From: Natroniella sulfidigena | GTDB taxonomy: Bacteria > Bacillota > Halanaerobiia > Halobacteroidales > Halobacteroidaceae | NCBI RefSeq assembly: GCF_023223645.1 | Contig: NZ_JALKBY010000014.1 | Location: 1-64,000 of the forward strand | Reading direction: 5' to 3' | DNA: 64,000 nt | Shown: positions 1 through 64,000 of the stretch, one piece after another | Layout of the letters: every line of letters starts with the position of its first letter | Position numbering within the stretch: the stretch's first letter is position 1 | Notes under the pieces: generated by a model | What the model saw: the letters and a program-made list of their open reading frames with translations, nothing else | The model's database searches: none | What the model was told of the DNA's origin: nothing | Made by a program: the position numbers and the translations under genes

Positions 1-2
1 CC

Positions 3-530
3 AATATCAACCCCCATTATATTGGAATCATCACTTTCTTCATTTTCTATATTAATAGTTACAGCAAAAAACCAACTATTGTTTTTATAGAAAAGGCTAG
101 CTTTACCTAGTTTACAATTATTTTTAATATGTTGTTGCAATTTCTTAAATCTTTCAGTTTGTTTGACAGGAAAAGCAAACCTTTGACAGCTAGTAGTATA
201 AAGTGGAATAGAAATTATATGACCGTCAATTTTGTAGTTTTGATTATTATAACAAATAGGTTGACTCTTTTTGAAAGTGATATTTTCTTTATTTGAATCA
301 GACTTTTTGAATTTCTTGTATAGTGCTTTAACTTCTCTAATATTTTGATTTTTAACTGCTGAAGGTAGATTATGTTCTTTAAAATCAGCAGTACTCAATT
401 TAGTTTCCCCTGCTTTAAGTTTTTCAGCAATGGATTGACGATTTTTAACAACTTCTTCAATATTTTTATGAAACACATTTTGTTTTCTTTTAGTAGGTTT
501 CAATAGTTCTAAGACATAGGTTATTTGCAT
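3..530 (-). CDS. tnpB: TnpB, RNA-guided nuclease of IS200/IS605 element (N-terminal part, cut by window edge)
   Basis: The reverse strand reads open from ATG at 530 to the window edge (about 176 codons). The start is MQITYVLELLKPTK, typical of TnpB. The last visible residues, MGVDIG, match the first RuvC motif, where the first catalytic Asp lies. TnpB proteins are RNA-guided DNA endonucleases that keep the transposon at donor sites. The gene starts one base after the tnpA stop codon (TGA-T-ATG), which suggests translational coupling. The remaining catalytic residues, the zinc ribbon and the right-end RNA lie outside the window, so intactness cannot be judged. Confidence 0.88.
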   Translation of the reverse strand, partial: MQITYVLELLKPTKRKQNVFHKNIEEVVKNRQSIAEKLKAGETKLSTADFKEHNLPSAVKNQNIREVKALYKKFKKSDSNKENITFKKSQPICYNNQNYKIDGHIISIPLYTTSCQRFAFPVKQTERFKKLQQHIKNNCKLGKASLFYKNNSWFFAVTINIENEESDDSNIMGVDI

Positions 531-531
531 A

Positions 532-924
532 TCAATCACCTTGCTTTTCAATATAATGTTGAATAGTTTCAGAACTTACATTACCTGCTGTAGCAACAAA
601 ATAAGCTCTAGTCCAGATTGAACCCTTAATATTTAGTTCTGGAAATTGCTTGGATATTCTTCTTCCAGTAGTGCCTTTAATGATATTCATTAGTTTACTG
701 GGGGAATATTTAGGCAAAGCTGATATGAAAAGATGGATATGGTCAGACATTATTTCGGTATTCAATACTTCAAAATTGTGTTTATCAGCTAATTCATTTA
801 TAGTACCTAGAATTAACTTTTTAATTTCAGGATTATCTAAAATTGTTTTTCTATACTTTGGTATCCATACAAAATGATAGTTTAAAAGAAACTTTGCGTG
901 TCTTGTGCTTTTATAGGTATTCAT
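532..924 (-). CDS. tnpA: TnpA, Y1 (HUH) transposase of IS200/IS605 family
   Basis: This 130-residue protein has the usual IS200 transposase length. The HUH motif is visible as HIHLF near residue 62, and the likely catalytic tyrosine is in QHYIEKQ close to the C-terminus. IS200 TnpA cuts and joins single-stranded element ends through a 5-prime phosphotyrosine bond. The promoter-proximal order tnpA-tnpB on the reverse strand is the standard IS605 arrangement. The start ATG at 924 is preceded by GGGGG (RBS-like). The gene looks intact. Confidence 0.95.
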   Translation of the reverse strand: MNTYKSTRHAKFLLNYHFVWIPKYRKTILDNPEIKKLILGTINELADKHNFEVLNTEIMSDHIHLFISALPKYSPSKLMNIIKGTTGRRISKQFPELNIKGSIWTRAYFVATAGNVSSETIQHYIEKQGD

Positions 925-984
925 TAATATAACCCCCTTTATTTCAAGTGTTTATATCATCATAACATAAAAGGGGTTCATATA

Positions 985-1062
985 CAAGAAGGAGGTGGGA
1001 ACAATGCCGATTCATCCCCGCCGATTACATCAGCGAGGCTTTCTCGGCTGAACTTCGGTAAT
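985..1062. repeat. Possible left-end hairpin region of the IS200/IS605 element
   Basis: Upstream of tnpA lies a GC-richer stretch with an imperfect stem (AGCGAG then CTCGGCT, about 1034-1051) inside otherwise AT-rich DNA. IS605-type elements are recognised through subterminal hairpins rather than inverted repeats, so this is the place where the left end is expected. The exact cleavage site cannot be read from one copy. Confidence 0.35.
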
Positions 1063-1091
1063 TGGTGATTGGTAAAATTAAAAGTTGAGAT

Positions 1092-1276
1092 GAATTACAA
1101 TTATGTGTAACTTCAATTGAAAATTGATAGTTGAAATTCTTTGAAATTCAAAATCCAATCTTTTAAAATCCTTTATAAGAAAGGGAGAATATGATTTTTA
1201 TGTTTTATGGTTTTAACTATCCACTATCAATTATCAACTATAAACTATTGATATAAAGTGAAGCTTTATATCAATT
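1092..1276. repeat. Dispersed repeat A, copy 1 (about 185 bp, hairpin-rich)
   Basis: This segment is nearly the same as 6202-6389. Both contain AATTGATAGTT-like sequence and its reverse complement AACTATCAATTATCAA, so the unit can fold on itself. Both end with a perfect 11-bp stem (TTGATATAAAG, 5-nt loop, CTTTATATCAA; here 1248-1274). It encodes no plausible protein. It lies directly upstream of the metK riboswitch, while copy 2 lies upstream of the Pus10 gene. A MITE-like non-autonomous element is the likely nature (inference). Confidence 0.8.
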
Positions 1277-1350
1277 AAGTTTCAGTAGATATTGACAGAA
1301 ATTATCCAGTATGTTAAACTTATAATAATTGTAAAAAACATATAAGTTTG

Positions 1351-1489
1351 TGCATCAAGAGTAGTGGAGGGACAGGCCCTATGAAGCTCGGCAACCACCT
1401 TGAAAGAGGGAAAGGTGCTAATTCCTGCAAGGATATCCTTGGGAGATGTAGAGGTTAAAAATTATCTCTCCTATGAGGAGGGATTTTTT
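1351..1489 (+). promoter_or_regulatory. SAM-I riboswitch (S-box) with terminator, controlling metK
   Basis: The aptamer core is recognisable: ATCAAGAG, GTGGAGGGACAGGCCCTATGAA (in two parts), CTCGGCAACC, AAAGGTGCTAATTCC, and GAGATG closing P1. These are the conserved S-box blocks that bind S-adenosylmethionine. Downstream, 1464-1484 forms a 9-bp hairpin with loop ATG followed by six T, the expression-platform terminator. SAM binding is expected to favour this terminator and stop metK transcription. The leader ends 60 nt before the metK start. Confidence 0.96.
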
Positions 1490-1548
1490 ATTATATATTT
1501 TAAGATGAAGAGTTAAATATTGTTTAATTATCAAAGGAGGAATAACAT

Positions 1549-2730
1549 ATGTCTAAAAGATACTTATTAACATCTGAGTCAGTTACTGAGGGACATCCAG
1601 ATAAGGTTGCTGATCAGATTTCGGATGCTATATTGGATGAAATTTTAGCTCAAGATCCTCAAGCGCGGGTAGCTTGTGAAACTAGTGTAACGACAGGAAT
1701 GATTTTGATAGCAGGTGAGATATCTACAGATTGTTATGTAGATATTCCTAAGGTTGCTCGTAAAAAGGTAAAAGAAATTGGTTATACAAGGGCCAAATAT
1801 GGATTTGATGGTGATACATGTGCTGTACTGACTTCAATTGATGAACAATCTCCTGATATTGCTCAAGGTGTAGATGAAGCATTAGAGGTTAAGCAAGGAG
1901 AAGAAAATGAAGAAATTGGGGCTGGAGATCAAGGGATTATGTTTGGGTATGCTACTAATGAGACAGAAGAGTTGATGCCTTTACCAATAACTTTAGCTCA
2001 TAAATTAGCTCAGAGGTTGGCCCAGGTAAGAAAAGAAGGAATTTTGGAGTATATTAGACCTGATGGTAAGACCCAGGTAACTGTGGAGTATGAAGATGAT
2101 AAACCTGTTAGAATTGATGCAGTTGTTGTATCTACTCAGCATGATCCTGAGGTTAGTTTAGAACAGATTAGAGAAGATCTAATTGAGCATGTGATTAAAG
2201 AAGTAATTAACTCTGAATTTTTAGACCAAGATACTACATATTATATTAATCCGACGGGACGTTTTGTAATTGGAGGTCCTCAAGGAGATGCAGGATTGAC
2301 AGGAAGAAAGATAATTGTAGATACTTATGGAGGAGTAGCTCGCCATGGTGGAGGAGCTTTTTCGGGTAAAGATGCAACTAAAGTAGATCGTTCTGCAGCC
2401 TATGCTTCTCGTTATGTAGCTAAAAATGTTGTTGCAGCTGGTCTAGCTGATAAATGTGAGGTTCAGCTATCTTATGCAATTGGAGTAGCTCATCCTGTTT
2501 CAATTATGGTTGATACCTTCGGAACTGCTAAGATTGATGAAGTTAAAATTGAAGAATTAATTATGGAACATTTTGATTTACGGCCGAGTAAGATTATTGA
2601 GAATCTAGATTTATGTAAGCCTGGTTATAGTAAAGTAGCAGCTTATGGTCACTTTGGTAGAAATGATTTAGAACTTTCTTGGGAGCAAACTGATAAAGCT
2701 GATATTTTACGGCAAGAAGCAAGATTATAA
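1549..2730 (+). CDS. metK: S-adenosylmethionine synthetase
   Basis: The enzyme joins ATP and methionine to give S-adenosylmethionine in the cytosol. The 393-residue length fits the family. Signature motifs are [13 protein letters not shown] (residues 15-27), [12 protein letters not shown] (124-135, the methionine/ATP loop) and GGGAFSGKD (about 265). The ATG follows AAAGGAGG at good spacing. The gene stands alone between the SAM-I riboswitch and a strong terminator, so product feedback through the riboswitch is the obvious control. Confidence 0.99.
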
Positions 2731-2749
2731 TTATAAATTAGACTTATTA

Positions 2750-2780
2750 AAGCAAGGATGATAATCATCCTTGCTTTTTT
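2750..2780 (+). terminator. Intrinsic terminator of metK
   Basis: An 11-bp perfect stem AAGCAAGGATG / CATCCTTGCTT with loop ATAAT is followed by a T-run. Repeat B copy 1 begins right after the T-run. Confidence 0.95.
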
Positions 2781-2894
2781 ATTGTTTAGGAAATTATGTT
2801 TTTTAAAGGTTGTGGATGACTTTTTAATTTTAAGGTTTTTATGGTTTGCTTAACCTTAGACTTGGTCTTAGACTATGGCCGGAGGCCATTTTTT
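2781..2894 (+). repeat. Repeat B, copy 1 (terminator-linked repeat)
   Basis: This is the first of five related units of about 95-118 bp (2781, 3054, 13001 reverse, 26749, 53014). It opens with AGGAAATTATG just after the metK terminator and closes with ATGGCC-GGA-GGCCAT plus a T-run (2875-2894). The closing stem differs from the other copies (GTTGCC-GGA-GGCAAC), yet pairing and the GGA loop are kept. That pattern of compensating changes supports a functional RNA hairpin. Confidence 0.8.
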
Positions 2895-2924
2895 AATACG
2901 TTATCACTTTTTTGTATTAAAGTG

Positions 2925-2953
2925 TTGAAATGATGAAGATTTTGGGTTATAAT
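2925..2953 (+). promoter_or_regulatory. Sigma-A type promoter of candidate sRNA
   Basis: TTGAAA (2925-2930), a 17-bp spacer and TATAAT (2948-2953) match the vegetative consensus closely. No open reading frame follows before the terminator at 3024-3053. Confidence 0.65.
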
Positions 2954-2959
2954 AAGAAC

Positions 2960-3053
2960 AAGTTTCTGATTATTAGATTGGAAATTTGAGCTTGACCTCC
3001 TTTTTAATTGTTAACATTTTATGCTAGGGTATTGTTTACCCTAGTTTTTTTTT
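2960..3053 (+). ncRNA. Candidate small regulatory RNA with anti-Shine-Dalgarno motif
   Basis: A good promoter seven bases upstream and a strong terminator (7-bp stem CTAGGGT/ACCCTAG at 3024-3044 with nine T) define a transcript of about 94 nt without a coding region. It contains TGACCTCCTTTTT at about 2994-3005, which is complementary to AAGGAGGTCA-type ribosome binding sites. Many Firmicutes sRNAs use such C/U-rich single-stranded motifs to block translation (known of the class). The identity of this RNA is unknown to me. It lies between repeat B copies 1 and 2. Confidence 0.5.
3024..3053 (+). terminator. Intrinsic terminator of candidate sRNA
   Basis: CTAGGGT and ACCCTAG pair around a 7-nt loop and are followed by nine T. 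No gene on this strand ends nearby other than metK, which has its own terminator 250 bp upstream. Confidence 0.85.
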
Positions 3054-3168
3054 GGTTAGTTAGGGAATTATGCTTTTAGAGGTTGTAGATAATTTTTATC
3101 AGTTTGTACTTGTTGTTTTACGTAAACTTAATCTTAGATTTAAGCTGAGTTGCCGGAGGCAACTTTTT
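3054..3168 (+). repeat. Repeat B, copy 2
   Basis: It starts directly after the U-tract of the sRNA terminator (GGGAATTATGCTTTTAGAGG) and ends with GTTGCC-GGA-GGCAAC plus T-run at 3149-3168. The inner part carries the CTTAGATTTAAG type sequence shared by the family. I see nothing recognisable between this unit and the next gene except AT-rich DNA and its RBS. Confidence 0.8.
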
Positions 3169-3369
3169 ATTATTTTAGTGGGAGTAAGATTATATTTGAT
3201 TTAAATTTACTACTCAAGACTTTCTTGTTGAGTAAAATTATTGAGTTATTAGTAATTTAGATTTACACTGGAATAAATTATTGAATTTTAGTGGAAGAGG
3301 ATTTATAATGTTAGTAATAGATAATTTATTAATTTGCTAAATTAATTTTACAGAGAAAGGAGGAGGGGT

Positions 3370-3852
3370 GTGGATAAGGTATTAGTTGTAAATGATTCTA
3401 AATTTGAACGGAAAGTTTTTAAATATGTTTTAAAGCAGTTAGATAAAGAAGTGAGTGAATCAAAAGAGTTTGAAGTTTTTGAAAAGATAGATGAAATAAA
3501 ACCGAATGTGGTAATAATTAATTTAATTATGAAGGATATAAGAGGGGATGATTTAATTCAAAGGCTCAAGAAGAGATATCCTAAGATAAAATATATTTTA
3601 TCTTCTTGTAGTCAGATAAATTTTAGGGATTATAGGGATAAAAAAGTAGATGCTGTTTTACAGACTCCTGTAGAAGAGAAGGAGCTAGCAGAAATTTTTG
3701 AATTTTTAGAGAGACAGCAAGAAATTGGTGAAGAAAAGATCGAGACAAAAAAAGATAATGAGTTCTCTTTTTGTTCCTATTGTGGAAAAGATTTTACAGA
3801 AGAGGTAGTTGGAGAAATATTATTTTGTCCTTATTGTGGTCAAAAGATATGA
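3370..3852 (+). CDS. Degenerate receiver-domain protein with C-terminal zinc ribbon
   Basis: Residues 1-115 follow the CheY-like receiver pattern, but the phosphoacceptor position holds Asn (IINLIM, N51 where Asp is expected). The conserved Lys of the KP motif is replaced by Thr (QTP, residues 98-100). Only one residue of the acidic pair remains (VVNDS). It is therefore probably a phosphorylation-independent pseudo-receiver. Residues 135-156 hold CxxC...CxxC (C135, C138, C153, C156), a zinc ribbon. GTG is the likely start, right after AAAGGAGGAGGG. No partner gene is adjacent. Function unknown. Confidence 0.75.
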   Translation: MDKVLVVNDSKFERKVFKYVLKQLDKEVSESKEFEVFEKIDEIKPNVVIINLIMKDIRGDDLIQRLKKRYPKIKYILSSCSQINFRDYRDKKVDAVLQTPVEEKELAEIFEFLERQQEIGEEKIETKKDNEFSFCSYCGKDFTEEVVGEILFCPYCGQKI

Positions 3853-3929
3853 TTTTTTTATAAATTAATTTTCAGGGTTATCTTTAAATTTATGAGGGAT
3901 AAAGATGCTTGTTTTTGAGTTATCAAAGT

Positions 3930-4186
3930 TATTAGGTCAACATCTCCTCACTAAAGTAGGGAGCTTGCTAAATAATAGACAATGCTCAGCAAAGTCTGTT
4001 AGCAAGATTCGCACCTTCTTAAACGTACAAGTGGGTGATTCACGATTAAGAAAGTTACAGGATAGTTGACTAAATTATCCTATTCCTACTGTTAAAACAA
4101 TAGGGGCTACAAGTTACCTTGTATGCTACACTTAGGTAGCTAATCAACACCTTGAATATTTTACAAATTGAAGGTATTAGTCAATT
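3930..4186 (+). ncRNA. Large structured RNA candidate, pseudoknot-capable, upstream of the SASP gene
   Basis: A chain of short stems fills this gene-free stretch. They are CTCCT/GGGAG (3944/3959), CTTGCTAA/TTAGCAAG (3964/3999) enclosing AGAC/GTCT, TTCTTAA/TTAAGAA (4016/4046), GGATA/TATCC (4060/4076), CCTA/TAGG (4085/4101), GTTACCT/AGGTAGC (4113/4134) and ACCTT/AAGGT (4149/4171). Two stems use U-G pairs that work only on the plus strand. The loop at 4065-4075 (GTTGACTAAAT) can pair with GTCAAC at 3936-3941 or with TTAGTCAA at 4177-4184, so a pseudoknot or switch is possible. Size and architecture recall large clostridial RNAs such as the raiA motif, but I cannot confirm membership. Confidence 0.6.
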
Positions 4187-4306
4187 TAACCTCATATATT
4201 CACTTGTCCTTATTATTTCTTGTATTGAAAAATTTATTCATAAAGTCTTAATTTACATAGATTAATTTTAATTATGTTGTTAATAATAATAATGGAGGTG
4301 ACCCCA

Positions 4307-4477
4307 ATGGGAAATATTATGTCCGATGAAACCAAGTATGAGTTAGCAGAGGAGTTAGGATTTGCTGATAAGGTAAAGGAGGGCGATTGGGGAAATATAA
4401 CCACCAGAGAAGCTGGGTCATTAGTTAAAAAAGCAGTAGAGAAGGCAGAAGAATCGTTGGCCCAGCAAGAAGAGTAG
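4307..4477 (+). CDS. Alpha/beta-type small acid-soluble spore protein
   Basis: The 56-residue protein contains KYELAEELGF, corresponding to the germination protease region of alpha/beta SASPs, followed by GDWGNITTREAG and a C-terminal helix (VKKAVEKAEESL). Such proteins coat and protect spore DNA and are degraded at germination. ATG at 4307 is chosen because GGAGGTGA ends seven bases upstream; an in-frame ATG at 4274 lacks an RBS. Its presence argues that the organism forms endospores. Expression is presumably forespore-specific (sigma-G), but I could not identify a convincing sigma-G promoter. Confidence 0.88.
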   Translation: MGNIMSDETKYELAEELGFADKVKEGDWGNITTREAGSLVKKAVEKAEESLAQQEE

Positions 4478-4501
4478 GGGATTAATTCCCTACTCTTTTT
4501 T
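4471..4501 (+). terminator. Intrinsic terminator of SASP gene
   Basis: AGAGTAGGG and CCCTACTCT pair around an 8-nt loop, followed by a T-run. The stem overlaps the SASP stop codon. Confidence 0.93.
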
Positions 4502-4701
4502 CAAGTTAAAAGGCAATAATAATTTCAGGATAAAACAGGGATGAAATTAGTTATATTGAAATTAGTTAGTAGATTGATTTATTATTGTATATTATTCATA
4601 AATTTATGAAATAGAAAATCTATTTAAGAAGATATTATCTAATTTTATTAATACTATAGATACTTATATAAGTTATAAAAATTATTTTAGAGGGGGCTAA
4701 A

Positions 4702-6159
4702 ATGAAAAAGAGAACTAAAATTTTGGTAATTGTATTTTTGGTTATGGGAGTTGGAATTTTAATTGTTAATTCATATCTAGGAAATGTTATAGCAGAGCAA
4801 ATAGAAGCTAGAATAGAAGTGGAAGCAAAAGAAGCTGCTGTGCCTACAGAAGTTGAGTATGCTAATTTAGAAGTCAATCCTTTATTAAGCAAGGTTGTTT
4901 TTAATGAGTTTATAATCAAAGATGATCAAGAAGAAGTCAGTTTTGAGGAGTTACAGATTAAAATACCTAAAAGTGATCTAAGTAAAGCAATTCAAGCAGG
5001 CAGTTTAAATAATCCAAATTTTAAAGAAATCAGTTCGCTAGATTTTGAATTGGCTAATTTGAAAATTAATTCAACTATTGCAGAGTTTGAAAAGATGCTT
5101 ATTGAGCAGTTGAATTTTAAATTTACAGGTCAGTTTATAGAAGAAGAATTGCAGAAGTTAGAGGCTTTAGATCTTGAGCTAGCTGAATTAGTAATTGATT
5201 TAGGAAGAGATGATGAACAACTAGTTTTAGGAGAATTTAAACTCCAATTTGATGGTTTGCTCAAGCAAAGAATGGAAGAGGAACCTGAATTATTAGTAGA
5301 ATATGATCAAAGTTTGAAATTAGCTTCTGATGATTTTAAGATAGATGCTATTCGCTTATTTGAAGAGTTATTATTTTCTGCAGAGACCGGAGCCAAATTG
5401 ACTACGATAGATAATTTAGTTATGGATATCAGTTATGATTCTAGCAAGCAAGAACTGAATTTTAGAGAGGCTAAGCTAGATACGCCTATTTTAACGACTG
5501 ATTATTCTAATACTTATCAATTTAGTGGAGATTCGTTAGAGGAATTTGAATTGACTACTATAGCAGGTGAAGGTTATTTAGAACTTGAAACTGGAAGGTT
5601 AGAGTGGGGAGATTCTAACTTAACAGGAAAATATAGTGTTGATGATTTTTCTGTGATGGCAGAGTATGATGCAGTGACTGACTATTCTGGTTTATCAGAT
5701 GGAGAATTTGATAATATTTTTGAGGGCCAAGGAGAGACGAATATTTTAGTAGAAGGATTTGAAGTGGAGCTTGCTGGTATGTTAAGAGAGCAATTAGAGC
5801 ATCATCCTGCTGTCTTTATGTTTGGGCTTGACTTAGATGACTTTAGAATTGAGTTATTAGATTTAGCTTCTAGTTATCAAGAGCAGAATATGAAGTCTAG
5901 TACAAAGTTGAATAGTTCGTTATTAGATCTGGATGTTGCTGCTGATTTTGAGATAGCTAAAGATGATTTTGAGGAGTCAAATTTTAATAAGCTTAAAGCT
6001 GAGGTAAGTAATTTAGCTCCTAATCTGCAACTGTTAGTGATGGGACTTGAGGCGGAGTTAGGGACAATGTTGCCTCGAGAAGGAGATAATTTATTTTTTG
6101 AATATGTTGGCCCGTTGAAGGATTTACAAGTTGAAAATTTCAGAAATGAGGAAATATAA
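4702..6159 (+). CDS. Membrane-anchored protein of unknown function (AsmA/DUF945-like appearance)
   Basis: The 485-residue protein starts with KKRTK and one hydrophobic segment (about residues 7-25), then a long, highly acidic extracytoplasmic part rich in beta-like alternation and repeats such as LELETGRLEWG. No catalytic motif is seen. The pattern of an N-terminal anchor followed by repeated amphipathic strands resembles AsmA-like or DUF945 proteins of diderm bacteria, but this is only an impression. AGAGGGGG supports ATG at 4702. It appears to be a single gene, with repeat A copy 2 downstream. Confidence 0.7.
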   Translation: MKKRTKILVIVFLVMGVGILIVNSYLGNVIAEQIEARIEVEAKEAAVPTEVEYANLEVNPLLSKVVFNEFIIKDDQEEVSFEELQIKIPKSDLSKAIQAGSLNNPNFKEISSLDFELANLKINSTIAEFEKMLIEQLNFKFTGQFIEEELQKLEALDLELAELVIDLGRDDEQLVLGEFKLQFDGLLKQRMEEEPELLVEYDQSLKLASDDFKIDAIRLFEELLFSAETGAKLTTIDNLVMDISYDSSKQELNFREAKLDTPILTTDYSNTYQFSGDSLEEFELTTIAGEGYLELETGRLEWGDSNLTGKYSVDDFSVMAEYDAVTDYSGLSDGEFDNIFEGQGETNILVEGFEVELAGMLREQLEHHPAVFMFGLDLDDFRIELLDLASSYQEQNMKSSTKLNSSLLDLDVAADFEIAKDDFEESNFNKLKAEVSNLAPNLQLLVMGLEAELGTMLPREGDNLFFEYVGPLKDLQVENFRNEEI

Positions 6160-6201
6160 AATTATTAGATCGGGAAAAATAATTTATAAGAAAGCTAAAC
6201 T

Positions 6202-6389
6202 TAATTACAATATTGTGTAACTTCAATTGATAATTGATAGTTTAAAATTGATAGTTAAAATTCAAAAGCTAACCCTTTTAAAGCCTTTATAACTAAGGGA
6301 GAATGTGTTTTTTATGTTTTATGGTTTTAACTATCCACTATCAATTATCAACTATAAACTATTGATATAAAGTGAAGCTTTATATCAAT
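6202..6389. repeat. Dispersed repeat A, copy 2
   Basis: This is the second copy of the 185-bp unit at 1092-1276, with the same internal inverted repeats and the terminal hairpin TTGATATAAAG...CTTTATATCAA at 6362-6388. It occupies almost the whole gap before the Pus10 gene and must be part of that gene's upstream region. Confidence 0.8.
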
Positions 6390-6432
6390 ATAATGTTAAT
6401 TTTAGAAATTGTAAACTGATATAACAGAGGTG

Positions 6433-7617
6433 ATGAAAATCGATTTTAAAACAAAACGTGATAAATTAATTGCAGAAGGGCTTTGTGATCATTGTTTAGG
6501 AAGACAGTTTGCTAAATTAGGTTATGGACTTGAAAACTATGAACGGGGTGCAATCTTAAGGCAGAATGAAGAAGTTAGTAAGAAAGATTTTGCTAAAGAT
6601 AATGTACCACAAGATGCTGAACTTGGTGGGGAGTGTTATTTATGCCAAGGGGTGTTTGAGAAAATAGAAAGCTATGTTGATCTGCTTAGTGAAGCATTAG
6701 AACCATATCAGTTTAATAGTCTCTTAGTTGGGGTTTCTTTACCACAACAGATTAAAGAAGATGAGAAGGAGTTATGGGCCAACTATGGCAGACAAGATGC
6801 TGAGTTGCTCAAGTCAGAATTAAATCGTTTGATCGGTAAACGAGTATTAAGAAAGCTTAGTGTAGGAGTTGATTTTGAGCGTCCTGATATTAGTCCAGTA
6901 ATTAACATTGAGAATGAAAGGGTAGAATTGCAGATTAGTCCACTCTTAATTTATGGGAAGTATAATAAATATGTTCGTGGTGTATCTCAAACAAAGTGGT
7001 TCCATGATAGAAGTGTCAAGTCGGTCGAAGAGATTGTAGCTCAACCAGCGATTGAAGTTGCTGAGGCTGAAGGGGCCAAATTTCATGGGGCAGGAAGAGA
7101 AGATATTGATGTTAGATGTTTTGGGAAGAGAGAGTTTGTCTTAGAGTTGCTTAGAGCTAAGAAGAGAAATCTTAATTTGCAAGAGCTAGAGGAAAGAATT
7201 AACAATTATCAAGAGCAAGTTGAAGTCTTTGAGTTGAAGTTTGCTGCTAAGCAAAAGATCAAGGAATTAAAGAGCAAGAGGGTAGCTAAACTTTACAAAG
7301 CTTTAGTCAAAACTTCTCAAGAGATTGATGAAGATAAGTTAGCTAAATTAAAGCAGCTCAGTGGTACAATAAGACAGCGTACCCCACAGCGGGTCAACCA
7401 TCGTAGGAAGGATATGGTTAGGAAGCGAGAAATCTATAAAGTACAAGCGGAGTTACTGACTGCTAATAAGCTAGAGTTAATGATTAAAGCTGAAGCAGGT
7501 GCTTATATCAAGGAGTTGATCTCTAGTGATGATGGTCGAACAGAGCCTAGTGTTGCTGAGTTATTAGATTGTTCAGCTGAATGTGAAAGATTAGATGTAA
7601 TTGGAATAGATAATTAG
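6433..7617 (+). CDS. pus10: Archaeal-type tRNA pseudouridine synthase Pus10
   Basis: The 394-residue protein reads like archaeal Pus10, which makes pseudouridine 54/55 in tRNA. Visible hallmarks are LCDHCLGRQFAKLGYGL (residues 17-33) with C18/C21 and C68/C71 as a zinc site, LLIYGKYNKYVRG (about 171-183), HGAGREDIDVR (218-228) containing the probable catalytic Asp, and RTPQRVNHRRKDMVRKR with GAYIKELISSDDGRTEPSV at the C-terminus. A cysteine-rich stretch that, as I recall, many archaeal members carry after the QT.W motif is absent here. Bacteria normally use TruB for position 55. ATG at 6433 is used; GTG at 6430 is possible, and the RBS (AGAGGTG) is unusually close. Horizontal transfer from archaea is the simple inference. 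Confidence 0.88.
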   Translation: MKIDFKTKRDKLIAEGLCDHCLGRQFAKLGYGLENYERGAILRQNEEVSKKDFAKDNVPQDAELGGECYLCQGVFEKIESYVDLLSEALEPYQFNSLLVGVSLPQQIKEDEKELWANYGRQDAELLKSELNRLIGKRVLRKLSVGVDFERPDISPVINIENERVELQISPLLIYGKYNKYVRGVSQTKWFHDRSVKSVEEIVAQPAIEVAEAEGAKFHGAGREDIDVRCFGKREFVLELLRAKKRNLNLQELEERINNYQEQVEVFELKFAAKQKIKELKSKRVAKLYKALVKTSQEIDEDKLAKLKQLSGTIRQRTPQRVNHRRKDMVRKREIYKVQAELLTANKLELMIKAEAGAYIKELISSDDGRTEPSVAELLDCSAECERLDVIGIDN

Positions 7618-7683
7618 AGTAATATTTTAAAGGTGGATTGGGGTAATATAAGAATAAGATCGATTATGATGAGGAGGGTTGAG

Positions 7684-9483
7684 ATGGATAAGCAAGGTTT
7701 ACCAACTAGAGATGAGATTGCAGAGGAGTTTAAGTGGGATTTAACAGCTATTTATGAAAGTGATCAGAAGTGGGAAGAAGAGTTTAATCAAGTAGCAAGT
7801 AGAATATCTGAAATTGAAGCTTTTCAAGGACAGCTGACAGAGTCAGCAGATAAACTACTAGCTGGTTTAGAATTAAGTACTGAGTTGAACCGCTCATTAG
7901 GGAAACTTTATACATATGCTAATCGCAAAAGTGATGAGGATACAGCTAATAGTGAGTATCAAGCTTTACTTGCTAAGGTACAGGGGTTACAAAACCAATT
8001 ATCCAGTGCTACTTCATTTATGGTTCCTGAAATTTTACAGTTACCGACTGAAAAGTTAGAATCATTTATGGAGCAAGAGGAAGGGTTACAGCTTTATCAG
8101 CAGAATTTAGATGACATTATGAGAAGAAAGGAGCATTTTTTATCGCCAGAGGAAGAGCGGATTATTGCTTTGGCAGGAGAAGTAGCTCAAGGGCCAGAGA
8201 ATATCTTTGGGATGCTCAATAATGCTGATCTAGATTTTCCAACTATTGAAGATGAGAATGGGGAGCCGGTTCAGGTTACCCATGGACGTTTTATTGAACT
8301 ATTAAAGAGGGATGATAGGGAGGTAAGAAAATCAGCCTTTGAAGCTTATTATAATCTATATCAGGGCCAAGAAAATACTCTGGCAGAAACCTTAAGTACC
8401 AATATTAAAAAGGATCTCTTCTATATGAGAGCTAGGAATTATTCAAGTTCTTTAGAGGCGTCATTAGATGGGGATAATATTCCAGTTAAGGTGTATGATA
8501 ATCTATTGCAGACTGTAGAGGATAATTTAGAGTATCTGCATGATTATATGGAGTTAAGAAAGAGAACATTACCTATAGATGAACTTCATATGTATGATTT
8601 ATATACTCCCTTAGTTAAGGATGTGGAAATGAAGGTTGAATATGAAGAAGCTAAAGAGATTATTTTGAATGCTTTTGAGCCTTTAGGAGCAGATTATTTA
8701 GAGGTTGTTGAAGAATCTTTTGAAGAGAATTGGATCGATGTTTATGAGAATAAAGGGAAACGAAGTGGTGCTTATTCTGCTTCAGCTTATGATGCTCACC
8801 CTTATATCTTGTTAAATTATACTGATCAGATTGATGATCTCTTTACGTTGGCCCATGAGTTAGGGCATGCTTTACATTCTTATTACTCTAACCAAAATCA
8901 ACCTTATATTTATGCTAATTATAGTATTTTTGTAGCAGAGGTTGCTTCGACAGTTAATGAAGCTTTATTAATGAATTATTTACTGGAGACCACTGAGGAT
9001 GAAGAGAAGCGGAAGTATATTTTAAATCATTATTTAGAGCAATTTAGAGGCACAGTCTATCGCCAGACGATGTTTGCAGATTTTGAAAGATTGATTCATC
9101 AGCAAGCAGAAGAAGGTCAGGCCTTGACTTCAGATCTATTATCAGAATTATATTATGAGTTGAATCAGAAATATTATGGAGAACAGATTGTAGTAGACGA
9201 TCAGATTGCTATTGAATGGGCTAGAATTCCTCACTTTTATTATAATTTCTATGTTTATCAGTATGCTACCGGTTTTTCTGCTGCAGTTGCGTTATCGCAA
9301 CAGATTCTAGAGCAGGGAGAGGAAGCGGTTAATAGATATTTAGAATTTTTACAGGGTGGTAGTTCTGATTACCCTCTTAATCTATTACGGCAAGCTGGAG
9401 TCGATATGGAATCTTCCGAACCGATCGAGAAGTCATTAGCGGTCTTTTCGGAATTGATTGAAGAGATGGAACAATTAATTTAA
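7684..9483 (+). CDS. pepF: Oligoendopeptidase F
   Basis: This M3 family zinc metallopeptidase cleaves short peptides in the cytoplasm. The zinc motif HELGH is at about residue 390 within LAHELGHALHSYY, and a downstream Glu lies in FVAEVASTVNEALL. The 599-residue length fits PepF. The start ATG at 7684 follows GAGGAGGG; a longer frame from 7633 lacks a good RBS. The gene starts 66 bp after pus10, possibly co-transcribed, and ends in a strong terminator. Confidence 0.96.
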   Translation: MDKQGLPTRDEIAEEFKWDLTAIYESDQKWEEEFNQVASRISEIEAFQGQLTESADKLLAGLELSTELNRSLGKLYTYANRKSDEDTANSEYQALLAKVQGLQNQLSSATSFMVPEILQLPTEKLESFMEQEEGLQLYQQNLDDIMRRKEHFLSPEEERIIALAGEVAQGPENIFGMLNNADLDFPTIEDENGEPVQVTHGRFIELLKRDDREVRKSAFEAYYNLYQGQENTLAETLSTNIKKDLFYMRARNYSSSLEASLDGDNIPVKVYDNLLQTVEDNLEYLHDYMELRKRTLPIDELHMYDLYTPLVKDVEMKVEYEEAKEIILNAFEPLGADYLEVVEESFEENWIDVYENKGKRSGAYSASAYDAHPYILLNYTDQIDDLFTLAHELGHALHSYYSNQNQPYIYANYSIFVAEVASTVNEALLMNYLLETTEDEEKRKYILNHYLEQFRGTVYRQTMFADFERLIHQQAEEGQALTSDLLSELYYELNQKYYGEQIVVDDQIAIEWARIPHFYYNFYVYQYATGFSAAVALSQQILEQGEEAVNRYLEFLQGGSSDYPLNLLRQAGVDMESSEPIEKSLAVFSELIEEMEQLI

Positions 9484-9490
9484 GAGATTA

Positions 9491-9523
9491 AGGGCAGATC
9501 TAAAAAAAGATCTGTCCTTTTTT
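9491..9523 (+). terminator. Intrinsic terminator after pepF
   Basis: GGGCAGATCT and AGATCTGTCC pair around an A-rich loop and are followed by six T. Confidence 0.92.
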
Positions 9524-9719
9524 GTCTGTGAGGCAGGAAATTCTTTCTTTTTCTCTAATTATTAATAATAACTATTAATTGTTTATTATAATTAGAGTAA
9601 TATCTTTATTAAATTCCATAAATTAAACCTTGAGGGGTTAAATTACTAGAGGATTTCCCTGTTAGTTCTAGAAGATTGCTATAACTAAACTAATTATATA
9701 GAACACTAATGGGGGAGAG

Positions 9720-10379
9720 ATGATGAAAAAATTTGTAGTTATTATTGTAGTAATGGCTTTAGTAATTTTACCTACGCAAGCGTTGGCTAAAGGATTTGAG
9801 ATGGTTGGTGGAAGTACTTATAATACCTTTCTTCTCTCTTTATCTGTTGATGGAGAGGATGTCTTGATTGGAGATGGGATTAAAGAAAGGTTGGAAGATG
9901 GAGTTGGTTTTTATGCTGGAGGGCGGTATTGGCTAAATGAGCAGTTAGGAATTGAGGTAGGAGTAGATCAAGCAACTAGTAGTTATGGGGATTCTAGTTC
10001 TGATTCTATCTTTGAGATTGAAGAGGAGTTGGTTGGCCCGTATGCGGGAGTGACCTATCGTTTAAATGATAAGTTTCAGATGGAAGCAGGAGCTGTTAAT
10101 TATTCTTATAAACAAAGGCAAAGGGAGATTTATCAAGAGTCAGAGGAATTTAATGAAGTTTCTGCTAAAGGGGAAGGTTTAGGTTTGTTAGTAGGTGGAC
10201 AATATAGTCATACAATCACAGATAATTTAGCTTTAGTTGGGAACCTTAATCATCGAATAATAATGATTGATATTAATGAAGCTTATGACTATGAAGAAGG
10301 TAGCTTAAGTACAGTAGAAGAAGAAAGGTTAAACATGAGTGGTTTAAGGGCTAGTGCTGGTATTAGTTATAATTTTTAA
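9720..10379 (+). CDS. Outer-membrane beta-barrel protein
   Basis: The 219-residue protein begins with a signal peptide (MMKKFVVIIVVMALVILP, cleavage probably after ALA). It continues with alternating amphipathic strands such as GFYAGGRYWL, VGPYAGVTYRL and GLLVGGQYSHT, and ends in GISYNF. A terminal aromatic residue, usually Phe, is the BAM recognition signal of outer-membrane barrels. This fits a small porin-like or OmpA-barrel type protein of a diderm cell. Substrate and role cannot be inferred. ATG at 9720 or 9723 follows GGGGGAGAG. Confidence 0.85.
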   Translation: MMKKFVVIIVVMALVILPTQALAKGFEMVGGSTYNTFLLSLSVDGEDVLIGDGIKERLEDGVGFYAGGRYWLNEQLGIEVGVDQATSSYGDSSSDSIFEIEEELVGPYAGVTYRLNDKFQMEAGAVNYSYKQRQREIYQESEEFNEVSAKGEGLGLLVGGQYSHTITDNLALVGNLNHRIIMIDINEAYDYEEGSLSTVEEERLNMSGLRASAGISYNF

Positions 10380-10400
10380 AGGCTCAGTAATTGAATATAA

Positions 10401-10432
10401 AATAAGAGAGGTTTGTACAAACCTCTCTTATT
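10401..10432. terminator. Bidirectional terminator between convergent genes
   Basis: A perfect 32-nt palindrome (AATAAGAGAGGTTTGT and its complement) lies between the barrel gene and the PHP gene on the reverse strand. T-rich sequence occurs on both sides, so it can serve both directions. Confidence 0.85.
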
Positions 10433-10502
10433 TTGAGCAAACAAGGATATTTTGGTATAATGGCTTTTATTAATCAAAAAGAGCAAATTAAACTTATATA
10501 GT

Positions 10503-11243
10503 TTAACCAATTTCAAGTAAATGGAAAAGGTGTTTTCCAAATAAGGCAACTATAGAGCAGACATTATAGAAATTCTTTTTAAAGTGAGAAAATTTAGAAA
10601 ATTCATTATTCTGGAAATTGTGGAAAGAAATAATTTCTTTTTTAATGTGGGCATCGCTACCAAAAGTAATAAGCTTATTCTCTTTTGTACTCAATCTTTG
10701 AGCAATTAAATTTCTATTTTTCGGGATAGCATGGTTGTAGATCTCTAAAGCATCTACTTCTTGAAGAACTTTTTTGATATAAGGTTTGTTTTTAAGATAG
10801 TTTTTTTGAGCTACTCCTGCAATATGAGGAATTGAGATAAATGAATCATACTTTTTGGCTTCTTTGAGATAAAATTGATACATCTTTTCAGTTCTTGTAA
10901 TTTTGTATCTGTTTTTAAATGGTTCCACACTATTGATATAAAAGTCTTCTAAGTCTTGAGGTGTATTGAAGTAGATTAAGAATTCAAAACTATCTTTACA
11001 GCCTACTTCTATTCCAGGAACAACATTTAAATCTGTAGTCGTACATAATTTAAGGTTATTGTTGATTGAGTTATGATCTGTAATCGATATTAAATGAGGG
11101 ATATTTTGTAAAAAATCTTCTAGAAAGTCTGTTTTGATCAATCCGTCACTATCCTCTGTGTGAATATGCAGATCAGTATATTCTAAAGGTTGTTCAGTTG
11201 TAAATTTATTAAAATATTCAGGTAATTTACTAGCATTTATCAT
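10503..11243 (-). CDS. PHP-domain metal-dependent phosphoesterase
   Basis: The 246-residue protein has the PHP signature series: DLHIHTEDSDG (about residues 24-34), SITDHNS (about 54-60), PGIEVG, SIPHIAG, and FGSDAHIKK near the C-terminus. These His/Asp residues coordinate two or three metal ions. PHP proteins hydrolyse phosphoesters such as phosphate monoesters or nucleotides; the substrate here is unknown. It is a single gene, convergent with the barrel gene and divergent from the chemoreceptor gene. Confidence 0.87.
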   Translation of the reverse strand: MINASKLPEYFNKFTTEQPLEYTDLHIHTEDSDGLIKTDFLEDFLQNIPHLISITDHNSINNNLKLCTTTDLNVVPGIEVGCKDSFEFLIYFNTPQDLEDFYINSVEPFKNRYKITRTEKMYQFYLKEAKKYDSFISIPHIAGVAQKNYLKNKPYIKKVLQEVDALEIYNHAIPKNRNLIAQRLSTKENKLITFGSDAHIKKEIISFHNFQNNEFSKFSHFKKNFYNVCSIVALFGKHLFHLLEIG

Positions 11244-11390
11244 TAGAATGCTCCTTTACTTATTAGTTTGTAAAGTTATTATATCAATAAGTGAACCATT
11301 TTACAAATTTTTGCTGGGATTTTTAAGTAATGATTTATTATAATCTTGGGCTTAAAATCAAAATAACATAAATTAATGGAGGGATAAGAG

Positions 11391-12998
11391 ATGATACTTG
11401 ACTTTTTTACAAAATTAAAAAGTATTAAATTAAAGTTGATTGTAGTCAATTTATTAATTGTACTTGTGGTTTTAGTAGGGATTAATGCCGTTGTTTTGCC
11501 ATTAATCAGACAAGAAATATATAGTGAAAAGGAGGAGCAAGTTAGAGAAATAACGAATGCTGTAATGGGTACGTTAGAGTATTATCATGAATTAGAGCAA
11601 GAAGGTGTTTTGACAAGAGAAGAAGCAGAAGATCAAGCTCAAGAGATAATTAGGAATGCAACTTATGGCTATCAATCACAAGATTATTTTTGGATCCAAG
11701 ATTATGAACCTAGAATGATCATGCATCCTTTCACGCCTGAACTTGACGGAACCGATATTTCTGATTTTGAAGATCCGGATGGAATTAAATTATTTTCTGA
11801 GATGGCAGAGGTGGTTGAAAGAGAAGGAGATGGATTTGTTGAGTATAGTTGGCAATATTATGATGATGATGATCGAATAGAACCTAAGATTTCTTATGTT
11901 GCTGGATTTGAACCTTGGGAGTGGATTTTAGGAACAGGAATTTATATTGAAGATCTTAATGAAAGGGTACTAGGGGTATTTAGTCGAATTTTACTAGTAA
12001 CAGGAGCAATTTTTGTTGTAGTAATTGGGATTATTATTATTGTAGCTAAAAACTTTACTAAACCAATTCATAAAATAGTAGAAGCGATGAAAAAGTTAGC
12101 TACAGGGGATTTGACCAGTCAGTTAGAGCTAGATAGAAATGATGAATTTGGAACTTTGGCTACTACCTTTAATCAAACAGTTGCTCAACAAAAAGAATTA
12201 ATAAGAGAGTTATCAGATGATATTGAGGAATTATCAGCTCATAGTGAAGAATTATCTGCTTCTACTGAAGAAGGTAATGCTACAATCGAGACTACAAATC
12301 AGCTAATTGATCAAATTTCAGGAAGTATTCATGAAATATCAGGTAATATTCAGCAGGTAACTGGATTAGCTCAAGAGACTAATTCTCAAGCTCAAATAGG
12401 TGGAGATAACATTGAGGGAACATTGAGCAGTATGACTCAGATCAATCAGGCAGTTAAGAAGACAGTGGGAATAATTCAGAAATTGGATACTAATACTAAG
12501 GAGATTAGTGAGATAGTAAATTTAATTACTGATATAACAGAGCAGACTAATTTGTTGGCCCTTAATGCTTCAATTGAAGCAGCTAGAGCTGGTGAAGATG
12601 GTAAGGGCTTTTCAATAGTTGCTGAGGAAATTAGGCAGTTAGCTGAAAAAGCAGCTGATGCAACTGAGGATATTATTAAATTAATTGAGGAAACTCAAAA
12701 AAGATCAGAGGTTGGATTAGAAGCAGTTAAGGAAGTGGAAGAAACGGTTGAAAGTGGTAAGGAGGTTGCTGAAAAAACAGGACAAGTATTTGTTGAAATA
12801 GAGGATTATGTGATGACTACTTCAGAGCAAATTGAACAAACTGCTACTGCAACTGAAAATTTAGCTGAAAATAGTGAGCAGTTATTAAATGGGGCGGATA
12901 ATATTGATAATATGTCTGAAGAGATAGCAAATTCTTCACAGGAGTTAGCAAGTATGGCCGAAAAATTACGGGATTTAGTAGAAAAATTCAAGATCTAA
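11391..12998 (+). CDS. Methyl-accepting chemotaxis protein with single Cache sensor
   Basis: Order of parts in 535 residues: transmembrane helix (about 17-38); extracytoplasmic sCache_2-like domain (about 45-190) with [17 protein letters not shown] and [10 protein letters not shown]; second helix (about 198-220); HAMP; and a long signalling coiled coil with the tip [18 protein letters not shown]. sCache domains in this family often bind small carboxylates (known of the family). RBS GGAGGG precedes ATG. No che genes are adjacent; a lone cheY lies at 52557. Confidence 0.95.
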
Positions 12999-13000
12999 AT

Positions 13001-13094
13001 AAAAAAGTTGCTTCCAGCAACTCAGTTTAAGTTTAAGATTGAGTTTAAGTAAAACTAACAAATAAAAACTTAAAAAATATGATTTCCTAAAACC
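13001..13094 (-). repeat. Repeat B, copy 5 (reverse orientation)
   Basis: Read on the reverse strand, the unit begins with AGGAAATCAT directly after the pdxST terminator hairpin and ends with GTTGCT-GGA-AGCAAC and a T-run (13021 down to 13001). The closing stem has C-G changed to T-A relative to copies 2-4, again keeping pairing and the GGA loop. It abuts the end of the chemoreceptor gene. Confidence 0.75.
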
Positions 13095-13125
13095 AATTAA
13101 GGAGTCCCTTAGGGACTCCTTAATT
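13095..13125 (-). terminator. Terminator after pdxS and the pdxT remnant
   Basis: A perfect 14-bp stem (AATTAAGGAGTCCC) with loop TTA is followed on the reverse strand by GGTTTT. It overlaps the stop codon of the pdxT remnant. Confidence 0.85.
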
Positions 13126-13235
13126 AGTTAATTGTAAATTTTGTTTATTAACTTTTTTCACAAAATATTGATGGACTGCTAAATCATGATCTAATTCCGG
13201 ATGAAAAGAGGTAATGATAAAACTCCAATTTTCAT
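13120..13235 (-). pseudogene. pdxT: pdxT remnant: both ends of the glutaminase gene with the middle deleted
   Basis: Reverse strand: ATG at 13235 gives MKIGVLSL, the usual PdxT start, after an RBS-like GTGAGTGA. Almost immediately a different frame gives TSFHPELDHDLAVHQYF, the C-terminal PdxT block with the HPE catalytic triad residues, ending at TAA 13120-13122. About 150 or more central codons, including the nucleophile Cys, are missing and the two ends are out of frame. PdxT normally feeds ammonia from glutamine to PdxS. It sits just downstream of pdxS, its usual position. Confidence 0.87.
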
Positions 13236-13274
13236 AAATAAATCACTCACTTTATATAGTTCTTAGTTGATTTT

Positions 13275-14153
13275 TTACCAACCGCGATGAGCTAGTTGTT
13301 CTTCTTTTGATAATGTATCAATATTGATTCCTACCATTGCTTCTCCAATATTTTCAGATGCTTCAGCAATGATATTAGGGTCATCATAATGAGCAGTAGC
13401 TTTAACGATAGCGTTGGCCCTTTCTTCTGGGTTACCAGATTTAAAGACACCAGAACCAACAAAGACACCATCGCAACCAAGTTGCATCATTAATGCAGCA
13501 TCAGCAGGAGTAGCTACTCCTCCGGCAGCAAAGTTGACTACTGGTAATTTACCATGTTCAGCTACATATTGAACTAAATCAAAAGGAGCTCTCATATCTT
13601 TGGCAGCAGCCATCAATTCTCCACTATCCATAGTAGTTAATCTTCTAATTTGAGCATTAACCGTTCTCATATGTCGAACTGCTTCTACTACATTACCTGT
13701 ACCAGCTTCACCTTTGGTTCTAATCATGCCAGCTCCTTCACCAATTCTACGTAAAGCTTCACCTAGATTTGTTGCTCCACAGACAAAAGGAACTTCAAAT
13801 TCTGATTTATCAATGTGATTGTCTTCATCAGCAGGAGTTAATACTTCACTTTCATCTATGTAATCTACTCCTAATGCTTCTAATACTTGAGCTTCTACAA
13901 AGTGGCCAATTCTTACTTTGGCCATTACAGGGATAGAAACTGTTTTGATAATTTCCTTAATCATTGCTGGATCAGAGGCTCGAGATACACCACCTTCTTT
14001 ACGAATATCAGCTGGTACTCTTTCTAAAGCCATTACTGCAACTGCTCCAGCGTCTTCAGCAATCTTTGCCTCCTCTGGATTAGTTACATCCATAATTACT
14101 CCACCTTTTAACATTTGTGCTAAGTTTTTGTTCAAGCCATATCTTTCAGTCAT
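13275..14153 (-). CDS. pdxS: Pyridoxal 5-phosphate synthase subunit PdxS
   Basis: The synthase condenses ribose 5-phosphate, glyceraldehyde 3-phosphate and ammonia to pyridoxal phosphate. The 292 residues match the family over the full length. Catalytic lysines are visible as MAKVRIGH (K79) and [10 protein letters not shown] (K147). Its glutaminase partner PdxT is reduced to a remnant downstream, so this PdxS may depend on free ammonia or on a pdxT elsewhere. A consensus promoter (14253-14281) and the divergent PdxR-type regulator suggest control by pyridoxal phosphate. Confidence 0.98.
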
Positions 14154-14235
14154 TAATTTTCCTCCTTTATAGTTTCTTTACAATTAATCTAGACTAAGTT
14201 ATAATAATTGTATGGGTTTAATATTAAAAAATACA

Positions 14236-14294
14236 TATTGTACCCATGTTCTATTATGCCAAATGAGAACTGTATTGTCAAGAGGGATACAATA
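14236..14294. promoter_or_regulatory. Putative PdxR operator flanking the pdxS promoter
   Basis: TATTGTACCC (14236-14245) lies downstream of the -10 and GGGATACAATA (14284-14294), its near reverse complement, lies upstream of the -35. The two half-sites bracket the promoter. MocR/PdxR regulators commonly bind paired sites at pdx promoters, and the regulator gene is divergent and adjacent. Assignment is inference. Confidence 0.5.
14253..14281 (-). promoter_or_regulatory. Promoter of pdxS
   Basis: On the reverse strand TTGACA (14281-14276), a 17-bp spacer and CATAAT (14258-14253) give a strong sigma-A promoter about 100 bp upstream of the pdxS start. Confidence 0.85.
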
Positions 14295-14329
14295 ATTTAG
14301 TGAATGGGTACGATTTGGGTTTGAGCTCA

Positions 14330-14524
14330 AGTCTAAGCCTGAGTATAGATGTCCAATTCTAAAGTAATAGTACAATTCAGTTTAAGTTTGAGTAAATGGT
14401 TTTTATTACGAAGGGTTTTTATAAACCCGGAGGTAAGTCTAAGTAAGAGCTAAGCCCTTATGTTTCTAGTGGTTGACTTAAACTTAAACTCAGCCTTAAA
14501 CTTAAGCTTTATATCAATTAAGTT
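14330..14524. repeat. Dispersed repeat C, copy 1, with inserted GGGTTT hairpin
   Basis: The unit holds AGTCTAAGTAAGAGCTAAG, then GTGGTTGACTTAAACTTAA and CAGCCTTAAACTTAAGCTTT, ending in TATATCAATTAAG. Close copies are at 38258-38357 and 62921-63027, more divergent ones at 16630, 19347 and 28528. A small hairpin (GGGTTT TTAT AAACCC, 14406-14421) interrupts this copy. All copies lie immediately upstream of genes. The regulator's upstream region is formed by it. Confidence 0.75.
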
Positions 14525-14549
14525 AAGACCAAAAAAAGGAGTGGAATTG

Positions 14550-16007
14550 ATGATAGAATCGCTACACTTAGAAAAAGAAATAAAAAAACCATTATATCTA
14601 CAATTATCTAGTCAACTTAAAAACTTGATTGAAGCAGGACAGTTACAACCTCATTCCAAATTACCTTCAATCAGACAGTTAGCTAAAAAGTTAAGTGTCA
14701 ATAATGTGACAGTTGTTAATGCTTACAATGTATTAGAAGAAGAGGGGTTAGTCTATAAAAAGGTTGGTAGTGGAACTTTTGTCTTACCTAGTAAGCAGAT
14801 TGAAGATGAAGTTATTTCTGGAGAGAATGGAGTGGATACTTTGCCTTCAGAAAGAAAGATGGATGTTATTAATTTTGGAACAGTGGCTCCTAGTCCTAGT
14901 TTGTTTCCAGTGCAAGTCTTTAAAAGGTTATTAAATCAGGTCCTTGATCGTGATCAAGGTTATGCGTTTGGTTATCAAAAGAGTCAAGGTTATCTACCAT
15001 TACGTGAATCAATTGCTCAATATGTGGAAAATTATCAAATAGAGACTGATTCTGAGCAGATTCAAATTGTTTCAGGAGCTCAACAAGGGCTGGATGTATT
15101 GGCTAAGACTTTTTTAGACTATGGTGATACTGTTTTTGTAGAAAGACCTACTTATCCGGGGGCTATTTCAGCATTTAGATCAAGAAAGGTGGAGTTGATA
15201 GATATTCCGCTTGAAAAAGATGGTTTGGATTTAGAAAAGTTAGAGGTGATGTTAAAGCGTTATCAGCCTAAGTTTCTTTATTTGATGCCTAATTTTCAAA
15301 ATCCAACAGGCTATAGTTATTCTTTAGCGAAGAAGAAAGAATTGTTAGAGTTGGCTACTCAATATGAACTGTTGATTATAGAAGATGATTGTGTAAGTGA
15401 TTTAAATTATTTGGGCCAACCCCGTAAATCTCTTAAATCTTTAGATACAGAGGACAATGTCGTCTATTTAAAAAGTTTTTCTAAGATCTATATGCCGGGG
15501 TTGAGATTGGCTTTTATGATCATTCCGTCTAGTTATTGTGAAGATATTTTAGTGTCAAAGTATTTATCCGATATCTTTACTGATGGATTGGTGCAGCGAG
15601 TATTAGATCTTTATTTTCGTAATGAAGATTGGCAAGAACAGTTAAGTTGCCTTAAAGAAAAATATAGTCAGCGCTATCAAGTAATGGTTACAGCTTTAGA
15701 AGATTATTTACCGCAAAGTGTTGATTATATAGAGCCCCAAGGTGGACTTAATTTATGGTTGAAATTACCCCAACAGATTTCTGCTACTAAAATGTATGAA
15801 GTACTAAGAGAAGATGGAATTAACATAGCACCAGGAGCATTATTTTATCATACTAAGCCTCAGAAGAATAGAATTAGATTGAGTATTGCAGCAGTTACTT
15901 GTCAACAGATAGAACAAGGAGTAAAGCAGATAGGGCTAAGGCTTAAAGAAGAACTGAAGCAAGATAGAGATTATAGATTTGATGATTCATTAATGCCTTT
16001 AGTTTAG
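14550..16007 (+). CDS. pdxR: MocR/PdxR-family transcription regulator (GntR HTH fused to aminotransferase fold)
   Basis: Residues about 10-80 form a GntR winged helix (KLPSIRQLAKKLSVNNVTV). Residues about 110-480 form a fold-type I aminotransferase domain with the PLP lysine in SFSKIYMPGLRLAF. Such regulators sense pyridoxal phosphate and control its synthesis; this one is divergent from pdxS. ATG at 14550 follows AAAAGGAGTGG; the longer frame from 14460 would extend into repeat C and is rejected. The gene overlaps the 3-prime end of gmhB by four bases. Confidence 0.92.
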   Translation: MIESLHLEKEIKKPLYLQLSSQLKNLIEAGQLQPHSKLPSIRQLAKKLSVNNVTVVNAYNVLEEEGLVYKKVGSGTFVLPSKQIEDEVISGENGVDTLPSERKMDVINFGTVAPSPSLFPVQVFKRLLNQVLDRDQGYAFGYQKSQGYLPLRESIAQYVENYQIETDSEQIQIVSGAQQGLDVLAKTFLDYGDTVFVERPTYPGAISAFRSRKVELIDIPLEKDGLDLEKLEVMLKRYQPKFLYLMPNFQNPTGYSYSLAKKKELLELATQYELLIIEDDCVSDLNYLGQPRKSLKSLDTEDNVVYLKSFSKIYMPGLRLAFMIIPSSYCEDILVSKYLSDIFTDGLVQRVLDLYFRNEDWQEQLSCLKEKYSQRYQVMVTALEDYLPQSVDYIEPQGGLNLWLKLPQQISATKMYEVLREDGINIAPGALFYHTKPQKNRIRLSIAAVTCQQIEQGVKQIGLRLKEELKQDRDYRFDDSLMPLV

Positions 16008-16525
16008 TTTTTGGGTTCTTCTTCAATTTTGAGTATAATATCAACTGCATCTTCTAATGTTTCTAAGGAATAGTCGGCTTCTGGACATTTGGCCCCTAGT
16101 TTGATTGTAGTACAGCCTGCTTGATTTCCGGCTATAATATCGGATTTACGATCTCCAACTAAATAGGAGTCTGTAAGCTCAATATTATATTTATCGGCAA
16201 GGTTAAGAATCATGCCTGGCTTTGGTTTGCGACACTCACAATCTGATTTGAAGTGAGGACAGTAAGCAATATCATCTATTGTTGCTTCTTTTTGTTGTAA
16301 CTCATTGATCAGGTGTTGATGAATTTCATCTAAATCTTGGGCAGTAAAATAACCTGACTCAATTCCTCCTTGATTGGTAACAATATAAACCTTAAAATCA
16401 GCCTGGTTTAACTTCTTAATTGAATCGGCAGTCCAAGGATATAATATTAGATCTGTTGGTTTATTAACTGGTTGATCATATCTGTTAATCACTCCATCAC
16501 GATCTAAAAAAACAGCTTTAGTCAT
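16004..16525 (-). CDS. gmhB: D-glycero-D-manno-heptose 1,7-bisphosphate 7-phosphatase (HAD family)
   Basis: The 173-residue HAD phosphatase has FLDRDGVIN (nucleophile D8, acid D10), VTNQGG, a zinc loop CPHFKSDCECRKPKPGM (C-x-H-x4-C-x-C) and VGDRKSDI. This combination marks GmhB, which removes the C7 phosphate in ADP-heptose synthesis for the lipopolysaccharide core. It supports an LPS outer membrane. HisB-N type histidinol phosphatase is the main alternative. It is convergent with the regulator gene. Confidence 0.88.
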   Translation of the reverse strand: MTKAVFLDRDGVINRYDQPVNKPTDLILYPWTADSIKKLNQADFKVYIVTNQGGIESGYFTAQDLDEIHQHLINELQQKEATIDDIAYCPHFKSDCECRKPKPGMILNLADKYNIELTDSYLVGDRKSDIIAGNQAGCTTIKLGAKCPEADYSLETLEDAVDIILKIEEEPKN

Positions 16526-16629
16526 CTATTTCCCTCCTCATGTTTAATATTTTCTTAATATTTATCTGTTATACTAATTAGTATAGAAAACATTTAGTAT
16601 AAATGTTTTATTTTAAGATTAAATTACAA

Positions 16630-16722
16630 AATAGCCTAAGTTTAAGGCTGAGTTTAAGGTTAAGTTAAGTATTAAAACCATAGGGTCTTGGTTTTACTTA
16701 AACTTTAATATCAATTAAGTGA
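16630..16722. repeat. Dispersed repeat C, divergent copy
   Basis: CCTAAGTTTAAGGCTGAG and TTACTTAAACTTTAATATCAATTAAG share the sequence blocks and the ATATCAATTAAG end of repeat C. It lies directly upstream of the response-regulator gene at 16737 and ends about ten bases before its RBS. Confidence 0.6.
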
Positions 16723-16736
16723 AAGAGGTGCTCTAA

Positions 16737-17417
16737 ATGGGTCAAGAAAAGATATTGGTTGTTGATGATGATCAGAATGTAATAGAGATTTTAGAGTTAT
16801 ATTTAAGTAAAGAAGATTTTGTTGTTTTTAGTGCTCAAGATGGTCAAGAAGCAATTAAGGAGGCTAAGCAGAAGAATCCTGATTTAATTATTTTAGATAT
16901 TATGATGCCTAAATTAGATGGATTAGAAGTTTGCAAGGAGTTAAGAAAGGATAACGAAGTACCAATTATCTTACTTTCAGCTAAAAGCGAAGAGTTTGAT
17001 CGAGTTCTAGGTTTGGAATTAGGGGCAGACGATTATGTAACTAAGCCTTTTAGTCCTCGTGAGGTAGTAGCTAGAGTTAAAGCAATTTTGAAAAGAGTAA
17101 ATAAAAGTAATCAACCTGAAAAAAATAGTGAGTTAATTAAACATCCCAATTTAACCATTAATCCTAAGGAGAGAAGGGTTGTAGTGGACGGAGAGGTAAT
17201 TGAATTATCGCCTAAAGAATATGAGCTATTAGTCTTACTAGCAGAACACCCTAGCCAGGTATTTAAACGTGAACAGTTATGTGAGAAGGTTTGGGGATTA
17301 GATTATTATGGTGATTTAAGAACGGTAGATGTTCATATTAAATGGCTTAGAGATAAACTTAAGCAGGACTATATCAAAACGGTCTGGGGAGTAGGATATA
17401 AATTTGAGGTGGAGTAA
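16737..17417 (+). CDS. OmpR/PhoB-family response regulator (system 1)
   Basis: The receiver domain (1-120) has DDD near residue 10, the phosphoacceptor in LIILDIMMP (about D54) and TKPF. The C-terminal winged helix (about 130-226) has ELSPKEYELL and RTVDVHIKWLRDKL. It should bind DNA in response to phosphorylation by the histidine kinase that follows; the two reading frames are adjacent, with the kinase start at 17419. RBS GAGGTG supports ATG at 16737. Confidence 0.96.
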   Translation: MGQEKILVVDDDQNVIEILELYLSKEDFVVFSAQDGQEAIKEAKQKNPDLIILDIMMPKLDGLEVCKELRKDNEVPIILLSAKSEEFDRVLGLELGADDYVTKPFSPREVVARVKAILKRVNKSNQPEKNSELIKHPNLTINPKERRVVVDGEVIELSPKEYELLVLLAEHPSQVFKREQLCEKVWGLDYYGDLRTVDVHIKWLRDKLKQDYIKTVWGVGYKFEVE

Positions 17418-17418
17418 A

Positions 17419-18903
17419 ATGTTTAATAATTTATTCAGTAAAATAATGGGAAGTTATATTTTGATTCCAATTTTGATCTTACTAGTTTTGCTGATGATAT
17501 TGCCTAATTATTTAGAAGATTATTTTATTCAAGCTAAAGAAAGTGAATTAGTTGAAAGGAGTCAATTGATTGCACGATTGCTTGGGCAAAGAGAGGGCCA
17601 ACTTAGAGATGATGATATTGATAATTTATTGAGTATGGCAGAGGAGTTAGGAGATACTAGTCTCTTAATTATAGATGGCGAGGGGAGAATTGTTACGCAG
17701 GGAAGAAGAATGATGGACATGATGAGTGGTGGTGGATACCATCGAGGAAGAAACTCTCATTCTATGAGGGATAGGATGCATGATCATGATTATCATGATC
17801 ATGATAATCATCTTGAACATCATGAAAAAATGGCAGAAGGGTTAGAGGAAGAATTAGAGTTGATCTTATCGGGAGAAGAATTAACTTTTAAAGGAGAAAA
17901 TCCAATTTTTGAGCAGCAGATGGTAGGAGTAGCTCAACCAATTTCTACTGATTTAGCTTTGTTTTTACTATCTCCAATAGAAGAATTACAACAAACAGTA
18001 ATTAAAGTTCGTAATTTGACTGTTCAAGTAATCTTAGCAGCTATTGCTTTGGCTTTAATTTTAGGTTACTTTATTTCAAAAGGAATTACTCGACCAGTTA
18101 AAAATATGCAAGAGAAAGTTAAGCGGATGGCAGCAGGCGACTTTAAAATTAAATTAACAGATCTCCCTCAAGATGAAATTGGTCAGTTAGGAAGAGCTTT
18201 TAATCATTTAGCAAAGAGATTAGAGAAATTAGATGAGATGAGAAGATTGTTTGTAGCAAATGCATCTCATGAATTAAAGACTCCTTTAACAGCAATTCAA
18301 GGTTATTTAGAAGCAATTTTGGATGGGATGGTTGAAGAAGAAAGAGTACAAGAGGAGTATTTAAAACGTGTTTTAGGTGAAACAAAGAGAATGAGTCGTT
18401 TAGTTGGTGATATTTTAAATTTATCTCGCTTACAATCAGATCAGATAGAGTTTAATTTAGAAGAAATTGAGTTAGTTTCCTTAATAAAATCGGTGCTTGT
18501 AAATTTAGAATCTAAGCTTGGTAATAAGACAGTTAAGGTGAATGGAGATAAAGAAGTTAAAATAAAAGGTGATTATGATCGTTTGAGGGAAGTAATTATA
18601 AATTTATTAAGTAATGCTATTAAATATACTGCTGATGATGGTCAAATTGAAATTCAAGTAACTGATCAAAAAGAGCAAGTAGAAGTTAGTGTCATTGATG
18701 ATGGAATTGGGATTCCTGATGATGAGTTGCCTTATATTTGGGAAAGGTTTCATCAAGTAGATAGAGTAAGAAGCCCTGACTCTAAAGGTACAGGATTAGG
18801 ACTGGCAATTGTCAAAGAGATTATAGAAGGATTAGGAGGAAAAATAAAGGTAGAGAGTCAAGAGGGGGTTGGTAGTAAGTTCAGTTTCAAATTGAATAAG
18901 TAA
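17419..18903 (+). CDS. Sensor histidine kinase with His/Met-rich extracytoplasmic loop (system 1)
   Basis: The 494-residue kinase has two membrane helices (about 9-30 and 195-215), HAMP, an H-box ASHELKTPLTAI, N-box LLSNAIKYT and ATP motifs DDGIGIP and GTGLGLAIV. The loop between the helices holds, at residues about 97-140, nine His, at least six Met and many Asp (MMDMM, MHDHDYHDHDNH, EHHEK). That composition suggests binding of a transition metal such as copper, zinc or nickel (inference). ATG at 17419 follows GAGGTGGAG. Confidence 0.95.
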   Translation: MFNNLFSKIMGSYILIPILILLVLLMILPNYLEDYFIQAKESELVERSQLIARLLGQREGQLRDDDIDNLLSMAEELGDTSLLIIDGEGRIVTQGRRMMDMMSGGGYHRGRNSHSMRDRMHDHDYHDHDNHLEHHEKMAEGLEEELELILSGEELTFKGENPIFEQQMVGVAQPISTDLALFLLSPIEELQQTVIKVRNLTVQVILAAIALALILGYFISKGITRPVKNMQEKVKRMAAGDFKIKLTDLPQDEIGQLGRAFNHLAKRLEKLDEMRRLFVANASHELKTPLTAIQGYLEAILDGMVEEERVQEEYLKRVLGETKRMSRLVGDILNLSRLQSDQIEFNLEEIELVSLIKSVLVNLESKLGNKTVKVNGDKEVKIKGDYDRLREVIINLLSNAIKYTADDGQIEIQVTDQKEQVEVSVIDDGIGIPDDELPYIWERFHQVDRVRSPDSKGTGLGLAIVKEIIEGLGGKIKVESQEGVGSKFSFKLNK

Positions 18904-18906
18904 AAG

Positions 18907-18929
18907 ATGACCTTGCGGGGTCGTTTTTT
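18907..18929 (+). terminator. Terminator after system 1
   Basis: ATGACC and GGTCGT pair around TTGCGG and are followed by six T. Confidence 0.75.
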
Positions 18930-18998
18930 ATTTATTTAAATTAATCTTTTTGATAATTTTGGGTAATATATTATAGTGATAGAAGAGAGGGGGATGGC

Positions 18999-19319
18999 AT
19001 GCCTTTAGAGTTTGGTAGTGATTTTTTAGATGAATTGGTCACTAAAGAGCAGATTATTGGTCAGCCTACTCAAGTAACTGATATGCTGTTAGTTCCAGTT
19101 AGTGATTTGATTATTGGAGCAGGGGTAGGAACGGGAAGAAAGATAAAGTTAGAAGGAGGAGGCGGAGGAGTTTATTTAAGGCCTAAGGCGATTATTATAA
19201 TCAAGTCTGACCAAGAGGTATCTTTATTACCTGTAAAATCTGATGAAGATAGTGCAGAAATTGAAGAGTTAGTACCTAAGGTGTTAGGAAAAGTTGAGGA
19301 TTTAATTGAGAAGGAGTAA
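18999..19319 (+). CDS. GerW (YtfJ) family sporulation protein
   Basis: The 106-residue protein has the GerW pattern: a beta-rich N-part with DMLLVPVSDLIIGAGVG, then a glycine-rich GGGGGVYLRPKAIIII and a C-terminal KVEDLIEK. YtfJ/GerW proteins are made during sporulation and affect germination in Bacillus. Most homologs are somewhat longer, so this is a compact form. ATG at 18999 follows GAGAGGGGG. Confidence 0.85.
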   Translation: MPLEFGSDFLDELVTKEQIIGQPTQVTDMLLVPVSDLIIGAGVGTGRKIKLEGGGGGVYLRPKAIIIIKSDQEVSLLPVKSDEDSAEIEELVPKVLGKVEDLIEKE

Positions 19320-19346
19320 GATAAATCAGATAAATGGCTTATATGT

Positions 19347-19437
19347 GTTAGAATTAAGTTTGAGTTCAAGTTTAAGTCTGAGCAATAATCAAATCCTTAT
19401 GTTTTTAATAGTTGGCTTAGCCTTAAACTTAAGCTAA
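19347..19437. repeat. Dispersed repeat C, divergent copy
   Basis: AAGTTTGAGTTCAAGTTTAAG, ATCCTTATGTTTTTAATAG and CTTAGCCTTAAACTTAAGC follow the order of repeat C. It lies just upstream of pgeF. Confidence 0.65.
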
Positions 19438-19460
19438 ATTAGAAGAAAGGATGATCGGTT

Positions 19461-20273
19461 ATCTTTAAGTTAAAGGAGCAAGATGGAATCAAGTATTATA
19501 TTATTGAGGAATTTGAAGAGACTGGCTTGGTAAAACATGCTTTCACAACAAGAACTGGAGGAGTCAGTAGTGGAGATTATAATAGTTTGAATTTAGGGCT
19601 GCATGTAGCAGATAACAAAGCGGATGTAATAGAGAATCGGAAACGAGTCTGTCAGGTGTTAGATTCAGATCATGAAGAATTAGTAGCAGCTAAACAGATG
19701 CATAATGATCGGGTTAAAATTGTAACAGCAGAGGATCAAGGAAAAGGGGCTTTAACCTATCAATCAGCTTTAGATAATGTTGATGCTTTATTGACAGATC
19801 AGCCCCAAATATTATTGACCTCTTATTATGCAGACTGTACTCCAATTTTAATTTTAGATCCTGTTCAAAAAGTAGTGGGCTTAGTTCATGCTGGTTGGAA
19901 AGGAACGGTTAAAAAGATTGCTCAGCAGACTGTCTTGAAGATGATTGATAGTTATGGGAGTCAAGCTGAAGATATTTTAGTGGGCGTTGGCCCGGTAATA
20001 GGTAGTTGCTGTTATGAAGTAGATCAACAAGTAATCACCCCCTTATCTAATAACTTTGCAAATTGGGATCAATTAGTTAAAAAATCAGGAAATGGGAATT
20101 GGAAGTTAGATTTAGCTTTAGCTAATCAAGTACAGTTGAAGGAAATTGGTCTTCAAGAAAAGAATATTATAACTAGTAATCTATGCACCTGTTGTAATTC
20201 GGACTTGTTTTTTTCTTATCGTAAAGACGGAGGGAAGACAGGTCGAATGGCAAGCTTAATCAAGTTAATTTAA
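19461..20273 (+). CDS. pgeF: PgeF/YfiH family peptidoglycan editing protein (laccase-domain), unusual start
   Basis: The body contains HAFTTRTGGVSSG, KQMHNDRV, DALLTD, ADCTPILI, VHAGWKG and CCYEVD, with metal-binding His/Cys of the purine nucleosidase/laccase-like YfiH family. Members have been linked to removal of miscoded muropeptides and to nucleoside phosphorolysis. The first clean start is TTG at 19527, but residues IFKLKEQDGIKYYIIEEFEE upstream are in frame and look native. They begin at an ATC (19461) ten bases after AGAAAGG, with no ATG/GTG/TTG in that frame. I therefore place the start tentatively at 19461. A +1 shift from ATG at 19451 over CTT-TAA is the other possibility. Confidence 0.85.
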   Translation: MFKLKEQDGIKYYIIEEFEETGLVKHAFTTRTGGVSSGDYNSLNLGLHVADNKADVIENRKRVCQVLDSDHEELVAAKQMHNDRVKIVTAEDQGKGALTYQSALDNVDALLTDQPQILLTSYYADCTPILILDPVQKVVGLVHAGWKGTVKKIAQQTVLKMIDSYGSQAEDILVGVGPVIGSCCYEVDQQVITPLSNNFANWDQLVKKSGNGNWKLDLALANQVQLKEIGLQEKNIITSNLCTCCNSDLFFSYRKDGGKTGRMASLIKLI

Positions 20274-20300
20274 AATTAAATTAGGAAGGGTGATTTAATT

Positions 20301-20987
20301 GTGCAAAATGAAAAAGTATTGATTATAGATGATGATAAAAATATTTGCCAAATTTTAAAGGAATATTTTGAATTTGAAAATTTTCAAGTTGTAATTGCTA
20401 ACGATGGGGCAGAAGGTTTAAAAAAGGTTGAAGTAGAGAATCCAAGTTTGATTATACTGGATATTATGTTGCCTGAAATGAATGGTTGGGAGATTTGTCA
20501 AAACTTAAGACCTCAAAATGATATTCCAATTATTATGTTAAGTGCTAAAACTAAAGAAACAGACCGGATTACAGGTTTAGAATTAGGGGCGGATGATTAT
20601 GTGACTAAACCTTTTAGTCCTAAAGAAGTAATAGCTAGGGCCAAAGCTGTTTTGAGAAGAACTGATCGAGATGAAACTGATGGTGATTTATTACAATACC
20701 CTAATCTAGAGATAAATAAGAGTTATAGAGTTGTTAAGGTGGATGGAGAACAAGTAAGTTTAACACCTAAAGAATTTGATGTACTATGGACTCTTGCGTT
20801 TTCTCCACGTCAAGTTTTTCCTCGTGAGAAATTATTAAAAAAGGTGTGGGGGTATGATTATTTTGGTGATATCAGAACGGTTGATACACATATAAAATCA
20901 TTACGGAAAAAGCTAGGAGAGCAAGCTAACAAATATATTCAGACTGTTTGGGGAGTGGGGTATAAGTTTGAGGTGACTGAAGATTAA
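20301..20987 (+). CDS. OmpR/PhoB-family response regulator (system 2)
   Basis: The receiver has IDDD near residue 10, LIILDIMLP with the phosphoacceptor (about D54), and TKPF. The winged-helix part has SLTPKEFDVL and RTVDTHIKSLRKKL. GTG at 20301 follows GGAAGGGTG. It sits 27 bp after pgeF and overlaps its kinase gene, so pgeF and system 2 may share a transcript. Outer-membrane-type genes follow system 2, hinting at envelope control (inference). Confidence 0.96.
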   Translation: MQNEKVLIIDDDKNICQILKEYFEFENFQVVIANDGAEGLKKVEVENPSLIILDIMLPEMNGWEICQNLRPQNDIPIIMLSAKTKETDRITGLELGADDYVTKPFSPKEVIARAKAVLRRTDRDETDGDLLQYPNLEINKSYRVVKVDGEQVSLTPKEFDVLWTLAFSPRQVFPREKLLKKVWGYDYFGDIRTVDTHIKSLRKKLGEQANKYIQTVWGVGYKFEVTED

Positions 20988-22764
20988 AGATAGCACTTTA
21001 TTTAATAGGTTATTAATCCGCTTTTTGTTAATAGCTTTAATAATTATTATAGTATTAGGTTTTTCTATGATCTATTTTTTTAGAGGATTTTATTATGAAA
21101 AAAGAGAATCAGAAATTATAACCAATAATCGAACAATGATGAACTTTATTTCTCAATCATTAGCTGAAAGAAATATGAATCAGACTTTTAATTGGCTAAA
21201 AGTTGTAGCAGAATTAAATTCTGGACAAGCATGGATTATAAATGAAGAAGGTTACTTGTTATCCAGTTATCCTGCATTAACTGATAAAAGAGATAAGCAG
21301 ATTAAGTTTTTAGAATTTGAAGATGTTCTAGCGGGGAATATTGTTTCAAGTAGAGTTGAATCGGCTCATTTTGAAAGGCCAATGTTGTTGGTAGGAATGC
21401 CAATCTATTATCAAGGAGACTTAGAAGGAGCATTGTTGCTTTTTACTTCAGTAGCTGGAATAAATTCTACTATCCGGCAAGTTCAAAAAATGATGATATA
21501 TTCTTCTTTATTAGCAATTTTATTAGCAATGATAGTAGCTTATAGATGGTCAAAGTCACTATCTGCGCCTTTGCGACGGATGGGTGAAGTGGCTATTGAA
21601 TTAAGTCAAGGTGCTTTTGGTAAGACTGTTGAAGTTGATGCTGAAGGAGAGATTGCTACTTTAGCTGATAGTATGAATTACTTATCAAAAAGGTTAGAAA
21701 AAACGATAGATGATTTAAGAGAGGAACGGAATAAACTTAAATATGTTTTGACGGGGATGGAAGAAGGTGTGTTAACTGTTGACCATCGTCAGGAAATAAT
21801 TTTGATCAATCAATCTGCTGTTAAGTTATTGAATCTTAAGAATAAGGATAAAGTTATTAATCAAAAACTTGAACTTATAGGAAATAATAAAGTTAAGAAT
21901 TTATTTCAGAAGGTATTAGAAGAAGAAGAGTCTTATCGAGAAGAACTATCTTTAGGAGAAAAGAATAAGCAAAAGAGAATTTTGCTTCATATTACTCCTA
22001 TCTATAGTGAAGATAATCAACTTTGGGGGGTTGTAGGATTATTTCAGGATATTAGTCAAAGGTGGCGTTTTGAACAACTACAAAAAGATTTTGTAGCTAA
22101 TGTTTCTCATGAATTAAAAGCACCTCTTGCTTCAATTAAAGGCTCGAGCGAAATTTTACTGGATGGAATTATAACTGACAAAGAGCAACAACAAAATTAT
22201 TTACAGATTATTTTAGATGAAACTAATCGTTTAACTCAATTAGTAAATGAAATTCTTGACTTAGCAGAGGTAGATAATCAGGTTGTAAGTTTTGAGTTAG
22301 AAAGGGTAGCAGTTAATCAATTATTAGAGCAGATAGGTCTTGTTTTCAGCAAAGGTCTAAAATCGGAAGAAGATTGTTTAACTATAATCAAACCAGAAGA
22401 AGAATCCTATGTCTGGGCTAACAAAGAAAAGATCAAACAAGTATTATTAAATTTATTAAATAATGCTTATAAATTTTCTCCTGATCACGCTCAGATAACT
22501 TTAGGAGCAACTAAAGCAGATGAAAATAAAGTTAAATTTTGGGTTGAAGATAAGGGGATTGGTATTCCACAGGATGAACTAGAAAATGTTTGGGAGCGAT
22601 TTTATAAAGTAGATAAAGCCCGCACCCCAGATCAAGGAGGGAGCGGTTTAGGGTTATCCATTGTAAAAGAGATAATCGAGCAACATCAAGGAGATGTTTT
22701 TGTTGACAGTGAATTAGAAACCGGTTCTGTTTTTGGGTTTTATTTGCTCGAAGATACTGATTAA
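20983..22764 (+). CDS. Sensor histidine kinase with PAS domain (system 2), non-ATG start
   Basis: Order: membrane helix, extracytoplasmic domain, second helix (about residue 165-185), HAMP, PAS (about 240-340), H-box VSHELKAPLASI, N-box LLNNAYKFS, and ATP motifs DKGIGIP and GSGLGLSIV. It resembles WalK/PhoR. Residues KDSTLFNRLLIRF precede the first helix and are in frame upstream of TTG 21025. ATT at 20983, eight bases after GAGGTG and overlapping the regulator stop codon, is the best placed start; CTG at 20977 is an alternative. Function of the signal is unknown. Confidence 0.92.
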   Translation: MKDSTLFNRLLIRFLLIALIIIIVLGFSMIYFFRGFYYEKRESEIITNNRTMMNFISQSLAERNMNQTFNWLKVVAELNSGQAWIINEEGYLLSSYPALTDKRDKQIKFLEFEDVLAGNIVSSRVESAHFERPMLLVGMPIYYQGDLEGALLLFTSVAGINSTIRQVQKMMIYSSLLAILLAMIVAYRWSKSLSAPLRRMGEVAIELSQGAFGKTVEVDAEGEIATLADSMNYLSKRLEKTIDDLREERNKLKYVLTGMEEGVLTVDHRQEIILINQSAVKLLNLKNKDKVINQKLELIGNNKVKNLFQKVLEEEESYREELSLGEKNKQKRILLHITPIYSEDNQLWGVVGLFQDISQRWRFEQLQKDFVANVSHELKAPLASIKGSSEILLDGIITDKEQQQNYLQIILDETNRLTQLVNEILDLAEVDNQVVSFELERVAVNQLLEQIGLVFSKGLKSEEDCLTIIKPEEESYVWANKEKIKQVLLNLLNNAYKFSPDHAQITLGATKADENKVKFWVEDKGIGIPQDELENVWERFYKVDKARTPDQGGSGLGLSIVKEIIEQHQGDVFVDSELETGSVFGFYLLEDTD

Positions 22765-22889
22765 TTATTTTGATTATTGTTCAACCTTTTCTCATAAATT
22801 TATCACAAACCGTTTGTATACTTATAATTGCAATCAGGCTTGAGTAGATAGTCGACGTTATCTAAAATTAAATCAGGAGGGATTAATCA

Positions 22890-23087
22890 GTGTTTAGCAA
22901 GAAAGCTATTGTTTTAGGTTTAGTAGCACTATTCAGTTTTGTACTAATTGGTTGTGGAGAGCCACCTCAAGTTGAAGAGGAGGAGCCACTTGAACCAGGA
23001 GTAGAAGAAGAGTTTGAGGAGCCGGATCAAGAGCAGAATTTTGAAGATGATTTTGAAGGTGAAGATGATTTTGAAGACGAGTTTTAA
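22890..23087 (+). CDS. Small, very acidic lipoprotein
   Basis: The 65-residue product has a signal peptide with lipobox LIGC (Cys about 22). A tail then follows made almost only of Glu, Asp, Pro, Gln and Phe (for example EEEFEEPDQEQNFEDDFEG). It would be lipid-anchored outside the inner membrane. GTG at 22890 follows AGGAGGG. Extreme acidity fits a high-salt environment. No family is recognised. It precedes two OmpH genes and may be co-expressed with them. Confidence 0.75.
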   Translation: MFSKKAIVLGLVALFSFVLIGCGEPPQVEEEEPLEPGVEEEFEEPDQEQNFEDDFEGEDDFEDEF

Positions 23088-23146
23088 GAAAAATAACGTA
23101 ATTTTTAATTTAAATAATTAACAAATATCCTTGAGGAGGAATAAAT

Positions 23147-23599
23147 TTGTCTAAAAAAAGAGTATTAATTGGAGCATTAGTCTTACTTTTAGCTGTAGGA
23201 AGTATCATGATCAATCTATCTAGTGAAGTTAGAGCAGAAGCAAGTAAAATTGGTTATGTTGACTTAGAAGAAGTTTATGAGGTACATCCTGAAGTAGCAA
23301 GATTACAACAAACATTGGAAGCAGAAGCCCAAGAATTACAAGCTGAGTTTCAACAAGAGATGGGAGAGTTAGACCCTGAACAAGACCAAGAAGAGATGCA
23401 GCAACTGCAACAACAATTTCAGCAACAATTTAATCAAATTCAAGAAGGGCAATGGGAAGAAATAGAACAGCAGATACAACCTGATCTTGACCAAGCTCGT
23501 AAAGAGTTAGGGTTAGATTTAATTGTCAATCAAGAAGTAGTAGTTAATGGTGGCCAAGATGTAACAGAAGAAATTAAAGATTATTTTGAAAACCTATAA
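23147..23599 (+). CDS. OmpH/Skp-family periplasmic chaperone, copy 1
   Basis: The 150-residue protein has a signal peptide (hydrophobic core at 5-20, probable cleavage near VRAEA). The family start IGYVDLEEVYEVHPE follows, then a Gln/Glu-rich coiled coil (about 50-115) and the C-terminal DLIVNQEVVVNGGQDVTEEI. Skp proteins carry unfolded outer-membrane proteins across the periplasm. TTG at 23147 follows GAGGAGG. The acidic coiled coil differs from the basic Skp of proteobacteria. Confidence 0.88.
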   Translation: MSKKRVLIGALVLLLAVGSIMINLSSEVRAEASKIGYVDLEEVYEVHPEVARLQQTLEAEAQELQAEFQQEMGELDPEQDQEEMQQLQQQFQQQFNQIQEGQWEEIEQQIQPDLDQARKELGLDLIVNQEVVVNGGQDVTEEIKDYFENL

Positions 23600-23620
23600 A
23601 TTATATAAATAATTAAGAAA

Positions 23621-23657
23621 TACCAGGGAGTATTGCAATACTCCCTGGTATTTTTTT
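23621..23657 (+). terminator. Terminator after first OmpH gene
   Basis: A perfect 30-nt palindrome (TACCAGGGAGTATTG and complement) is followed by seven T. Confidence 0.95.
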
Positions 23658-23844
23658 GTTTTTAAGTATTGAATTGATTTAGTTAACCTTAAATTAATTT
23701 TTAATCAATAGCCGGATAACCATTTAAACTATGGTGTCTTTTGACTTTAATTTAACTCTTTGTTATAATCGAAAGTAAAGTTTAGGTTTTTAAAATGAGG
23801 TCTGGCTGTTATATGATCAGATTTTAGAGAAGGGGAGTGTAAAG

Positions 23845-24294
23845 TTGAATATCAAAAGACAAATTATTGGAGGTTTAGCTGCAGTTTTAATTGTTACTGG
23901 ATTAATTATGTTACCGTTACAAACAGTAGAAGCAACAGGAAGTAATATTGGTTATGTGAGTGAAGAGGTATATGAAGTACATCCTGCAGTTGTTGAATTT
24001 AATCAGGAAATGCAAGAGCAGATGAATATTTATCAGCAAGAGTTTAATGAGCAAACAAGTGGGTTGGATCAACAGGAGGATGCTCAACAGATTCAACAGA
24101 TTCAGCAACAAATTCAACAGCAATTTCAGCATGAACAAGCAGAAAAGCAGGAAGAGCTACTTGAAAAGGTAGAAGCTGATTTAGAGCAAGTAAGGGAAGA
24201 ATTAGGCTTAGAGCTTATCTTACATGAAGAGATGGTTGTCAGTGGTGGAGAAGATATAACAGAAGAAGTAAAAGATTATTTTGAAAACATGTAA
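23845..24294 (+). CDS. OmpH/Skp-family periplasmic chaperone, copy 2
   Basis: This 149-residue paralog has a signal peptide, IGYVSEEVYEVHPAV, a Gln-rich coiled coil and the ending LILHEEMVVSGGEDITEEVKDYF. It is clearly a tandem duplicate of the gene 250 bp upstream but has its own leader and terminator, so the two copies can be regulated separately. TTG at 23845 follows GAAGGGGAG. One residue of the VDLEEVYE motif is missing here. Confidence 0.86.
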   Translation: MNIKRQIIGGLAAVLIVTGLIMLPLQTVEATGSNIGYVSEEVYEVHPAVVEFNQEMQEQMNIYQQEFNEQTSGLDQQEDAQQIQQIQQQIQQQFQHEQAEKQEELLEKVEADLEQVREELGLELILHEEMVVSGGEDITEEVKDYFENM

Positions 24295-24315
24295 AGTGAT
24301 GACAAATTAAAGGAA

Positions 24316-24345
24316 AACCGTCAGTTGATACTGGCGGTTTTTTTT
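24316..24345 (+). terminator. Terminator after second OmpH gene
   Basis: AACCGTCAGT and ACTGGCGGTT pair (one U-G) around TGAT and are followed by a T-run. Confidence 0.92.
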
Positions 24346-24501
24346 ATAAACAACGCCAATTTTAACCAAAAAATTCTAGATAACAACAATGAACTAAATT
24401 ACTTGACATCATCCTGAGAAAGAATTATAATTAATGTAGTATATTAGTAATATTAAGTAGGAGTAAGTTTAAATTATTAATTTAGTAGAGGAGTGAGAAG
24501 G

Positions 24502-25857
24502 ATGGGACTTAATGATTTTGAAGAAAGAGAGAATTGGACATCAAAGCTTGGATTTATTTTAGCAGCAGCTGGTTCAGCTGTTGGCTTAGGTAACATTTGG
24601 CGGTTTCCTTATGTTACAGGAGAAAATGGTGGTGCAGCTTTTTTATTAGTTTATTTGATTGCTATTATTTTAATAGGTTATCCAGTAATGGTTGCAGAGA
24701 TGTCTTTAGGTCGTAAGACTGAAAAGAATCCTGTTGGTGCTTTTAAAAGTTTAGCTCCAGATACACCTTGGTGGCTAGTAGGAGGATTAGGTGTTTTTAC
24801 AGGATTTGTAATTTTAAGTTATTATTCAGTAGTAGCTGGTTGGTCAATGGCTTATGTTGTGCAGGCAGCAAATGGATTTACAAGTGCAATGGATTTTGAG
24901 GCATTATTTGGTGGTCATATTAGTAGTGTGGGGGAACCGCTTTTATGGCATGCAGTCTTTATGGGGGTAACTATTGGCATTATTAGTGCTGGTGTTGTAA
25001 AAGGAATTCAAAAGGCTGTTAAGATCTTAATGCCTATTTTATTTGTCTTATTAATAGTACTAGTTTTTCGTTCTGTTTCGCTAGAAGGAGCAGCAGAAGG
25101 GTTAGCATTTTATTTAGCACCTGATCTTAGCCAACTCAGTTGGCAGAGTCTTAATGAAGCAATTGCTCAGGCATTCTTTACTTTAAGTCTTGGTATGGGT
25201 GCAATGATTACTTACGGTAGTTATTTATCTCAAGATGATAATATTAGTGATAGTGCTGGATATGTACTTGGGCTTGATATGTTGATTGCGGTTTTATCTG
25301 GATTTGCTATCTTTCCTGCTGTATTTGCTTTGGGATTAGATCCAGCTGCAGGGCCAGGGTTAACTTTTATTACGTTACCGGCAGTTTTTGCTGAAATGCC
25401 GTTAGGTACTTTCTTTGGATTTTTATTCTTTGTATTATTAACAATTGCTGCTATAACTTCAGCTATTTCTTTACTTGAGGTTGTTGTAGCATATATGGTT
25501 GATGAGCATAAATGGGAACGTAAGAAAGCTGCTCAAGTAGTAGGAATAGTTATCTTTTTAGTAGGTATTCCACCGTTACTTGGCTATAGTGCACTATCTG
25601 ATTTTGAGTTTTTAGGAATGGATGTACTAGATACTTATGATTGGTTTGCTAATGCTATCTTCTTACCGTTAGGTGGACTATTAACTTCTATTTTTGCTGG
25701 TTATGTTTGGGGAGCAAGAAATACTGCTGAAGAAGCAAATAAGGCAGACGGTATATTAAGTGTAGGTAGTTTATTTGTAGTATTACTTAAGTATATAGTG
25801 CCAATTGCTATCGGTGCGATTATGATTGTTGGTATTTGGCAAACTTTTGCTGGTTAA
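24502..25857 (+). CDS. Sodium-dependent transporter, NSS (SNF) family
   Basis: The 451-residue membrane protein has about eleven or twelve helices and the NSS sodium/substrate motif GSAVGLGNIWRFPYV in helix 1 (about residues 22-36). TTLSLGMGAMITYGSYL-like sequence occurs in helix 6. These transporters import amino acids or related compounds with Na+, as in LeuT, MhsT and TnaT. Substrate is not evident. ATG at 24502 lies nine bases after GAGGAG; GTG at 24493 is less well placed. It is a single gene ending in a strong terminator. Confidence 0.95.
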   Translation: MGLNDFEERENWTSKLGFILAAAGSAVGLGNIWRFPYVTGENGGAAFLLVYLIAIILIGYPVMVAEMSLGRKTEKNPVGAFKSLAPDTPWWLVGGLGVFTGFVILSYYSVVAGWSMAYVVQAANGFTSAMDFEALFGGHISSVGEPLLWHAVFMGVTIGIISAGVVKGIQKAVKILMPILFVLLIVLVFRSVSLEGAAEGLAFYLAPDLSQLSWQSLNEAIAQAFFTLSLGMGAMITYGSYLSQDDNISDSAGYVLGLDMLIAVLSGFAIFPAVFALGLDPAAGPGLTFITLPAVFAEMPLGTFFGFLFFVLLTIAAITSAISLLEVVVAYMVDEHKWERKKAAQVVGIVIFLVGIPPLLGYSALSDFEFLGMDVLDTYDWFANAIFLPLGGLLTSIFAGYVWGARNTAEEANKADGILSVGSLFVVLLKYIVPIAIGAIMIVGIWQTFAG

Positions 25858-25891
25858 TAAAATTCAACTATTTTTAAATCTAGCTAAAATC

Positions 25892-25923
25892 AACCCTTCT
25901 TTCTTTTGAGAGAAGGGTTTTTT
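25892..25923 (+). terminator. Terminator after NSS transporter
   Basis: AACCCTTCT and AGAAGGGTT pair and are followed by six T. Confidence 0.93.
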
Positions 25924-25935
25924 AATATCATTATA

Positions 25936-25964
25936 TTGACTAATTTTACATTATTCGATATAAT
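25936..25964 (+). promoter_or_regulatory. Sigma-A promoter of the gene at 26086
   Basis: TTGACT (25936-25941), a 17-bp spacer and TATAAT (25959-25964) form a near-consensus promoter. It leaves a leader of about 115 nt that has an extra AGGAGGGG not followed by a start codon. Confidence 0.75.
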
Positions 25965-26085
25965 ATAGCTATATCATGTATGTAAATAGAGGAAAAATAT
26001 TAAAAAAGTTTAACTATTACTATTAACAGGAGGGGTTTACTTTCAGGTCTGTTAGTAGAATCAAAAAAAGTAGAGTGGGGGTAAT

Positions 26086-26379
26086 ATGGTCAGATTAAAA
26101 GTTTGTGAGGTTATGTATCAAGATGGAGAAGGAAATAAAGTAACTGAATTGGCTTTGAAACCATTAGTTTTTTGGGATAGTTGGACAGAAGAAGAGATAA
26201 GAAAGTTTAATTTTATAAGGCATCACTTAGGAGTGCCAGGAGAAGGTAGCTATAATTGGAGTATGGAGAACTGTATTTCAGGAAGAAAATTAAATTTAAA
26301 AGTGGATCAAGAAGTTTTAATTACTGAACTATATGAGCTAGTTCAAAAAGAGATGTTTGATCAGTCTGTAGCTTTATAG
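26086..26379 (+). CDS. Conserved-looking protein of unknown function (97 aa)
   Basis: The protein is soluble and compact: VRLKVCEVMYQDGEGNK, then a Trp-rich FWDSWTEEEIRKFNF, HHLGVPGEGSYNWSME and an amphipathic C-terminal helix. I do not recognise a family. Coding nature is supported by a near-consensus promoter, a GGGGG RBS before ATG and a terminator right after the stop codon. One Cys in SMENCISG and one in LKVCEV are not a clear metal site. Confidence 0.75.
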   Translation: MVRLKVCEVMYQDGEGNKVTELALKPLVFWDSWTEEEIRKFNFIRHHLGVPGEGSYNWSMENCISGRKLNLKVDQEVLITELYELVQKEMFDQSVAL

Positions 26380-26385
26380 AAATTC

Positions 26386-26409
26386 AAAACCCGCTGAAAA
26401 GCGGGTTTT
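26386..26409 (+). terminator. Terminator after the gene at 26086
   Basis: AAAACCCGCT and AGCGGGTTTT pair around GAAA. Confidence 0.9.
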
Positions 26410-26464
26410 ATATATTTTGTATATATTATAGGGGATTATTTAAATAAGAATACTAATATAAGTA

Positions 26465-26587
26465 TTAATTTAATTTCTTAGTTAATTCAATAATTTCTTC
26501 TTTAGATAGATTGTATTTTTGTTTATATTTTGATATTAATTCTTGTTTGAACTTCTTGACTTCAAAATCTTTATATTTACCTTTCAT
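26465..26587 (-). CDS. Very small basic protein (40 aa), unknown
   Basis: Reverse-strand ATG at 26587 opens 40 codons starting MKGKYKDFEVKKFKQ and ending LTKKLN. It is rich in Lys and predicted helical. AAAGGAGG lies 13 bases upstream, slightly far. A perfect sigma-A promoter (TTGACA, 17 bp, TATAAT) 50 bp upstream gives strong support for expression. No family is recognised; it could be a small DNA- or protein-binding peptide. Codon use matches the genome. A forward-strand frame over the same DNA has no RBS and is rejected. Confidence 0.7.
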   Translation of the reverse strand: MKGKYKDFEVKKFKQELISKYKQKYNLSKEEIIELTKKLN

Positions 26588-26636
26588 AAGTGTTAATGTT
26601 GCCTCCTTTGGTAAATATTTTAAAATATCTAACTAT

Positions 26637-26665
26637 ATTATACAAAAAAGGATACAATATGTCAA
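26637..26665 (-). promoter_or_regulatory. Perfect consensus sigma-A promoter of the 40-aa gene
   Basis: Reverse strand: TTGACA (26665-26660), 17-bp spacer, TATAAT (26642-26637). Confidence 0.88.
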
Positions 26666-26715
26666 AACAACTAAAATTATTTTATTGTTTCACAAAAAAA
26701 GAGCGGGAATGATTT

Positions 26716-26748
26716 AACTGAGTTGCCAATTGGCAACTCAGTTTTTTT
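26716..26748 (+). terminator. Orphan terminator ahead of repeat B copy 3
   Basis: AACTGAGTTGCCA and TGGCAACTCAGTT pair perfectly and are followed by seven T. The nearest forward gene already ends in its own terminator 310 bp upstream, so no clear client exists. Repeat B copy 3 starts at the end of the T-run. Confidence 0.85.
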
Positions 26749-26864
26749 ATCATTAAGGAAATTATGCTTTTTAGAGGTGTGGGTGAATTTTACTAGTTTG
26801 TATTTGTTGGTTTTACTTAAACTCATTCTTAGACTTTAACTGAGTTGCCGGAGGCAACTTTTTT
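26749..26864 (+). repeat. Repeat B, copy 3
   Basis: It starts ATCATTAAGGAAATTATGC right after a terminator T-run and ends with GTTGCC-GGA-GGCAAC plus T-run at 26844-26864, touching the stop codon of the convergent TPP enzyme gene. It is almost identical to copy 4 at 53014. Confidence 0.85.
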
Positions 26865-28470
26865 ATAGTTTAGTTCCGGCTGGAATTGGAGTAGCAGTTG
26901 GAACATCTATGACTAATGGTTCAGATGAATTTTTATTTTCTAATAAAATTTCTTTAAGTTGTTCAGGATTTTCTACTTTAAATCCTTTTACTCCACAAGC
27001 TTTTGCTAGTTTAACAAAATCAGGATTGTTCAAATTTACTTCAGTAGGTGCTAAGTCTGCAGTTACCATCTTATTATGTTCCATTGCTAGCATACCATTA
27101 TTTAAAATGATGATGCGAACAGGAATATTATATTTGCTGGCAGTTAGCATTTCTCCTAAGAACATTGAGATGCCACCATCACCAATTATAGAAGTTACTG
27201 GAGTATCGGGATTGTTGATTTTGGCTGCTAAAGCTGCTGGTAGGCTAAAGCCCATTGTTCTCCAAGTTCCTGATAGGAGTAGTTCTTGACAGCGATTACC
27301 AAAAAACTTCCCAAACCAAATTGTGTTATCTCCGGAGTCAACAGAGATGATTTCATCTGGGCAAGCTTGCTCACTGATCACTCTAATCACTGCCTGAGGA
27401 GGTAGTGGATACCCTTCTTGATGGCTTTCTGCACTCAGTCTCTCAAACCAAGTTGTTCGAGCTTGATTTATTTTATCTGTCCAATTTTGATTTTCTTTCC
27501 CTGTAAGCTCAGTGAGTAATAGCTGGAGTGATTCTTTTATCTCACCAACAACCCCTACTTCGATTGGGTGTTTCATTCCGATATTTTCTTTGCAGAGGTC
27601 AAATTGAATGACTTTAGGTTCTCTAGGGACATAGTCCATTGGCCACCATGTTGCTCCTAGAGTAATTATTAGATCAGCTTGTTGTAGTATTTCAGTAGCT
27701 TCTGGACTTCCTGCATGGCCTAGCCCTCCTAGTGATTGAGGAATATCATATTCAATGATTCCTGTAGCAGGTAATGTATTGATCAATCCTGCCTTTATTT
27801 TAGAAGCAAGTTCTATTAATTCTTCTCGACAATTTCTAGCTCCTCTACCATAGAGAATAACAGGTTGCTTTGCTTGTTCAATCAATTGACTTGCTTGTTT
27901 AATTGTATCTTGTTCAGATCTCTCCGTTTTATCTAAGTGAGGAGGATATTTTCTAATTTGAGCATTGGTCTGTTGATCCCATAGATCCATAGGGATGACT
28001 AACTGGCTGACTCCCCCCTTGTTGATAGCTAAAGACATTGCTTTGACTAATAAGTCTACAATTGATTCTGGATTGGTTACTATATCCGAAAAGACAGTCA
28101 ACGGTCTAATTAATTCTAATTGATCTAAATATTGTTTATAATTAGTACCTATGTTGTAGGTAGGAACCTGTCCAGTTATTAATAAAACTGGAGTTTTATC
28201 AGCATGAGCATCTGCAATTCCGTTAATAATATTTGCTGTTCCAGGTCCACTATGGGAAGCACAAACAGCTAACTCTCCTGTCAGTTTAGCTTCTGCAGAA
28301 GCCATAAATCCAGCAGTAGCTTCATGCTTAGTTGTATATAAATTCAATTCCGATTCTTCTAATTCAGCGAATAATTTTAGGATTGTATCACCAGCATAAC
28401 TATAGATATTTTGGACTTTAAATTCTTGTAATTGCTCGATTAAGATTTGGCTTACCTTTTTTTGATTCAT
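26863..28470 (-). CDS. Thiamine-pyrophosphate enzyme, pyruvate oxidase/acetolactate synthase type
   Basis: The 535-residue protein has the three-domain layout of this superfamily: a PYR domain with the catalytic Glu in TKHEATAGFMASAEA (about 48-62), a central domain with ILYGRGAR, and a PP domain with the TPP motif GDGGISMFLGEMLTA and LNNG. It probably acts on pyruvate or a related 2-oxo acid. Acetolactate synthase, pyruvate oxidase and sulfoacetaldehyde acetyltransferase cannot be separated by eye. The GAAGGAGGTCG RBS is good. It is divergent from a class III aminotransferase. Confidence 0.88.
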   Translation of the reverse strand: MNQKKVSQILIEQLQEFKVQNIYSYAGDTILKLFAELEESELNLYTTKHEATAGFMASAEAKLTGELAVCASHSGPGTANIINGIADAHADKTPVLLITGQVPTYNIGTNYKQYLDQLELIRPLTVFSDIVTNPESIVDLLVKAMSLAINKGGVSQLVIPMDLWDQQTNAQIRKYPPHLDKTERSEQDTIKQASQLIEQAKQPVILYGRGARNCREELIELASKIKAGLINTLPATGIIEYDIPQSLGGLGHAGSPEATEILQQADLIITLGATWWPMDYVPREPKVIQFDLCKENIGMKHPIEVGVVGEIKESLQLLLTELTGKENQNWTDKINQARTTWFERLSAESHQEGYPLPPQAVIRVISEQACPDEIISVDSGDNTIWFGKFFGNRCQELLLSGTWRTMGFSLPAALAAKINNPDTPVTSIIGDGGISMFLGEMLTASKYNIPVRIIILNNGMLAMEHNKMVTADLAPTEVNLNNPDFVKLAKACGVKGFKVENPEQLKEILLENKNSSEPLVIDVPTATPIPAGTKL

Positions 28471-28527
28471 AATCGACCTCCTTCTAAAAATATGATACCT
28501 AGTTTGATTTGATGCTATTCATATAGT

Positions 28528-28600
28528 GATATTAAGTTTGAGTTTAAGGCTAAGTTTAAGTAAAAGCTCAACTTTAATCTCAAAGTTAAACTTAGCCTGT
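28528..28600. repeat. Dispersed repeat C, short divergent copy
   Basis: AAGTTTGAGTTTAAGGCTAAG and CTCAAAGTTAAACTTAGCCT form an inverted repeat with the same word content as repeat C, placed in the gap between two divergent genes. Confidence 0.55.
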
Positions 28601-28660
28601 ATATTTTTTGATAATAATTTCCATAATAGTTAATACTAGATGATATAAGGAGGTCATCGT

Positions 28661-29902
28661 ATGGAAGATCTATCTAAAAACACAATGACAAACTATGAAG
28701 AATATGTCAACTCTGGGTTGGCTAGATTGTTTAAGTTTATGGGTTTAGATAAGGTTGAATGGGAAGCAGAAGGAGTAACTGTTAAGGATATAACAGGAGA
28801 GGAGTATCTAGATTGTTTAGGAGGTTATGGAACTTTTGTTTTAGGTCATAGGCCACCAAAGGTAGTGGAAGCTGTTAAGGAACAGTTGGACTTAATGCCT
28901 CTTTCCTCTAAGATATTGCTCAACCAGCCCTTGTCTCAGTTGGCTGAGGAGTTGGCCGAGATTACTCCGGGGGATTTAAAGTATTCATTTGTTTGTAATA
29001 GTGGAACTGAAGCAGTAGAAGGTGCTTTAAAGTTAGCTAGGTTAGCAACTGGAAAATCAAAAATAATTACTACTGAAAATTCATTTCATGGGAAATCATA
29101 TGGAGCATTAAGTGTTACTGGGAGAAAGGTCTTTAGAAAGCCTTTTGAGCCATTATTATCTGAAATTGAATTTATTCCCTTTGGAGACTTAGAAGCATTA
29201 GAACATGAGATTGATCATCAAACAGCAGCGGTAATTCTTGAGCCGATTCAGGGGGAAGGTGGAATTATTCTTCCTCCTAAAGATTATTTGTCGCAAGCAA
29301 GAGAGTTATGTGATAAGTATGGAGCTTTATTAATTTTAGATGAAATTCAGACTGGGTTAGGAAGGACCGGAAGGATGTTTGCCTGTCAACATTATGGAGT
29401 TACCCCTGATATTTTAACTCTTGCTAAGGCATTAGGAGGCGGGGTAATGCCAGTAGGAGCGGTTGTGGCTACTGCTGATCTGTGGAAAGTCTTTAATCAA
29501 AACCCTTTCTTACATACATCTACTTTTGGAGGAAATCAGTTAGCTTGTAAAGCAGCTTTAACTACATTAAGGGAAGTACAAAATAGGAATTTAGTCAGCT
29601 CTGCTCAAAAATTAGGAGATTATTTATTAGAGAATTTAAAGCAGTTAGCAACAAAGTATTCTAGTGTTATTCAAGAAGTAAGGGGGAAAGGGTTAATGAT
29701 TGGAGTTGAATTTAAAGATGAATCATACGGGGGGTTATTAATTTCTGAGTTAGTTAAAGAGAATATCTTAGTAGCTTATACTTTAAATCAACAGAAGGTA
29801 GTTCGTTTAGAACCACCTTTGATTATCAAAAGAGAAGAATTAGATTTGATTTTGACAAAATTTGAGCGAGCATTGAGTAAAGTGATTGAGTTGGCCAGTT
29901 AA
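28661..29902 (+). CDS. Class III aminotransferase (putrescine/ornithine-type)
   Basis: The 413-residue PLP enzyme shows FVCNSGTEAVEGALKLAR, SFHGKSYGALSVTG, EPIQGEGG, LILDEIQTGLGRTG and the PLP lysine in LAKALGGGVMP. This is the subgroup III pattern of ornithine, acetylornithine, 4-aminobutyrate and putrescine aminotransferases; the N-terminal extension before KDITGEEYLDCLGGYG resembles putrescine aminotransferase. Substrate is not settled. RBS AAGGAGGTCA is perfectly complementary to the anti-SD stretch of the sRNA candidate at 2994. The next gene follows after 16 bases. Confidence 0.92.
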   Translation: MEDLSKNTMTNYEEYVNSGLARLFKFMGLDKVEWEAEGVTVKDITGEEYLDCLGGYGTFVLGHRPPKVVEAVKEQLDLMPLSSKILLNQPLSQLAEELAEITPGDLKYSFVCNSGTEAVEGALKLARLATGKSKIITTENSFHGKSYGALSVTGRKVFRKPFEPLLSEIEFIPFGDLEALEHEIDHQTAAVILEPIQGEGGIILPPKDYLSQARELCDKYGALLILDEIQTGLGRTGRMFACQHYGVTPDILTLAKALGGGVMPVGAVVATADLWKVFNQNPFLHTSTFGGNQLACKAALTTLREVQNRNLVSSAQKLGDYLLENLKQLATKYSSVIQEVRGKGLMIGVEFKDESYGGLLISELVKENILVAYTLNQQKVVRLEPPLIIKREELDLILTKFERALSKVIELAS

Positions 29903-29918
29903 GGAGAGGGGGAAAAGT

Positions 29919-30371
29919 ATGCCTACGGTAAAAGAGAGTATAGTTGTTCAAGGAGATATTGAACAAGCTTATCAGTTAGCTAAAGATATGGAATCGTATC
30001 CTGATTTTATGCCCAATGTGATTAATGTTGATCTTGTAAAAGAGGCCAAGAATGAAACTATCACAAGTTGGATTACTGAGGTTGATGGGAAGAAGATTTG
30101 TTGGAAGGAGCGGGATATTTTTAATGATGCAGAGTATGAGATAATCTATCAACAGTTGAGTGGAGATTTAAAGGAGTTCAATGGAAGATGGAAATTAGAA
30201 TCTCTTGCTCAGGGAACAAAGATTAGCCTGACAGTCAATTTTGAATTTGGAATTCCGATGTTGTCATCTTTGTTGCATCCTATTTTGAAGAAGAAGGTTG
30301 CTAATAATAGCCGAAGTATGTTGGAAGCAATTAAGAAACAGATTGAAAGTGATAGTAGACAGTGTTCTTAA
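29919..30371 (+). CDS. SRPBCC (START-like) superfamily protein
   Basis: The 150-residue protein begins PTVKESIVVQGDIEQAY and contains MESYPDFMPNV and FGIPMLSSLLHPILKKKV, the pattern of Coq10/RatA or aromatase/cyclase-like helix-grip proteins that bind hydrophobic ligands. ATG at 29919 follows AAGGAGAGGGGG; the longer frame from 29886 overlaps the upstream gene and is rejected. Likely co-transcribed with the aminotransferase. Ligand unknown. Confidence 0.82.
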   Translation: MPTVKESIVVQGDIEQAYQLAKDMESYPDFMPNVINVDLVKEAKNETITSWITEVDGKKICWKERDIFNDAEYEIIYQQLSGDLKEFNGRWKLESLAQGTKISLTVNFEFGIPMLSSLLHPILKKKVANNSRSMLEAIKKQIESDSRQCS

Positions 30372-30486
30372 GTAATCAGCTGTCAGTAATCAGTTATCAG
30401 TAAAATTATAAGATCAAGTTCGTTAAGAACTTTTGAATTAAATGGTTTTGAACTTGCTGATTACTGATTACTGGTTTCTGATAACC
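30370..30486. repeat. Inverted-repeat intergenic element (GTAATCAG type)
   Basis: AGTAATCAG/GTAATCAGTTATCAG words on the left and CTGATTACTGATTACTGG on the right are reverse complements around an AT-rich centre, giving a long imperfect hairpin. It fills the first third of the 330-bp gap before the sigma-54 activator gene. I see nothing else certain in the rest of that gap. Confidence 0.65.
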
Positions 30487-30702
30487 ATTAATACAAATTA
30501 CTATATTATACCAATCTAATCGGATATTTATAATAGTTTTGAATGAGAATAACTAGTAATTAGTTTTAAAATATGTTACAATTGTTTGATGTAGCTTTGA
30601 TGATTTTAGGGTAATTGATTATATTTTGTATAGAATTGATAATCTTACTTTTAATTTAAATTAGTAGTTGTAAAAATATTAGTAGCAAGGGATAGGTGAA
30701 GT

Positions 30703-32454
30703 ATGACATTAGAAAAATTTACTCAAGGGACGAAAGAGGAACTCTCTAATTGGTTTGAGGCTATAGTTGATTCGGTTTATAATGGAATTGTGGCTATAGA
30801 TAATAAGCAACAGGTAATTTTTTTTAATCGGGCCAGTGAAAAATTATTAGGAATTAAGAAAGAAGAAGCTTTAGGTCAAAAGGTTATGGAGGTTATTCCT
30901 GAGACTGGATTAGTTAATGTTTTACAGACAGGGCTTAAGGAGACAGGACAGCAGTTAAAGGTAAATGGAAGAGAGATTTATTCTAATCGAACCCCTATTA
31001 TATATGACGATAAGGTTATAGGGGCAATTGCTGTTTTTCAGGATATTACCGAGATTGTTGAGACTAAACAGAAGTTAGAAGAGACAGAAAATGATTTAGA
31101 GATTTTAGAAACGATTTTGGATAATGCTTATGAAGGAATTATTATTGTTGATCGAGATGGTTACATAACTAAATTTAATAAGGCTTATCAAAATTTTTTA
31201 GGACTTAAGGAAGAAGAAGTTTTAGGAGAACATGTTACGGATGTTATTGAGAATACTAGAATGCATATAGCAGTTAAGACTGGAGAAGCTGAAGAAGATC
31301 ATGTACAAAGGATTCAAGGTCATGATATGATAGCTAGTAGAATTCCGATTAAAAAAGATGGCCAAGTAATTGGAGCAATAGGAAAAGTGTTGTTTCAAGA
31401 TGTTAAGGAATTGGAGTCGTTGGCCCATAGAACAGGTAGTTTAAAAGATAGATTTGATTATTATAAAAATGAAATTAAGAGGATGCAAGAGGCTAAATAT
31501 TCTTTTGATAATATAATTACTCAAAATAAGCAGATGAAATACCTAAAGAAGATAGCTATGAAGGCAGCAGAAAGTAGTTCGACAGTTTTAATTCAGGGAG
31601 AAAGTGGTACAGGAAAGGAGCTTTTTGCTCATGCGATCCATAAGGCCAGTTATCGAAAGTATGGAGCTTTTATTAGAGTTAATTGTGCTGCTATTCCAGA
31701 GTCGTTGTTGGAAGCAGAGTTGTTTGGTTATGAGAAGGGGGCTTTTACCGGAGCCAAAAAGCAAGGAAAGCCTGGAAAGTTTGAGCTTGCTAATGGTGGG
31801 ACTATCTTTTTAGATGAAATAGGGACGATGCCGACAGAGATGCAGGCTAAGTTATTGCGAGTATTGCAGGAACGAGAGGTTGAACGAATAGGTGGCACAA
31901 CGACGATTGATTTAGATGTTAGGGTTATAGCAGCTACTAATGAGAAGTTAGGGGAAGAGGTAAAAGAAGGTAACTTTAGGCAGGATCTATTTTATCGATT
32001 GAATGTAATTAGATTACAGATTCCTCCTTTACGAGAGCGGCTAGATGATATACCGATTTTGGCTAATGCTATTTTGAAAGAGTTAGTTAAGGAGTTGCAA
32101 CTTGGCCCTAAAGAGTTGGCCCCACAAACGATTAATAGCTTGAGAAATTATAGTTGGCCCGGGAATGTTAGGGAATTGCATAATTTTATTGAACGAGCAA
32201 TTAATATTTCTCCAGAGAAGATGATCTTACCTGAACATTTACCAGAGGTGATTCGACCAAGTGATAAATCAATCATGGCAAGGGATAGCTGGAATTTGAA
32301 ACAGATAGTTGCTGAGGCTGAAACACGGGCAATTAAACAAGCTCTAAAGCAGACTGATGGGAATCGAACAGCAGCAGCTGAGCTATTAGGAATTCATAGA
32401 ACTTCTTTATACAAAAAAATAGATCGTTATCAGATAGACATGTCTAAAGTTTAG
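30703..32454 (+). CDS. Sigma-54 dependent transcriptional activator with two PAS domains
   Basis: The 583-residue protein has PAS domains at about 15-120 and 135-235, and an AAA+ domain at about 265-490 (Walker [22 protein letters not shown], Walker [22 protein letters not shown]). A Fis-type HTH follows at the C-terminus ([20 protein letters not shown]). GAFTGA contacts sigma-54. A -24/-12 promoter lies 330 bp downstream, ahead of the CoA-transferase operon, the obvious target. The PAS signal is unknown; acyl-CoA or short-chain acids are plausible. Homologous arrangements regulate hydroxybutyrate/acetoacetate use (AtoC-like logic). Confidence 0.95.
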
Positions 32455-32469
32455 GCATGTCTATTTTTT
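32435..32469 (+). terminator. Terminator of the sigma-54 activator gene
   Basis: TAGACATG and CATGTCTA pair and are followed by six T. The stem overlaps the end of the coding region. Confidence 0.88.
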
Positions 32470-32783
32470 AATTAGATGGTTAATTGTTGATTGAAGAACA
32501 TAAAAGGTGATGTATATAAAAATCAACACAATAAAATAGTGTATATTTTATGACACACCAAAGATAAACTTGATTAATGGTGATATAAGAGGAAAGATGT
32601 CGTGTTGCAGAGTATAGACTAATTTTTATGGACGATAGATGTATATTATTTTCTACAAAAGGTAGCTGATTGCTTTTTTTCATTATTATCAAATTCTGAT
32701 TTGTCTTGCAATTGAAGATTTTTAAAAGGATAAATCCCTGATTTGATAGGTTTCAAATATTTTTTTTGGGAAAATTAAAACTT

Positions 32784-32799
32784 TGGCATTTAAATTGCA
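32784..32799 (+). promoter_or_regulatory. Sigma-54 (-24/-12) promoter of the CoA-transferase operon
   Basis: TGGCATTTAAATTGCA fits TGGCAY-N5-TTGCA with GG and GC eleven bases apart. It is preceded by a long AT-rich gap (32470-32783) with several imperfect inverted repeats, such as ATTTGATAGGTTTCAAAT (about 32739), suitable as activator sites. The transcribed leader is about 170 nt. The adjacent AAA+ activator makes the assignment strong. Confidence 0.85.
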
Positions 32800-32979
32800 T
32801 TGTATATTTAGCGGTTATGGATTCAGTTATGGTTTATTATAAGTAGTTAAGAGTATAAGAGTAGCTGAGAATAGTCAAGATTATAAGAGATAAACTAACC
32901 GAATTATAAAATTCTTGAGTTAGAAGTTTGTATCGGTAGAAAAAAACACTTTAGAATTTAATAAGGGGGCTATAATAAG

Positions 32980-34542
32980 ATGGCTAAAAAGAGTAAGGTT
33001 ACTGAAGTTGATGAAGCATTAAATTATATTAAAGATGATATGACTGTTGTTACAGGAGGTTTTGTAGGATTTGGTCACCCAGAAGAGATTACTGCTGCAT
33101 TAGGAGAAAGATTTGTTGAAACTCAATCTCCTAAAGATTTAACTTTGGTATATGCAGCGGGCCAAGGGGATGGAAAGAAGAGAGGATTAAATCACTTGAC
33201 CCATGAGGGCTTGATTAAGCGAGTAATCGGTGGACACTGGGGGTTAGCTCCTGGATTAGGAAAGTTAGCTAATGAAAATAAGATAGAAGGGTATAACTTT
33301 CCTCAAGGTGTAATTACTCATTTATTTAGAGATATTGCGGCTGGCAAACCGGGGACTATTACTCACGTTGGTTTGAAGACATTGGCTGATCCTAGAGTGC
33401 AAGGTGGAAAGGTAAATGAAGTTACAACAGAAGATTTAGTAGAGTTGATGGAAATTGATGGAGAAGAATGGTTGAGATATAAGCCTTTTTCAGTAGATGT
33501 AGCGATCTTGAGAGGAACAACTGCTGATGAAAAGGGTAATATCAGTATGGAAAAGGAAGCAATGCCTTTGACAGCTCTATCAATCGCTCAAGCAGCTAAA
33601 AATTCTGGCGGCAAGGTCATTGTACAGGTAGAACGGGTTGTGCAAAATGGAAGTTTAGATCCTAAGTTAGTTAAAGTACCAGGGATCTTAGTCGATGCTG
33701 TAGTTGTTGCAAAAGATGCTAAAAATCATATGCAGTCGTTTGCTGAAGATTATAATCCTGCTTATACAGGAGAGGTAAAAGTACCACTTGAATCAATAAA
33801 ACCTTTAGCATTGAACGAAAGAAAGGTTATAGCTAGAAGAGCAGCAATGGAATTGACACCTAATGCTGTAGTTAATCTAGGGATTGGAGTACCAGAAGGT
33901 ATTGCGTCTGTTGCTTCTGAGGAAGGTGTCAGTGATGAGATGAACTTAACAGTAGAGTCTGGGCCAATCGGTGGAATTCCTGTTGGAGGTTTGAGCTTTG
34001 GAGCTGCTGTTAACCCTGAGGCTATTGTAGATCAGCCTTATCAGTTTGATTTTTATGATGGTGGTGGTCTTGATGTTGCATTTTTAGGACTTGCTCAAGC
34101 TGATCAGACTGGAAATGTAAATGTCAGTAAGTTTGGCCCTAAGATAGCTGGTGTAGGTGGTTTTATTAATATTACTCAAAATGCAGAAAAGGTAGTTTAT
34201 TGTGGAACTTTCACTGCTGGTGGATTAGAAGTAGAAGTAAAAGATAATAAGTTGAATATAGTCTCTGAAGGAAAGATCACAAAGTTTTTAGAAGAGGTTG
34301 AGCAGATCTCATTTAGTGGAGAGTATGCTACTGAAGAAGGTCAGGAAGTAATTTATATTACAGAACGAGCTGTCTTTGAATTAGCAGATGAAAAGATAAT
34401 CTTAACAGAGATTGCTCCTGGAATTGACCTTGAAAAAGATATTTTAGGTCAAATGGATTTCAAACCTGAGATAGCAGATGATTTAAAAGAGATGAATTTA
34501 ACTATTTTTAAAGATGATTTAATGGGATTAACTATTGAATAA
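32980..34542 (+). CDS. Acyl-CoA:acetate/3-ketoacid CoA-transferase (fused alpha-beta, YdiF type)
   Basis: The 520-residue protein carries both class I CoA-transferase halves in one chain. [12 protein letters not shown] (about 27-38) marks the alpha part. [19 protein letters not shown] (about 323-341) marks the beta part with the catalytic Glu in ESGPIGG. It moves CoA between acetyl-CoA or acetoacetyl-CoA and short-chain acids. It is first in the sigma-54 operon, followed by a permease, reductase and thiolase, which points to acetoacetate/hydroxybutyrate or butyrate metabolism. Confidence 0.93.
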
Positions 34543-34589
34543 ATTTTTTACTAGCTTGTACAAATAATAAAATCAAGGGGGATAAACTA

Positions 34590-35888
34590 ATGGATTTATC
34601 TTTAATTGGAATTATAATTGGATTAGCAGGATTGATGTATGCCTGTATGAAGGGTTTAAGTATTATCATTGCTGCACCTATATTCTCTTTAGTTGTTGCA
34701 GGAACTGGTGGATTACCATTATTAGAAGCATTTCTAGAAACATTTATGGGTGGAGCAGTTGGCTATATCCAATCTTTCTTCCCGATGTTCATGTTAGGAG
34801 CAGTTTTCGGTAAGATAATGGAAGATACTGGAGCAGCTTCAGCAGTTGGTAATTGGGTAATCGATAAAATTGGTTCTGATAAAGCCATCTTAGCAGTTGT
34901 TGCAGCTTGTGGTGTGTTGACTTATGGTGGTATTAGTTTATTTGTTGTGGTCTTTACGATGTATCCGCTAGCAATGGGAATCTTTAAAGAAGCTGACTTA
35001 CCAAGGAGATTGATTCCAGGTTGTATTGCCTTAGGTGCATTTACTTTTACAATGACAGCGATTCCTGGTACTCCTCAAATTCAGAATATTATTCCGACTG
35101 AATTTTTTGGTACTGATGCGATGGCAGCACCGATTATTGGTTTAGTAGGTGCTCTAATCATGGCAGTTGGAGGAGTGATGTATCTAAATCGTGAGGCAAG
35201 AAAGGCTAAAGCAGCTGGAGAGTATTTTGAAGTAGGGGATGCTGAAGAGTTTGAGGAAGTTTCTGCAGATGAATTACCGAGTTTTGCTTTGTCAATCCTG
35301 CCGTTAATCAGTGTTGTCTTCTTATTAAATGTTTTTGGAATGGATATTAATGTTGCTTTATTCTGGGGTGTTATTATAGCTATTGTCCTATTATGGAATA
35401 AGTTAGAGACTTTAGATCAGCTTAAGGAGACAGTTAATACTGGTGCTACTGGTTCATTGACTGCAATAATGAATACAGGGCTTGCTGTAGGATTTGGTTC
35501 AGTAGTACAGGCAGTGCCAGGTTTTGATACTATGGTAGAAGGATTGACTCGGTTTACTTTTGGAAACCCATACCTTTATGGAGTAATTTCAACTAATGCA
35601 TTGGCTGGAGCAACAGGTTCGGCTTCTGGTGGAATGAGTATCGCTTTAGAAGCTTTATCTGACTCTTTTCTGGCGATGGGTGGAAATCCTGAGATGCTTC
35701 ACAGATCAATTGCTTTAGCATCTGGAGGATTAGATGTTTTACCTCACAATGGAGCAGTAGTTACTTTATTGATTGTTTGTGGCTTAACTCATAAAGATTC
35801 TTATAAAGATATTTTTGTAGTAGCATTAGCAATTCCAGTTCTTGCTGGATTGGTTGGAGTATTACTTGCTACGATGGGAATTGCGTAG
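34590..35888 (+). CDS. GntP-family permease, probably for hydroxybutyrate or another short-chain acid
   Basis: The 432-residue protein is almost all membrane helices (about 12), with the GntP-like GGISLFVVVFTMYPLA, MTAIPGTPQIQNIIPTEFFG and SGSASGGMSIALEAL-like segment. GntP members carry gluconate, hydroxybutyrate and related acids. Position directly after the CoA-transferase indicates the substrate is a short-chain organic acid activated by that enzyme (inference). RBS AAGGGGG. Confidence 0.88.
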   Translation: MDLSLIGIIIGLAGLMYACMKGLSIIIAAPIFSLVVAGTGGLPLLEAFLETFMGGAVGYIQSFFPMFMLGAVFGKIMEDTGAASAVGNWVIDKIGSDKAILAVVAACGVLTYGGISLFVVVFTMYPLAMGIFKEADLPRRLIPGCIALGAFTFTMTAIPGTPQIQNIIPTEFFGTDAMAAPIIGLVGALIMAVGGVMYLNREARKAKAAGEYFEVGDAEEFEEVSADELPSFALSILPLISVVFLLNVFGMDINVALFWGVIIAIVLLWNKLETLDQLKETVNTGATGSLTAIMNTGLAVGFGSVVQAVPGFDTMVEGLTRFTFGNPYLYGVISTNALAGATGSASGGMSIALEALSDSFLAMGGNPEMLHRSIALASGGLDVLPHNGAVVTLLIVCGLTHKDSYKDIFVVALAIPVLAGLVGVLLATMGIA

Positions 35889-35946
35889 GAAGTAGTGATT
35901 GGTGCCTGGGGACTAGTGATTAGTAATTGGTGACTAGTAATTAGTA
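35886..35946. repeat. Short tandem GTGATTAGTAATTGG-type repeats
   Basis: The words GTGATTGG, GTGATTAGTAATTGG and CTAGTAATTAGTAAG recur in the gap between permease and reductase genes. Similar words form the ends of the element at 58268-58680. Confidence 0.5.
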
Positions 35947-36035
35947 AGTAAAACATGAATGATGAAAGTTAGTTATTTAAAGATAGAAAGTTGGTTATTA
36001 TAAGAAAAATAAGACTAATAATGGAGGCGAAAATT

Positions 36036-36779
36036 ATGAGATTAGAAGGAAAAGTTGCAATTATAACTGGAGCTGCGAAAGGGATTGGAGAGGAGACTGC
36101 CCTTACTTTTGCTCGAGAAGGAGCTAAGGTAGTTGTAGCAGATTATGATGCTGAAAGTGGTCAAAATACCGTAGATCAGATTACTGAAGCTGGCGGTGAA
36201 GCTATCTTTATTGAAGTAGATGTATCTGATGTTGAAGCTACTAAAGGAATGATTGATCAGACAGTTGAGGAATTCGGAAAGCTAGATGTTCTTGTTAATA
36301 ATGCAGGAATAACTGCTGATGGATTCTTGATTAAGACGAGTGAAGAAGCTTGGGATAGAGTTATAGATATTAACTTAAAAGGTGTCTTTAACTGTACTAA
36401 GCCTGCAGCTAAGGTAATGATGAAGCAAAATTCTGGAGTAATTTTGAATGCTTCTTCTGTAGTAGGTCTTTATGGTAATATTGGACAGACTAATTATGCT
36501 GCTACTAAGTTTGGAGTAATCGGAATGACTAAGACTTGGGCCAAAGAATTAGCTCCAAAAGGTATTAGAGTTAATGCTGTGGCACCTGGTTTTATTCAAA
36601 CTCCAATGACTGATGAAGTACCAGAGAAAGTATTGGGTGCGATGGAGAAGAAGACACCACTAAAGCAACTAGGAAAACCAGAGGATATTGCTAATGCTTA
36701 TCTATATCTTGCTTCTGATGAAGCTTCCTTTGTTAATGGTGAAATTCTAAGTGTTGATGGTGGATTAGTTCTTGGGTAA
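36036..36779 (+). CDS. SDR-family 3-oxoacyl/acetoacetyl-CoA reductase or 3-hydroxybutyrate dehydrogenase
   Basis: The 247-residue short-chain dehydrogenase has the cofactor motif GAAKGIGEETA (about 12-22), NNAGIT, catalytic Ser-Tyr-Lys as NASSVVG and YAATKFG, and NAVAPGFIQTPM. It is closest in look to FabG/PhbB. Between a CoA-transferase and thiolases it most likely interconverts acetoacetyl-CoA and 3-hydroxybutyryl-CoA (inference). ATG at 36036 follows GGAGGCG; an upstream frame from 35991 lacks an RBS. Confidence 0.9.
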   Translation: MRLEGKVAIITGAAKGIGEETALTFAREGAKVVVADYDAESGQNTVDQITEAGGEAIFIEVDVSDVEATKGMIDQTVEEFGKLDVLVNNAGITADGFLIKTSEEAWDRVIDINLKGVFNCTKPAAKVMMKQNSGVILNASSVVGLYGNIGQTNYAATKFGVIGMTKTWAKELAPKGIRVNAVAPGFIQTPMTDEVPEKVLGAMEKKTPLKQLGKPEDIANAYLYLASDEASFVNGEILSVDGGLVLG

Positions 36780-36855
36780 TTAAGTTTTAAGTATGAGCTA
36801 TGAGTTATGAGCCTTGAGTTATAAACTCATTCTCTAAATTCATAGCTCAAAATAA
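36780..36855. repeat. Imperfect inverted repeat (TATGAGCTATGAG type)
   Basis: GAGCTATGAGTTATGAG and ATTCATAGCTCA are partly complementary around AACTCATT. It fills half the gap between reductase and thiolase genes; no terminator T-run follows, so read-through is possible. Confidence 0.45.
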
Positions 36856-36915
36856 AATGTCTTTCAAAAGTTATTTCCAATCTATTTTCTATAATTTTAA
36901 TAAGGAGGAATAGTA

Positions 36916-38094
36916 ATGAGAGAAGTTGTAGTTGCAAGTGCAGTTAGAACGGCTATTGGTAGTTTTGGTGGAACTTTAAAGAATGTAGAAGCTGTTGATT
37001 TAGGAGCAACAGTAATCGAAGAAGCATTAAAGAGGGCCAACGTAGCTGGAGAAGAAGTAAATGAAGTAATCTTCGGTAATGTATTACAAGCAGGCTTAGG
37101 TCAAAACCCAGCTCGTCAAGCATCAATCAAGGCAGGGTTACCGGTTGAAGTTCCAGCAGTAACGATCAATAAAGTTTGTGGTTCTGGTTTAAAGACAGTT
37201 AATATGGCTGCTCAAGCTATTAGAGCTGGTGATGGAGATATCTTTGTTGCTGGTGGAATGGAGAATATGAGCCAAGCTCCTTATGTCCACAAAAAAGCTC
37301 GTTGGGGAGAGAGAATGGGCAATGGAGAGCTAGTTGATGTCATGATTCAAGATGGATTATGGTGTGCATTCAATGATTATCATATGGGAATTACTGCTGA
37401 GAATGTAGCAGAAGAATACGGTTTGAGTCGAGAAGAACAAGATGAATTTGCAGCAATTAGTCAGCAGCGAGCAGAGAAAGCTCAAGCTGAAGATAGATTC
37501 CAAGATGAGATTGTACCAGTAGAGGTTCCTCAACGTAGAGGAGAGCCGATCACTTTTGCTAAGGATGAATATCCAAGAGCAGGGGTTACAGCAGAAGGCT
37601 TAGGTAAGTTACGTCCAGCCTTTAAGAAGGATGGTACAGTAACTGCAGCAAATGCTTCAGGACTTAATGATGGAGCAGCTGCATTGGTTATTATGTCTAA
37701 AGAAAAGGCAGAAGAGTTAGGGATCGAACCATTGGCTACAATTAAAGGTTATGCTTCAGCAGGAGTAGATCCTAAGATCATGGGAACTGGGCCAATCCCT
37801 TCTTCTCAAAAAGCATTGGAGAAGGCTGGATTGGAAGTAGATGATTTAGACTTGATCGAAGCTAATGAAGCTTTTGCATCTCAATCACTAGCGGTAGTTA
37901 GAGATTTAGGATTAGATACTGATATAGTAAATGTTAATGGTGGTTCTATCTCTTTAGGACACCCTATCGGTGCAAGTGGAGCAAGAATCTTTATTACGTT
38001 ATTGCATGAGATGAAGAAGCGAGATTCTCAGTATGGACTAGCTACACTATGTATCGGTGGTGGACAAGGCGCTGCGACTGTCGTGAAGCGGTAA
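36916..38094 (+). CDS. Acetyl-CoA C-acetyltransferase (thiolase)
   Basis: The 392-residue enzyme has the nucleophilic Cys in [12 protein letters not shown] (C89 region), [28 protein letters not shown] and the second Cys in [13 protein letters not shown]. It condenses or cleaves acetoacetyl-CoA. RBS AAGGAGG. As part of the sigma-54 locus it would finish conversion of hydroxybutyrate or acetoacetate to acetyl-CoA, or start butyrate synthesis. Confidence 0.97.
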
Positions 38095-38149
38095 GAACAC
38101 TACCTTTAAAGCATATATAACCGATATAGAAAATCATAATAAAAAATTA

Positions 38150-38215
38150 AATATTATCATCCGCTTACGGAGGGTTTCTGATTTTTGAAACCCGTAGGGA
38201 GCCTTTATGTGAAAT
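38150..38215. repeat. Small GGGTTTC/GAAACCC hairpin cassette
   Basis: CTTACGGAGGGTTTC and GAAACCCGTAGGGAG form a hairpin at about 38164-38199. Related hairpins with flanking CGAAGG/CGGAGG words are at 14400-14430, 47680-47715 and 47770-47800. Confidence 0.55.
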
Positions 38216-38257
38216 GATAAAGATTCTAACTTACGAAAATTGAATTTTATTACAATT

Positions 38258-38357
38258 TAGGTTAAGTTTGAGTTTGAGTCTAAGTAAGAGCTAAGCCCTT
38301 ATGTTTATAGTGGTTGACTTAAACTTAACCTCAGCCTTAAACTTAAGCTTTATATCA
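38258..38357. repeat. Dispersed repeat C, copy 2
   Basis: Near-identical to copies at 14428-14524 and 62921-63027, with AGTCTAAGTAAGAGCTAAGC, GTGGTTGACTTAAACTTAA and the end CTTTATATCAA. It separates the second thiolase gene from the upstream operon. Confidence 0.8.
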
Positions 38358-38404
38358 AGAAAAGCTTACCATAAAAAGATACAGCAACGGAGGGAGAACA
38401 AACA

Positions 38405-39589
38405 ATGAGCGTTAGCGTAATAGGAACCTACCATTCTAAATTCGGTAAATCAGAAGATGACTTATATGATTTACTAGTTACAGCAGGAAAAGAAGCACTG
38501 AAAGATTCAGGTGTGGAAGCTAAGGATATAGGTGGAATTTGGATTGGAAACTATAGTGGTGGGGGGTTCAATAATCAAGAACATTTGGCCCCTTGTGCCC
38601 TTGATATTGATCCTGATTTAAGATTTACTCCTGCTACAAAAGTAGAGAATGCTTGTGCTTCTGGTGCAGCGGCTATCAAAGAAGCTAAAAATGCAATTGA
38701 AGCTGGTGAAGTGGATTATGCATTGGTAATTGGAGCAGAAAAGATGACGGATTTAGATACTAAAGGAGTTACTAAAACTCTTGCTAAAGCTTCTTATTGG
38801 CCCGAAGAAGGAGCAGAAGGAATGACATTCCCTGGTTTATTTGCTGAATTTGCTAAAGGATATAAGGAAAGACATGGCTTATCTGATCAAGATTTACGAA
38901 CAATTTTGGCTAAGATAAGCGCTAAAAATCATACTAATGCACTGGTTAACCCTTTAGCTCAGATGCCGATGGAATGTAGTTATCAAGATATCTTAGATAA
39001 ACCAGATGAGAAGAATCCAATGATTGCTTCACCATTACGATTACTTGATTGTTCTTTAGTTTCTGATGGTGCAGCAGCTGTTGTACTAACTACTGCTGAC
39101 AAGGCCAAAGAGTTACAAGATGAAGTTGTAGAGCTATCAGCAATGGTTCAAGTTACAGATTATTTACCGATTAGTAAGAGATCTAATTCGGAGCTTGTGG
39201 GAACTAAAAAAGCAATTCAAGAAGTTTATGATCGAGCAGGGATTACTGTTGATGATCTAGATTTTGCTGAGGTTCATGACTGCTTTACGATTGCTGAGTT
39301 ACTAGCTTATGAAGCAGTAGGAATTGCTGAAGATGGAGCAGGGCCAAAACTATTAGATAATGGAACGGTAATGGTTGATGGTGATCTGCCAGTAAATGCA
39401 TCAGGTGGCTTGAAAGCCAAGGGACATCCAGTAGGAGCAACTGGGGTTTCGATGGCAGTCTTAGCTACTAGGCAGCTATTAGGAAATCCGATTGGTCATC
39501 AAGTAAAAGGAGCTGAGCTAGGGTTGGCCTTGAACTTTGGTGGTAGTGCAGTTAGTAATTATGCATCGGTCTTTAAACGGATAAGTTAG
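38405..39589 (+). CDS. SCP2/archaeal-type thiolase-like acyltransferase
   Basis: The 394-residue protein belongs to a different thiolase branch from its neighbour: VIGTYHSKFGK start, KVENACASGAAAIKEA (active Cys about 84), HDCFTIAELLAYE and NASGGLKAKGHPVGATG. These SCP-x-like thiolases are common in archaea and some anaerobes, where they are often paired with a DUF35/OB protein, not seen here. The exact substrate is unknown. RBS GGAGGGAG. Repeat C and a 310-bp gap separate it from the sigma-54 operon, so expression may be separate. Confidence 0.88.
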   Translation: MSVSVIGTYHSKFGKSEDDLYDLLVTAGKEALKDSGVEAKDIGGIWIGNYSGGGFNNQEHLAPCALDIDPDLRFTPATKVENACASGAAAIKEAKNAIEAGEVDYALVIGAEKMTDLDTKGVTKTLAKASYWPEEGAEGMTFPGLFAEFAKGYKERHGLSDQDLRTILAKISAKNHTNALVNPLAQMPMECSYQDILDKPDEKNPMIASPLRLLDCSLVSDGAAAVVLTTADKAKELQDEVVELSAMVQVTDYLPISKRSNSELVGTKKAIQEVYDRAGITVDDLDFAEVHDCFTIAELLAYEAVGIAEDGAGPKLLDNGTVMVDGDLPVNASGGLKAKGHPVGATGVSMAVLATRQLLGNPIGHQVKGAELGLALNFGGSAVSNYASVFKRIS

Positions 39590-39598
39590 TTAGAAGAT

Positions 39599-39636
39599 AA
39601 AGCAGACATTTTTATTTGAAATGTCTGCTTTATTCT
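39599..39636 (+). terminator. Terminator after second thiolase
   Basis: AAAGCAGACATTT and AAATGTCTGCTTT pair and are followed by TATTCTTT. Confidence 0.85.
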
Positions 39637-39822
39637 TTGAGTTTTTATAAATAAATGATGGATAATGCCAAAAGATATTATTGTTTATTTAAGAAATAGC
39701 CTAAATATTAAGAATTATTCTTAAAAGGTTTACTTTTTATAGAAATATGTTAGAATAGGGATGATTGGTCTGATTGTTAGAATTGATTAAAAAATAAACT
39801 AAAAGATTTCAGGGGGAGAAAA

Positions 39823-40602
39823 ATGAAAAAACTATTAAATAAGACACGGCAAATAAATAAGCTATTACAACGTTCTGTTAATCGAGAAATTGACTTTAAT
39901 GAGGTAGCAAATATTTTAAAAAGGGTTATCAAAGCAAATGTTTATTTAGTTGATAAGCGAGGAAAAATTTTAGGGTTTAATTTACTTGCTAAGTTTGAAT
40001 GTGAATTAATGCATCAAGAGGTTATTGATCGAGGAGAATTTCCTGAAGATTATAATGATTGGTTATTAGATCATTATGATACGCAAGCAAATTATAGGCA
40101 AACAAGTAGTAACTGTGTCTTTAAGGATGAGGTTTGTATCTTTAAAAATAAGCTGACAACAGTTGTTCCTATTAATGGTAGTGGAGAGAGGTTAGGGACT
40201 TTAGTTATAGCTAGATTTGATAATGAGTTTGAAAGTAGTGACTTATTATTAGCTGAATATGGTGCAGCAGTGGTAGGAATGGAAATTTTGAGGTTGAAAA
40301 ATAAAAAGATGGAAAAGGAAGTTCGCCAACGGGCAGCTGCTAAGATTGCGATAGAGACTTTATCTTATTCTGAATTAGATGCTATTTATAATATTTTAAA
40401 GGAAGTAGAAGGAGAAGAAGGGTTATTAGTAGCAAGTAAGATTGCTGATAGAATTGGGATTACTCGCTCAGTAATTGTTAATGCTTTAAGGAAGTTTGAA
40501 AGTGCAGGAGTAATTAAATCAAGGTCTCTAGGAATGAAAGGAACACATATTAAGATCTTAAATAAACAGGTAGTTGATCATCTAGAGAAAGCACAGATTT
40601 AG
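39823..40602 (+). CDS. codY: GTP-sensing global repressor CodY
   Basis: The 259-residue protein shows the CodY layout: an N-terminal GAF domain (about 1-150) for branched-chain amino acids, then a linker helix and a winged HTH with VASKIADRIGITRSVIVNALRKFESAGVI. CodY represses amino-acid, motility and stationary-phase genes when GTP and isoleucine are high. It is encoded singly with its own gap upstream rather than in the codW-hslUV-codY cluster of Bacillus. RBS AGGGGGAG. Confidence 0.97.
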   Translation: MKKLLNKTRQINKLLQRSVNREIDFNEVANILKRVIKANVYLVDKRGKILGFNLLAKFECELMHQEVIDRGEFPEDYNDWLLDHYDTQANYRQTSSNCVFKDEVCIFKNKLTTVVPINGSGERLGTLVIARFDNEFESSDLLLAEYGAAVVGMEILRLKNKKMEKEVRQRAAAKIAIETLSYSELDAIYNILKEVEGEEGLLVASKIADRIGITRSVIVNALRKFESAGVIKSRSLGMKGTHIKILNKQVVDHLEKAQI

Positions 40603-40689
40603 ATTTTATAAAGAAAATTTTAGAAATAATAGCAGGTAATCAAGTTAACTATAGAGAAATTAATTAATACATCTGCAAGTGAAGGATTA

Positions 40690-40728
40690 CACAACAGTTG
40701 GGTTGCAAAACTCAACTGTATTTGTTAT
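40690..40728 (+). terminator. Hairpin between codY and the next gene (probable codY terminator)
   Basis: ACAGTTGGGTT and AACTCAACTGT pair around GCAA, followed by a T-rich stretch. Confidence 0.7.
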
Positions 40729-40784
40729 TATTTTATTTTAAGATAATCTTTTTAGAATAATTGCTTTGCAGAAAGGAAATTGAG

Positions 40785-41126
40785 ATGAAAAATTCTAAAA
40801 AAACGATTAAATTAGTTAATGAATTAATGGGTTTTTGTTATCAAGTTGGGATTAAGCATATTGAGATTGATGTTAAAGATGAACCTTCTCAAATGATAAT
40901 TATTATCAGGGGGATGACAAAGAAGCTTGACAATGAAAGGTTAGAGGAAGCAAAGAGGTTGTTAAATACTCCTAGAGAAACACAGGTTGAAGAGTATTAT
41001 TGGGAATTAGCAGGAGAAGACAATCAAGCTCAAAAATTAGCATTAGTAGGGCAGATGGTTGATCAAGCCGAAATAAATTATGAAAATAATAATTTAGAAA
41101 TCAAAGTCTACAGAAAGGATGATTGA
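40785..41126 (+). CDS. Uncharacterised protein next to codY (113 aa)
   Basis: A soluble, helical/beta mixed protein with FCYQVGIKHIEIDVKDEPSQ and YYWELAGEDNQ. It looks like small clostridial proteins of unknown role found near regulators, but I cannot name a family. ATG at 40785 follows GAAAGGAAATTGAG; a longer frame from 40761 has no RBS. The next gene, a soluble chemoreceptor, follows within 45 bp, so the two are probably co-transcribed. Confidence 0.7.
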   Translation: MKNSKKTIKLVNELMGFCYQVGIKHIEIDVKDEPSQMIIIIRGMTKKLDNERLEEAKRLLNTPRETQVEEYYWELAGEDNQAQKLALVGQMVDQAEINYENNNLEIKVYRKDD

Positions 41127-41168
41127 TCAGGGAGAATATTATTAAATGCTCAGGAGGTGAATTTAAAA

Positions 41169-42020
41169 TTGATGGAGGAAGTACAAGCTTTGGAATCATT
41201 AGTAGCAGTAGCTCCACTGCTGAATAAGTTTTACTTAGAAGAAGTAGCTGTTTATGTGGCAGATACTGAAAAAGTAATAGCTACTTACCCTAGTCCTAAA
41301 TTAGATTTAGGGGTTAAAAAAGGAGATGTAGTTGATCCTGATTGGGGACTGGCTAAAGCAATGAATAAAGGCAGACGAGTAGTAATTGAGCAAGACGATT
41401 CAGTTTTAGGAATATCCTATATTTCTATTGGTAATCCAATCTATAATAATCAAGGTGAAATTATAGGTGGAATCAGTATTAATCAATCGACAAAAAAGAA
41501 GGATGGATTACTTGAAATATCTAATGAGCTGTTGGGAACTACAGAAGTAGTAGATCAGCAAGTAGAAGAAATTAATTTAGATGTTGAGGATATAATCAAT
41601 ATGGGAACAAAGTTGAGTGATATTTCACAGCAGACTGAAGATAGAGTAAAAAATACAGATGATATTATTAATATTATTAAAAATATTGCTAAGAAAACAA
41701 AGATGATAGGTATTAATGCTGGAATAGAAGCTGCTAGGGTGGGGCAAGCAGGTCAAGGGTTTGTAGTGGTAGCAGAAGAAATACAAGATTTGGCTACAAA
41801 GACTGCACAATCGACTTCAGAAATAGAAGTAACTTTAGAAGGTTTGGAGAAGATTACTGCAAGTTTGGATGATGTTTCTAAAAGGATAAATGAGATCAGT
41901 AAAGAACAATCTGAAGTTGTAAGTAAGATTGATGCTGAAATTGAAAATTTAAGTGAATTAGGCAATGTTGTTATTGAAATGTCAAAATCATTAGCAGAAG
42001 ATGAGTATCAGTATGAATAA
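41169..42020 (+). CDS. Soluble chemoreceptor-like protein (cytoplasmic MCP)
   Basis: No membrane helix is present. Residues about 5-115 form a small sensor (VAVYVADTEKVIATYP, SYISIGNPIYNNQGEIIGGISI) resembling a PAS/Cache-like fold. Residues about 130-280 form a short signalling coiled coil with the MCP tip GINAGIEAARVGQAGQGFVVVAEE. The whole is about half of a usual MCP and resembles YfmS-type soluble receptors. TTG at 41169 is preferred, 12 bases after AGGAGG; ATG at 41172 and GTG at 41157 are alternatives. Confidence 0.85.
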   Translation: MMEEVQALESLVAVAPLLNKFYLEEVAVYVADTEKVIATYPSPKLDLGVKKGDVVDPDWGLAKAMNKGRRVVIEQDDSVLGISYISIGNPIYNNQGEIIGGISINQSTKKKDGLLEISNELLGTTEVVDQQVEEINLDVEDIINMGTKLSDISQQTEDRVKNTDDIINIIKNIAKKTKMIGINAGIEAARVGQAGQGFVVVAEEIQDLATKTAQSTSEIEVTLEGLEKITASLDDVSKRINEISKEQSEVVSKIDAEIENLSELGNVVIEMSKSLAEDEYQYE

Positions 42021-42044
42021 TTATCTCTAAATAGGAGGGGTTAC

Positions 42045-42437
42045 ATGGAAAAGATTAAACCTGGCTTAAGTGGGACAGCTTCTACAAAAGTAACAGATCT
42101 GAATACTGCTAAAGAGTATAACAGTGGTAAGGTTGATGTTTATGCAACTCCAGCTATGATTGCTTTAATGGAGCAAGCAGCAACTAAAGCAGTTGAAGAT
42201 TATTTGCCAGTGGGTAAAGCAACAGTTGGTACTAATGTTGAGGTTAAACATTTGACAGCTACTCCATTAGAGATGAAGGTAACAGCTAAAGCTGAGTTGA
42301 TCGAGGTTGATGGCAGAAAGTTGATCTTTAAAGTTGAAGCTGAAGATGAGGTAGAAAAGATTGGAGCAGGTCGCCATGAACGGTTTATAATTGATTTGGA
42401 TAAATTTCATCAACGAGCCCAAAAAAAGTCTAATTAA
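42045..42437 (+). CDS. Hotdog-fold thioesterase (FlK-like)
   Basis: The 130-residue protein has the FlK-type pattern: TVTDLNTAKEYNSGKVDVYATPAMIALMEQAA-like N-part (helix after the strand), VGTNVEVKHLTATPLEMKV, and GAGRHERFIID. Such proteins hydrolyse small acyl-CoA thioesters. Substrate unknown; the acyl-CoA locus 3 kb upstream offers candidates. RBS AGGAGGGG. It ends in a strong terminator. Confidence 0.87.
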   Translation: MEKIKPGLSGTASTKVTDLNTAKEYNSGKVDVYATPAMIALMEQAATKAVEDYLPVGKATVGTNVEVKHLTATPLEMKVTAKAELIEVDGRKLIFKVEAEDEVEKIGAGRHERFIIDLDKFHQRAQKKSN

Positions 42438-42454
42438 AATTTAATATAATGATA

Positions 42455-42486
42455 AAAAGCTTATCTTTTTAAGATAAGCTTTTTTA
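42455..42486 (+). terminator. Terminator after thioesterase gene
   Basis: AAAAGCTTATCTT and AAGATAAGCTTTT pair and are followed by T. Confidence 0.92.
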
Positions 42487-42572
42487 TTTTGGCCCTACAA
42501 ATTAGCTGAAAGTAATTTTCACCTTATCTATTGCATAAATTATAATAGTTATTTGAAGAAAGGATAGATATC

Positions 42573-43940
42573 ATGAAAGAGGTAGTGAAGAAGGTTAAGA
42601 AAATGACTAAAAGCTTTACTACTTCCTCAAGGCAAACGATTATTGTGGGAGGGAGTGAAGTAGGAGTTCAACTAGCAGAGCGATTGATTCAAATGGGCCA
42701 AGATGTTGTGATGATTGAAGAAGATGCTCGATTACGAAAACAGATTCAAGAAAGGATAGATGTACTAACCTTACAAGGAGAAGGAACAGATTTAGATGTC
42801 TTAACTAAAGCAGGGATTGATAAGACTAACCTTTTGATTGCTCTTACTGGAGATGACCGGAAAAATTTATTGACAGGAATTTATGCCCAGCAGTTAGGAG
42901 TTAAAGATATAATTGTGCAAGTTAAGCAGATTAAAAATCTTGCTCCTAAGTTGCAATTAGATAAATTAGAACTTGATTTGGTGGTTAATCCTTCGGAGAT
43001 GGTGATTAAACGAGTTAAGAACTTAATTAAGCCGGGGATGAAATTAGAAGTTGATCAATATCTAAATAAGAAGGTTCAGATTTCTGAATTTAAGATTTCT
43101 CATCAGAGTAATTTTGCTTATAATACTGTCAATGAGTTAAATTTGCCTGATAATTCATTAATTTTGGTCATTGCGAGGAAAGGAAGAGTAATTATTCCCC
43201 AAGGGAAGGATAAAATTTATCCAGGGGATAGTCTCTATATTATCTGTCCTAAAGGATTTAAGAAAAAGTTTGGTAGATTGTTGACCAACTATGCAGATGA
43301 TAAAGAAAAGATTGTCTTGGTGGGAGAAGGAGAGGTTAATTATCAATTAGCTAAATCTTTTGCTTCTCACGCAGTTGTAACTATTATTGAGGAGGATTTA
43401 AAAAAGTGTGAAAGGCTAGCTGATAGTTTAGAAGATGTATTAGTTTTGCAGGGGTCAGGAGCAGATGTTGATCTCTTAAAAGAAGAAGGGGTAGCTAAAG
43501 CTGATGCATTTGTAGCGGTTACTGATGATGATGATGCGAATTTGGTGATGGCAGTTTTGGCTAAGAAGTTAGGGGTCAAAAAGTCGATAGCTGTAGTAGA
43601 TAAGATTAATTATAGTTATTTAACAGAATTTCTGAGGATTGATCATATTATCTGCCCATCATTAATCACTATTGATACTATTTTGGATTTTTTACATCAG
43701 GGACAAGTTGACGGAATGGTTACTTTTGGAGGTCAGGTTAAATTCTCTAAAGTGACTTATGATAGACAGGGGATTACTAAGATAAAGGATTTAAATTTAC
43801 CTACTGATTTAATTGTCGGTTTAATTTATCGGGGAAAAAAGGTAATTATTCCTACAGGAACTACTAGACTAGAACCTAAAGATGACTTACTGGTTTTTTC
43901 TTTAGCGACTAAAGAGGAGATTGAGCACTACTTTAAATAG
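42573..43940 (+). CDS. trkA: Trk potassium uptake regulatory protein TrkA
   Basis: The 455-residue protein contains two repeats of RCK_N plus RCK_C. The first nucleotide site is IIVGGSEVGVQLAERL (about 24-39), the second VLVGEGEVNYQLAKS (about 249-263); the second lacks the third Gly of GxGxxG. TrkA gates the TrkH channel in response to NAD(H)/ATP. It is followed after 11 bases by trkH. K+ uptake is central to salt-in osmoadaptation of Halanaerobiales (known of the group). Confidence 0.96.
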   Translation: MKEVVKKVKKMTKSFTTSSRQTIIVGGSEVGVQLAERLIQMGQDVVMIEEDARLRKQIQERIDVLTLQGEGTDLDVLTKAGIDKTNLLIALTGDDRKNLLTGIYAQQLGVKDIIVQVKQIKNLAPKLQLDKLELDLVVNPSEMVIKRVKNLIKPGMKLEVDQYLNKKVQISEFKISHQSNFAYNTVNELNLPDNSLILVIARKGRVIIPQGKDKIYPGDSLYIICPKGFKKKFGRLLTNYADDKEKIVLVGEGEVNYQLAKSFASHAVVTIIEEDLKKCERLADSLEDVLVLQGSGADVDLLKEEGVAKADAFVAVTDDDDANLVMAVLAKKLGVKKSIAVVDKINYSYLTEFLRIDHIICPSLITIDTILDFLHQGQVDGMVTFGGQVKFSKVTYDRQGITKIKDLNLPTDLIVGLIYRGKKVIIPTGTTRLEPKDDLLVFSLATKEEIEHYFK

Positions 43941-43951
43941 GGGGTAACTTA

Positions 43952-45391
43952 ATGAGATTAAAAATTGTATTTAATATGTTAGGAACTTTGTTGTTGTTTA
44001 TTGGAGTTAGTATGATACTCCCTATCTTAGTCTCTCTTTATTATCAGGAAGCAGATGGGATTGCTTTTATAGTGGCTACTGGTTTTACTATTAGTAGTGG
44101 GAGGTTATTGAAACGTTTTAGTGATGATGAAGAGGATATTAGACATCGAGAAGGTTTTGCTATTGTGACATTAGGTTGGATACTTATCTCTATCTTTGGA
44201 GCAGTACCATTTATGTTAGCTGGTGTCTTTGATAATTTTGTCGATGCTTTTTTTGAAAGTGTTAGTGGGTTTACTACTACTGGTGCTACGGTGATTATGT
44301 CTTTAGAGAGTCTATCACATACAATCTTGTTTTGGCGGAGTTTGATGCATTGGTTAGGTGGGATGGGGATTATTGTAATGTCGATTGTGATCTTACCTGA
44401 GTTGGCAGGTTCAATGCAGTTGTTTAAAGCAGAGGTTCCAGGGCCAGTCCATGAGCGATTGAAGCCTAGAATTAGAGAGACTGCCAAGACATTATGGGTT
44501 GTTTATATTGTCTTGACCTTTTTACAGATTGTTTTATTGACTATAAATGATATGCCTTTATTTGATGCGGTGATTCATTCTTTTGGTACGATGTCAACGG
44601 GAGGGTTTTCCTCACGAACATTGAGTGTTAAGGCTTATGATAGTATTATTATTGAAGCGATTATGGCAGTCTTTATGTTTATGTCAGGGATTAATTTGGT
44701 TTTACATTATCAGGTGTTGACGGGTAATTTTAAATCATTATTCAAGGATAAAGAGTTTAGGTTTTATACCTTTATAGTAGTGACAGCTATTTTACTAATT
44801 ACACTTAATCTTCGTTTGCAAGTTTATAAGACCTTTCTTTCTTCATTAAAGTATGCTGCCTTTCAGGTTACTTCAATTATCAGTACAGCTGGGTTTGCGA
44901 CGGTTGATTATGATATTTGGCCCCCTTTTTCTCGTGGGATACTATTGATTTTGATGTTTATTGGAGGTTGTGCAGGTTCTACTGCAGGGGGAATTAAGGT
45001 GATCAGGATTTATGCTTTAATGAAAAAGGGTTTTCAAGAATTATATAAGCTAATCCATCCTCGGGCTGTAACTTCATTAAAGATTGGTAATCAGGCTATT
45101 TCGGAAGAGGTTTCTACAAGTATTTTAGGGTTTTTCTTTTTATATATTATTGTTTTTGTGATTTCTACGATTACTTTAGCCTCTTTTGGGATTGATTTGA
45201 TTAGTTCAATTTCAGCAGTAGCAGCTACTTTAGGAAATATTGGTCCAGGTTTAGGGTTGATTGGCCCTTTAAATACTTATGTTCCTTTACCGGTGGTAGG
45301 AAAGTTATTATTGAGTTTTGCTATGATTTTAGGTAGATTGGAAATCTATACAGTATTGGTATTTTTATTAGCCGGTTTTTGGCGTAAGTAG
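43952..45391 (+). CDS. trkH: Trk potassium transporter membrane subunit TrkH
   Basis: The 479-residue protein has four P-loop repeats with filter-like glycine segments: FTTTGATV, GTMSTGGFS, STAGFATV and AATLGNIGPG. About ten helices are visible. It imports K+ with TrkA encoded directly upstream. The following two-component system begins 95 bp later and could share transcription, though a TTGACT/TATAAT-like stretch lies in between. Confidence 0.97.
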   Translation: MRLKIVFNMLGTLLLFIGVSMILPILVSLYYQEADGIAFIVATGFTISSGRLLKRFSDDEEDIRHREGFAIVTLGWILISIFGAVPFMLAGVFDNFVDAFFESVSGFTTTGATVIMSLESLSHTILFWRSLMHWLGGMGIIVMSIVILPELAGSMQLFKAEVPGPVHERLKPRIRETAKTLWVVYIVLTFLQIVLLTINDMPLFDAVIHSFGTMSTGGFSSRTLSVKAYDSIIIEAIMAVFMFMSGINLVLHYQVLTGNFKSLFKDKEFRFYTFIVVTAILLITLNLRLQVYKTFLSSLKYAAFQVTSIISTAGFATVDYDIWPPFSRGILLILMFIGGCAGSTAGGIKVIRIYALMKKGFQELYKLIHPRAVTSLKIGNQAISEEVSTSILGFFFLYIIVFVISTITLASFGIDLISSISAVAATLGNIGPGLGLIGPLNTYVPLPVVGKLLLSFAMILGRLEIYTVLVFLLAGFWRK

Positions 45392-45471
45392 ATTAAATTT
45401 TGACTTTATAATTTAAAAAAAGTCAGTTATAATTATGTATAGGTGTAACTTAAGTTAGAAAGTTCAGTTTA

Positions 45472-45481
45472 GGGGGGGGGG
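45472..45481 (+). repeat. Homopolymeric G10 tract ahead of response regulator
   Basis: Ten consecutive G lie immediately upstream of the GTG start at 45486 in an AT-rich genome. The tract forms part of the ribosome binding region. Confidence 0.85.
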
Positions 45482-45485
45482 AAAG

Positions 45486-46178
45486 GTGGTTACTAAGATT
45501 TTAGTAGTTGATGATGATCAAAATCTTTGTAGATTAATGGAAGTCTATTTATCTAAGGAAGATTATCAGATTGCTATAGCTAATCAAGGTGAGGAAGCTT
45601 TGGATAAGTTTTATGAATTCAATCCTCATCTGGTAGTTTTGGATATTATGTTACCTAAGTTAGATGGTTGGGAAGTTTGTCAAAAGATTAGGGAGAAGTC
45701 TGATGTTCCAATTATAATGTTGACTGCGAAAGGAGAAAAGCAGGATAAGATTAAGGGGTTGGATTTAGGGGCAGATGACTATGTAACGAAACCATTTGAT
45801 CCGGATGAATTGGTAGCTAGAGTGAAGGCTAATTTAAGACGAGCTATAGATACACGAGGAGATGAGCAAGTCTTATTTTTTCCTAACTTAACTATAGATA
45901 ATAAGAAACATCAGGTCAAGGTCAAGGGTGAATTATTGGAAATAGCACCTAAAGAGTATGATTTGCTTTACTTTTTAGCTAAAAATGAAAAACAGGTCTT
46001 TAGTAGAGAACAGCTATTAGATCAAGTTTGGGGTTATAATTTTATAGGTGATATTAGAACTGTTGATACACATATTAAGCGTTTAAGAAATAAGATTGAT
46101 ACTTGTATTGAAGATTATAATTATTTCCATACAGTTTGGGGAGTGGGTTATAAATTTGAAGTCACTAAAGATTTTTAA
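45486..46178 (+). CDS. OmpR/PhoB-family response regulator (system 3)
   Basis: The receiver has VDDDQN, LVVLDIMLP (phosphoacceptor about D54), TAKG and TKPF. The winged helix has EIAPKEYDLL and RTVDTHIKRLRNKI. GTG at 45486 follows GAAAGG and a G10 tract. The kinase gene overlaps its 3-prime end. Location between trkAH and htrA suggests osmotic or envelope-stress control (inference). Confidence 0.95.
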   Translation: MVTKILVVDDDQNLCRLMEVYLSKEDYQIAIANQGEEALDKFYEFNPHLVVLDIMLPKLDGWEVCQKIREKSDVPIIMLTAKGEKQDKIKGLDLGADDYVTKPFDPDELVARVKANLRRAIDTRGDEQVLFFPNLTIDNKKHQVKVKGELLEIAPKEYDLLYFLAKNEKQVFSREQLLDQVWGYNFIGDIRTVDTHIKRLRNKIDTCIEDYNYFHTVWGVGYKFEVTKDF

Positions 46179-47616
46179 TACTATTTCTAGTAAATTAATG
46201 CTCAGATTTATTACAATAATTTTAGTAACCTTATTTGTTTTAGGAGTTTCTTTATCATATTTATTTCAAAATTACTATTATAATCACCAAGAAGAAATAT
46301 TTATAGAGCAAGGGCAAGAGATTGCTAACTTAGTTCAGCAATCGATTTATGAAGGAAATTATGATGAAGCATTATCTTTTTTAAAGGGTTCACAGCGATT
46401 TTTTGAAGGAAATGTTTGGATAGTTAATTCTAGGGGGTTGGTATTAGCTACAACTAAACATGAAGAGTTGCAAGGGATTAGATTAGAAGAGATAGAAATG
46501 AAACAAGTTTTTGATGGACAAGTTATCAAAAAGAGTGGTTACTCTGATTATTTTGATGAGTCAGTTTTGTTTGTAGCAGTACCGATTATTGTTGAGGAAG
46601 AGGTGCTTGGAGCTGTTTTTGTCTATTCACCATTAGCAGGAATTAGTGAAACTTTAGATGATTTAAAGAGATTGATTATTTATGCAGCATTGATTGCTAT
46701 CAGTTTAACTTTTATTTTGAGTTTTACCTTAACTAGAAGCTTTACTAAACCATTGCGTAAGATGAAACAGATAGCAGTGGATATGGCTCATGGGCAATTT
46801 AGTGAACGGTTGGGAGTAACGACTGATGATGAGGTAGGGCAGTTGGCCCATTCATTTAATTATTTGGCTGATACATTACAGGAAACTATCTACTCATTGC
46901 AGAAGAAAGAAGAACAACAACGGAGATTTGTAGCTGATGTTTCTCATGAATTACGGACTCCTTTAACTTCAATTCAGGGGTTTGTTAAAGCATTACGTGA
47001 TGGAGTTTATGATTCTGAAGTCGATAAAAGTGAGTATTATTCAATTGTATTAGGTGAAGTCGAAAGGTTGATTAGATTAGTCAATGATTTATTAGGCTTA
47101 TCACAAATTGAATTAGAACAGATCAAGATGGAGATTGAGGCTTTGGATTTAAGTTATTTGATCAATATCTCGATTAAGAATTTACAACCCAAAATTGCTG
47201 AAAAGGATTTAAATATAATAGCTGATTTACCAAAAGAGCTTTCTTTAGTGTTGGCTGACAGAGATAAGATTGAACAAGTATTAATTAATTTAATCAGTAA
47301 TGCTATTGATTTTACTCCTGTAGGTAAGGAGATTAGGATCTTTGCTCAAGAAGAAGAAAGAAAAGTGAAGGTGGCTATAGAAGATCAAGGGCCAGGAATT
47401 CCTAGTGAAGATTTAGAAAATATCTGGAATAGATTTCATAAGGTTGATAAATCAAGAACCCGTAGCAAAGGTGGCACAGGTTTGGGTCTGTCAATTGTTA
47501 GAGAGATTATTAAACAGCATGATGGTGAAGTATGGGTTGATAGTGTAGAAGGTGAAGGTTCTAGGTTTGGTTTTAGCTTGATTAAGGCTAATGAGGAAGC
47601 AGTGAGAAGCTTTTAA
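46156..47616 (+). CDS. Sensor histidine kinase (system 3)
   Basis: The kinase has helix 1 (about 14-36), an extracytoplasmic domain, helix 2 (about 175-195), HAMP, H-box VSHELRTPLTSI, N-box LISNAIDFT, and ATP motifs DQGPGIP and GTGLGLSIV. It looks like a PhoR/WalK-type kinase without PAS. TTG at 46156 gives KSLKIFNTISSKLMLRF before helix 1 and overlaps the regulator gene by 23 bases; an ATG at 46198 is a shorter alternative. An upstream in-frame extension to 46096 lies fully inside the regulator and is rejected. Confidence 0.93.
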   Translation: MKSLKIFNTISSKLMLRFITIILVTLFVLGVSLSYLFQNYYYNHQEEIFIEQGQEIANLVQQSIYEGNYDEALSFLKGSQRFFEGNVWIVNSRGLVLATTKHEELQGIRLEEIEMKQVFDGQVIKKSGYSDYFDESVLFVAVPIIVEEEVLGAVFVYSPLAGISETLDDLKRLIIYAALIAISLTFILSFTLTRSFTKPLRKMKQIAVDMAHGQFSERLGVTTDDEVGQLAHSFNYLADTLQETIYSLQKKEEQQRRFVADVSHELRTPLTSIQGFVKALRDGVYDSEVDKSEYYSIVLGEVERLIRLVNDLLGLSQIELEQIKMEIEALDLSYLINISIKNLQPKIAEKDLNIIADLPKELSLVLADRDKIEQVLINLISNAIDFTPVGKEIRIFAQEEERKVKVAIEDQGPGIPSEDLENIWNRFHKVDKSRTRSKGGTGLGLSIVREIIKQHDGEVWVDSVEGEGSRFGFSLIKANEEAVRSF

Positions 47617-47639
47617 AAGCAGTGAAGAGCCACTAGTAG

Positions 47640-47810
47640 GAAATTACAATTTTAAAACTATGATTTATCAGTGGCTCACGAAGAGTTTTTTGGTTTATAA
47701 AAACTCGGAGGTAGTGAATCTTTGTTAGAAATATAACAAAGGTTTTAACTGTAAACTGTCAACTGTACCTACGGGTCTTTATCAAGACCCTTCGTGAAAC
47801 CCATAAAAAC
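47640..47810. repeat. Intergenic hairpins between system 3 and htrA
   Basis: CGAAGAGTTTTT...AAAAACTCGGAGG (about 47679-47711) and CGGGTCTT...AAGACCCTTCG (about 47773-47796) are hairpin cassettes similar to those at 14400 and 38164. They are followed by the htrA RBS. No gene is seen here. Confidence 0.55.
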
Positions 47811-47847
47811 CATATCCACTGTAAACTTGCTAAGGGAGGGAGATGTA

Positions 47848-48969
47848 ATGAGAAGATTTGAAGACAGAGTATTTAAGTATGGTTGTTTAATTTTATTTGG
47901 GATCTTAATTGGAAGCTTTTTGATGACAGGTATTAATGCTAATGCTTTCTGGGGAACAGAAGCAGAGGCGGGAGAAGAGCAGCAAGTTGAGCAGATAGTT
48001 GTTTCTCAAGAAGAAGCAGTTAAGAAAGCTGTACGTGAAGTTGGCCCGGCTGTGGTCAGTATTGTTACTAAGGATACTGAAGTTAAGCGTGATTTCTTTT
48101 TTAATCCTATTCCTGAAGAGAGAGAAGGAATTGGTTCAGGGGTTATTATTGATCAAGAGGGACATATTTTAACCAATCATCATGTGATTGGAGGAGTTGA
48201 TGAGATAGAAGTCTTATTGCCAGATGGGAGAAATTTTTCAGCTGAGGTTGTAGGTGAAGATCCTCGAAATGATTTAGCTGTGATTCAAATTGAAGCTTCT
48301 GATTTGCCAGTAGCTCCTTTGGGAGATTCAAATGATTTGGAAGTAGGACAGTTAGCGATTGCTATTGGAAGTCCTTTTGGAGTTGAATTTAGTAATACAG
48401 TAACTACTGGTGTTATTAGTGCTTTAGGAAGAGAGATCAGACCTACTACTAGAAGAAGTAGAGGTTCTGTTGTACTTGATGGTTTGATTCAAACAGATGC
48501 TTCTATTAATCCAGGTAATAGTGGAGGGCCTTTACTAGATAGTCAAGGTCGAGTAGTAGGAATTAATACTGCTATTATTGGTAGTGCTGAAGGAATTGGC
48601 TTTGCGATACCGGTTAATCGGGCCAAAGAGATTATTGATGATCTGATTGAGTATGGTAAGGTAAGAAGGCCTTGGATTGGAATTTATGGAGCTGGAGTGA
48701 CTGAGCAGGTAGCACAATATTATAACTTAAATCTATCAAATGGTATAATGATTATGCGTGCTGTCTCTAATAGTCCTGCTGCTCAAGCTGGTTTGTCACA
48801 AGGGGATATAATTATTGAAGCTGACCGTCAAGAGGTAGAAGATATGGATCAATTACAGGAGATTATTGCAAATAAAGAGATTGGTGAGAAGCTTGAATTA
48901 TTGATTATGACCCAAGATGAGAATTTAAATTCAGTTGAAGTAACTCTTGGTGAAATGCCTACAGAATAA
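47848..48969 (+). CDS. HtrA/DegP-type serine protease with one PDZ domain
   Basis: The 373-residue protein has an N-terminal membrane anchor or signal (about 8-30). A trypsin-like domain follows with His in LTNHHVIGG, Asp in RNDLAVIQI and Ser in NPGNSGGPLLD, then one PDZ domain (about 270-365, NGIMIMRAVSNSPAAQAGL). It degrades or refolds misfolded envelope proteins. ATG at 47848 follows AAGGGAGGGAG; a frame from 47794 would run through a hairpin cassette. It lies directly after a two-component system that may control it. Confidence 0.96.
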   Translation: MRRFEDRVFKYGCLILFGILIGSFLMTGINANAFWGTEAEAGEEQQVEQIVVSQEEAVKKAVREVGPAVVSIVTKDTEVKRDFFFNPIPEEREGIGSGVIIDQEGHILTNHHVIGGVDEIEVLLPDGRNFSAEVVGEDPRNDLAVIQIEASDLPVAPLGDSNDLEVGQLAIAIGSPFGVEFSNTVTTGVISALGREIRPTTRRSRGSVVLDGLIQTDASINPGNSGGPLLDSQGRVVGINTAIIGSAEGIGFAIPVNRAKEIIDDLIEYGKVRRPWIGIYGAGVTEQVAQYYNLNLSNGIMIMRAVSNSPAAQAGLSQGDIIIEADRQEVEDMDQLQEIIANKEIGEKLELLIMTQDENLNSVEVTLGEMPTE

Positions 48970-48981
48970 AATTACTAATTT

Positions 48982-49033
48982 ATCAAGGCTAGGGTTAATC
49001 TTAAAGTTTAGATTAACTTTAGCCTTGATTTTT
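48982..49033 (+). terminator. Terminator after htrA
   Basis: ATCAAGGCTA and TAGCCTTGAT plus an inner GTTAATCT/AGATTAAC stem are followed by TTTT. Confidence 0.85.
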
Positions 49034-49094
49034 AATTAGGGAAGTAGAATTTAAAGATGTTTTCAAATATTTGGTTTTATTAGAAATTGTTTTA

Positions 49095-49123
49095 TTGATT
49101 AAGAAGCACAAATGTGATATTCT
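49095..49123 (+). promoter_or_regulatory. Likely sigma-A promoter of CDF gene
   Basis: TTGATT (49095), 17-bp spacer and TATTCT (49118-49123) precede the gene at 49180. Confidence 0.5.
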
Positions 49124-49179
49124 AGGTAATACAATTTTATTAGAAGGAAACTAATAAAATTCAGGGGGAAAAGATAATA

Positions 49180-50079
49180 ATGGAAAAAACCCGTCATGAT
49201 GTGGGGGTTAAGGTAAGTACTATTAGTTTAATAGTTAATATTTTATTATCAGTTTTAAAGGTGGCTGTAGGGTTTTGGTTTGGTAGTAAAGCTTTAATTG
49301 CTGATGGTTTTCACTCTATATCAGATGTTATTTCTACCATAATAGTAGGTATGAGCTTTAAGGTTTCTAGTCAACCACCAGATGATTGTCATCCTTATGG
49401 GCATGGTAAAGCTGAATCGATTGCAACAAAATTATTGGGGATTATTTTAATTATTACCGGTTTGATGTTACTTAGAAGTACAGTGTTGGCGATTATTAAT
49501 TATGAGATAAATATCCCTAGTAGTATAGTACTTTGGACGGCAGTAATATCTATTGCAATCAAAGAGGGGCTATGCCGTTATATTATAAAAATAGGTCGAG
49601 AGATTGATTCTAAAGGGTTGGTTGCAGATGCTTACCATCATCGTTCTGATGCATTATCTTCTATTGCAGTTTTAATTGGAGCTGGAGGAGCAAGGCTTGG
49701 TTATCCTTTATTGGATCCATTAGCAGGGTTAGTAGTGGCTTCATTTATTATTAAGGTTGGTGGAGAAGTAGTCTTAGATGCCATTGATGAGTTGATGGAT
49801 GCTATTCCTAGCCAAGATAAGAAGAAACAAATAATAAAAGAGGCTGAGAAAGTAGATAGTGTAATCACAATTAAAGATGTAAAGTTAAGAGCTTATGGTT
49901 CACGCTTATTTATTGATCTAAAGGTTGTTGTAGCTAATGATTTAACGGTTATTGAAGGGCATCAAGTAGCTGATGATATTAAAGAAAAGATCAAAAGTTC
50001 TAATCCTAAAGTAGAAGAAGTTTTGGTTCATGTAGATCCTGAAGATGTGATAGAGCATTTAGTAGATGATGAAAATTGA
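49180..50079 (+). CDS. Cation diffusion facilitator family transporter
   Basis: The 299-residue protein has six helices and the metal-site motifs DGFHSISDV (about 43-51) and DAYHHRSDALSS (about 148-159), then a C-terminal cytoplasmic ferredoxin-like domain with LFIDLKVVV and HVDPED. CDF proteins export Zn, Mn, Fe, Co or Cd by proton antiport. The HD-type site is compatible with Mn, Zn or Fe. RBS AGGGGGAAA. Confidence 0.94.
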   Translation: MEKTRHDVGVKVSTISLIVNILLSVLKVAVGFWFGSKALIADGFHSISDVISTIIVGMSFKVSSQPPDDCHPYGHGKAESIATKLLGIILIITGLMLLRSTVLAIINYEINIPSSIVLWTAVISIAIKEGLCRYIIKIGREIDSKGLVADAYHHRSDALSSIAVLIGAGGARLGYPLLDPLAGLVVASFIIKVGGEVVLDAIDELMDAIPSQDKKKQIIKEAEKVDSVITIKDVKLRAYGSRLFIDLKVVVANDLTVIEGHQVADDIKEKIKSSNPKVEEVLVHVDPEDVIEHLVDDEN

Positions 50080-50108
50080 GTAAATTTAGAGTAAGGGAGG
50101 AAGAGGCT

Positions 50109-51677
50109 TTGCAGATTAATTATAATAAGTTTTGTATTCTTTTTTTTCTAATCCTGATATTGAGCTTGACAGGATGTAGAGAGGAGTTAATTGTAGAAGA
50201 TTTTAAGATTGATTCTGAATATTATCAGGAGACTGGTAGATTTTTAGGAAATACTGAAGTAGATTTTGAGATCAAGCTATCTGATGATGATGATGATCTA
50301 AATTATCATTGGACTGCTAATGGTGGAAGATTTTTATCACAGGTTGATAATAAAGCGACATATCGGGTTCCAACTGCACCTGGTGATTATAGAATTACAG
50401 TCTTTATTCAAGATGACCAGGGAGCTGAGACGATGTATGATTTTACTTTTACAGTTGAAGGAGATTATCCTGAACAGGTATCATTGACTGAAATTAGAAA
50501 TGATTCTGTAACAGAAGGGGTTGAGATTGAGTGGTCTGCTTATCCTGATGATGATTTTTCTACATACCAAATATTACGGAGTGATAACTTTTATATTGAT
50601 AATAATGCTGAGGTGGTAGCAGAGATAGATGAACAGACAAAGACCTATTATCTAGATCAAGATGTTGACCCTAATCAAAATTATACTTATCAAGTATTGG
50701 TATTTAATGAACGAGGTTATTTATCGGTTAGTAATGAGGAGATAATTAGAGTATTAGATCGGGGAATTAGAAAGGTTAGATTAGATAAGGGTGTTTCAGA
50801 TCTTATATTTGATGAAGTACGTTCTCAATTGTACCTGTTGGATCAGCAAGCAAATCAAGTGGTGATTTTTGATACTCAAAAAGATGAGATTACTGGAAGG
50901 GTCGATGTTGGCCCGGCTCCTAATAACTTAAAATTGAGTAAAGATAATAAATATTTATTTTTAGTTACTAGAGGAGATAATTCGTTGGTACAGATAGATT
51001 TAGAAGAGTTAACAGTGAGTAATTATAATTTCAAACAGGAAATAAAGGATATAACTATAGGAGTTGATGAATTATACTTGAAAGTAGATGATAAGTCTAA
51101 TTTAGTACAATTTAATATTGAAGAAGAAAAGGTTAAAGATAATTATCAATTGAAAAAAGGAAAATCAGTGGTTAGTGGTGAAAAGATTGAATTGGTTGGA
51201 GAAGAAGAGTTATTATTTGATGCGTATTTTGATAAGACACTGCTCTATAATCTAACTGATCTTTCAAACCCTTTAATGAAATTAGGAACAGGGGTAATTG
51301 ATGATCTTGAAATCCATAATACTGATGAAGAGAATTATCTCTATATAGCAAGTAGTCAATTTAAATATGTTCAATCTTTTACTCTCAATCAATCAGGAAA
51401 GCTAGATGCAATGAAGAAATTTAAAACTGCTGGTTATCCACGAGGAATTACTGTTGCCCAAGAAGAGGGATGGTTGTTTGCTGCTTATAATGATACTGAA
51501 GTTAGTGTCTTTTCTTTAGAAGAACATAGCTTATTAGATAAAATTGATTTAAGGAATTATGCTTTTGATCTTGTTTTTGATTCTGAACAAAGTAAGCTTT
51601 ATATTTTAACTTCATCTATTAATAAACATGAATATAACTTAGTAATAGTTGATTTAAAGGAGAGATTTGATCTTTAA
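50109..51677 (+). CDS. Lipoprotein with Ig/FN3-like domains and YncE-type beta-propeller
   Basis: The 522-residue protein starts with a lipoprotein signal (ILILSLTGC). It has a PKD/Ig-like domain (about 30-130: DDDDLNYHWTANGG, YRVPTAPGDYRITVFI), an FN3-like domain (about 135-225: GVEIEWSAYPDDDFSTYQIL) and a C-terminal propeller with repeats such as LYLLDQQANQVVIFDTQKDE and NLKLSKDNKYLFLV. It is surface-anchored; role unknown, perhaps binding or scaffolding. TTG at 50109 follows GGGAGGAAGAGG; an upstream frame overlaps the CDF gene. Confidence 0.82.
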   Translation: MQINYNKFCILFFLILILSLTGCREELIVEDFKIDSEYYQETGRFLGNTEVDFEIKLSDDDDDLNYHWTANGGRFLSQVDNKATYRVPTAPGDYRITVFIQDDQGAETMYDFTFTVEGDYPEQVSLTEIRNDSVTEGVEIEWSAYPDDDFSTYQILRSDNFYIDNNAEVVAEIDEQTKTYYLDQDVDPNQNYTYQVLVFNERGYLSVSNEEIIRVLDRGIRKVRLDKGVSDLIFDEVRSQLYLLDQQANQVVIFDTQKDEITGRVDVGPAPNNLKLSKDNKYLFLVTRGDNSLVQIDLEELTVSNYNFKQEIKDITIGVDELYLKVDDKSNLVQFNIEEEKVKDNYQLKKGKSVVSGEKIELVGEEELLFDAYFDKTLLYNLTDLSNPLMKLGTGVIDDLEIHNTDEENYLYIASSQFKYVQSFTLNQSGKLDAMKKFKTAGYPRGITVAQEEGWLFAAYNDTEVSVFSLEEHSLLDKIDLRNYAFDLVFDSEQSKLYILTSSINKHEYNLVIVDLKERFDL

Positions 51678-51701
51678 AGCAGACTATATAGGGGTGAAAA
51701 A

Positions 51702-51935
51702 GTGAGATTGGAATTAATTAAACTAGTAGTAGGTACTTTAATAGTCATAGGAGTTGTTCTATTCTTTTATTTTTCGAGTGGAACTAAGCAGAGTTTAGAT
51801 GATTATATATTATCTAAATTGATTAATTTTTGGGGGAAGGTAGTCAATCTAATAATTATGATAGTCAGCATTTGGTTTGGTATTAGAGTAGGCGGTCAAT
51901 TTTTAAGGAGGGTCTTATATGAACTATGGTGGTAG
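51702..51935 (+). CDS. Small two-helix membrane protein
   Basis: The 77-residue product has hydrophobic segments at about 5-24 and 43-62 joined by a polar loop (SGTKQSLDDYILSKL). No family recognised. GTG at 51702 follows GGGGTG. It sits 24 bp after the lipoprotein gene and overlaps recU by 17 bases, so translational coupling is likely. Confidence 0.65.
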   Translation: MRLELIKLVVGTLIVIGVVLFFYFSSGTKQSLDDYILSKLINFWGKVVNLIIMIVSIWFGIRVGGQFLRRVLYELWW

Positions 51936-52440
51936 GGGAAAGGTTTTGGAAAATATGATCGAAACTTCTAATCGGCAGTATTCTTTTCAAAATAGAGCAG
52001 TAATTCAAAAGATTCCTACCCCTGTTAAGGTATTAAATATAAACTCTAGAACTGGAAAAATTACTAATGCATTTTATGAACAAAAATCAACGGTTGATTA
52101 TATTGGAACTTATAAAGGACGAGCAATTGCTTTTGATGCTAAGGAAACTAAAATAGAGACCCGTTTTGATTTGAGTAATGTAAAGAAGCATCAGTATCAA
52201 TATTTAAAAAGTTGGGTTCAAAATGGTGGAGTTGCTTTTTTAATTATTTACTTTAAGACTTTAGATGAAGCTTATTATTTGCCATTTAGTTTATTAGAAG
52301 AGTATTGGCAAGGAAGATTGCAGGGGGGGAGAAAGAGTATTCCATATCAAAAAATTGCTAAAAAGAAGTATAAGATTGGTAGTCAAGGACTAGTTATTTT
52401 GGATTATTTAGAAATTATAGATCAAGCATTTGAACTGTAA
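51919..52440 (+). CDS. recU: Holliday junction resolvase RecU
   Basis: The 173-residue protein starts MNYGGRGKVLE and carries the nuclease core STVDYIGTYKGRAIAFDAKET with the Asp/Glu/Lys active residues, plus FLIIYF. RecU resolves recombination intermediates and is a Firmicutes marker. Here it is not linked to the penicillin-binding protein gene usual in Bacillus. RBS AAGGAGGG lies inside the preceding gene. Confidence 0.95.
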   Translation: MNYGGRGKVLENMIETSNRQYSFQNRAVIQKIPTPVKVLNINSRTGKITNAFYEQKSTVDYIGTYKGRAIAFDAKETKIETRFDLSNVKKHQYQYLKSWVQNGGVAFLIIYFKTLDEAYYLPFSLLEEYWQGRLQGGRKSIPYQKIAKKKYKIGSQGLVILDYLEIIDQAFEL

Positions 52441-52556
52441 GTTCTAAGAATAAATCTTGATTTTTTAGATGAAATATAATAAAATAGTAAAAGATGGTCT
52501 TAGTATTTAAGCTGTTATTTTGATAAATCAATGAATGTTTTGAGGAGGGAAAAGGA

Positions 52557-52919
52557 ATGGCTAAGAAGATATTAATAACTGATGATGCTAATTTTATGAG
52601 GACGATGTTAGCTAAAATAATTGAGGAGCAAGGTTATCAGGTAGCTGGAATGGCTGAAAATGGCGAAAGAGCTATAGAACAATATAAAGAATTAGAACCT
52701 GATTTGGTAACAATGGATATTACTATGCCAGGAATGGACGGGATTGAGGCAACTAAAAAAATTATGGAATATGATCCAAGTGCTGATATAATTGTCTGTA
52801 GTGCAATGGGCCAAAAGCCGATGGTACTAGAAGCAATCGAAGCTGGAGCAAAGGATTTCATAGTAAAACCTATCAAACCAGAAAAAGTTAAAGAAACGCT
52901 AGAAAAGATATTGGGCTAG
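52557..52919 (+). CDS. cheY: Chemotaxis response regulator CheY
   Basis: The single receiver domain of 120 residues has TDDANF, phosphoacceptor in LVTMDITMPGMDG (about D54), VCSAMGQ and VKPIKP. This AMGQ-type sequence is typical of CheY in Firmicutes, which binds the flagellar switch. It is isolated from other che genes in the window; two chemoreceptors lie elsewhere. RBS GAGGAGGG. Confidence 0.93.
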   Translation: MAKKILITDDANFMRTMLAKIIEEQGYQVAGMAENGERAIEQYKELEPDLVTMDITMPGMDGIEATKKIMEYDPSADIIVCSAMGQKPMVLEAIEAGAKDFIVKPIKPEKVKETLEKILG

Positions 52920-52966
52920 TAGAAATTAATTACAGAAAGTTTCTGTTAAACAATAATATTTCTGGG

Positions 52967-53013
52967 TCGTATAGTAGGAATAATTATACTTGTTCCTATT
53001 GTACGATTTTTTT
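52967..53013 (+). terminator. Terminator after cheY
   Basis: TCGTATAGTAGGAA and TTCCTATTGTACGA pair over 14 bp with two G-U pairs, followed by seven T. Repeat B copy 4 starts at the end of the T-run. Confidence 0.9.
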
Positions 53014-53130
53014 ATCATTAAGGAAATTATGCTTTTTAGAGGTTGTGGATAACTTTTACTAGTTTGTATTTGTTGGTTTTACTTAAACTCAAGCTTAGAC
53101 TTAAACTGAGTTGCCGGAGGCAACTTTTTT
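53014..53130 (+). repeat. Repeat B, copy 4
   Basis: ATCATTAAGGAAATTATGCT at the start and GTTGCC-GGA-GGCAAC plus T-run at the end (53110-53130). The unit is nearly identical to copy 3. It begins directly at the cheY terminator U-tract. The remaining 165 bp before the acylphosphatase gene show nothing recognisable. Confidence 0.85.
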
Positions 53131-53295
53131 ATTGTCTAGGCTTTTACCAGGAAGATTTTTTGTCAAATAAAGAGGAAAATGCTCTCCAGTAAAGAAGTTT
53201 ATTATGTGGAGTAAAATTAATTACTAGTTATTATTGATTAAAATTATATTTTATGGAAATAATAATTGTATAACAATACAAATAGGAGGATTATT

Positions 53296-53580
53296 ATGAC
53301 TAAGAAAGCAATTAAAGCTAATGTAAAAGGTAGAATTCAAGGAGTTGGATATCGGGCAAGTACACATCAAAAAGCTACTCGATTAGGGATTAAAGGATAT
53401 GTAAAGAGTTCTTCGGGAAGTGAAATAGAAGTAGTGGCTGAAGGTGAGGAAGAAAAAATAGAAGAATTGATTCAGTATTTACAAGAAGGGCCAAATAAAG
53501 CTGAGGTAGAAGATTTTAGTTATGATTGGATTGAGCCGACAGAAGATTTCATTAGGTTTGCTATTAAATATGAAGTGTAA
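53296..53580 (+). CDS. acyP: Acylphosphatase
   Basis: The 94-residue protein has the family signature GRIQGVGYRAST, with the phosphate-binding loop and Arg, and KGYVKSSSGSEIEVVAEG with the catalytic Asn position apparently replaced: NxxDG of most members reads SSSGS here. It hydrolyses acyl phosphates. The substitution at the Asn site may lower activity. ATG at 53296 follows AGGAGG; the frame from 53266 lacks an RBS. Confidence 0.9.
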   Translation: MTKKAIKANVKGRIQGVGYRASTHQKATRLGIKGYVKSSSGSEIEVVAEGEEEKIEELIQYLQEGPNKAEVEDFSYDWIEPTEDFIRFAIKYEV

Positions 53581-53847
53581 CTTAAGAGCCAACTAAAATT
53601 TAATATTATAAGCTCTAGTGATTTATATATTTTATTATAGATTGCTGTGTATATTTATATAGTAGATAGTTGTGTTTTGAAATTAGTATTATTTTTGCTG
53701 GGTTCTTTGTTTCAGGAGATGGTTATGCTATTTAGGCTTATAATAAGAAGTAGAATGTTGATTGGGAGCGATTATGCTTCCAATTTATTTTTTATTAATA
53801 AAAATTATCTATTAGTAGACAAAGGTGATTTTTAAGGGAGGATAAAT

Positions 53848-54531
53848 ATGCCATCTACAATCACTGATGCAAGTTATGAGTTGTTAGATAAAGTTGGTTC
53901 ACCGCTTACTCCTTCGCAAGTTGTTAATAGGATTGCTTATTTAGTAACTGTCAAGGATGCTGATTCAGTTCAAGCTAGTATTTATAATGACTCTAGGTTT
54001 GTTAAATTTTCCTCTGGTAAATTAGCTTTGAAAAAGTGGTTGCTAAATGGAGTTTCTTTTGTTCTTATTCCTTCGTTGGCCCAGATTAAACGAGGTTTTA
54101 TAAATATTAATAGTTATCAATATTTATTTTCCCAACCAGAGATTAACTTAAGATATCAAGAACAAAATTATAATTTGAAACTAAAACAGAATCGGCTTAC
54201 AGGCTTTTTAAAATTAGATGATCAATTTTCTTTAGATTGTAGTAATTTGTTATTAGAAATTATTGATTTAGAGCAGGGTGATTATATTTTAAAAGAACAA
54301 AATATTGGAGTTGTAGATACTACTGTTTATAAAGAGATAATTATAGAGGTTTTGGAAGAAAAAGGAGTTAAAAGATCTGAAAACTTATTAAAAGAGATCT
54401 TAGTAAAAGCTAAAGATACAGGAAGGTTGCAACAGTTACTTCCACTAGTACCGTTAGAAGAAGTGGTTAAAGATATGCCCCAGATTTATCAACCGGTAAA
54501 AGGGTTATTTAAAGTTAATAAGTTTTATTAA
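53848..54531 (+). CDS. HARE-HTH domain protein
   Basis: Residues about 5-65 (SYELLDKVGSPLTPSQVVNRI, SVQASIYND, FVKFSSGKLALKKW) match the HARE-HTH fold found in RNA polymerase delta subunit and restriction-modification proteins. The remaining 160 residues form a beta-rich part (VLIPSLAQIKRGFINI, NLKLKQNRLTGFLKL) and a helical tail, not recognised. It may act in transcription or DNA binding. RBS AAGGGAGG. It stands alone, without RM genes nearby. Confidence 0.75.
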   Translation: MPSTITDASYELLDKVGSPLTPSQVVNRIAYLVTVKDADSVQASIYNDSRFVKFSSGKLALKKWLLNGVSFVLIPSLAQIKRGFININSYQYLFSQPEINLRYQEQNYNLKLKQNRLTGFLKLDDQFSLDCSNLLLEIIDLEQGDYILKEQNIGVVDTTVYKEIIIEVLEEKGVKRSENLLKEILVKAKDTGRLQQLLPLVPLEEVVKDMPQIYQPVKGLFKVNKFY

Positions 54532-54603
54532 TGTATAAATTGTTACCTCATAAGAAATGATAATTTATAGAATATCTGATTTATAGAGGAGGTAATTTGA
54601 GGA

Positions 54604-55038
54604 ATGAAATCAAACAATTGGAATCCACTTAGAGAAATAAATACTTTACGAGAGCAGATGAATAGATTCCTAGATGAGAGATTACCAGAAGAAGAAAAAA
54701 CATATCCAGCAGTTGATGTTTATGAAGATGGGGATAATTTAGTTGTTAAGGCAGATTTACCAGGGGTAAGGTCTGATGATCTTGAAATAATGGTTAGTGA
54801 AGAGACTGTTATTATTCAAGGTCAACACCAAGAGCAGGAGAGAACTAAAGTGAAGAACGGATATTATTATGAAGAAAGAAGCAGGAATGAATTTCAACGA
54901 AGAATAACATTACCACTCAAAGTTAAACACCAAGAGGCTAGAGCTGATATTGAACACGGGGTTATGGAGGTAATAATTCCGAAGGCGGAAGAGGAGTTAA
55001 ACAAGGTGACTAGGTTAAAATTGAATAATGAGGAATGA
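54604..55038 (+). CDS. Small heat shock protein (Hsp20/alpha-crystallin)
   Basis: The 144-residue protein has the alpha-crystallin domain at about 35-135 (AVDVYEDGDNLVVKADLPGV, RRITLPLKV, GVMEVIIPK), ending with KVTRLKLNNEE, without the usual IxI tail motif in exact form. It holds unfolding proteins. RBS GGAGGTAA. No CIRCE element is visible upstream. Confidence 0.95.
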   Translation: MKSNNWNPLREINTLREQMNRFLDERLPEEEKTYPAVDVYEDGDNLVVKADLPGVRSDDLEIMVSEETVIIQGQHQEQERTKVKNGYYYEERSRNEFQRRITLPLKVKHQEARADIEHGVMEVIIPKAEEELNKVTRLKLNNEE

Positions 55039-55047
55039 ATGATTATC

Positions 55048-55083
55048 AAAGGTCAAGCATATTAATATGCTTGACCTTTTTTT
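55048..55083 (+). terminator. Terminator after Hsp20
   Basis: A perfect 32-nt palindrome (AAAGGTCAAGCATATT and complement) is followed by T. Confidence 0.94.
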
Positions 55084-55192
55084 ATGGTCTCTTACAAAAG
55101 CTTAAGTTTTTAGATCTCACTTAAACTTAGACTTAATATTGCTAGTATAGAACTTTAATCATCCATCAATTTACAACAAATTAATTATTTCC

Positions 55193-55221
55193 TTGACATT
55201 AGTTTTAAAAAAGTTTATAAT
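55193..55221 (+). promoter_or_regulatory. Perfect sigma-A promoter of iron-sulfur cluster genes
   Basis: TTGACA (55193-55198), 17-bp spacer, TATAAT (55216-55221). The operator-like palindrome starts at the last base of the -10. Confidence 0.9.
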
Positions 55222-55257
55222 ATTAATACCCTCCCCAGAAGAGGGGGGGTATTAATA
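55221..55257 (+). promoter_or_regulatory. Palindromic operator, CsoR-family-like
   Basis: TATTAATACC (55221-55230) and GGTATTAATA (55248-55257) are perfect 10-bp arms around a C/G-tract centre CTCCCCAGAAGAGGGGG. CsoR/CstR/FrmR-type repressors bind ATACCC...GGGTAT sites with central C/G tracts, so a metal- or persulfide-sensing repressor is possible. The location over the transcription start would give repression. No such regulator gene is in the window. Confidence 0.55.
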
Positions 55258-55272
55258 AAGGGGGTATTATAA

Positions 55273-55998
55273 ATGATAGCTAATATTAAAAAATATTCAT
55301 GGGTTTTAGTACCTACAATTGCTTTTGGAGGTTTGTTTTATCCGTTATTAGGTTTGGCTATGATTGGGATTATGCTTGGAATAATACTAATTGGATTATT
55401 TAATGGGAAGTATTGGTGTGGAAATTTATGTCCTCATGGAAGTTTATTTGATGTTTTAATCAGTAAGTTTTCTATTTCTAGAAAGATACCAGCTTTCTTT
55501 AAATCATCGTTTTTGAAGTGGGGTTTTTTCATCTTTTTTATGGGGATGTTCAGTAGACGTTTGATGAATGTGATGGCTACTTGGGGTAGTGAAGAGTTTC
55601 TTGATAATTTGGGTTTGATGTTTACGATGCAATACTTAATAATGCCTACAATTTTAGGAGTTAGTTTAGCGATCCTAATCAGTCCAAGAACCTGGTGTTC
55701 TTTCTGCCCGATGGGAGCAATGGGTCAAATCATGGGTAAACTTGGAAATGTCTTAGGGATTAATCGTACATTTGAACAGAGAATTACTATTAATCAACCT
55801 ACAGAATGTCGAGAATGTGGTCTATGTGCTAATAATTGTCCGTTAGAGTTGGAGCCTTATACAAATTTTGATCAAGAAAATCGTTTTGATGATGATAGAT
55901 GTATCAAGTGTGCTGAATGTGTTGAGGCTTGCCCTATCAATATTCTAGAATTGAAAAAGCGTGATGAAGTGACTAAAGATACTGTAAGGAGGGTATAA
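55273..55998 (+). CDS. Membrane 4Fe-4S protein (NapH/CcoG-like)
   Basis: The 241-residue protein has helices at about 8-45, 78-100 and 115-138. Cytoplasmic cysteine pairs are CGNLCPHG and CSFCPMGAMG, and two ferredoxin motifs are CRECGLCANNCPLE (about 177-190) and CIKCAECVEACP (about 212-223). NapH-like proteins pass electrons from the quinone pool or support metal-centre assembly. Preceded by a perfect promoter and a palindromic operator, it heads a small redox cluster. Confidence 0.9.
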   Translation: MIANIKKYSWVLVPTIAFGGLFYPLLGLAMIGIMLGIILIGLFNGKYWCGNLCPHGSLFDVLISKFSISRKIPAFFKSSFLKWGFFIFFMGMFSRRLMNVMATWGSEEFLDNLGLMFTMQYLIMPTILGVSLAILISPRTWCSFCPMGAMGQIMGKLGNVLGINRTFEQRITINQPTECRECGLCANNCPLELEPYTNFDQENRFDDDRCIKCAECVEACPINILELKKRDEVTKDTVRRV

Positions 55999-55999
55999 G

Positions 56000-56221
56000 A
56001 TGGCTGATTGTGAACATATAACTAATTGTGCTTTCTTTAATGATAAAATGGATGAAAAAGCAGGATTGGCCAGTCTATATAAAAAGAGATATTGCCAAGG
56101 GGATAATTCTAATTGTGCTCGTTATTTGGTGAGTAAGACTGTAGGGAGTCAGTGTTTGCCGAGTGGTTTATTTCCTAATCAACATCAGAAAGCGGAGAAG
56201 ATAATAAAAGAATGTAATTAA
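56000..56221 (+). CDS. Small cysteine-rich protein (73 aa)
   Basis: Seven cysteines occur in CEHITNCAFF, KRYCQGDNSNCARY, SQCLPSG and KECN. The spacing CxxxxxC-FF...K.YC.G....CAR is a pattern seen in small proteins and domains of anaerobes that probably bind an iron-sulfur cluster or heme (inference). RBS AAGGAGGG overlaps the end of the upstream gene, so the two are translated together. Function unknown. Confidence 0.8.
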   Translation: MADCEHITNCAFFNDKMDEKAGLASLYKKRYCQGDNSNCARYLVSKTVGSQCLPSGLFPNQHQKAEKIIKECN

Positions 56222-56234
56222 ATAGGTTGTTCAA

Positions 56235-56275
56235 AATTCAGTCAGATCTTAACCGATCTGACTGAATTATTTTTG
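56235..56275 (+). terminator. Terminator after Cys-rich protein gene
   Basis: AATTCAGTCAGATC and GATCTGACTGAATT pair perfectly around TTAACC and are followed by a T-run. Confidence 0.94.
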
Positions 56276-56376
56276 ATTAATAGAGGTTGAGTTCTTGTTT
56301 GACAGGTGTTAGCTAATATAAGAGTATAATAATGCTCCTCTCCTGTGGCAGGGGCTTATCATTAGGAGGGATAGAG

Positions 56377-56919
56377 ATGAAGGAAGTAGTAGTTATTTAT
56401 TGGTCTAAGACAGGGAATACAGAGCAAGTAGCTAGATCAATTCAGAAAGGGGCTAAGAAAGCTCGGGCCAACGTTTCATTATTGAAGATTGAAGAGGCTA
56501 AGGAAATTGACTTTTATGATTATGATCTAGTTTGTCTGGGGGTTCCTTCTTACCATTGGCATCCTCCTAAGCCAGCTGATCGCTTTTTAAAGAATAAGTT
56601 TAAAGAGTATCGAAAGGAAGGGAAGGTTAAGTTGGGTGCTCCTAAGGTCGAAGGTAAGAATGCGTTAGTATTTTGTACTTATTCAGGGCCTCATACTGGT
56701 ATTGATGAGGCTATACCAGTAGGGGATTATGTAGGTCAATTTTTTGCCCATTTTGGTTTTAATGTAGTTGATAAGTTATATATTCTCAGTGAGTTTAAGG
56801 CTAATGGTACTGAAGGTGTTAACCTTGAAGGTAGAATGGGAGATATAAGAGGTTTGCCTACTGCAGAGCAGTTAGAGAAGATTAGTCAAGATACTGAAGA
56901 ACTAGTAAGCAATCTCTAA
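56377..56919 (+). CDS. Flavodoxin-family protein
   Basis: The 180-residue protein has the FMN phosphate loop YWSKTGNTEQVA (about 8-19), CLGVPSYHWHPP and FCTYSGPHTG. It is longer than simple flavodoxins and resembles flavodoxin domains of anaerobic oxidoreductases. It probably transfers electrons in cytosol, perhaps with the iron-sulfur genes upstream, though a terminator separates them. ATG at 56377 follows TAGGAGGGATAGAG; the earlier frame from 56332 has no RBS. Confidence 0.87.
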   Translation: MKEVVVIYWSKTGNTEQVARSIQKGAKKARANVSLLKIEEAKEIDFYDYDLVCLGVPSYHWHPPKPADRFLKNKFKEYRKEGKVKLGAPKVEGKNALVFCTYSGPHTGIDEAIPVGDYVGQFFAHFGFNVVDKLYILSEFKANGTEGVNLEGRMGDIRGLPTAEQLEKISQDTEELVSNL

Positions 56920-56960
56920 AAATTTACTTTGAGCTAAAGAGAATTTAATTTACAAGGAAG

Positions 56961-56989
56961 AAACCTCTGGGTAAATTGCCTAGAGGTTT
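56961..56989 (+). terminator. Probable terminator after flavodoxin
   Basis: AAACCTCT and AGAGGTTT with inner GG/CC pair; the T-tract is weak. Confidence 0.65.
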
Positions 56990-57043
56990 AAATATTTGGT
57001 TTATTTTGAAAGATGCGTTATAGTTATTTAGAGAGGTGATTTT

Positions 57044-57199
57044 ATGACTGATAAGTTTAGAGAAGAGATTGAATTTTTGCGAGAGAAAATGAATAAGAAA
57101 ATTCAAAGTAATGATTTATTAGATAAAAATGTATTGGCTATTAGTCAAAAATTAGATCAGAAGATTGTCGAGTCAATGAAAAGAAAGAAGGGTCAATAA
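57044..57199 (+). CDS. Spo0E-like aspartyl-phosphate phosphatase
   Basis: The 51-residue protein reads MTDKFREEIEFLREKMNKK, then LLDKNVLAISQKLDQKIVE. Two helices and the SQxLDxxI motif are the hallmarks of the Spo0E family, which dephosphorylates Spo0A and delays sporulation. RBS GAGAGGTGAT precedes ATG. It agrees with SASP and GerW genes elsewhere in the window. Confidence 0.85.
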   Translation: MTDKFREEIEFLREKMNKKIQSNDLLDKNVLAISQKLDQKIVESMKRKKGQ

Positions 57200-57669
57200 T
57201 TAGTTATCAGAAAGTAATTTCTGCTTAAAGTAATTCAAGTATAACCAAGTTACCGTAACGTGCCATAAGGAATATAGAATAATAGGTACTATAATTCTAC
57301 CATAATTAGATTTGAAAATTTTAAGGTTGATCAGTACATTAGCAAAGAGTGTACTATAAAAACCACCAGTCAATGCCAAAAGATAATTCCATGGTTTTGT
57401 AGTAGGTAAAAAGTATAAAAAGATGATAAAGTAGAAAGTCCAAGCTATCGGAGGAAAGAGAGGAATTCCCATAAATCCAAATGGTCCATAATTGATATGA
57501 GTACCTAAATCTAACAGTTGTCCGACTAAAAGAATAATTAATATATCAAATACTGCACCAAAGAGACCCCATAAATACCAAGTTGACCGATTACTTTTTT
57601 GGGGACTATAGCTACTAAAACTATAAATAATATTACAGTATAGATTGGATAGATAAAATAAGTTGGCAT
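57200..57669 (-). pseudogene. Frameshifted multi-helix membrane protein gene (CBO0543-like)
   Basis: ATG at 57669 starts MPTYFIYPIYTVILFIVLVAIVPKK-type sequence (first helix). At a run of six A (57595-57600, reverse strand, after CCCC) the frame changes. The other frame then continues as SNRSTWYLWGLFGAVFDILI and MGIPLFPPIAWTFYFIIFLYF to a stop at 57200. One extra base in the run would give an unbroken protein of about 156 residues with four or five helices. Either a true mutation, a sequencing error or transcript slippage. Family resemblance to the CBO0543 group is tentative. Confidence 0.7.
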
Positions 57670-57872
57670 TTCAAAAATTTTTCACCCCTCCTTTCTATAT
57701 CCTTATAATTTACAAAAATAATTTTATTATGCAGTGAGTTTTGATTTTTTGGTAGACTTTACATTTATTCCTTAATAATATAAACTATTATTATATATTC
57801 CGATATATTGTACTAAAGAATTATTAAGAGAGGTGGCATAAGTAAATAAAGTTAAAAAAGGAGGAGCAGAGT

Positions 57873-58082
57873 TTGAAAGCAGTAATAGATCGTTTTGAAA
57901 ATGATTATGCTGTAGTTTTATTTGGCGAAGAAGAAATTAAAGTTGATATCCCTAGTCAGCTTTTACCTGATGAAGTTAGTGAAGGTACATGGTTAGAAGT
58001 CTCTTTTACAATTGATCAAGAAACTTCTGAGGATAGAGAAAGAAAGATTGGAAATTTGATTGATAAACTTAAAAACAACTAA
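57873..58082 (+). CDS. DUF3006-family small protein
   Basis: The 69-residue protein has the DUF3006 pattern: KAVIDRFENDYAVVLFGEE, VDIPSQLLPDEVSEGTWL and RERKIGNLIDKL. It is a small beta-barrel-like protein, common in Firmicutes, often beside MBL-fold nucleases. An MBL protein gene lies 1 kb downstream. TTG at 57873 follows AAAGGAGGAG. Function unknown. Confidence 0.88.
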   Translation: MKAVIDRFENDYAVVLFGEEEIKVDIPSQLLPDEVSEGTWLEVSFTIDQETSEDRERKIGNLIDKLKNN

Positions 58083-58110
58083 TTAAAATATTAGGTATTA
58101 TTTAAATTAT

Positions 58111-58192
58111 AAACCTTAGTAGTGCACTCTACTGGGGTTTATTCGTATTAAAAGGGGGAAATAACAAAGAGATGCATTGATGCATCTCTTTG
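58111..58192 (+). terminator. Hairpins downstream of the DUF3006 gene
   Basis: AAACCTTAGTAG / CTACTGGGGTTT (58111-58140) is a likely terminator. A second, near-perfect palindrome CAAAGAGATGCAT / ATGCATCTCTTTG (58165-58192) lacks a T-run and has no known role. Confidence 0.6.
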
Positions 58193-58267
58193 TAGAGCCT
58201 TAAGCATTCTGTTTAAGAAGTTCAAAGGTAGTTTGTATTTCTAAATCGATTCTATAAAGCTTAGCTT

Positions 58268-58680
58268 TAGTAATTGGTAATTAGTGATTTGTGATTGGTA
58301 AAATCAAAGTCAAAATTTTTTGACACAGCGTCCTGAAGAAAACGTTTTTTGTTTTCTGAGGAAGTACTCTTGGGGTGCGTCCTGAGGAAGCGACGCGGAG
58401 CTAGTGCCCTTGGGCGTATTATGAGAGAAATGTTTTTTATTTCTCGAGGAAATAGTCTTGGGCTTGAACTCTTGGGGTGACTAAGGTTTAACTAAGTTCT
58501 GATTAAAACCAATTAAAATTTATTTTATGACCTTGAAATTGTCTTGTGTTAGTCGAATTTTAATCCGAATTTAGTCTGCGTCTAACAAGGGTTTGATTAT
58601 ATGTTTTTAGAGGTTTGAATTTACTAATTACTAGTTACCAATCACTAATGACTGTGTCACAAAGTGACACATTATATCAA
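58268..58680. repeat. MITE-like element D with tandem GAGGAA..TCTTGGG modules
   Basis: The ends are inverted copies (AGTAATTGGTAATTAGTG at the left; CACTAATGAC preceded by ATTACTAGTTACCAAT at the right). The right end adds a perfect TGTGTCAC-AAA-GTGACACA hairpin and the ATATCAATT word shared with repeats A and C. Inside, three modules pair a small hairpin or linker with GAGGAAGTACTCTTGGG, GAGGAAGC...GTGCCCTTGGG and GAGGAAATAGTCTTGGG (58328-58470). No coding region. The rest of the gap to 58848 shows nothing I can identify. Confidence 0.55.
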
Positions 58681-58848
58681 TTCCATTATTAATATTAGTC
58701 GGCTTAATCACCTTTGCTAGAAGGGGTTTTTAAAGAAGTGTAGAAAGGAATAAACTAATACAGAGTAAGTGGAGCGGTTGCAGGAGATAGGTTAAGATGA
58801 GCGGGGGAGGTTTTTGTTTGGTTAGACCTAAACGTTTACGGTAATATC

Positions 58849-59022
58849 TTACTTTGATTCTCTCTTAGCTTCTTCAATAGCTTTATAAATAGTCTTGTAA
58901 AATTTGGCTACTTCATTAGTATAGTGTTCGTTAGTACTGGAATCGGCCGTCAGCAAAGGACTATTATTGTTGTTATCTAGCATTTTGATTGTTATTTCTT
59001 TAGCAATCTTATCAGTTTTCAT
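58849..59022 (-). CDS. Small protein of unknown function (57 aa)
   Basis: Reverse-strand ATG at 59022 follows GGGGTGAT and opens 57 codons: MKTDKIAKEITIKMLDNN at the start and VAKFYKTIYKAIEEAKRESK at the end. The layout of two helices joined by an Asn/Ser-rich linker resembles small uncharacterised clostridial proteins of the form ITxxxI...KFYxxxYxAI. No function can be given. It is divergent from the MBL gene. Confidence 0.72.
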   Translation of the reverse strand: MKTDKIAKEITIKMLDNNNNSPLLTADSSTNEHYTNEVAKFYKTIYKAIEEAKRESK

Positions 59023-59161
59023 TTTATCACCCCATAAATAATTTAACCTCCCCCTGAATAGTTATTCTAGGGTGATCAGGAAAAACCTTCTATCTAAATC
59101 ATAAAATTATTAATAATGACAATCTATGGGATAGATAATTAATCTTAAAGGGGGAAACATA

Positions 59162-59911
59162 ATGGGAAAATTAAAGGGAACAGCTAATATTTATCATCTT
59201 TATCATAGCGGAGTAGCGGTAGAAACTGAATCAAAACTATTAATCTTTGATTATTATAATGATAGTCCAGTAGGTAAGGAGCGGAGTTTAGAAACAGGAG
59301 TAGTAGATCCGGATATTTTCAGCAGGAAAGAGCAAGGATTGGTTTTTGTATCCCATAATCACAATGATCACTTCAATCCTGTTATTTTTGAGTGGGAGCA
59401 GAAGGTTGATAATTTACATTATATTTTAAGTGATGACCTGCAAGTAAATGATAAGAAGGAGAATTACTATCAGTTGGGGAAATATCAGCAGTTGGAGTTA
59501 GAAGATGTTACAGTCAATACTTATGGTACGACTGACCAAGGGGTTTCTTTTTTAGTTGAGGTAGATGGTTTAGTTATCTTTCATGCTGGAGATTTAAATT
59601 GGTGGCATTGGAATAAGTTTAGTCCAGCTGAGCGAAAACAAGAGGAAAGAGAGTATAAAGAGGAGTTGGCCCGATTACCAGAGGTAAATATTGATCTAGC
59701 GTTTGTTCCTGTTGATCCGAGGTTAGAAGAGCATTATTATCGGGGAGGAGAGTATTTTGCTCAAGAGTTTAAACCTAATTTGTTAGTTCCGATTCATTTT
59801 AGTAATAACTATGAAATTACCGAAGAGTTTGCTGATAAGATAGCTGATTTAGCGGTTGATTCAGCTGTGATTAAAAAGCGAGGATCGAAAATTAGCTACA
59901 GTAGTCTATAA
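59162..59911 (+). CDS. MBL-fold metallo-hydrolase (UlaG/RNase Z-like branch)
   Basis: The 249-residue protein has the zinc motif VSHNHNDHFNP (about 66-76), FHAGDLNWWHW (about 139-149) with the bridging Asp, and LVPIHFSNNYE near the C-terminus with the last His. It belongs to the beta-lactamase-fold hydrolases; the short form with AGDLNWWHW is common in clostridia and uncharacterised. RBS AGGGGGAAA. It ends in a terminator. Confidence 0.9.
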   Translation: MGKLKGTANIYHLYHSGVAVETESKLLIFDYYNDSPVGKERSLETGVVDPDIFSRKEQGLVFVSHNHNDHFNPVIFEWEQKVDNLHYILSDDLQVNDKKENYYQLGKYQQLELEDVTVNTYGTTDQGVSFLVEVDGLVIFHAGDLNWWHWNKFSPAERKQEEREYKEELARLPEVNIDLAFVPVDPRLEEHYYRGGEYFAQEFKPNLLVPIHFSNNYEITEEFADKIADLAVDSAVIKKRGSKISYSSL

Positions 59912-59937
59912 AAGAAGATAATGAATTTTCCTAATCA

Positions 59938-59967
59938 GACTCTCATCTTAATAGATGAGAGTCTTTA
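59938..59967 (+). terminator. Terminator after MBL gene
   Basis: GACTCTCATCT and AGATGAGAGTC pair perfectly around TAAT, followed by TTTA. Confidence 0.88.
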
Positions 59968-60289
59968 TGAATATAATTGACAAAAAGTGGAGTAATTATT
60001 AAAAAATTAAAGGAAATTTATTCTTTAAAAAGAAAATAATAAAAGAAAAGATAAATTATAAAGTGACACATTTTGTTTATTTATAATACTTTTGATTTAT
60101 TTAAGAAATTATGATATGGTAATCATCAGTAGATTATTCATACAAAATAGGGTTGATTACTCAGGATAAGGTTTTGGGGTGTATTGAAAGACTATTTACC
60201 TATTGGAGCAAAAGTGAAAATAATAACTTGTTGTTATTATCAAGTTTAACTTACTTTGCTGAAAAAACTTTAGTATTGGAGAGATTATT
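59968..60289. other. Gene-free stretch upstream of the STAS gene
   Basis: About 320 bp of AT-rich DNA. The only structure noted is an ATAATAAC/GTTATTAT inverted repeat at about 60220-60239 and a TTGACA at 59978 without a convincing -10. No coding region is supported. Confidence 0.5.
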
Positions 60290-60601
60290 ATGACAATAAA
60301 AGATAACAATAAGTTAGAAATAATTGTTAGTGCTGAAGATAAGATTGATGTTAGTAATTCGCAAGAATTTGAAAGAAAGTTACAGATTGCTTATAATCAA
60401 GGGTATGAGCAGATTATAATTGATTTTAAGAATGTTACTAGGATAGACACTTGTGGTTTGGGTAAGTTATTATCATTTTATAAAAAAATAAGAGTAAGAA
60501 ATGGTGAGTTGCGAATTATAAACCTAACTAATGACTATATAAAAAAGATGTTTAAAATGATTAAGCTCAATAAAATCATTGATATAGAAGGAATAGAATA
60601 G
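60290..60601 (+). CDS. STAS-domain anti-sigma factor antagonist
   Basis: The 103-residue protein is a single STAS domain: KIDVSNSQEFERKL, IIIDFKNVTRIDTCGLGKLLSFYKK. The phosphorylatable position, Ser/Thr before xGLG in SpoIIAA, is Thr or Cys here (DTCGLG). Such proteins release sigma factors from kinase-type anti-sigma factors. No partner kinase is in the window. RBS GGAGAG precedes ATG. Confidence 0.88.
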   Translation: MTIKDNNKLEIIVSAEDKIDVSNSQEFERKLQIAYNQGYEQIIIDFKNVTRIDTCGLGKLLSFYKKIRVRNGELRIINLTNDYIKKMFKMIKLNKIIDIEGIE

Positions 60602-60703
60602 TGACTGTATAATTTTTGGAATTATTGAGCAATTTAATTTTGTTAACTAGCCATTTATACTAAATGTTAATAAATTTTATCTTTCATTTTGGGTAAAATA
60701 TGT

Positions 60704-60709
60704 TATAAT
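60704..60709 (+). promoter_or_regulatory. Extended -10 promoter of miaB
   Basis: TGTTATAAT provides the TGn-TATAAT extended -10 element 35 bp before miaB; the -35 is weak. Confidence 0.55.
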
Positions 60710-60743
60710 GAAATACTGTATTGGATCTTAAAGGAGTGATAAG

Positions 60744-62072
60744 ATGAATCAAGAGAATAAATCATATCTAATAAAGACCTACGGTTGTCAAATGAATGAG
60801 CATGATTCAGAAAAACTTGCAGGTGTGCTAGAAGATGAAGGCTATCAGCCAACTGAAGAATTAGAGGATGCTGATATAATCATTTTAAATACATGTTGTG
60901 TACGAGAGAATGCTGAATTAAAGGTTTATGGTAAGGTGGGCCAACTAAAAAACTTAAAAAGGAAGAATCCCGATCTAATCATCGGTATTTGTGGCTGTAT
61001 GATGCAGCAAGAGGATGTAGTTAAGGAGATTAAGGAGAAGTATCGTCATGTTGATATTGTTTTTGGGACTCATAATATTCATCATTTTCCTAAGTTATTA
61101 AAGGAAGCTAAGGAGGATAAGAATCCTTTAGTCAAAGTTTGGGAGGAGTCTAAAGAGTTGATTCCCGAGATGCCTGTCCAAAGAAAGGATGATCACAAGG
61201 CATTTGTGACGATTATTTATGGGTGTGATAATTTCTGTACATACTGTATTGTTCCTCATGTTAGAGGAAGGGAGAAGAGTCGTCCGTTAGAGAACATTGT
61301 CAAAGAAATTGAAGATTTGGTGGCAGATGGGGTTAAAGAAGTGACCTTGCTCGGTCAGAATGTAAACTCTTATGGTAAAGATTTTGAAGAAGAAATTGAT
61401 TTTGCTGACTTATTGACTGAGATTAATCAAGTTGAAGGTTTAGCTAGGATTCGTTATATGACTTCTCATCCGAGGGATTTCAGTGATAAATTAGTCGAGA
61501 CTATCAGTCAATTGGATAAGGTATGTAATCATTTTCATCTACCAGTCCAAGCTGGAAGTAATAAAATACTTAAAAAGATGAATAGAAATTATACAAAAGA
61601 GGAATATTTAAGATTAATAGAAAAAATTAGAGCAAATAATCCGGATGCTGCGATAACGACAGATGTTATTGTTGGTTTTCCAGGAGAGAGTGAAGAGGAT
61701 TTTGAAAAGACCCTTGATCTATTTAAGAAGGTAGAATTTGATATGGCTTATAGTTTTCTTTATTCTAAGCGAACAGGTACGCCAGCTGCAGAGTATGATG
61801 AGCAGATCTCTGATGAGGTTAAAAAGGAGCGATTACAGCGTTTAATGGATATTCAAAGTGATATTAGTTTAAAGAAAAATAAGCCTTTAGAGGGTCAGAT
61901 TGTTGAAGTATTAGTAGAAGGAGAAAGTAAAAAAGATCCTAATAAATTAACTGGTAGAACATGTTCAAATAAAATAGTTATCTTTGAAGCAGACCGTGAT
62001 TTGACAGGAGAGCTAATTAATGTTAAAATAAACAGAGTACAGAGTTGGACATTATTTGGTGACTTGGTTTAA
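60744..62072 (+). CDS. miaB: tRNA-2-methylthio-N6-dimethylallyladenosine synthase MiaB
   Basis: The 442-residue radical-SAM enzyme adds the methylthio group to i6A37 of tRNA. The N-terminal UPF0004 domain has [23 protein letters not shown] and GCMMQQ (three Cys for the auxiliary cluster). The radical SAM motif is [11 protein letters not shown] (about 160-170), and TRAM is C-terminal. It leads the miaB-ricA-ricF-mutS order, matching Bacillus ymcB-ymcA...mutS. Confidence 0.98.
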
Positions 62073-62109
62073 AGGAAGTTTTTTAAATTTTAAGGGGGAT
62101 TTTAATTTT

Positions 62110-62457
62110 ATGTCAATTAAAGAGAAAGCTGAACAATTAGCGGAAGAGATTGTAGAATCTAATGAGTATGATGATTTGAAAGCTGCAGAAGAAGAGATGC
62201 AAGCTGATGAAGCTGCTCAAGAAATTCTACAAGAATTTCAATCTAAGCAGAAGATGGCACAAATGGCCCAAATGAATGGTCAAGGAGTAACTGAAGAGAT
62301 GCAACAAGAAATTCAAGGGTTACAGGCCAAAATGCAACAGAATGAAAAGATCAAAGGATATATGGAAGCACAGCAGGAGTTTAATGGAATAATGGAGCAA
62401 GTTAATGAAGTTATTTCTACTGCTATTCAAGGTCAAGAGCAACCACAACAAGCTTAA
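62110..62457 (+). CDS. YlbF/YmcA (RicF/RicA) family protein, copy 1
   Basis: The 115-residue helical protein has the family pattern KAEQLAEEIVESNEYDDLKAAEEEMQADEAAQEIL and LQAKMQQNEKIKGYMEAQQ. In Bacillus, RicA-RicF-RicT form a complex that affects RNA maturation with RNase Y and sporulation/competence. This copy lacks cysteines. ATG at 62110 follows AAGGGGGAT; a frame from 62056 overlaps miaB. RicT is not in the window. Confidence 0.88.
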   Translation: MSIKEKAEQLAEEIVESNEYDDLKAAEEEMQADEAAQEILQEFQSKQKMAQMAQMNGQGVTEEMQQEIQGLQAKMQQNEKIKGYMEAQQEFNGIMEQVNEVISTAIQGQEQPQQA

Positions 62458-62494
62458 AATAAATTGAAGTTAAGTTCTAAGGGGGATATTTATT

Positions 62495-62857
62495 ATGTCT
62501 ATTATGGAAAAAGCTCAGGAATTAGGTACTGAGATTGTAGAATCACAGGAATTTTCTGAGCTCAAAACTGCAGAAGAAGCAATGGAAGCTGATGAAGCTG
62601 CTCAAGAAATCTTACAAGAGTTCCAAACTAAGCAGCGTAAAGCTCAAATGGCCCAGCAAAATGGTCAGCCAGTTTCTGATGAGCTTAAGAAAGAATTACA
62701 GGGGATTCAAGCTAAGATGCAACAAAATGAGCATGTTAAAGAGTATATGGAAGCACAACAGAAGTTTGGTAAAGTAATGCAGACGGTTAATCAAGTGATC
62801 AGTGCTGCTATCCAAGGTGAAGAGTGCGGTCCAGATTGTGGAGCAGGTTGTTGTTAA
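62495..62857 (+). CDS. YlbF/YmcA (RicF/RicA) family protein, copy 2, with Cys-rich tail
   Basis: This 120-residue paralog aligns with copy 1 over its length (KAQELGTEIVESQEFSELKTAEEAMEADEAAQEIL) but ends in EECGPDCGAGCC. The Bacillus Ric complex binds 4Fe-4S clusters through C-terminal cysteines, so this copy is the likely cluster ligand and copy 1 its Cys-free partner (inference). RBS AAGGGGGAT. A strong terminator follows. Confidence 0.89.
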   Translation: MSIMEKAQELGTEIVESQEFSELKTAEEAMEADEAAQEILQEFQTKQRKAQMAQQNGQPVSDELKKELQGIQAKMQQNEHVKEYMEAQQKFGKVMQTVNQVISAAIQGEECGPDCGAGCC

Positions 62858-62860
62858 TTA

Positions 62861-62898
62861 AAAAAACCTCTAAGTCATTTTGACTTAGAGGTTTTTTT
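62861..62898 (+). terminator. Terminator of the miaB operon
   Basis: AAAAACCTCTAAGTCA and TGACTTAGAGGTTTTT pair around TTT, followed by T. Confidence 0.95.
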
Positions 62899-62920
62899 CT
62901 ATTAGGTTAAAGTTAATTAC

Positions 62921-63027
62921 AATTCAGTTTAAGTTTGAGTCTAAGTCTAAGTAAGAGCTAAATCCTCATGTTTCTAGTGGTTGACTTAAACTTAACCTCA
63001 GCCTTAAACTTAAGCTTAATATCAAAT
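62921..63027. repeat. Dispersed repeat C, copy 3
   Basis: AATTCAGTTTAAGTTTGAG, AGTCTAAGTAAGAGCTAA, GTGGTTGACTTAAACTTAA, then CTTAATATCAAATAAG. It is very similar to the 38258 copy. It separates the miaB operon from mutS. Confidence 0.8.
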
Positions 63028-63074
63028 AAGTTTAGAATTGATTCGATCTAATTTAAATTTAAGTTAGATTGTGG

Positions 63075-63080
63075 TATAAT
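63075..63080 (+). promoter_or_regulatory. Possible extended -10 promoter toward mutS
   Basis: TGG-TATAAT lies 250 bp upstream of mutS. The long leader in between (63090-63325) is AT-rich, with GAATTGTGAATTGTGC and TAAATTGTCAATTGAA words resembling other intergenic repeats; no gene is seen. Confidence 0.4.
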
Positions 63081-63330
63081 AATTATTTGAATTAAGGAGT
63101 ATTCTCAGCTAAAAGAAAATATTGTAAGCTTGGAAATCTAATTCTCTTATAGCTTTTGATTATTGATTTTTCCATTTTTTGATCTTGATATTTTGAATTT
63201 AATTGTGAATTGTGCATCGTAAATTGTCAATTGAAACGGGAGTGAAGAAAGTTTTAGATATCTCTAAAGTATTGCAATAGTAAGATTAGATTTAGCTGAA
63301 AGTATTATAAAGTTATTAGGAGGTGGGAGT

Positions 63331-64000
63331 ATGGCTAAGTTGACTCCAATGATGCAGCAGTATTATTCAATAAAAGATGAATATCAGGATGCAATCTTAT
63401 TTTTTAGATTAGGTGATTTTTATGAAATGTTCAATGATGATGCTAAGGTTGCAGCACGAGAGTTAGAATTGACTTTAACTGCTCGGAATAAAGGAAAAGG
63501 GGATAAGATTCCAATGGCAGGAGTTCCTTACCATTCTGCTGAGTCTTATCTTGCTCAATTAATAGATAAAGGTTATCGGGTGGCTATTTGTGAACAGGTA
63601 GAGGATCCAAGTGAGACGAGTGGATTGGTCAAGCGAGAAGTTGTCAGAGTGATTACGCCTGGGACTGTAGTCAATAATAATATGTTAGAGGATAAAGATA
63701 ATAATTATTTGGTTGCAGTTGTGAGTGGAGCTGAAGGGTATGGCTTTTCTGTAGTAGATGTTTCAACTGGAGAGTTTATGGTGACTCAATTAGATGGTTC
63801 TGCTCCGCAAGAGAAGGTGATCGATGAATTATCACGGATCAACCCAGCGGAAGTCTTACTTGACCAAGGAGTGGAGAAGAACGAACAGATTATGGATTTT
63901 ATGGCAGCACAGATTGCTCCAATCAAGACCAAGATAGCTGACAGTTTTAGTTATGATCGGGCTTATGAGTTGTTGACTGATCATTTTGAGACTGTGACTT
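63331..64000 (+). CDS. mutS: DNA mismatch repair protein MutS (N-terminal part, cut by window edge)
   Basis: About 223 codons are visible. The start AKLTPMMQQYYSIKDEYQDAILFFRLGDFYEMFNDDA contains the mismatch-recognition Phe-x-Glu motif (DFYEMF). GIPYHSAESYLAQLI-like and VAICEQVEDPS sequences follow, so domain I and part of domain II are present. MutS detects mismatches and recruits MutL. RBS TAGGAGGTGGGAG. The ATPase domain lies outside the window. Confidence 0.97.
   Translation, partial: MAKLTPMMQQYYSIKDEYQDAILFFRLGDFYEMFNDDAKVAARELELTLTARNKGKGDKIPMAGVPYHSAESYLAQLIDKGYRVAICEQVEDPSETSGLVKREVVRVITPGTVVNNNMLEDKDNNYLVAVVSGAEGYGFSVVDVSTGEFMVTQLDGSAPQEKVIDELSRINPAEVLLDQGVEKNEQIMDFMAAQIAPIKTKIADSFSYDRAYELLTDHFETVT

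Follow-up and report, generated by a model that had tools for sequence, protein, structure and literature searches.

An archaeal-type Pus10 in Natroniella sulfidigena and related bacteria without TruB: a likely replacement of a tRNA pseudouridine synthase

Natroniella sulfidigena and four other genomes of its order carry an archaeal-type Pus10 and have no detectable TruB, and it is likely that this laterally acquired enzyme makes tRNA pseudouridine 55 (Psi55) in TruB's stead, the activity itself being inferred without RNA or enzyme data. Psi55 would be the main product, with Psi54 a possible second one. Among tRNA modifications, Psi55 has been called the most universally conserved. Pus10, in turn, is stated to be an enzyme of archaea and eukaryotes that bacteria lack (PMC7912444, PMC9957541, PMC5682645), and no prior report of Pus10 in Halanaerobiales or Halobacteroides was found in the accessible literature searched. 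What is likely new here, the function being inferred, is a structurally trimmed branch of Pus10 in bacteria that stands in for TruB; an almost universal step in the maturation of tRNA seems to have changed hands across domains of life.

The gene lies in a window of 64,000 nucleotides, the whole stretch of DNA that was analysed, and its features are collected in Table 1. The reading frame opens with an ATG and closes with a stop codon at 7615-7617; the GTG at 6430 is an in-frame alternative, and the exact start is unsure, as the starts of the relatives vary. Against the NCBIfam profile TIGR01213 the protein scores 408 bits (E 3.9e-122; curated cut-off 200), and because the match spans residues 9-392 and profile positions 4-401 of 402, this is a whole-length Pus10 (COG1258). 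The domain order, a THUMP-bearing N-terminal part followed by the catalytic domain, is likewise that of Pus10. Weak secondary matches to Cbf5 arise because the catalytic core is common to both families, and TruB (TIGR00431, PF01509) is not among the families matched. An AlphaFold model built from a seven-sequence alignment (mean pLDDT 88) finds its best structural match in human PUS10 (2v9k; Z 28.2, rmsd 3.1, 373 residues), followed by structures of Cbf5, TruA, and TruB at Z 15 or less (TruB 1k8w, Z 13.4). The protein is thus Pus10 and not a member of another pseudouridine synthase family. Since TIGR01213 matches the bacterial copies, annotation pipelines may already call them Pus10.

Table 1. 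Features of pus10 and its surroundings, in positions of the window
Feature	Position	Strand	Remarks
IS200-like transposase	532..924	-	Y1_Tnp, 129.5 bits
Exact copy of repeat core	1224..1241
SAM riboswitch	1349..1452	+	upstream of metK
metK	1549..2730
485-aa protein	4702..6159	+	directly upstream of pus10; no Pfam match
Imperfect inverted repeat	6227..6362		arms ~34-38 nt; just upstream of pus10
AGAGGTG, Shine-Dalgarno-like	6425..6431	+	immediately 5' of ATG 6433; read from sequence
pus10 gene	6433..7617	+	394 aa plus stop; archaeal-type tRNA Psi55 (54) synthase
First N-terminal CxxC (Cys18, Cys21)	6484..6495	+	invariant in alignments
Second N-terminal CxxC (Cys68, Cys71)	6634..6645	+	invariant in alignments
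THUMP domain, archaeal Pus10 type	6676..6906	+	residues 82-158; Pfam PF22023, 71.6 bits
Pus10 C-terminal catalytic domain (Pus10_C)	6949..7611	+	residues 173-393; Pfam PF21238, 216.8 bits
Archaeal knuckle site, empty in window Pus10	6997..7020	+	alignment
Asp224 codon (GRED, motif from residue 221)	7102..7104	+	aligned, conserved
RTPQRVNHRRKDMVR segment	7378..7422	+	residues 316-330; conserved in bacterial and archaeal copies

The sequence hallmarks of the family are retained. Asp224, which by analogy with the pseudouridine synthase superfamily we take to be the catalytic aspartate, is kept within GRED in the bacterial copies and in their archaeal relatives, the divergent Natronococcus copy (see below) excepted. 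YGKYNKY begins at residue 174, RTPQRVNHRR at 316, and AGAYIKEL at 355, which preserves both TPxRV and, at the C-terminal end, the AGxYxKEL...GRTxPS motifs; the segment RTPQRVNHRRKDMVR is inferred, by analogy with TruB, to be the thumb loop. The zinc-knuckle-like CxxCxGxGCxxC, on the other hand, has all four cysteines in 28/28 archaeal copies inspected and none in the five bacterial ones. Its loss is a derived state common to all bacterial copies, which therefore favors a single origin for them, and possibly altered their specificity. The bacterial proteins are also nearly neutral in charge where most nanohaloarchaeal copies are acidic, consistent with adjustment to the bacterial host. Between the window genome and its same-genus relative (G438) dN/dS for pus10 is ~0.16, as compared with ~0.09 for metK and ~0.07 for pepF; pus10 is under purifying selection and somewhat less constrained than these neighbors. 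An initial annotation made from the sequence alone had proposed a Pus10 with its sequence blocks present end to end, its four N-terminal cysteines and GRED in place and a mid-protein cysteine-rich segment missing. All of this held, every motif that it quoted being present. Its suggestion that the enzyme may be active is in keeping with the retained motifs and the purifying selection, activity itself remaining an inference.

The five Pus10-bearing genomes, all from salt-loving bacteria, fall in two families, four in one (the window genome, G438, G436, and G177) and one, G039, in the second. In G438 the protein is 85% identical to the window copy, with pepF and metK nearby in both; the window genome has a single copy. 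Elsewhere in Bacillota only weak partial matches of 18-26 bits were obtained, not counted as Pus10, and sampling of bacteria outside Bacillota was not broad. A scan of viral contigs gave no relative.

Consistent with replacement, Pus10 and TruB do not coexist in the genomes surveyed. Two profiles detect no TruB in the window genome, a finding that makes the case stronger than the initial annotation had proposed. TruB is present in 51 of the class's 59 genomes and Pus10 in five; none has both, and three (G321, G382, and G399, the last only 57% complete) have neither. Across Bacillota TruB is the rule: 346 out of 356 good genomes have it, and the order of the window genome supplies five of the ten exceptions. 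If kinship is ignored, zero overlap has a probability of 1.1e-5 across the class and 0.016 within the order; when kinship is counted, at most three independent contrasts remain, and a sign test shows no significant association. It is therefore chiefly gene-cluster anatomy, and not statistics, that carries the claim. The calls of TruB absence come from profile searches of draft genomes; the gene-cluster comparison supports them, as do G177 and G321, each a single contig. That G321 and G382 lack both enzymes indicates that Pus10 is not strictly a precondition for losing truB. These two may possibly be free-living bacteria without Psi55.

The cluster in question, proS...rimP-nusA-infB-rbfA-nrnA-truB-ribF-rpsO-pnp, was compared in 13 genomes of the order. 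In all six that have TruB, its gene sits between nrnA and ribF; in the seven that do not (7/7), the cluster is intact and truB alone is gone, leaving an nrnA-ribF distance of -8 to 111 bases (1 bp in the window genome). Two of the gaps still carry traces of the excised gene. In G321, MKGIINF... is in frame with a short stretch left over from the end of truB (L074 11660-11745, reverse-complemented locus), and the gap, flanks included, gives blastn matches to the two ends of the truB region of G117 (E 3e-13 and 9e-22). In G382, the 3' end of truB (LFKPVRLFC) persists, probably along with the first codons (L075 5665-5815, reverse-complemented locus). The TruB proteins of the two families are sister groups (support 96/93), and truB was therefore native to their ancestor and lost several times; at least four losses are inferred on the species tree if the gene was never regained. 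Regain of truB by the TruB-bearing clade of the first family was considered and rejected, since its TruB is the sister group of the second family's TruB and its gene lies in the ancestral position.

As to the source of the bacterial gene, a genome-wide scan places the closest relatives of the window protein in the Nanohaloarchaeota, at 47-48% identity (47-49% for the nearest relatives of the bacterial clade), where 25 of 28 genomes contain Pus10 above the cut-off. In two trees the five bacterial proteins come out as a single clade (100/99 and 100/100) that groups with the Nanohaloarchaeota; support for its nesting inside that phylum is modest (86-87/86-90), and a placement just outside is not rejected (p 0.17). 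The lineage-specific gain that the initial annotation had envisaged is thereby upheld. The donor was most likely a nanohaloarchaeon, the direction of transfer being inferred. Altiarchaea were represented in the tree by one partial copy only. A haloarchaeal donor is unlikely: the one Natronococcus copy is 26% identical and sits on a very long branch. It is the sole haloarchaeal copy found, comes from plasmid records and may be atypical, and haloarchaeal chromosomes were otherwise unsampled. This very divergent homologue, possibly a paralogue, lies on a 1.02 Mb plasmid of Natronococcus sp. AD-5 (L112 1456-2763), has GQEADD in place of GREDID, and carries a longer cysteine segment. The simplest account of the bacterial distribution, inferred and not excluding transfer within the order, is a single ancient gain followed by reciprocal loss of Pus10 or TruB.

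Several features of the DNA around pus10 may be recorded in their own right. The imperfect inverted repeat just upstream of the gene resembles a small MITE-type element; its core, CTATCAATTATCAACTAT, recurs exactly at a second site close to the IS200-like transposase gene (3 matches against 0.03 expected).

The mechanism we propose would begin with lateral transfer of pus10 from a nanohaloarchaeon, or from an extinct lineage closely related to one, in brines common to donor and recipient. Archaeal Pus10 is a stand-alone enzyme that needs no protein cofactor (PMC7912444), and the transferred protein could therefore have done TruB's work immediately and unaided. Acting alone, it would grip the tRNA by its THUMP-containing N-terminal part and Cys4 site while the putative thumb loop holds the T-arm; U55 would be flipped into the active site, where Asp224 is predicted to drive isomerization at C5 to give Psi55. 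Once redundant, truB would have been excised repeatedly from its conserved cluster, with those relatives that keep TruB being without Pus10. When acting on the tRNAs of an E. coli truB-trmA mutant, M. jannaschii Pus10 forms both Psi54 and Psi55, and P. furiosus Pus10 forms Psi55 only (PMC7912444). For the M. jannaschii enzyme the thumb loop and the N-terminal cysteines are reported to be important for Psi54 formation (PMC9957541); both are retained in the window protein, and the knuckle is lost. A forefinger loop is also said to govern Psi54, and the missing segment may lie within it.

Whether U54 is also a substrate bears on the enzymes that ordinarily act there. TrmFO is the usual m5U54 enzyme of Firmicutes. 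It is absent from 13/13 genomes of the order, with or without TruB, which yield only 50-65 bit matches to ~630 aa proteins that we take to be the paralogue MnmG. No TrmA match reaches the cut-off in the order's genomes, and neither the order nor the two nearest genomes of the Nanohaloarchaeota have TrmY, the methylase of Psi54, which rules this enzyme out as a co-transferred partner of Pus10. U54 may therefore be free for Pus10, with the reservation that a TrmA-family paralogue may possibly methylate it. TrmFO is also missing from many other genomes of the class, irrespective of TruB. As a separate observation, within the window's family at least two TrmA/RlmCD-like genes are found in the TruB-bearing genomes (G437, G439, G440, and G441) and one in each of those with Pus10 (G000, the window genome, G438, G436, and G177); the extra copy is a possible m5U54 candidate, and kinship may account for the pattern. 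A bolder reading would have the knuckle-less Pus10 make both modifications, Psi54-Psi55 replacing T54-Psi55 and the TPsiC arm becoming PsiPsiC, with TrmFO gone and no TrmA-family enzyme acting in its place. We lean against it. Were it true, sister species without Pus10 and TruB would have neither modification by known enzymes. The altered T-loop modification foreseen in the initial annotation thus remains possible in the form of Psi54 and is not shown.

Of the alternatives to this picture, the best surviving is repeated movement of Pus10 among members of the order, or an independent gain in each of the two families. In its favor, pus10 occupies three different chromosomal places (beside pepF in the window genome and G438, beside ABC-transporter genes in G177 and G436, and elsewhere in G039), and the species that carry it do not form one clade on the species tree. 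Against it, the bacterial proteins do form one clade with the knuckle loss in common, and their branching follows the species in one tree (G039 outside the other four, 85/81), the other tree being unresolved. On balance we would give repeated transfer less than an even chance, and retain the single ancient gain as the working account.

A second alternative holds that an active Pus10 mainly makes Psi54, at the position vacated by the loss of TrmFO, with U55 either unmodified or served by an unrecognized synthase and the loss of truB a separate matter. The lack of TrmFO across the order, the lack of any TrmA match reaching the cut-off, and the loss of truB in two genomes without Pus10 could be so explained. 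However, TrmFO is equally absent from TruB-bearing species that have no Pus10, so that nothing ties its loss to Pus10; archaeal Pus10 makes Psi55 in the described cases (PMC7912444); and Pus10 and TruB are together in no genome. We consider this alternative unlikely. Less likely still is a non-catalytic Pus10 that keeps only an RNA-chaperone or binding role. Human PUS10 does have a catalysis-independent role in microRNA processing (PMC9957541), and the knuckle is gone from the bacterial proteins, but five divergent copies under purifying selection keep the catalytic Asp, GRED, basic TPxRV..R, and the C-terminal motifs, and this makes the case for it very weak. Finally, archaeal contamination of the assembly, suggested only by the archaeal type of the protein, is all but excluded by the bacterial neighbors of pus10 on an 85 kb contig (an argument that the initial annotation had itself made, and which held), by the copies in related genomes of the order, one of them in a single-contig genome of 2,649,255 bases (G177), by the 85% identical same-genus copy with pepF and metK likewise nearby, and by a knuckle loss specific to the bacterial clade.

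If Pus10 has indeed taken the place of TruB, this natural cross-domain replacement offers a test of whether bacteria need Psi55 alone or the tRNA chaperone role of TruB as well. The relatives with neither enzyme allow one to test whether Psi55 is needed at all. A knuckle-less Pus10 is, moreover, a means to ask what the knuckle does, and its bacterial host offers a direct way to search for Psi54.

In comparison with known systems, the bacterial enzymes resemble archaeal Pus10 (M. jannaschii, P. furiosus, H. volcanii) in their N-terminal Cys4, THUMP, and GRED catalytic domain, and differ in lacking CxxCxGxGCxxC and in being less acidic than most nanohaloarchaeal copies. Human PUS10 has the same fold and, by alignment, is likewise without a knuckle at that site, but its accessory domain is larger and it occurs alongside TRUB1 (PMC7912444, PMC9957541). 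TruB shares the proposed product, Psi55, and a distantly similar catalytic core, yet belongs to a different family and is absent from every genome that has Pus10. A further parallel is the replacement of TrmA by TrmFO, and of SAM-dependent by folate-dependent m5U enzymes, which are likewise mutually exclusive analogues at one T-loop position (PMC7912444). The present case differs from that one in that the replacing enzyme is archaeal in origin, that it concerns Psi55, and that the deletion of its predecessor can be traced in the native gene cluster.
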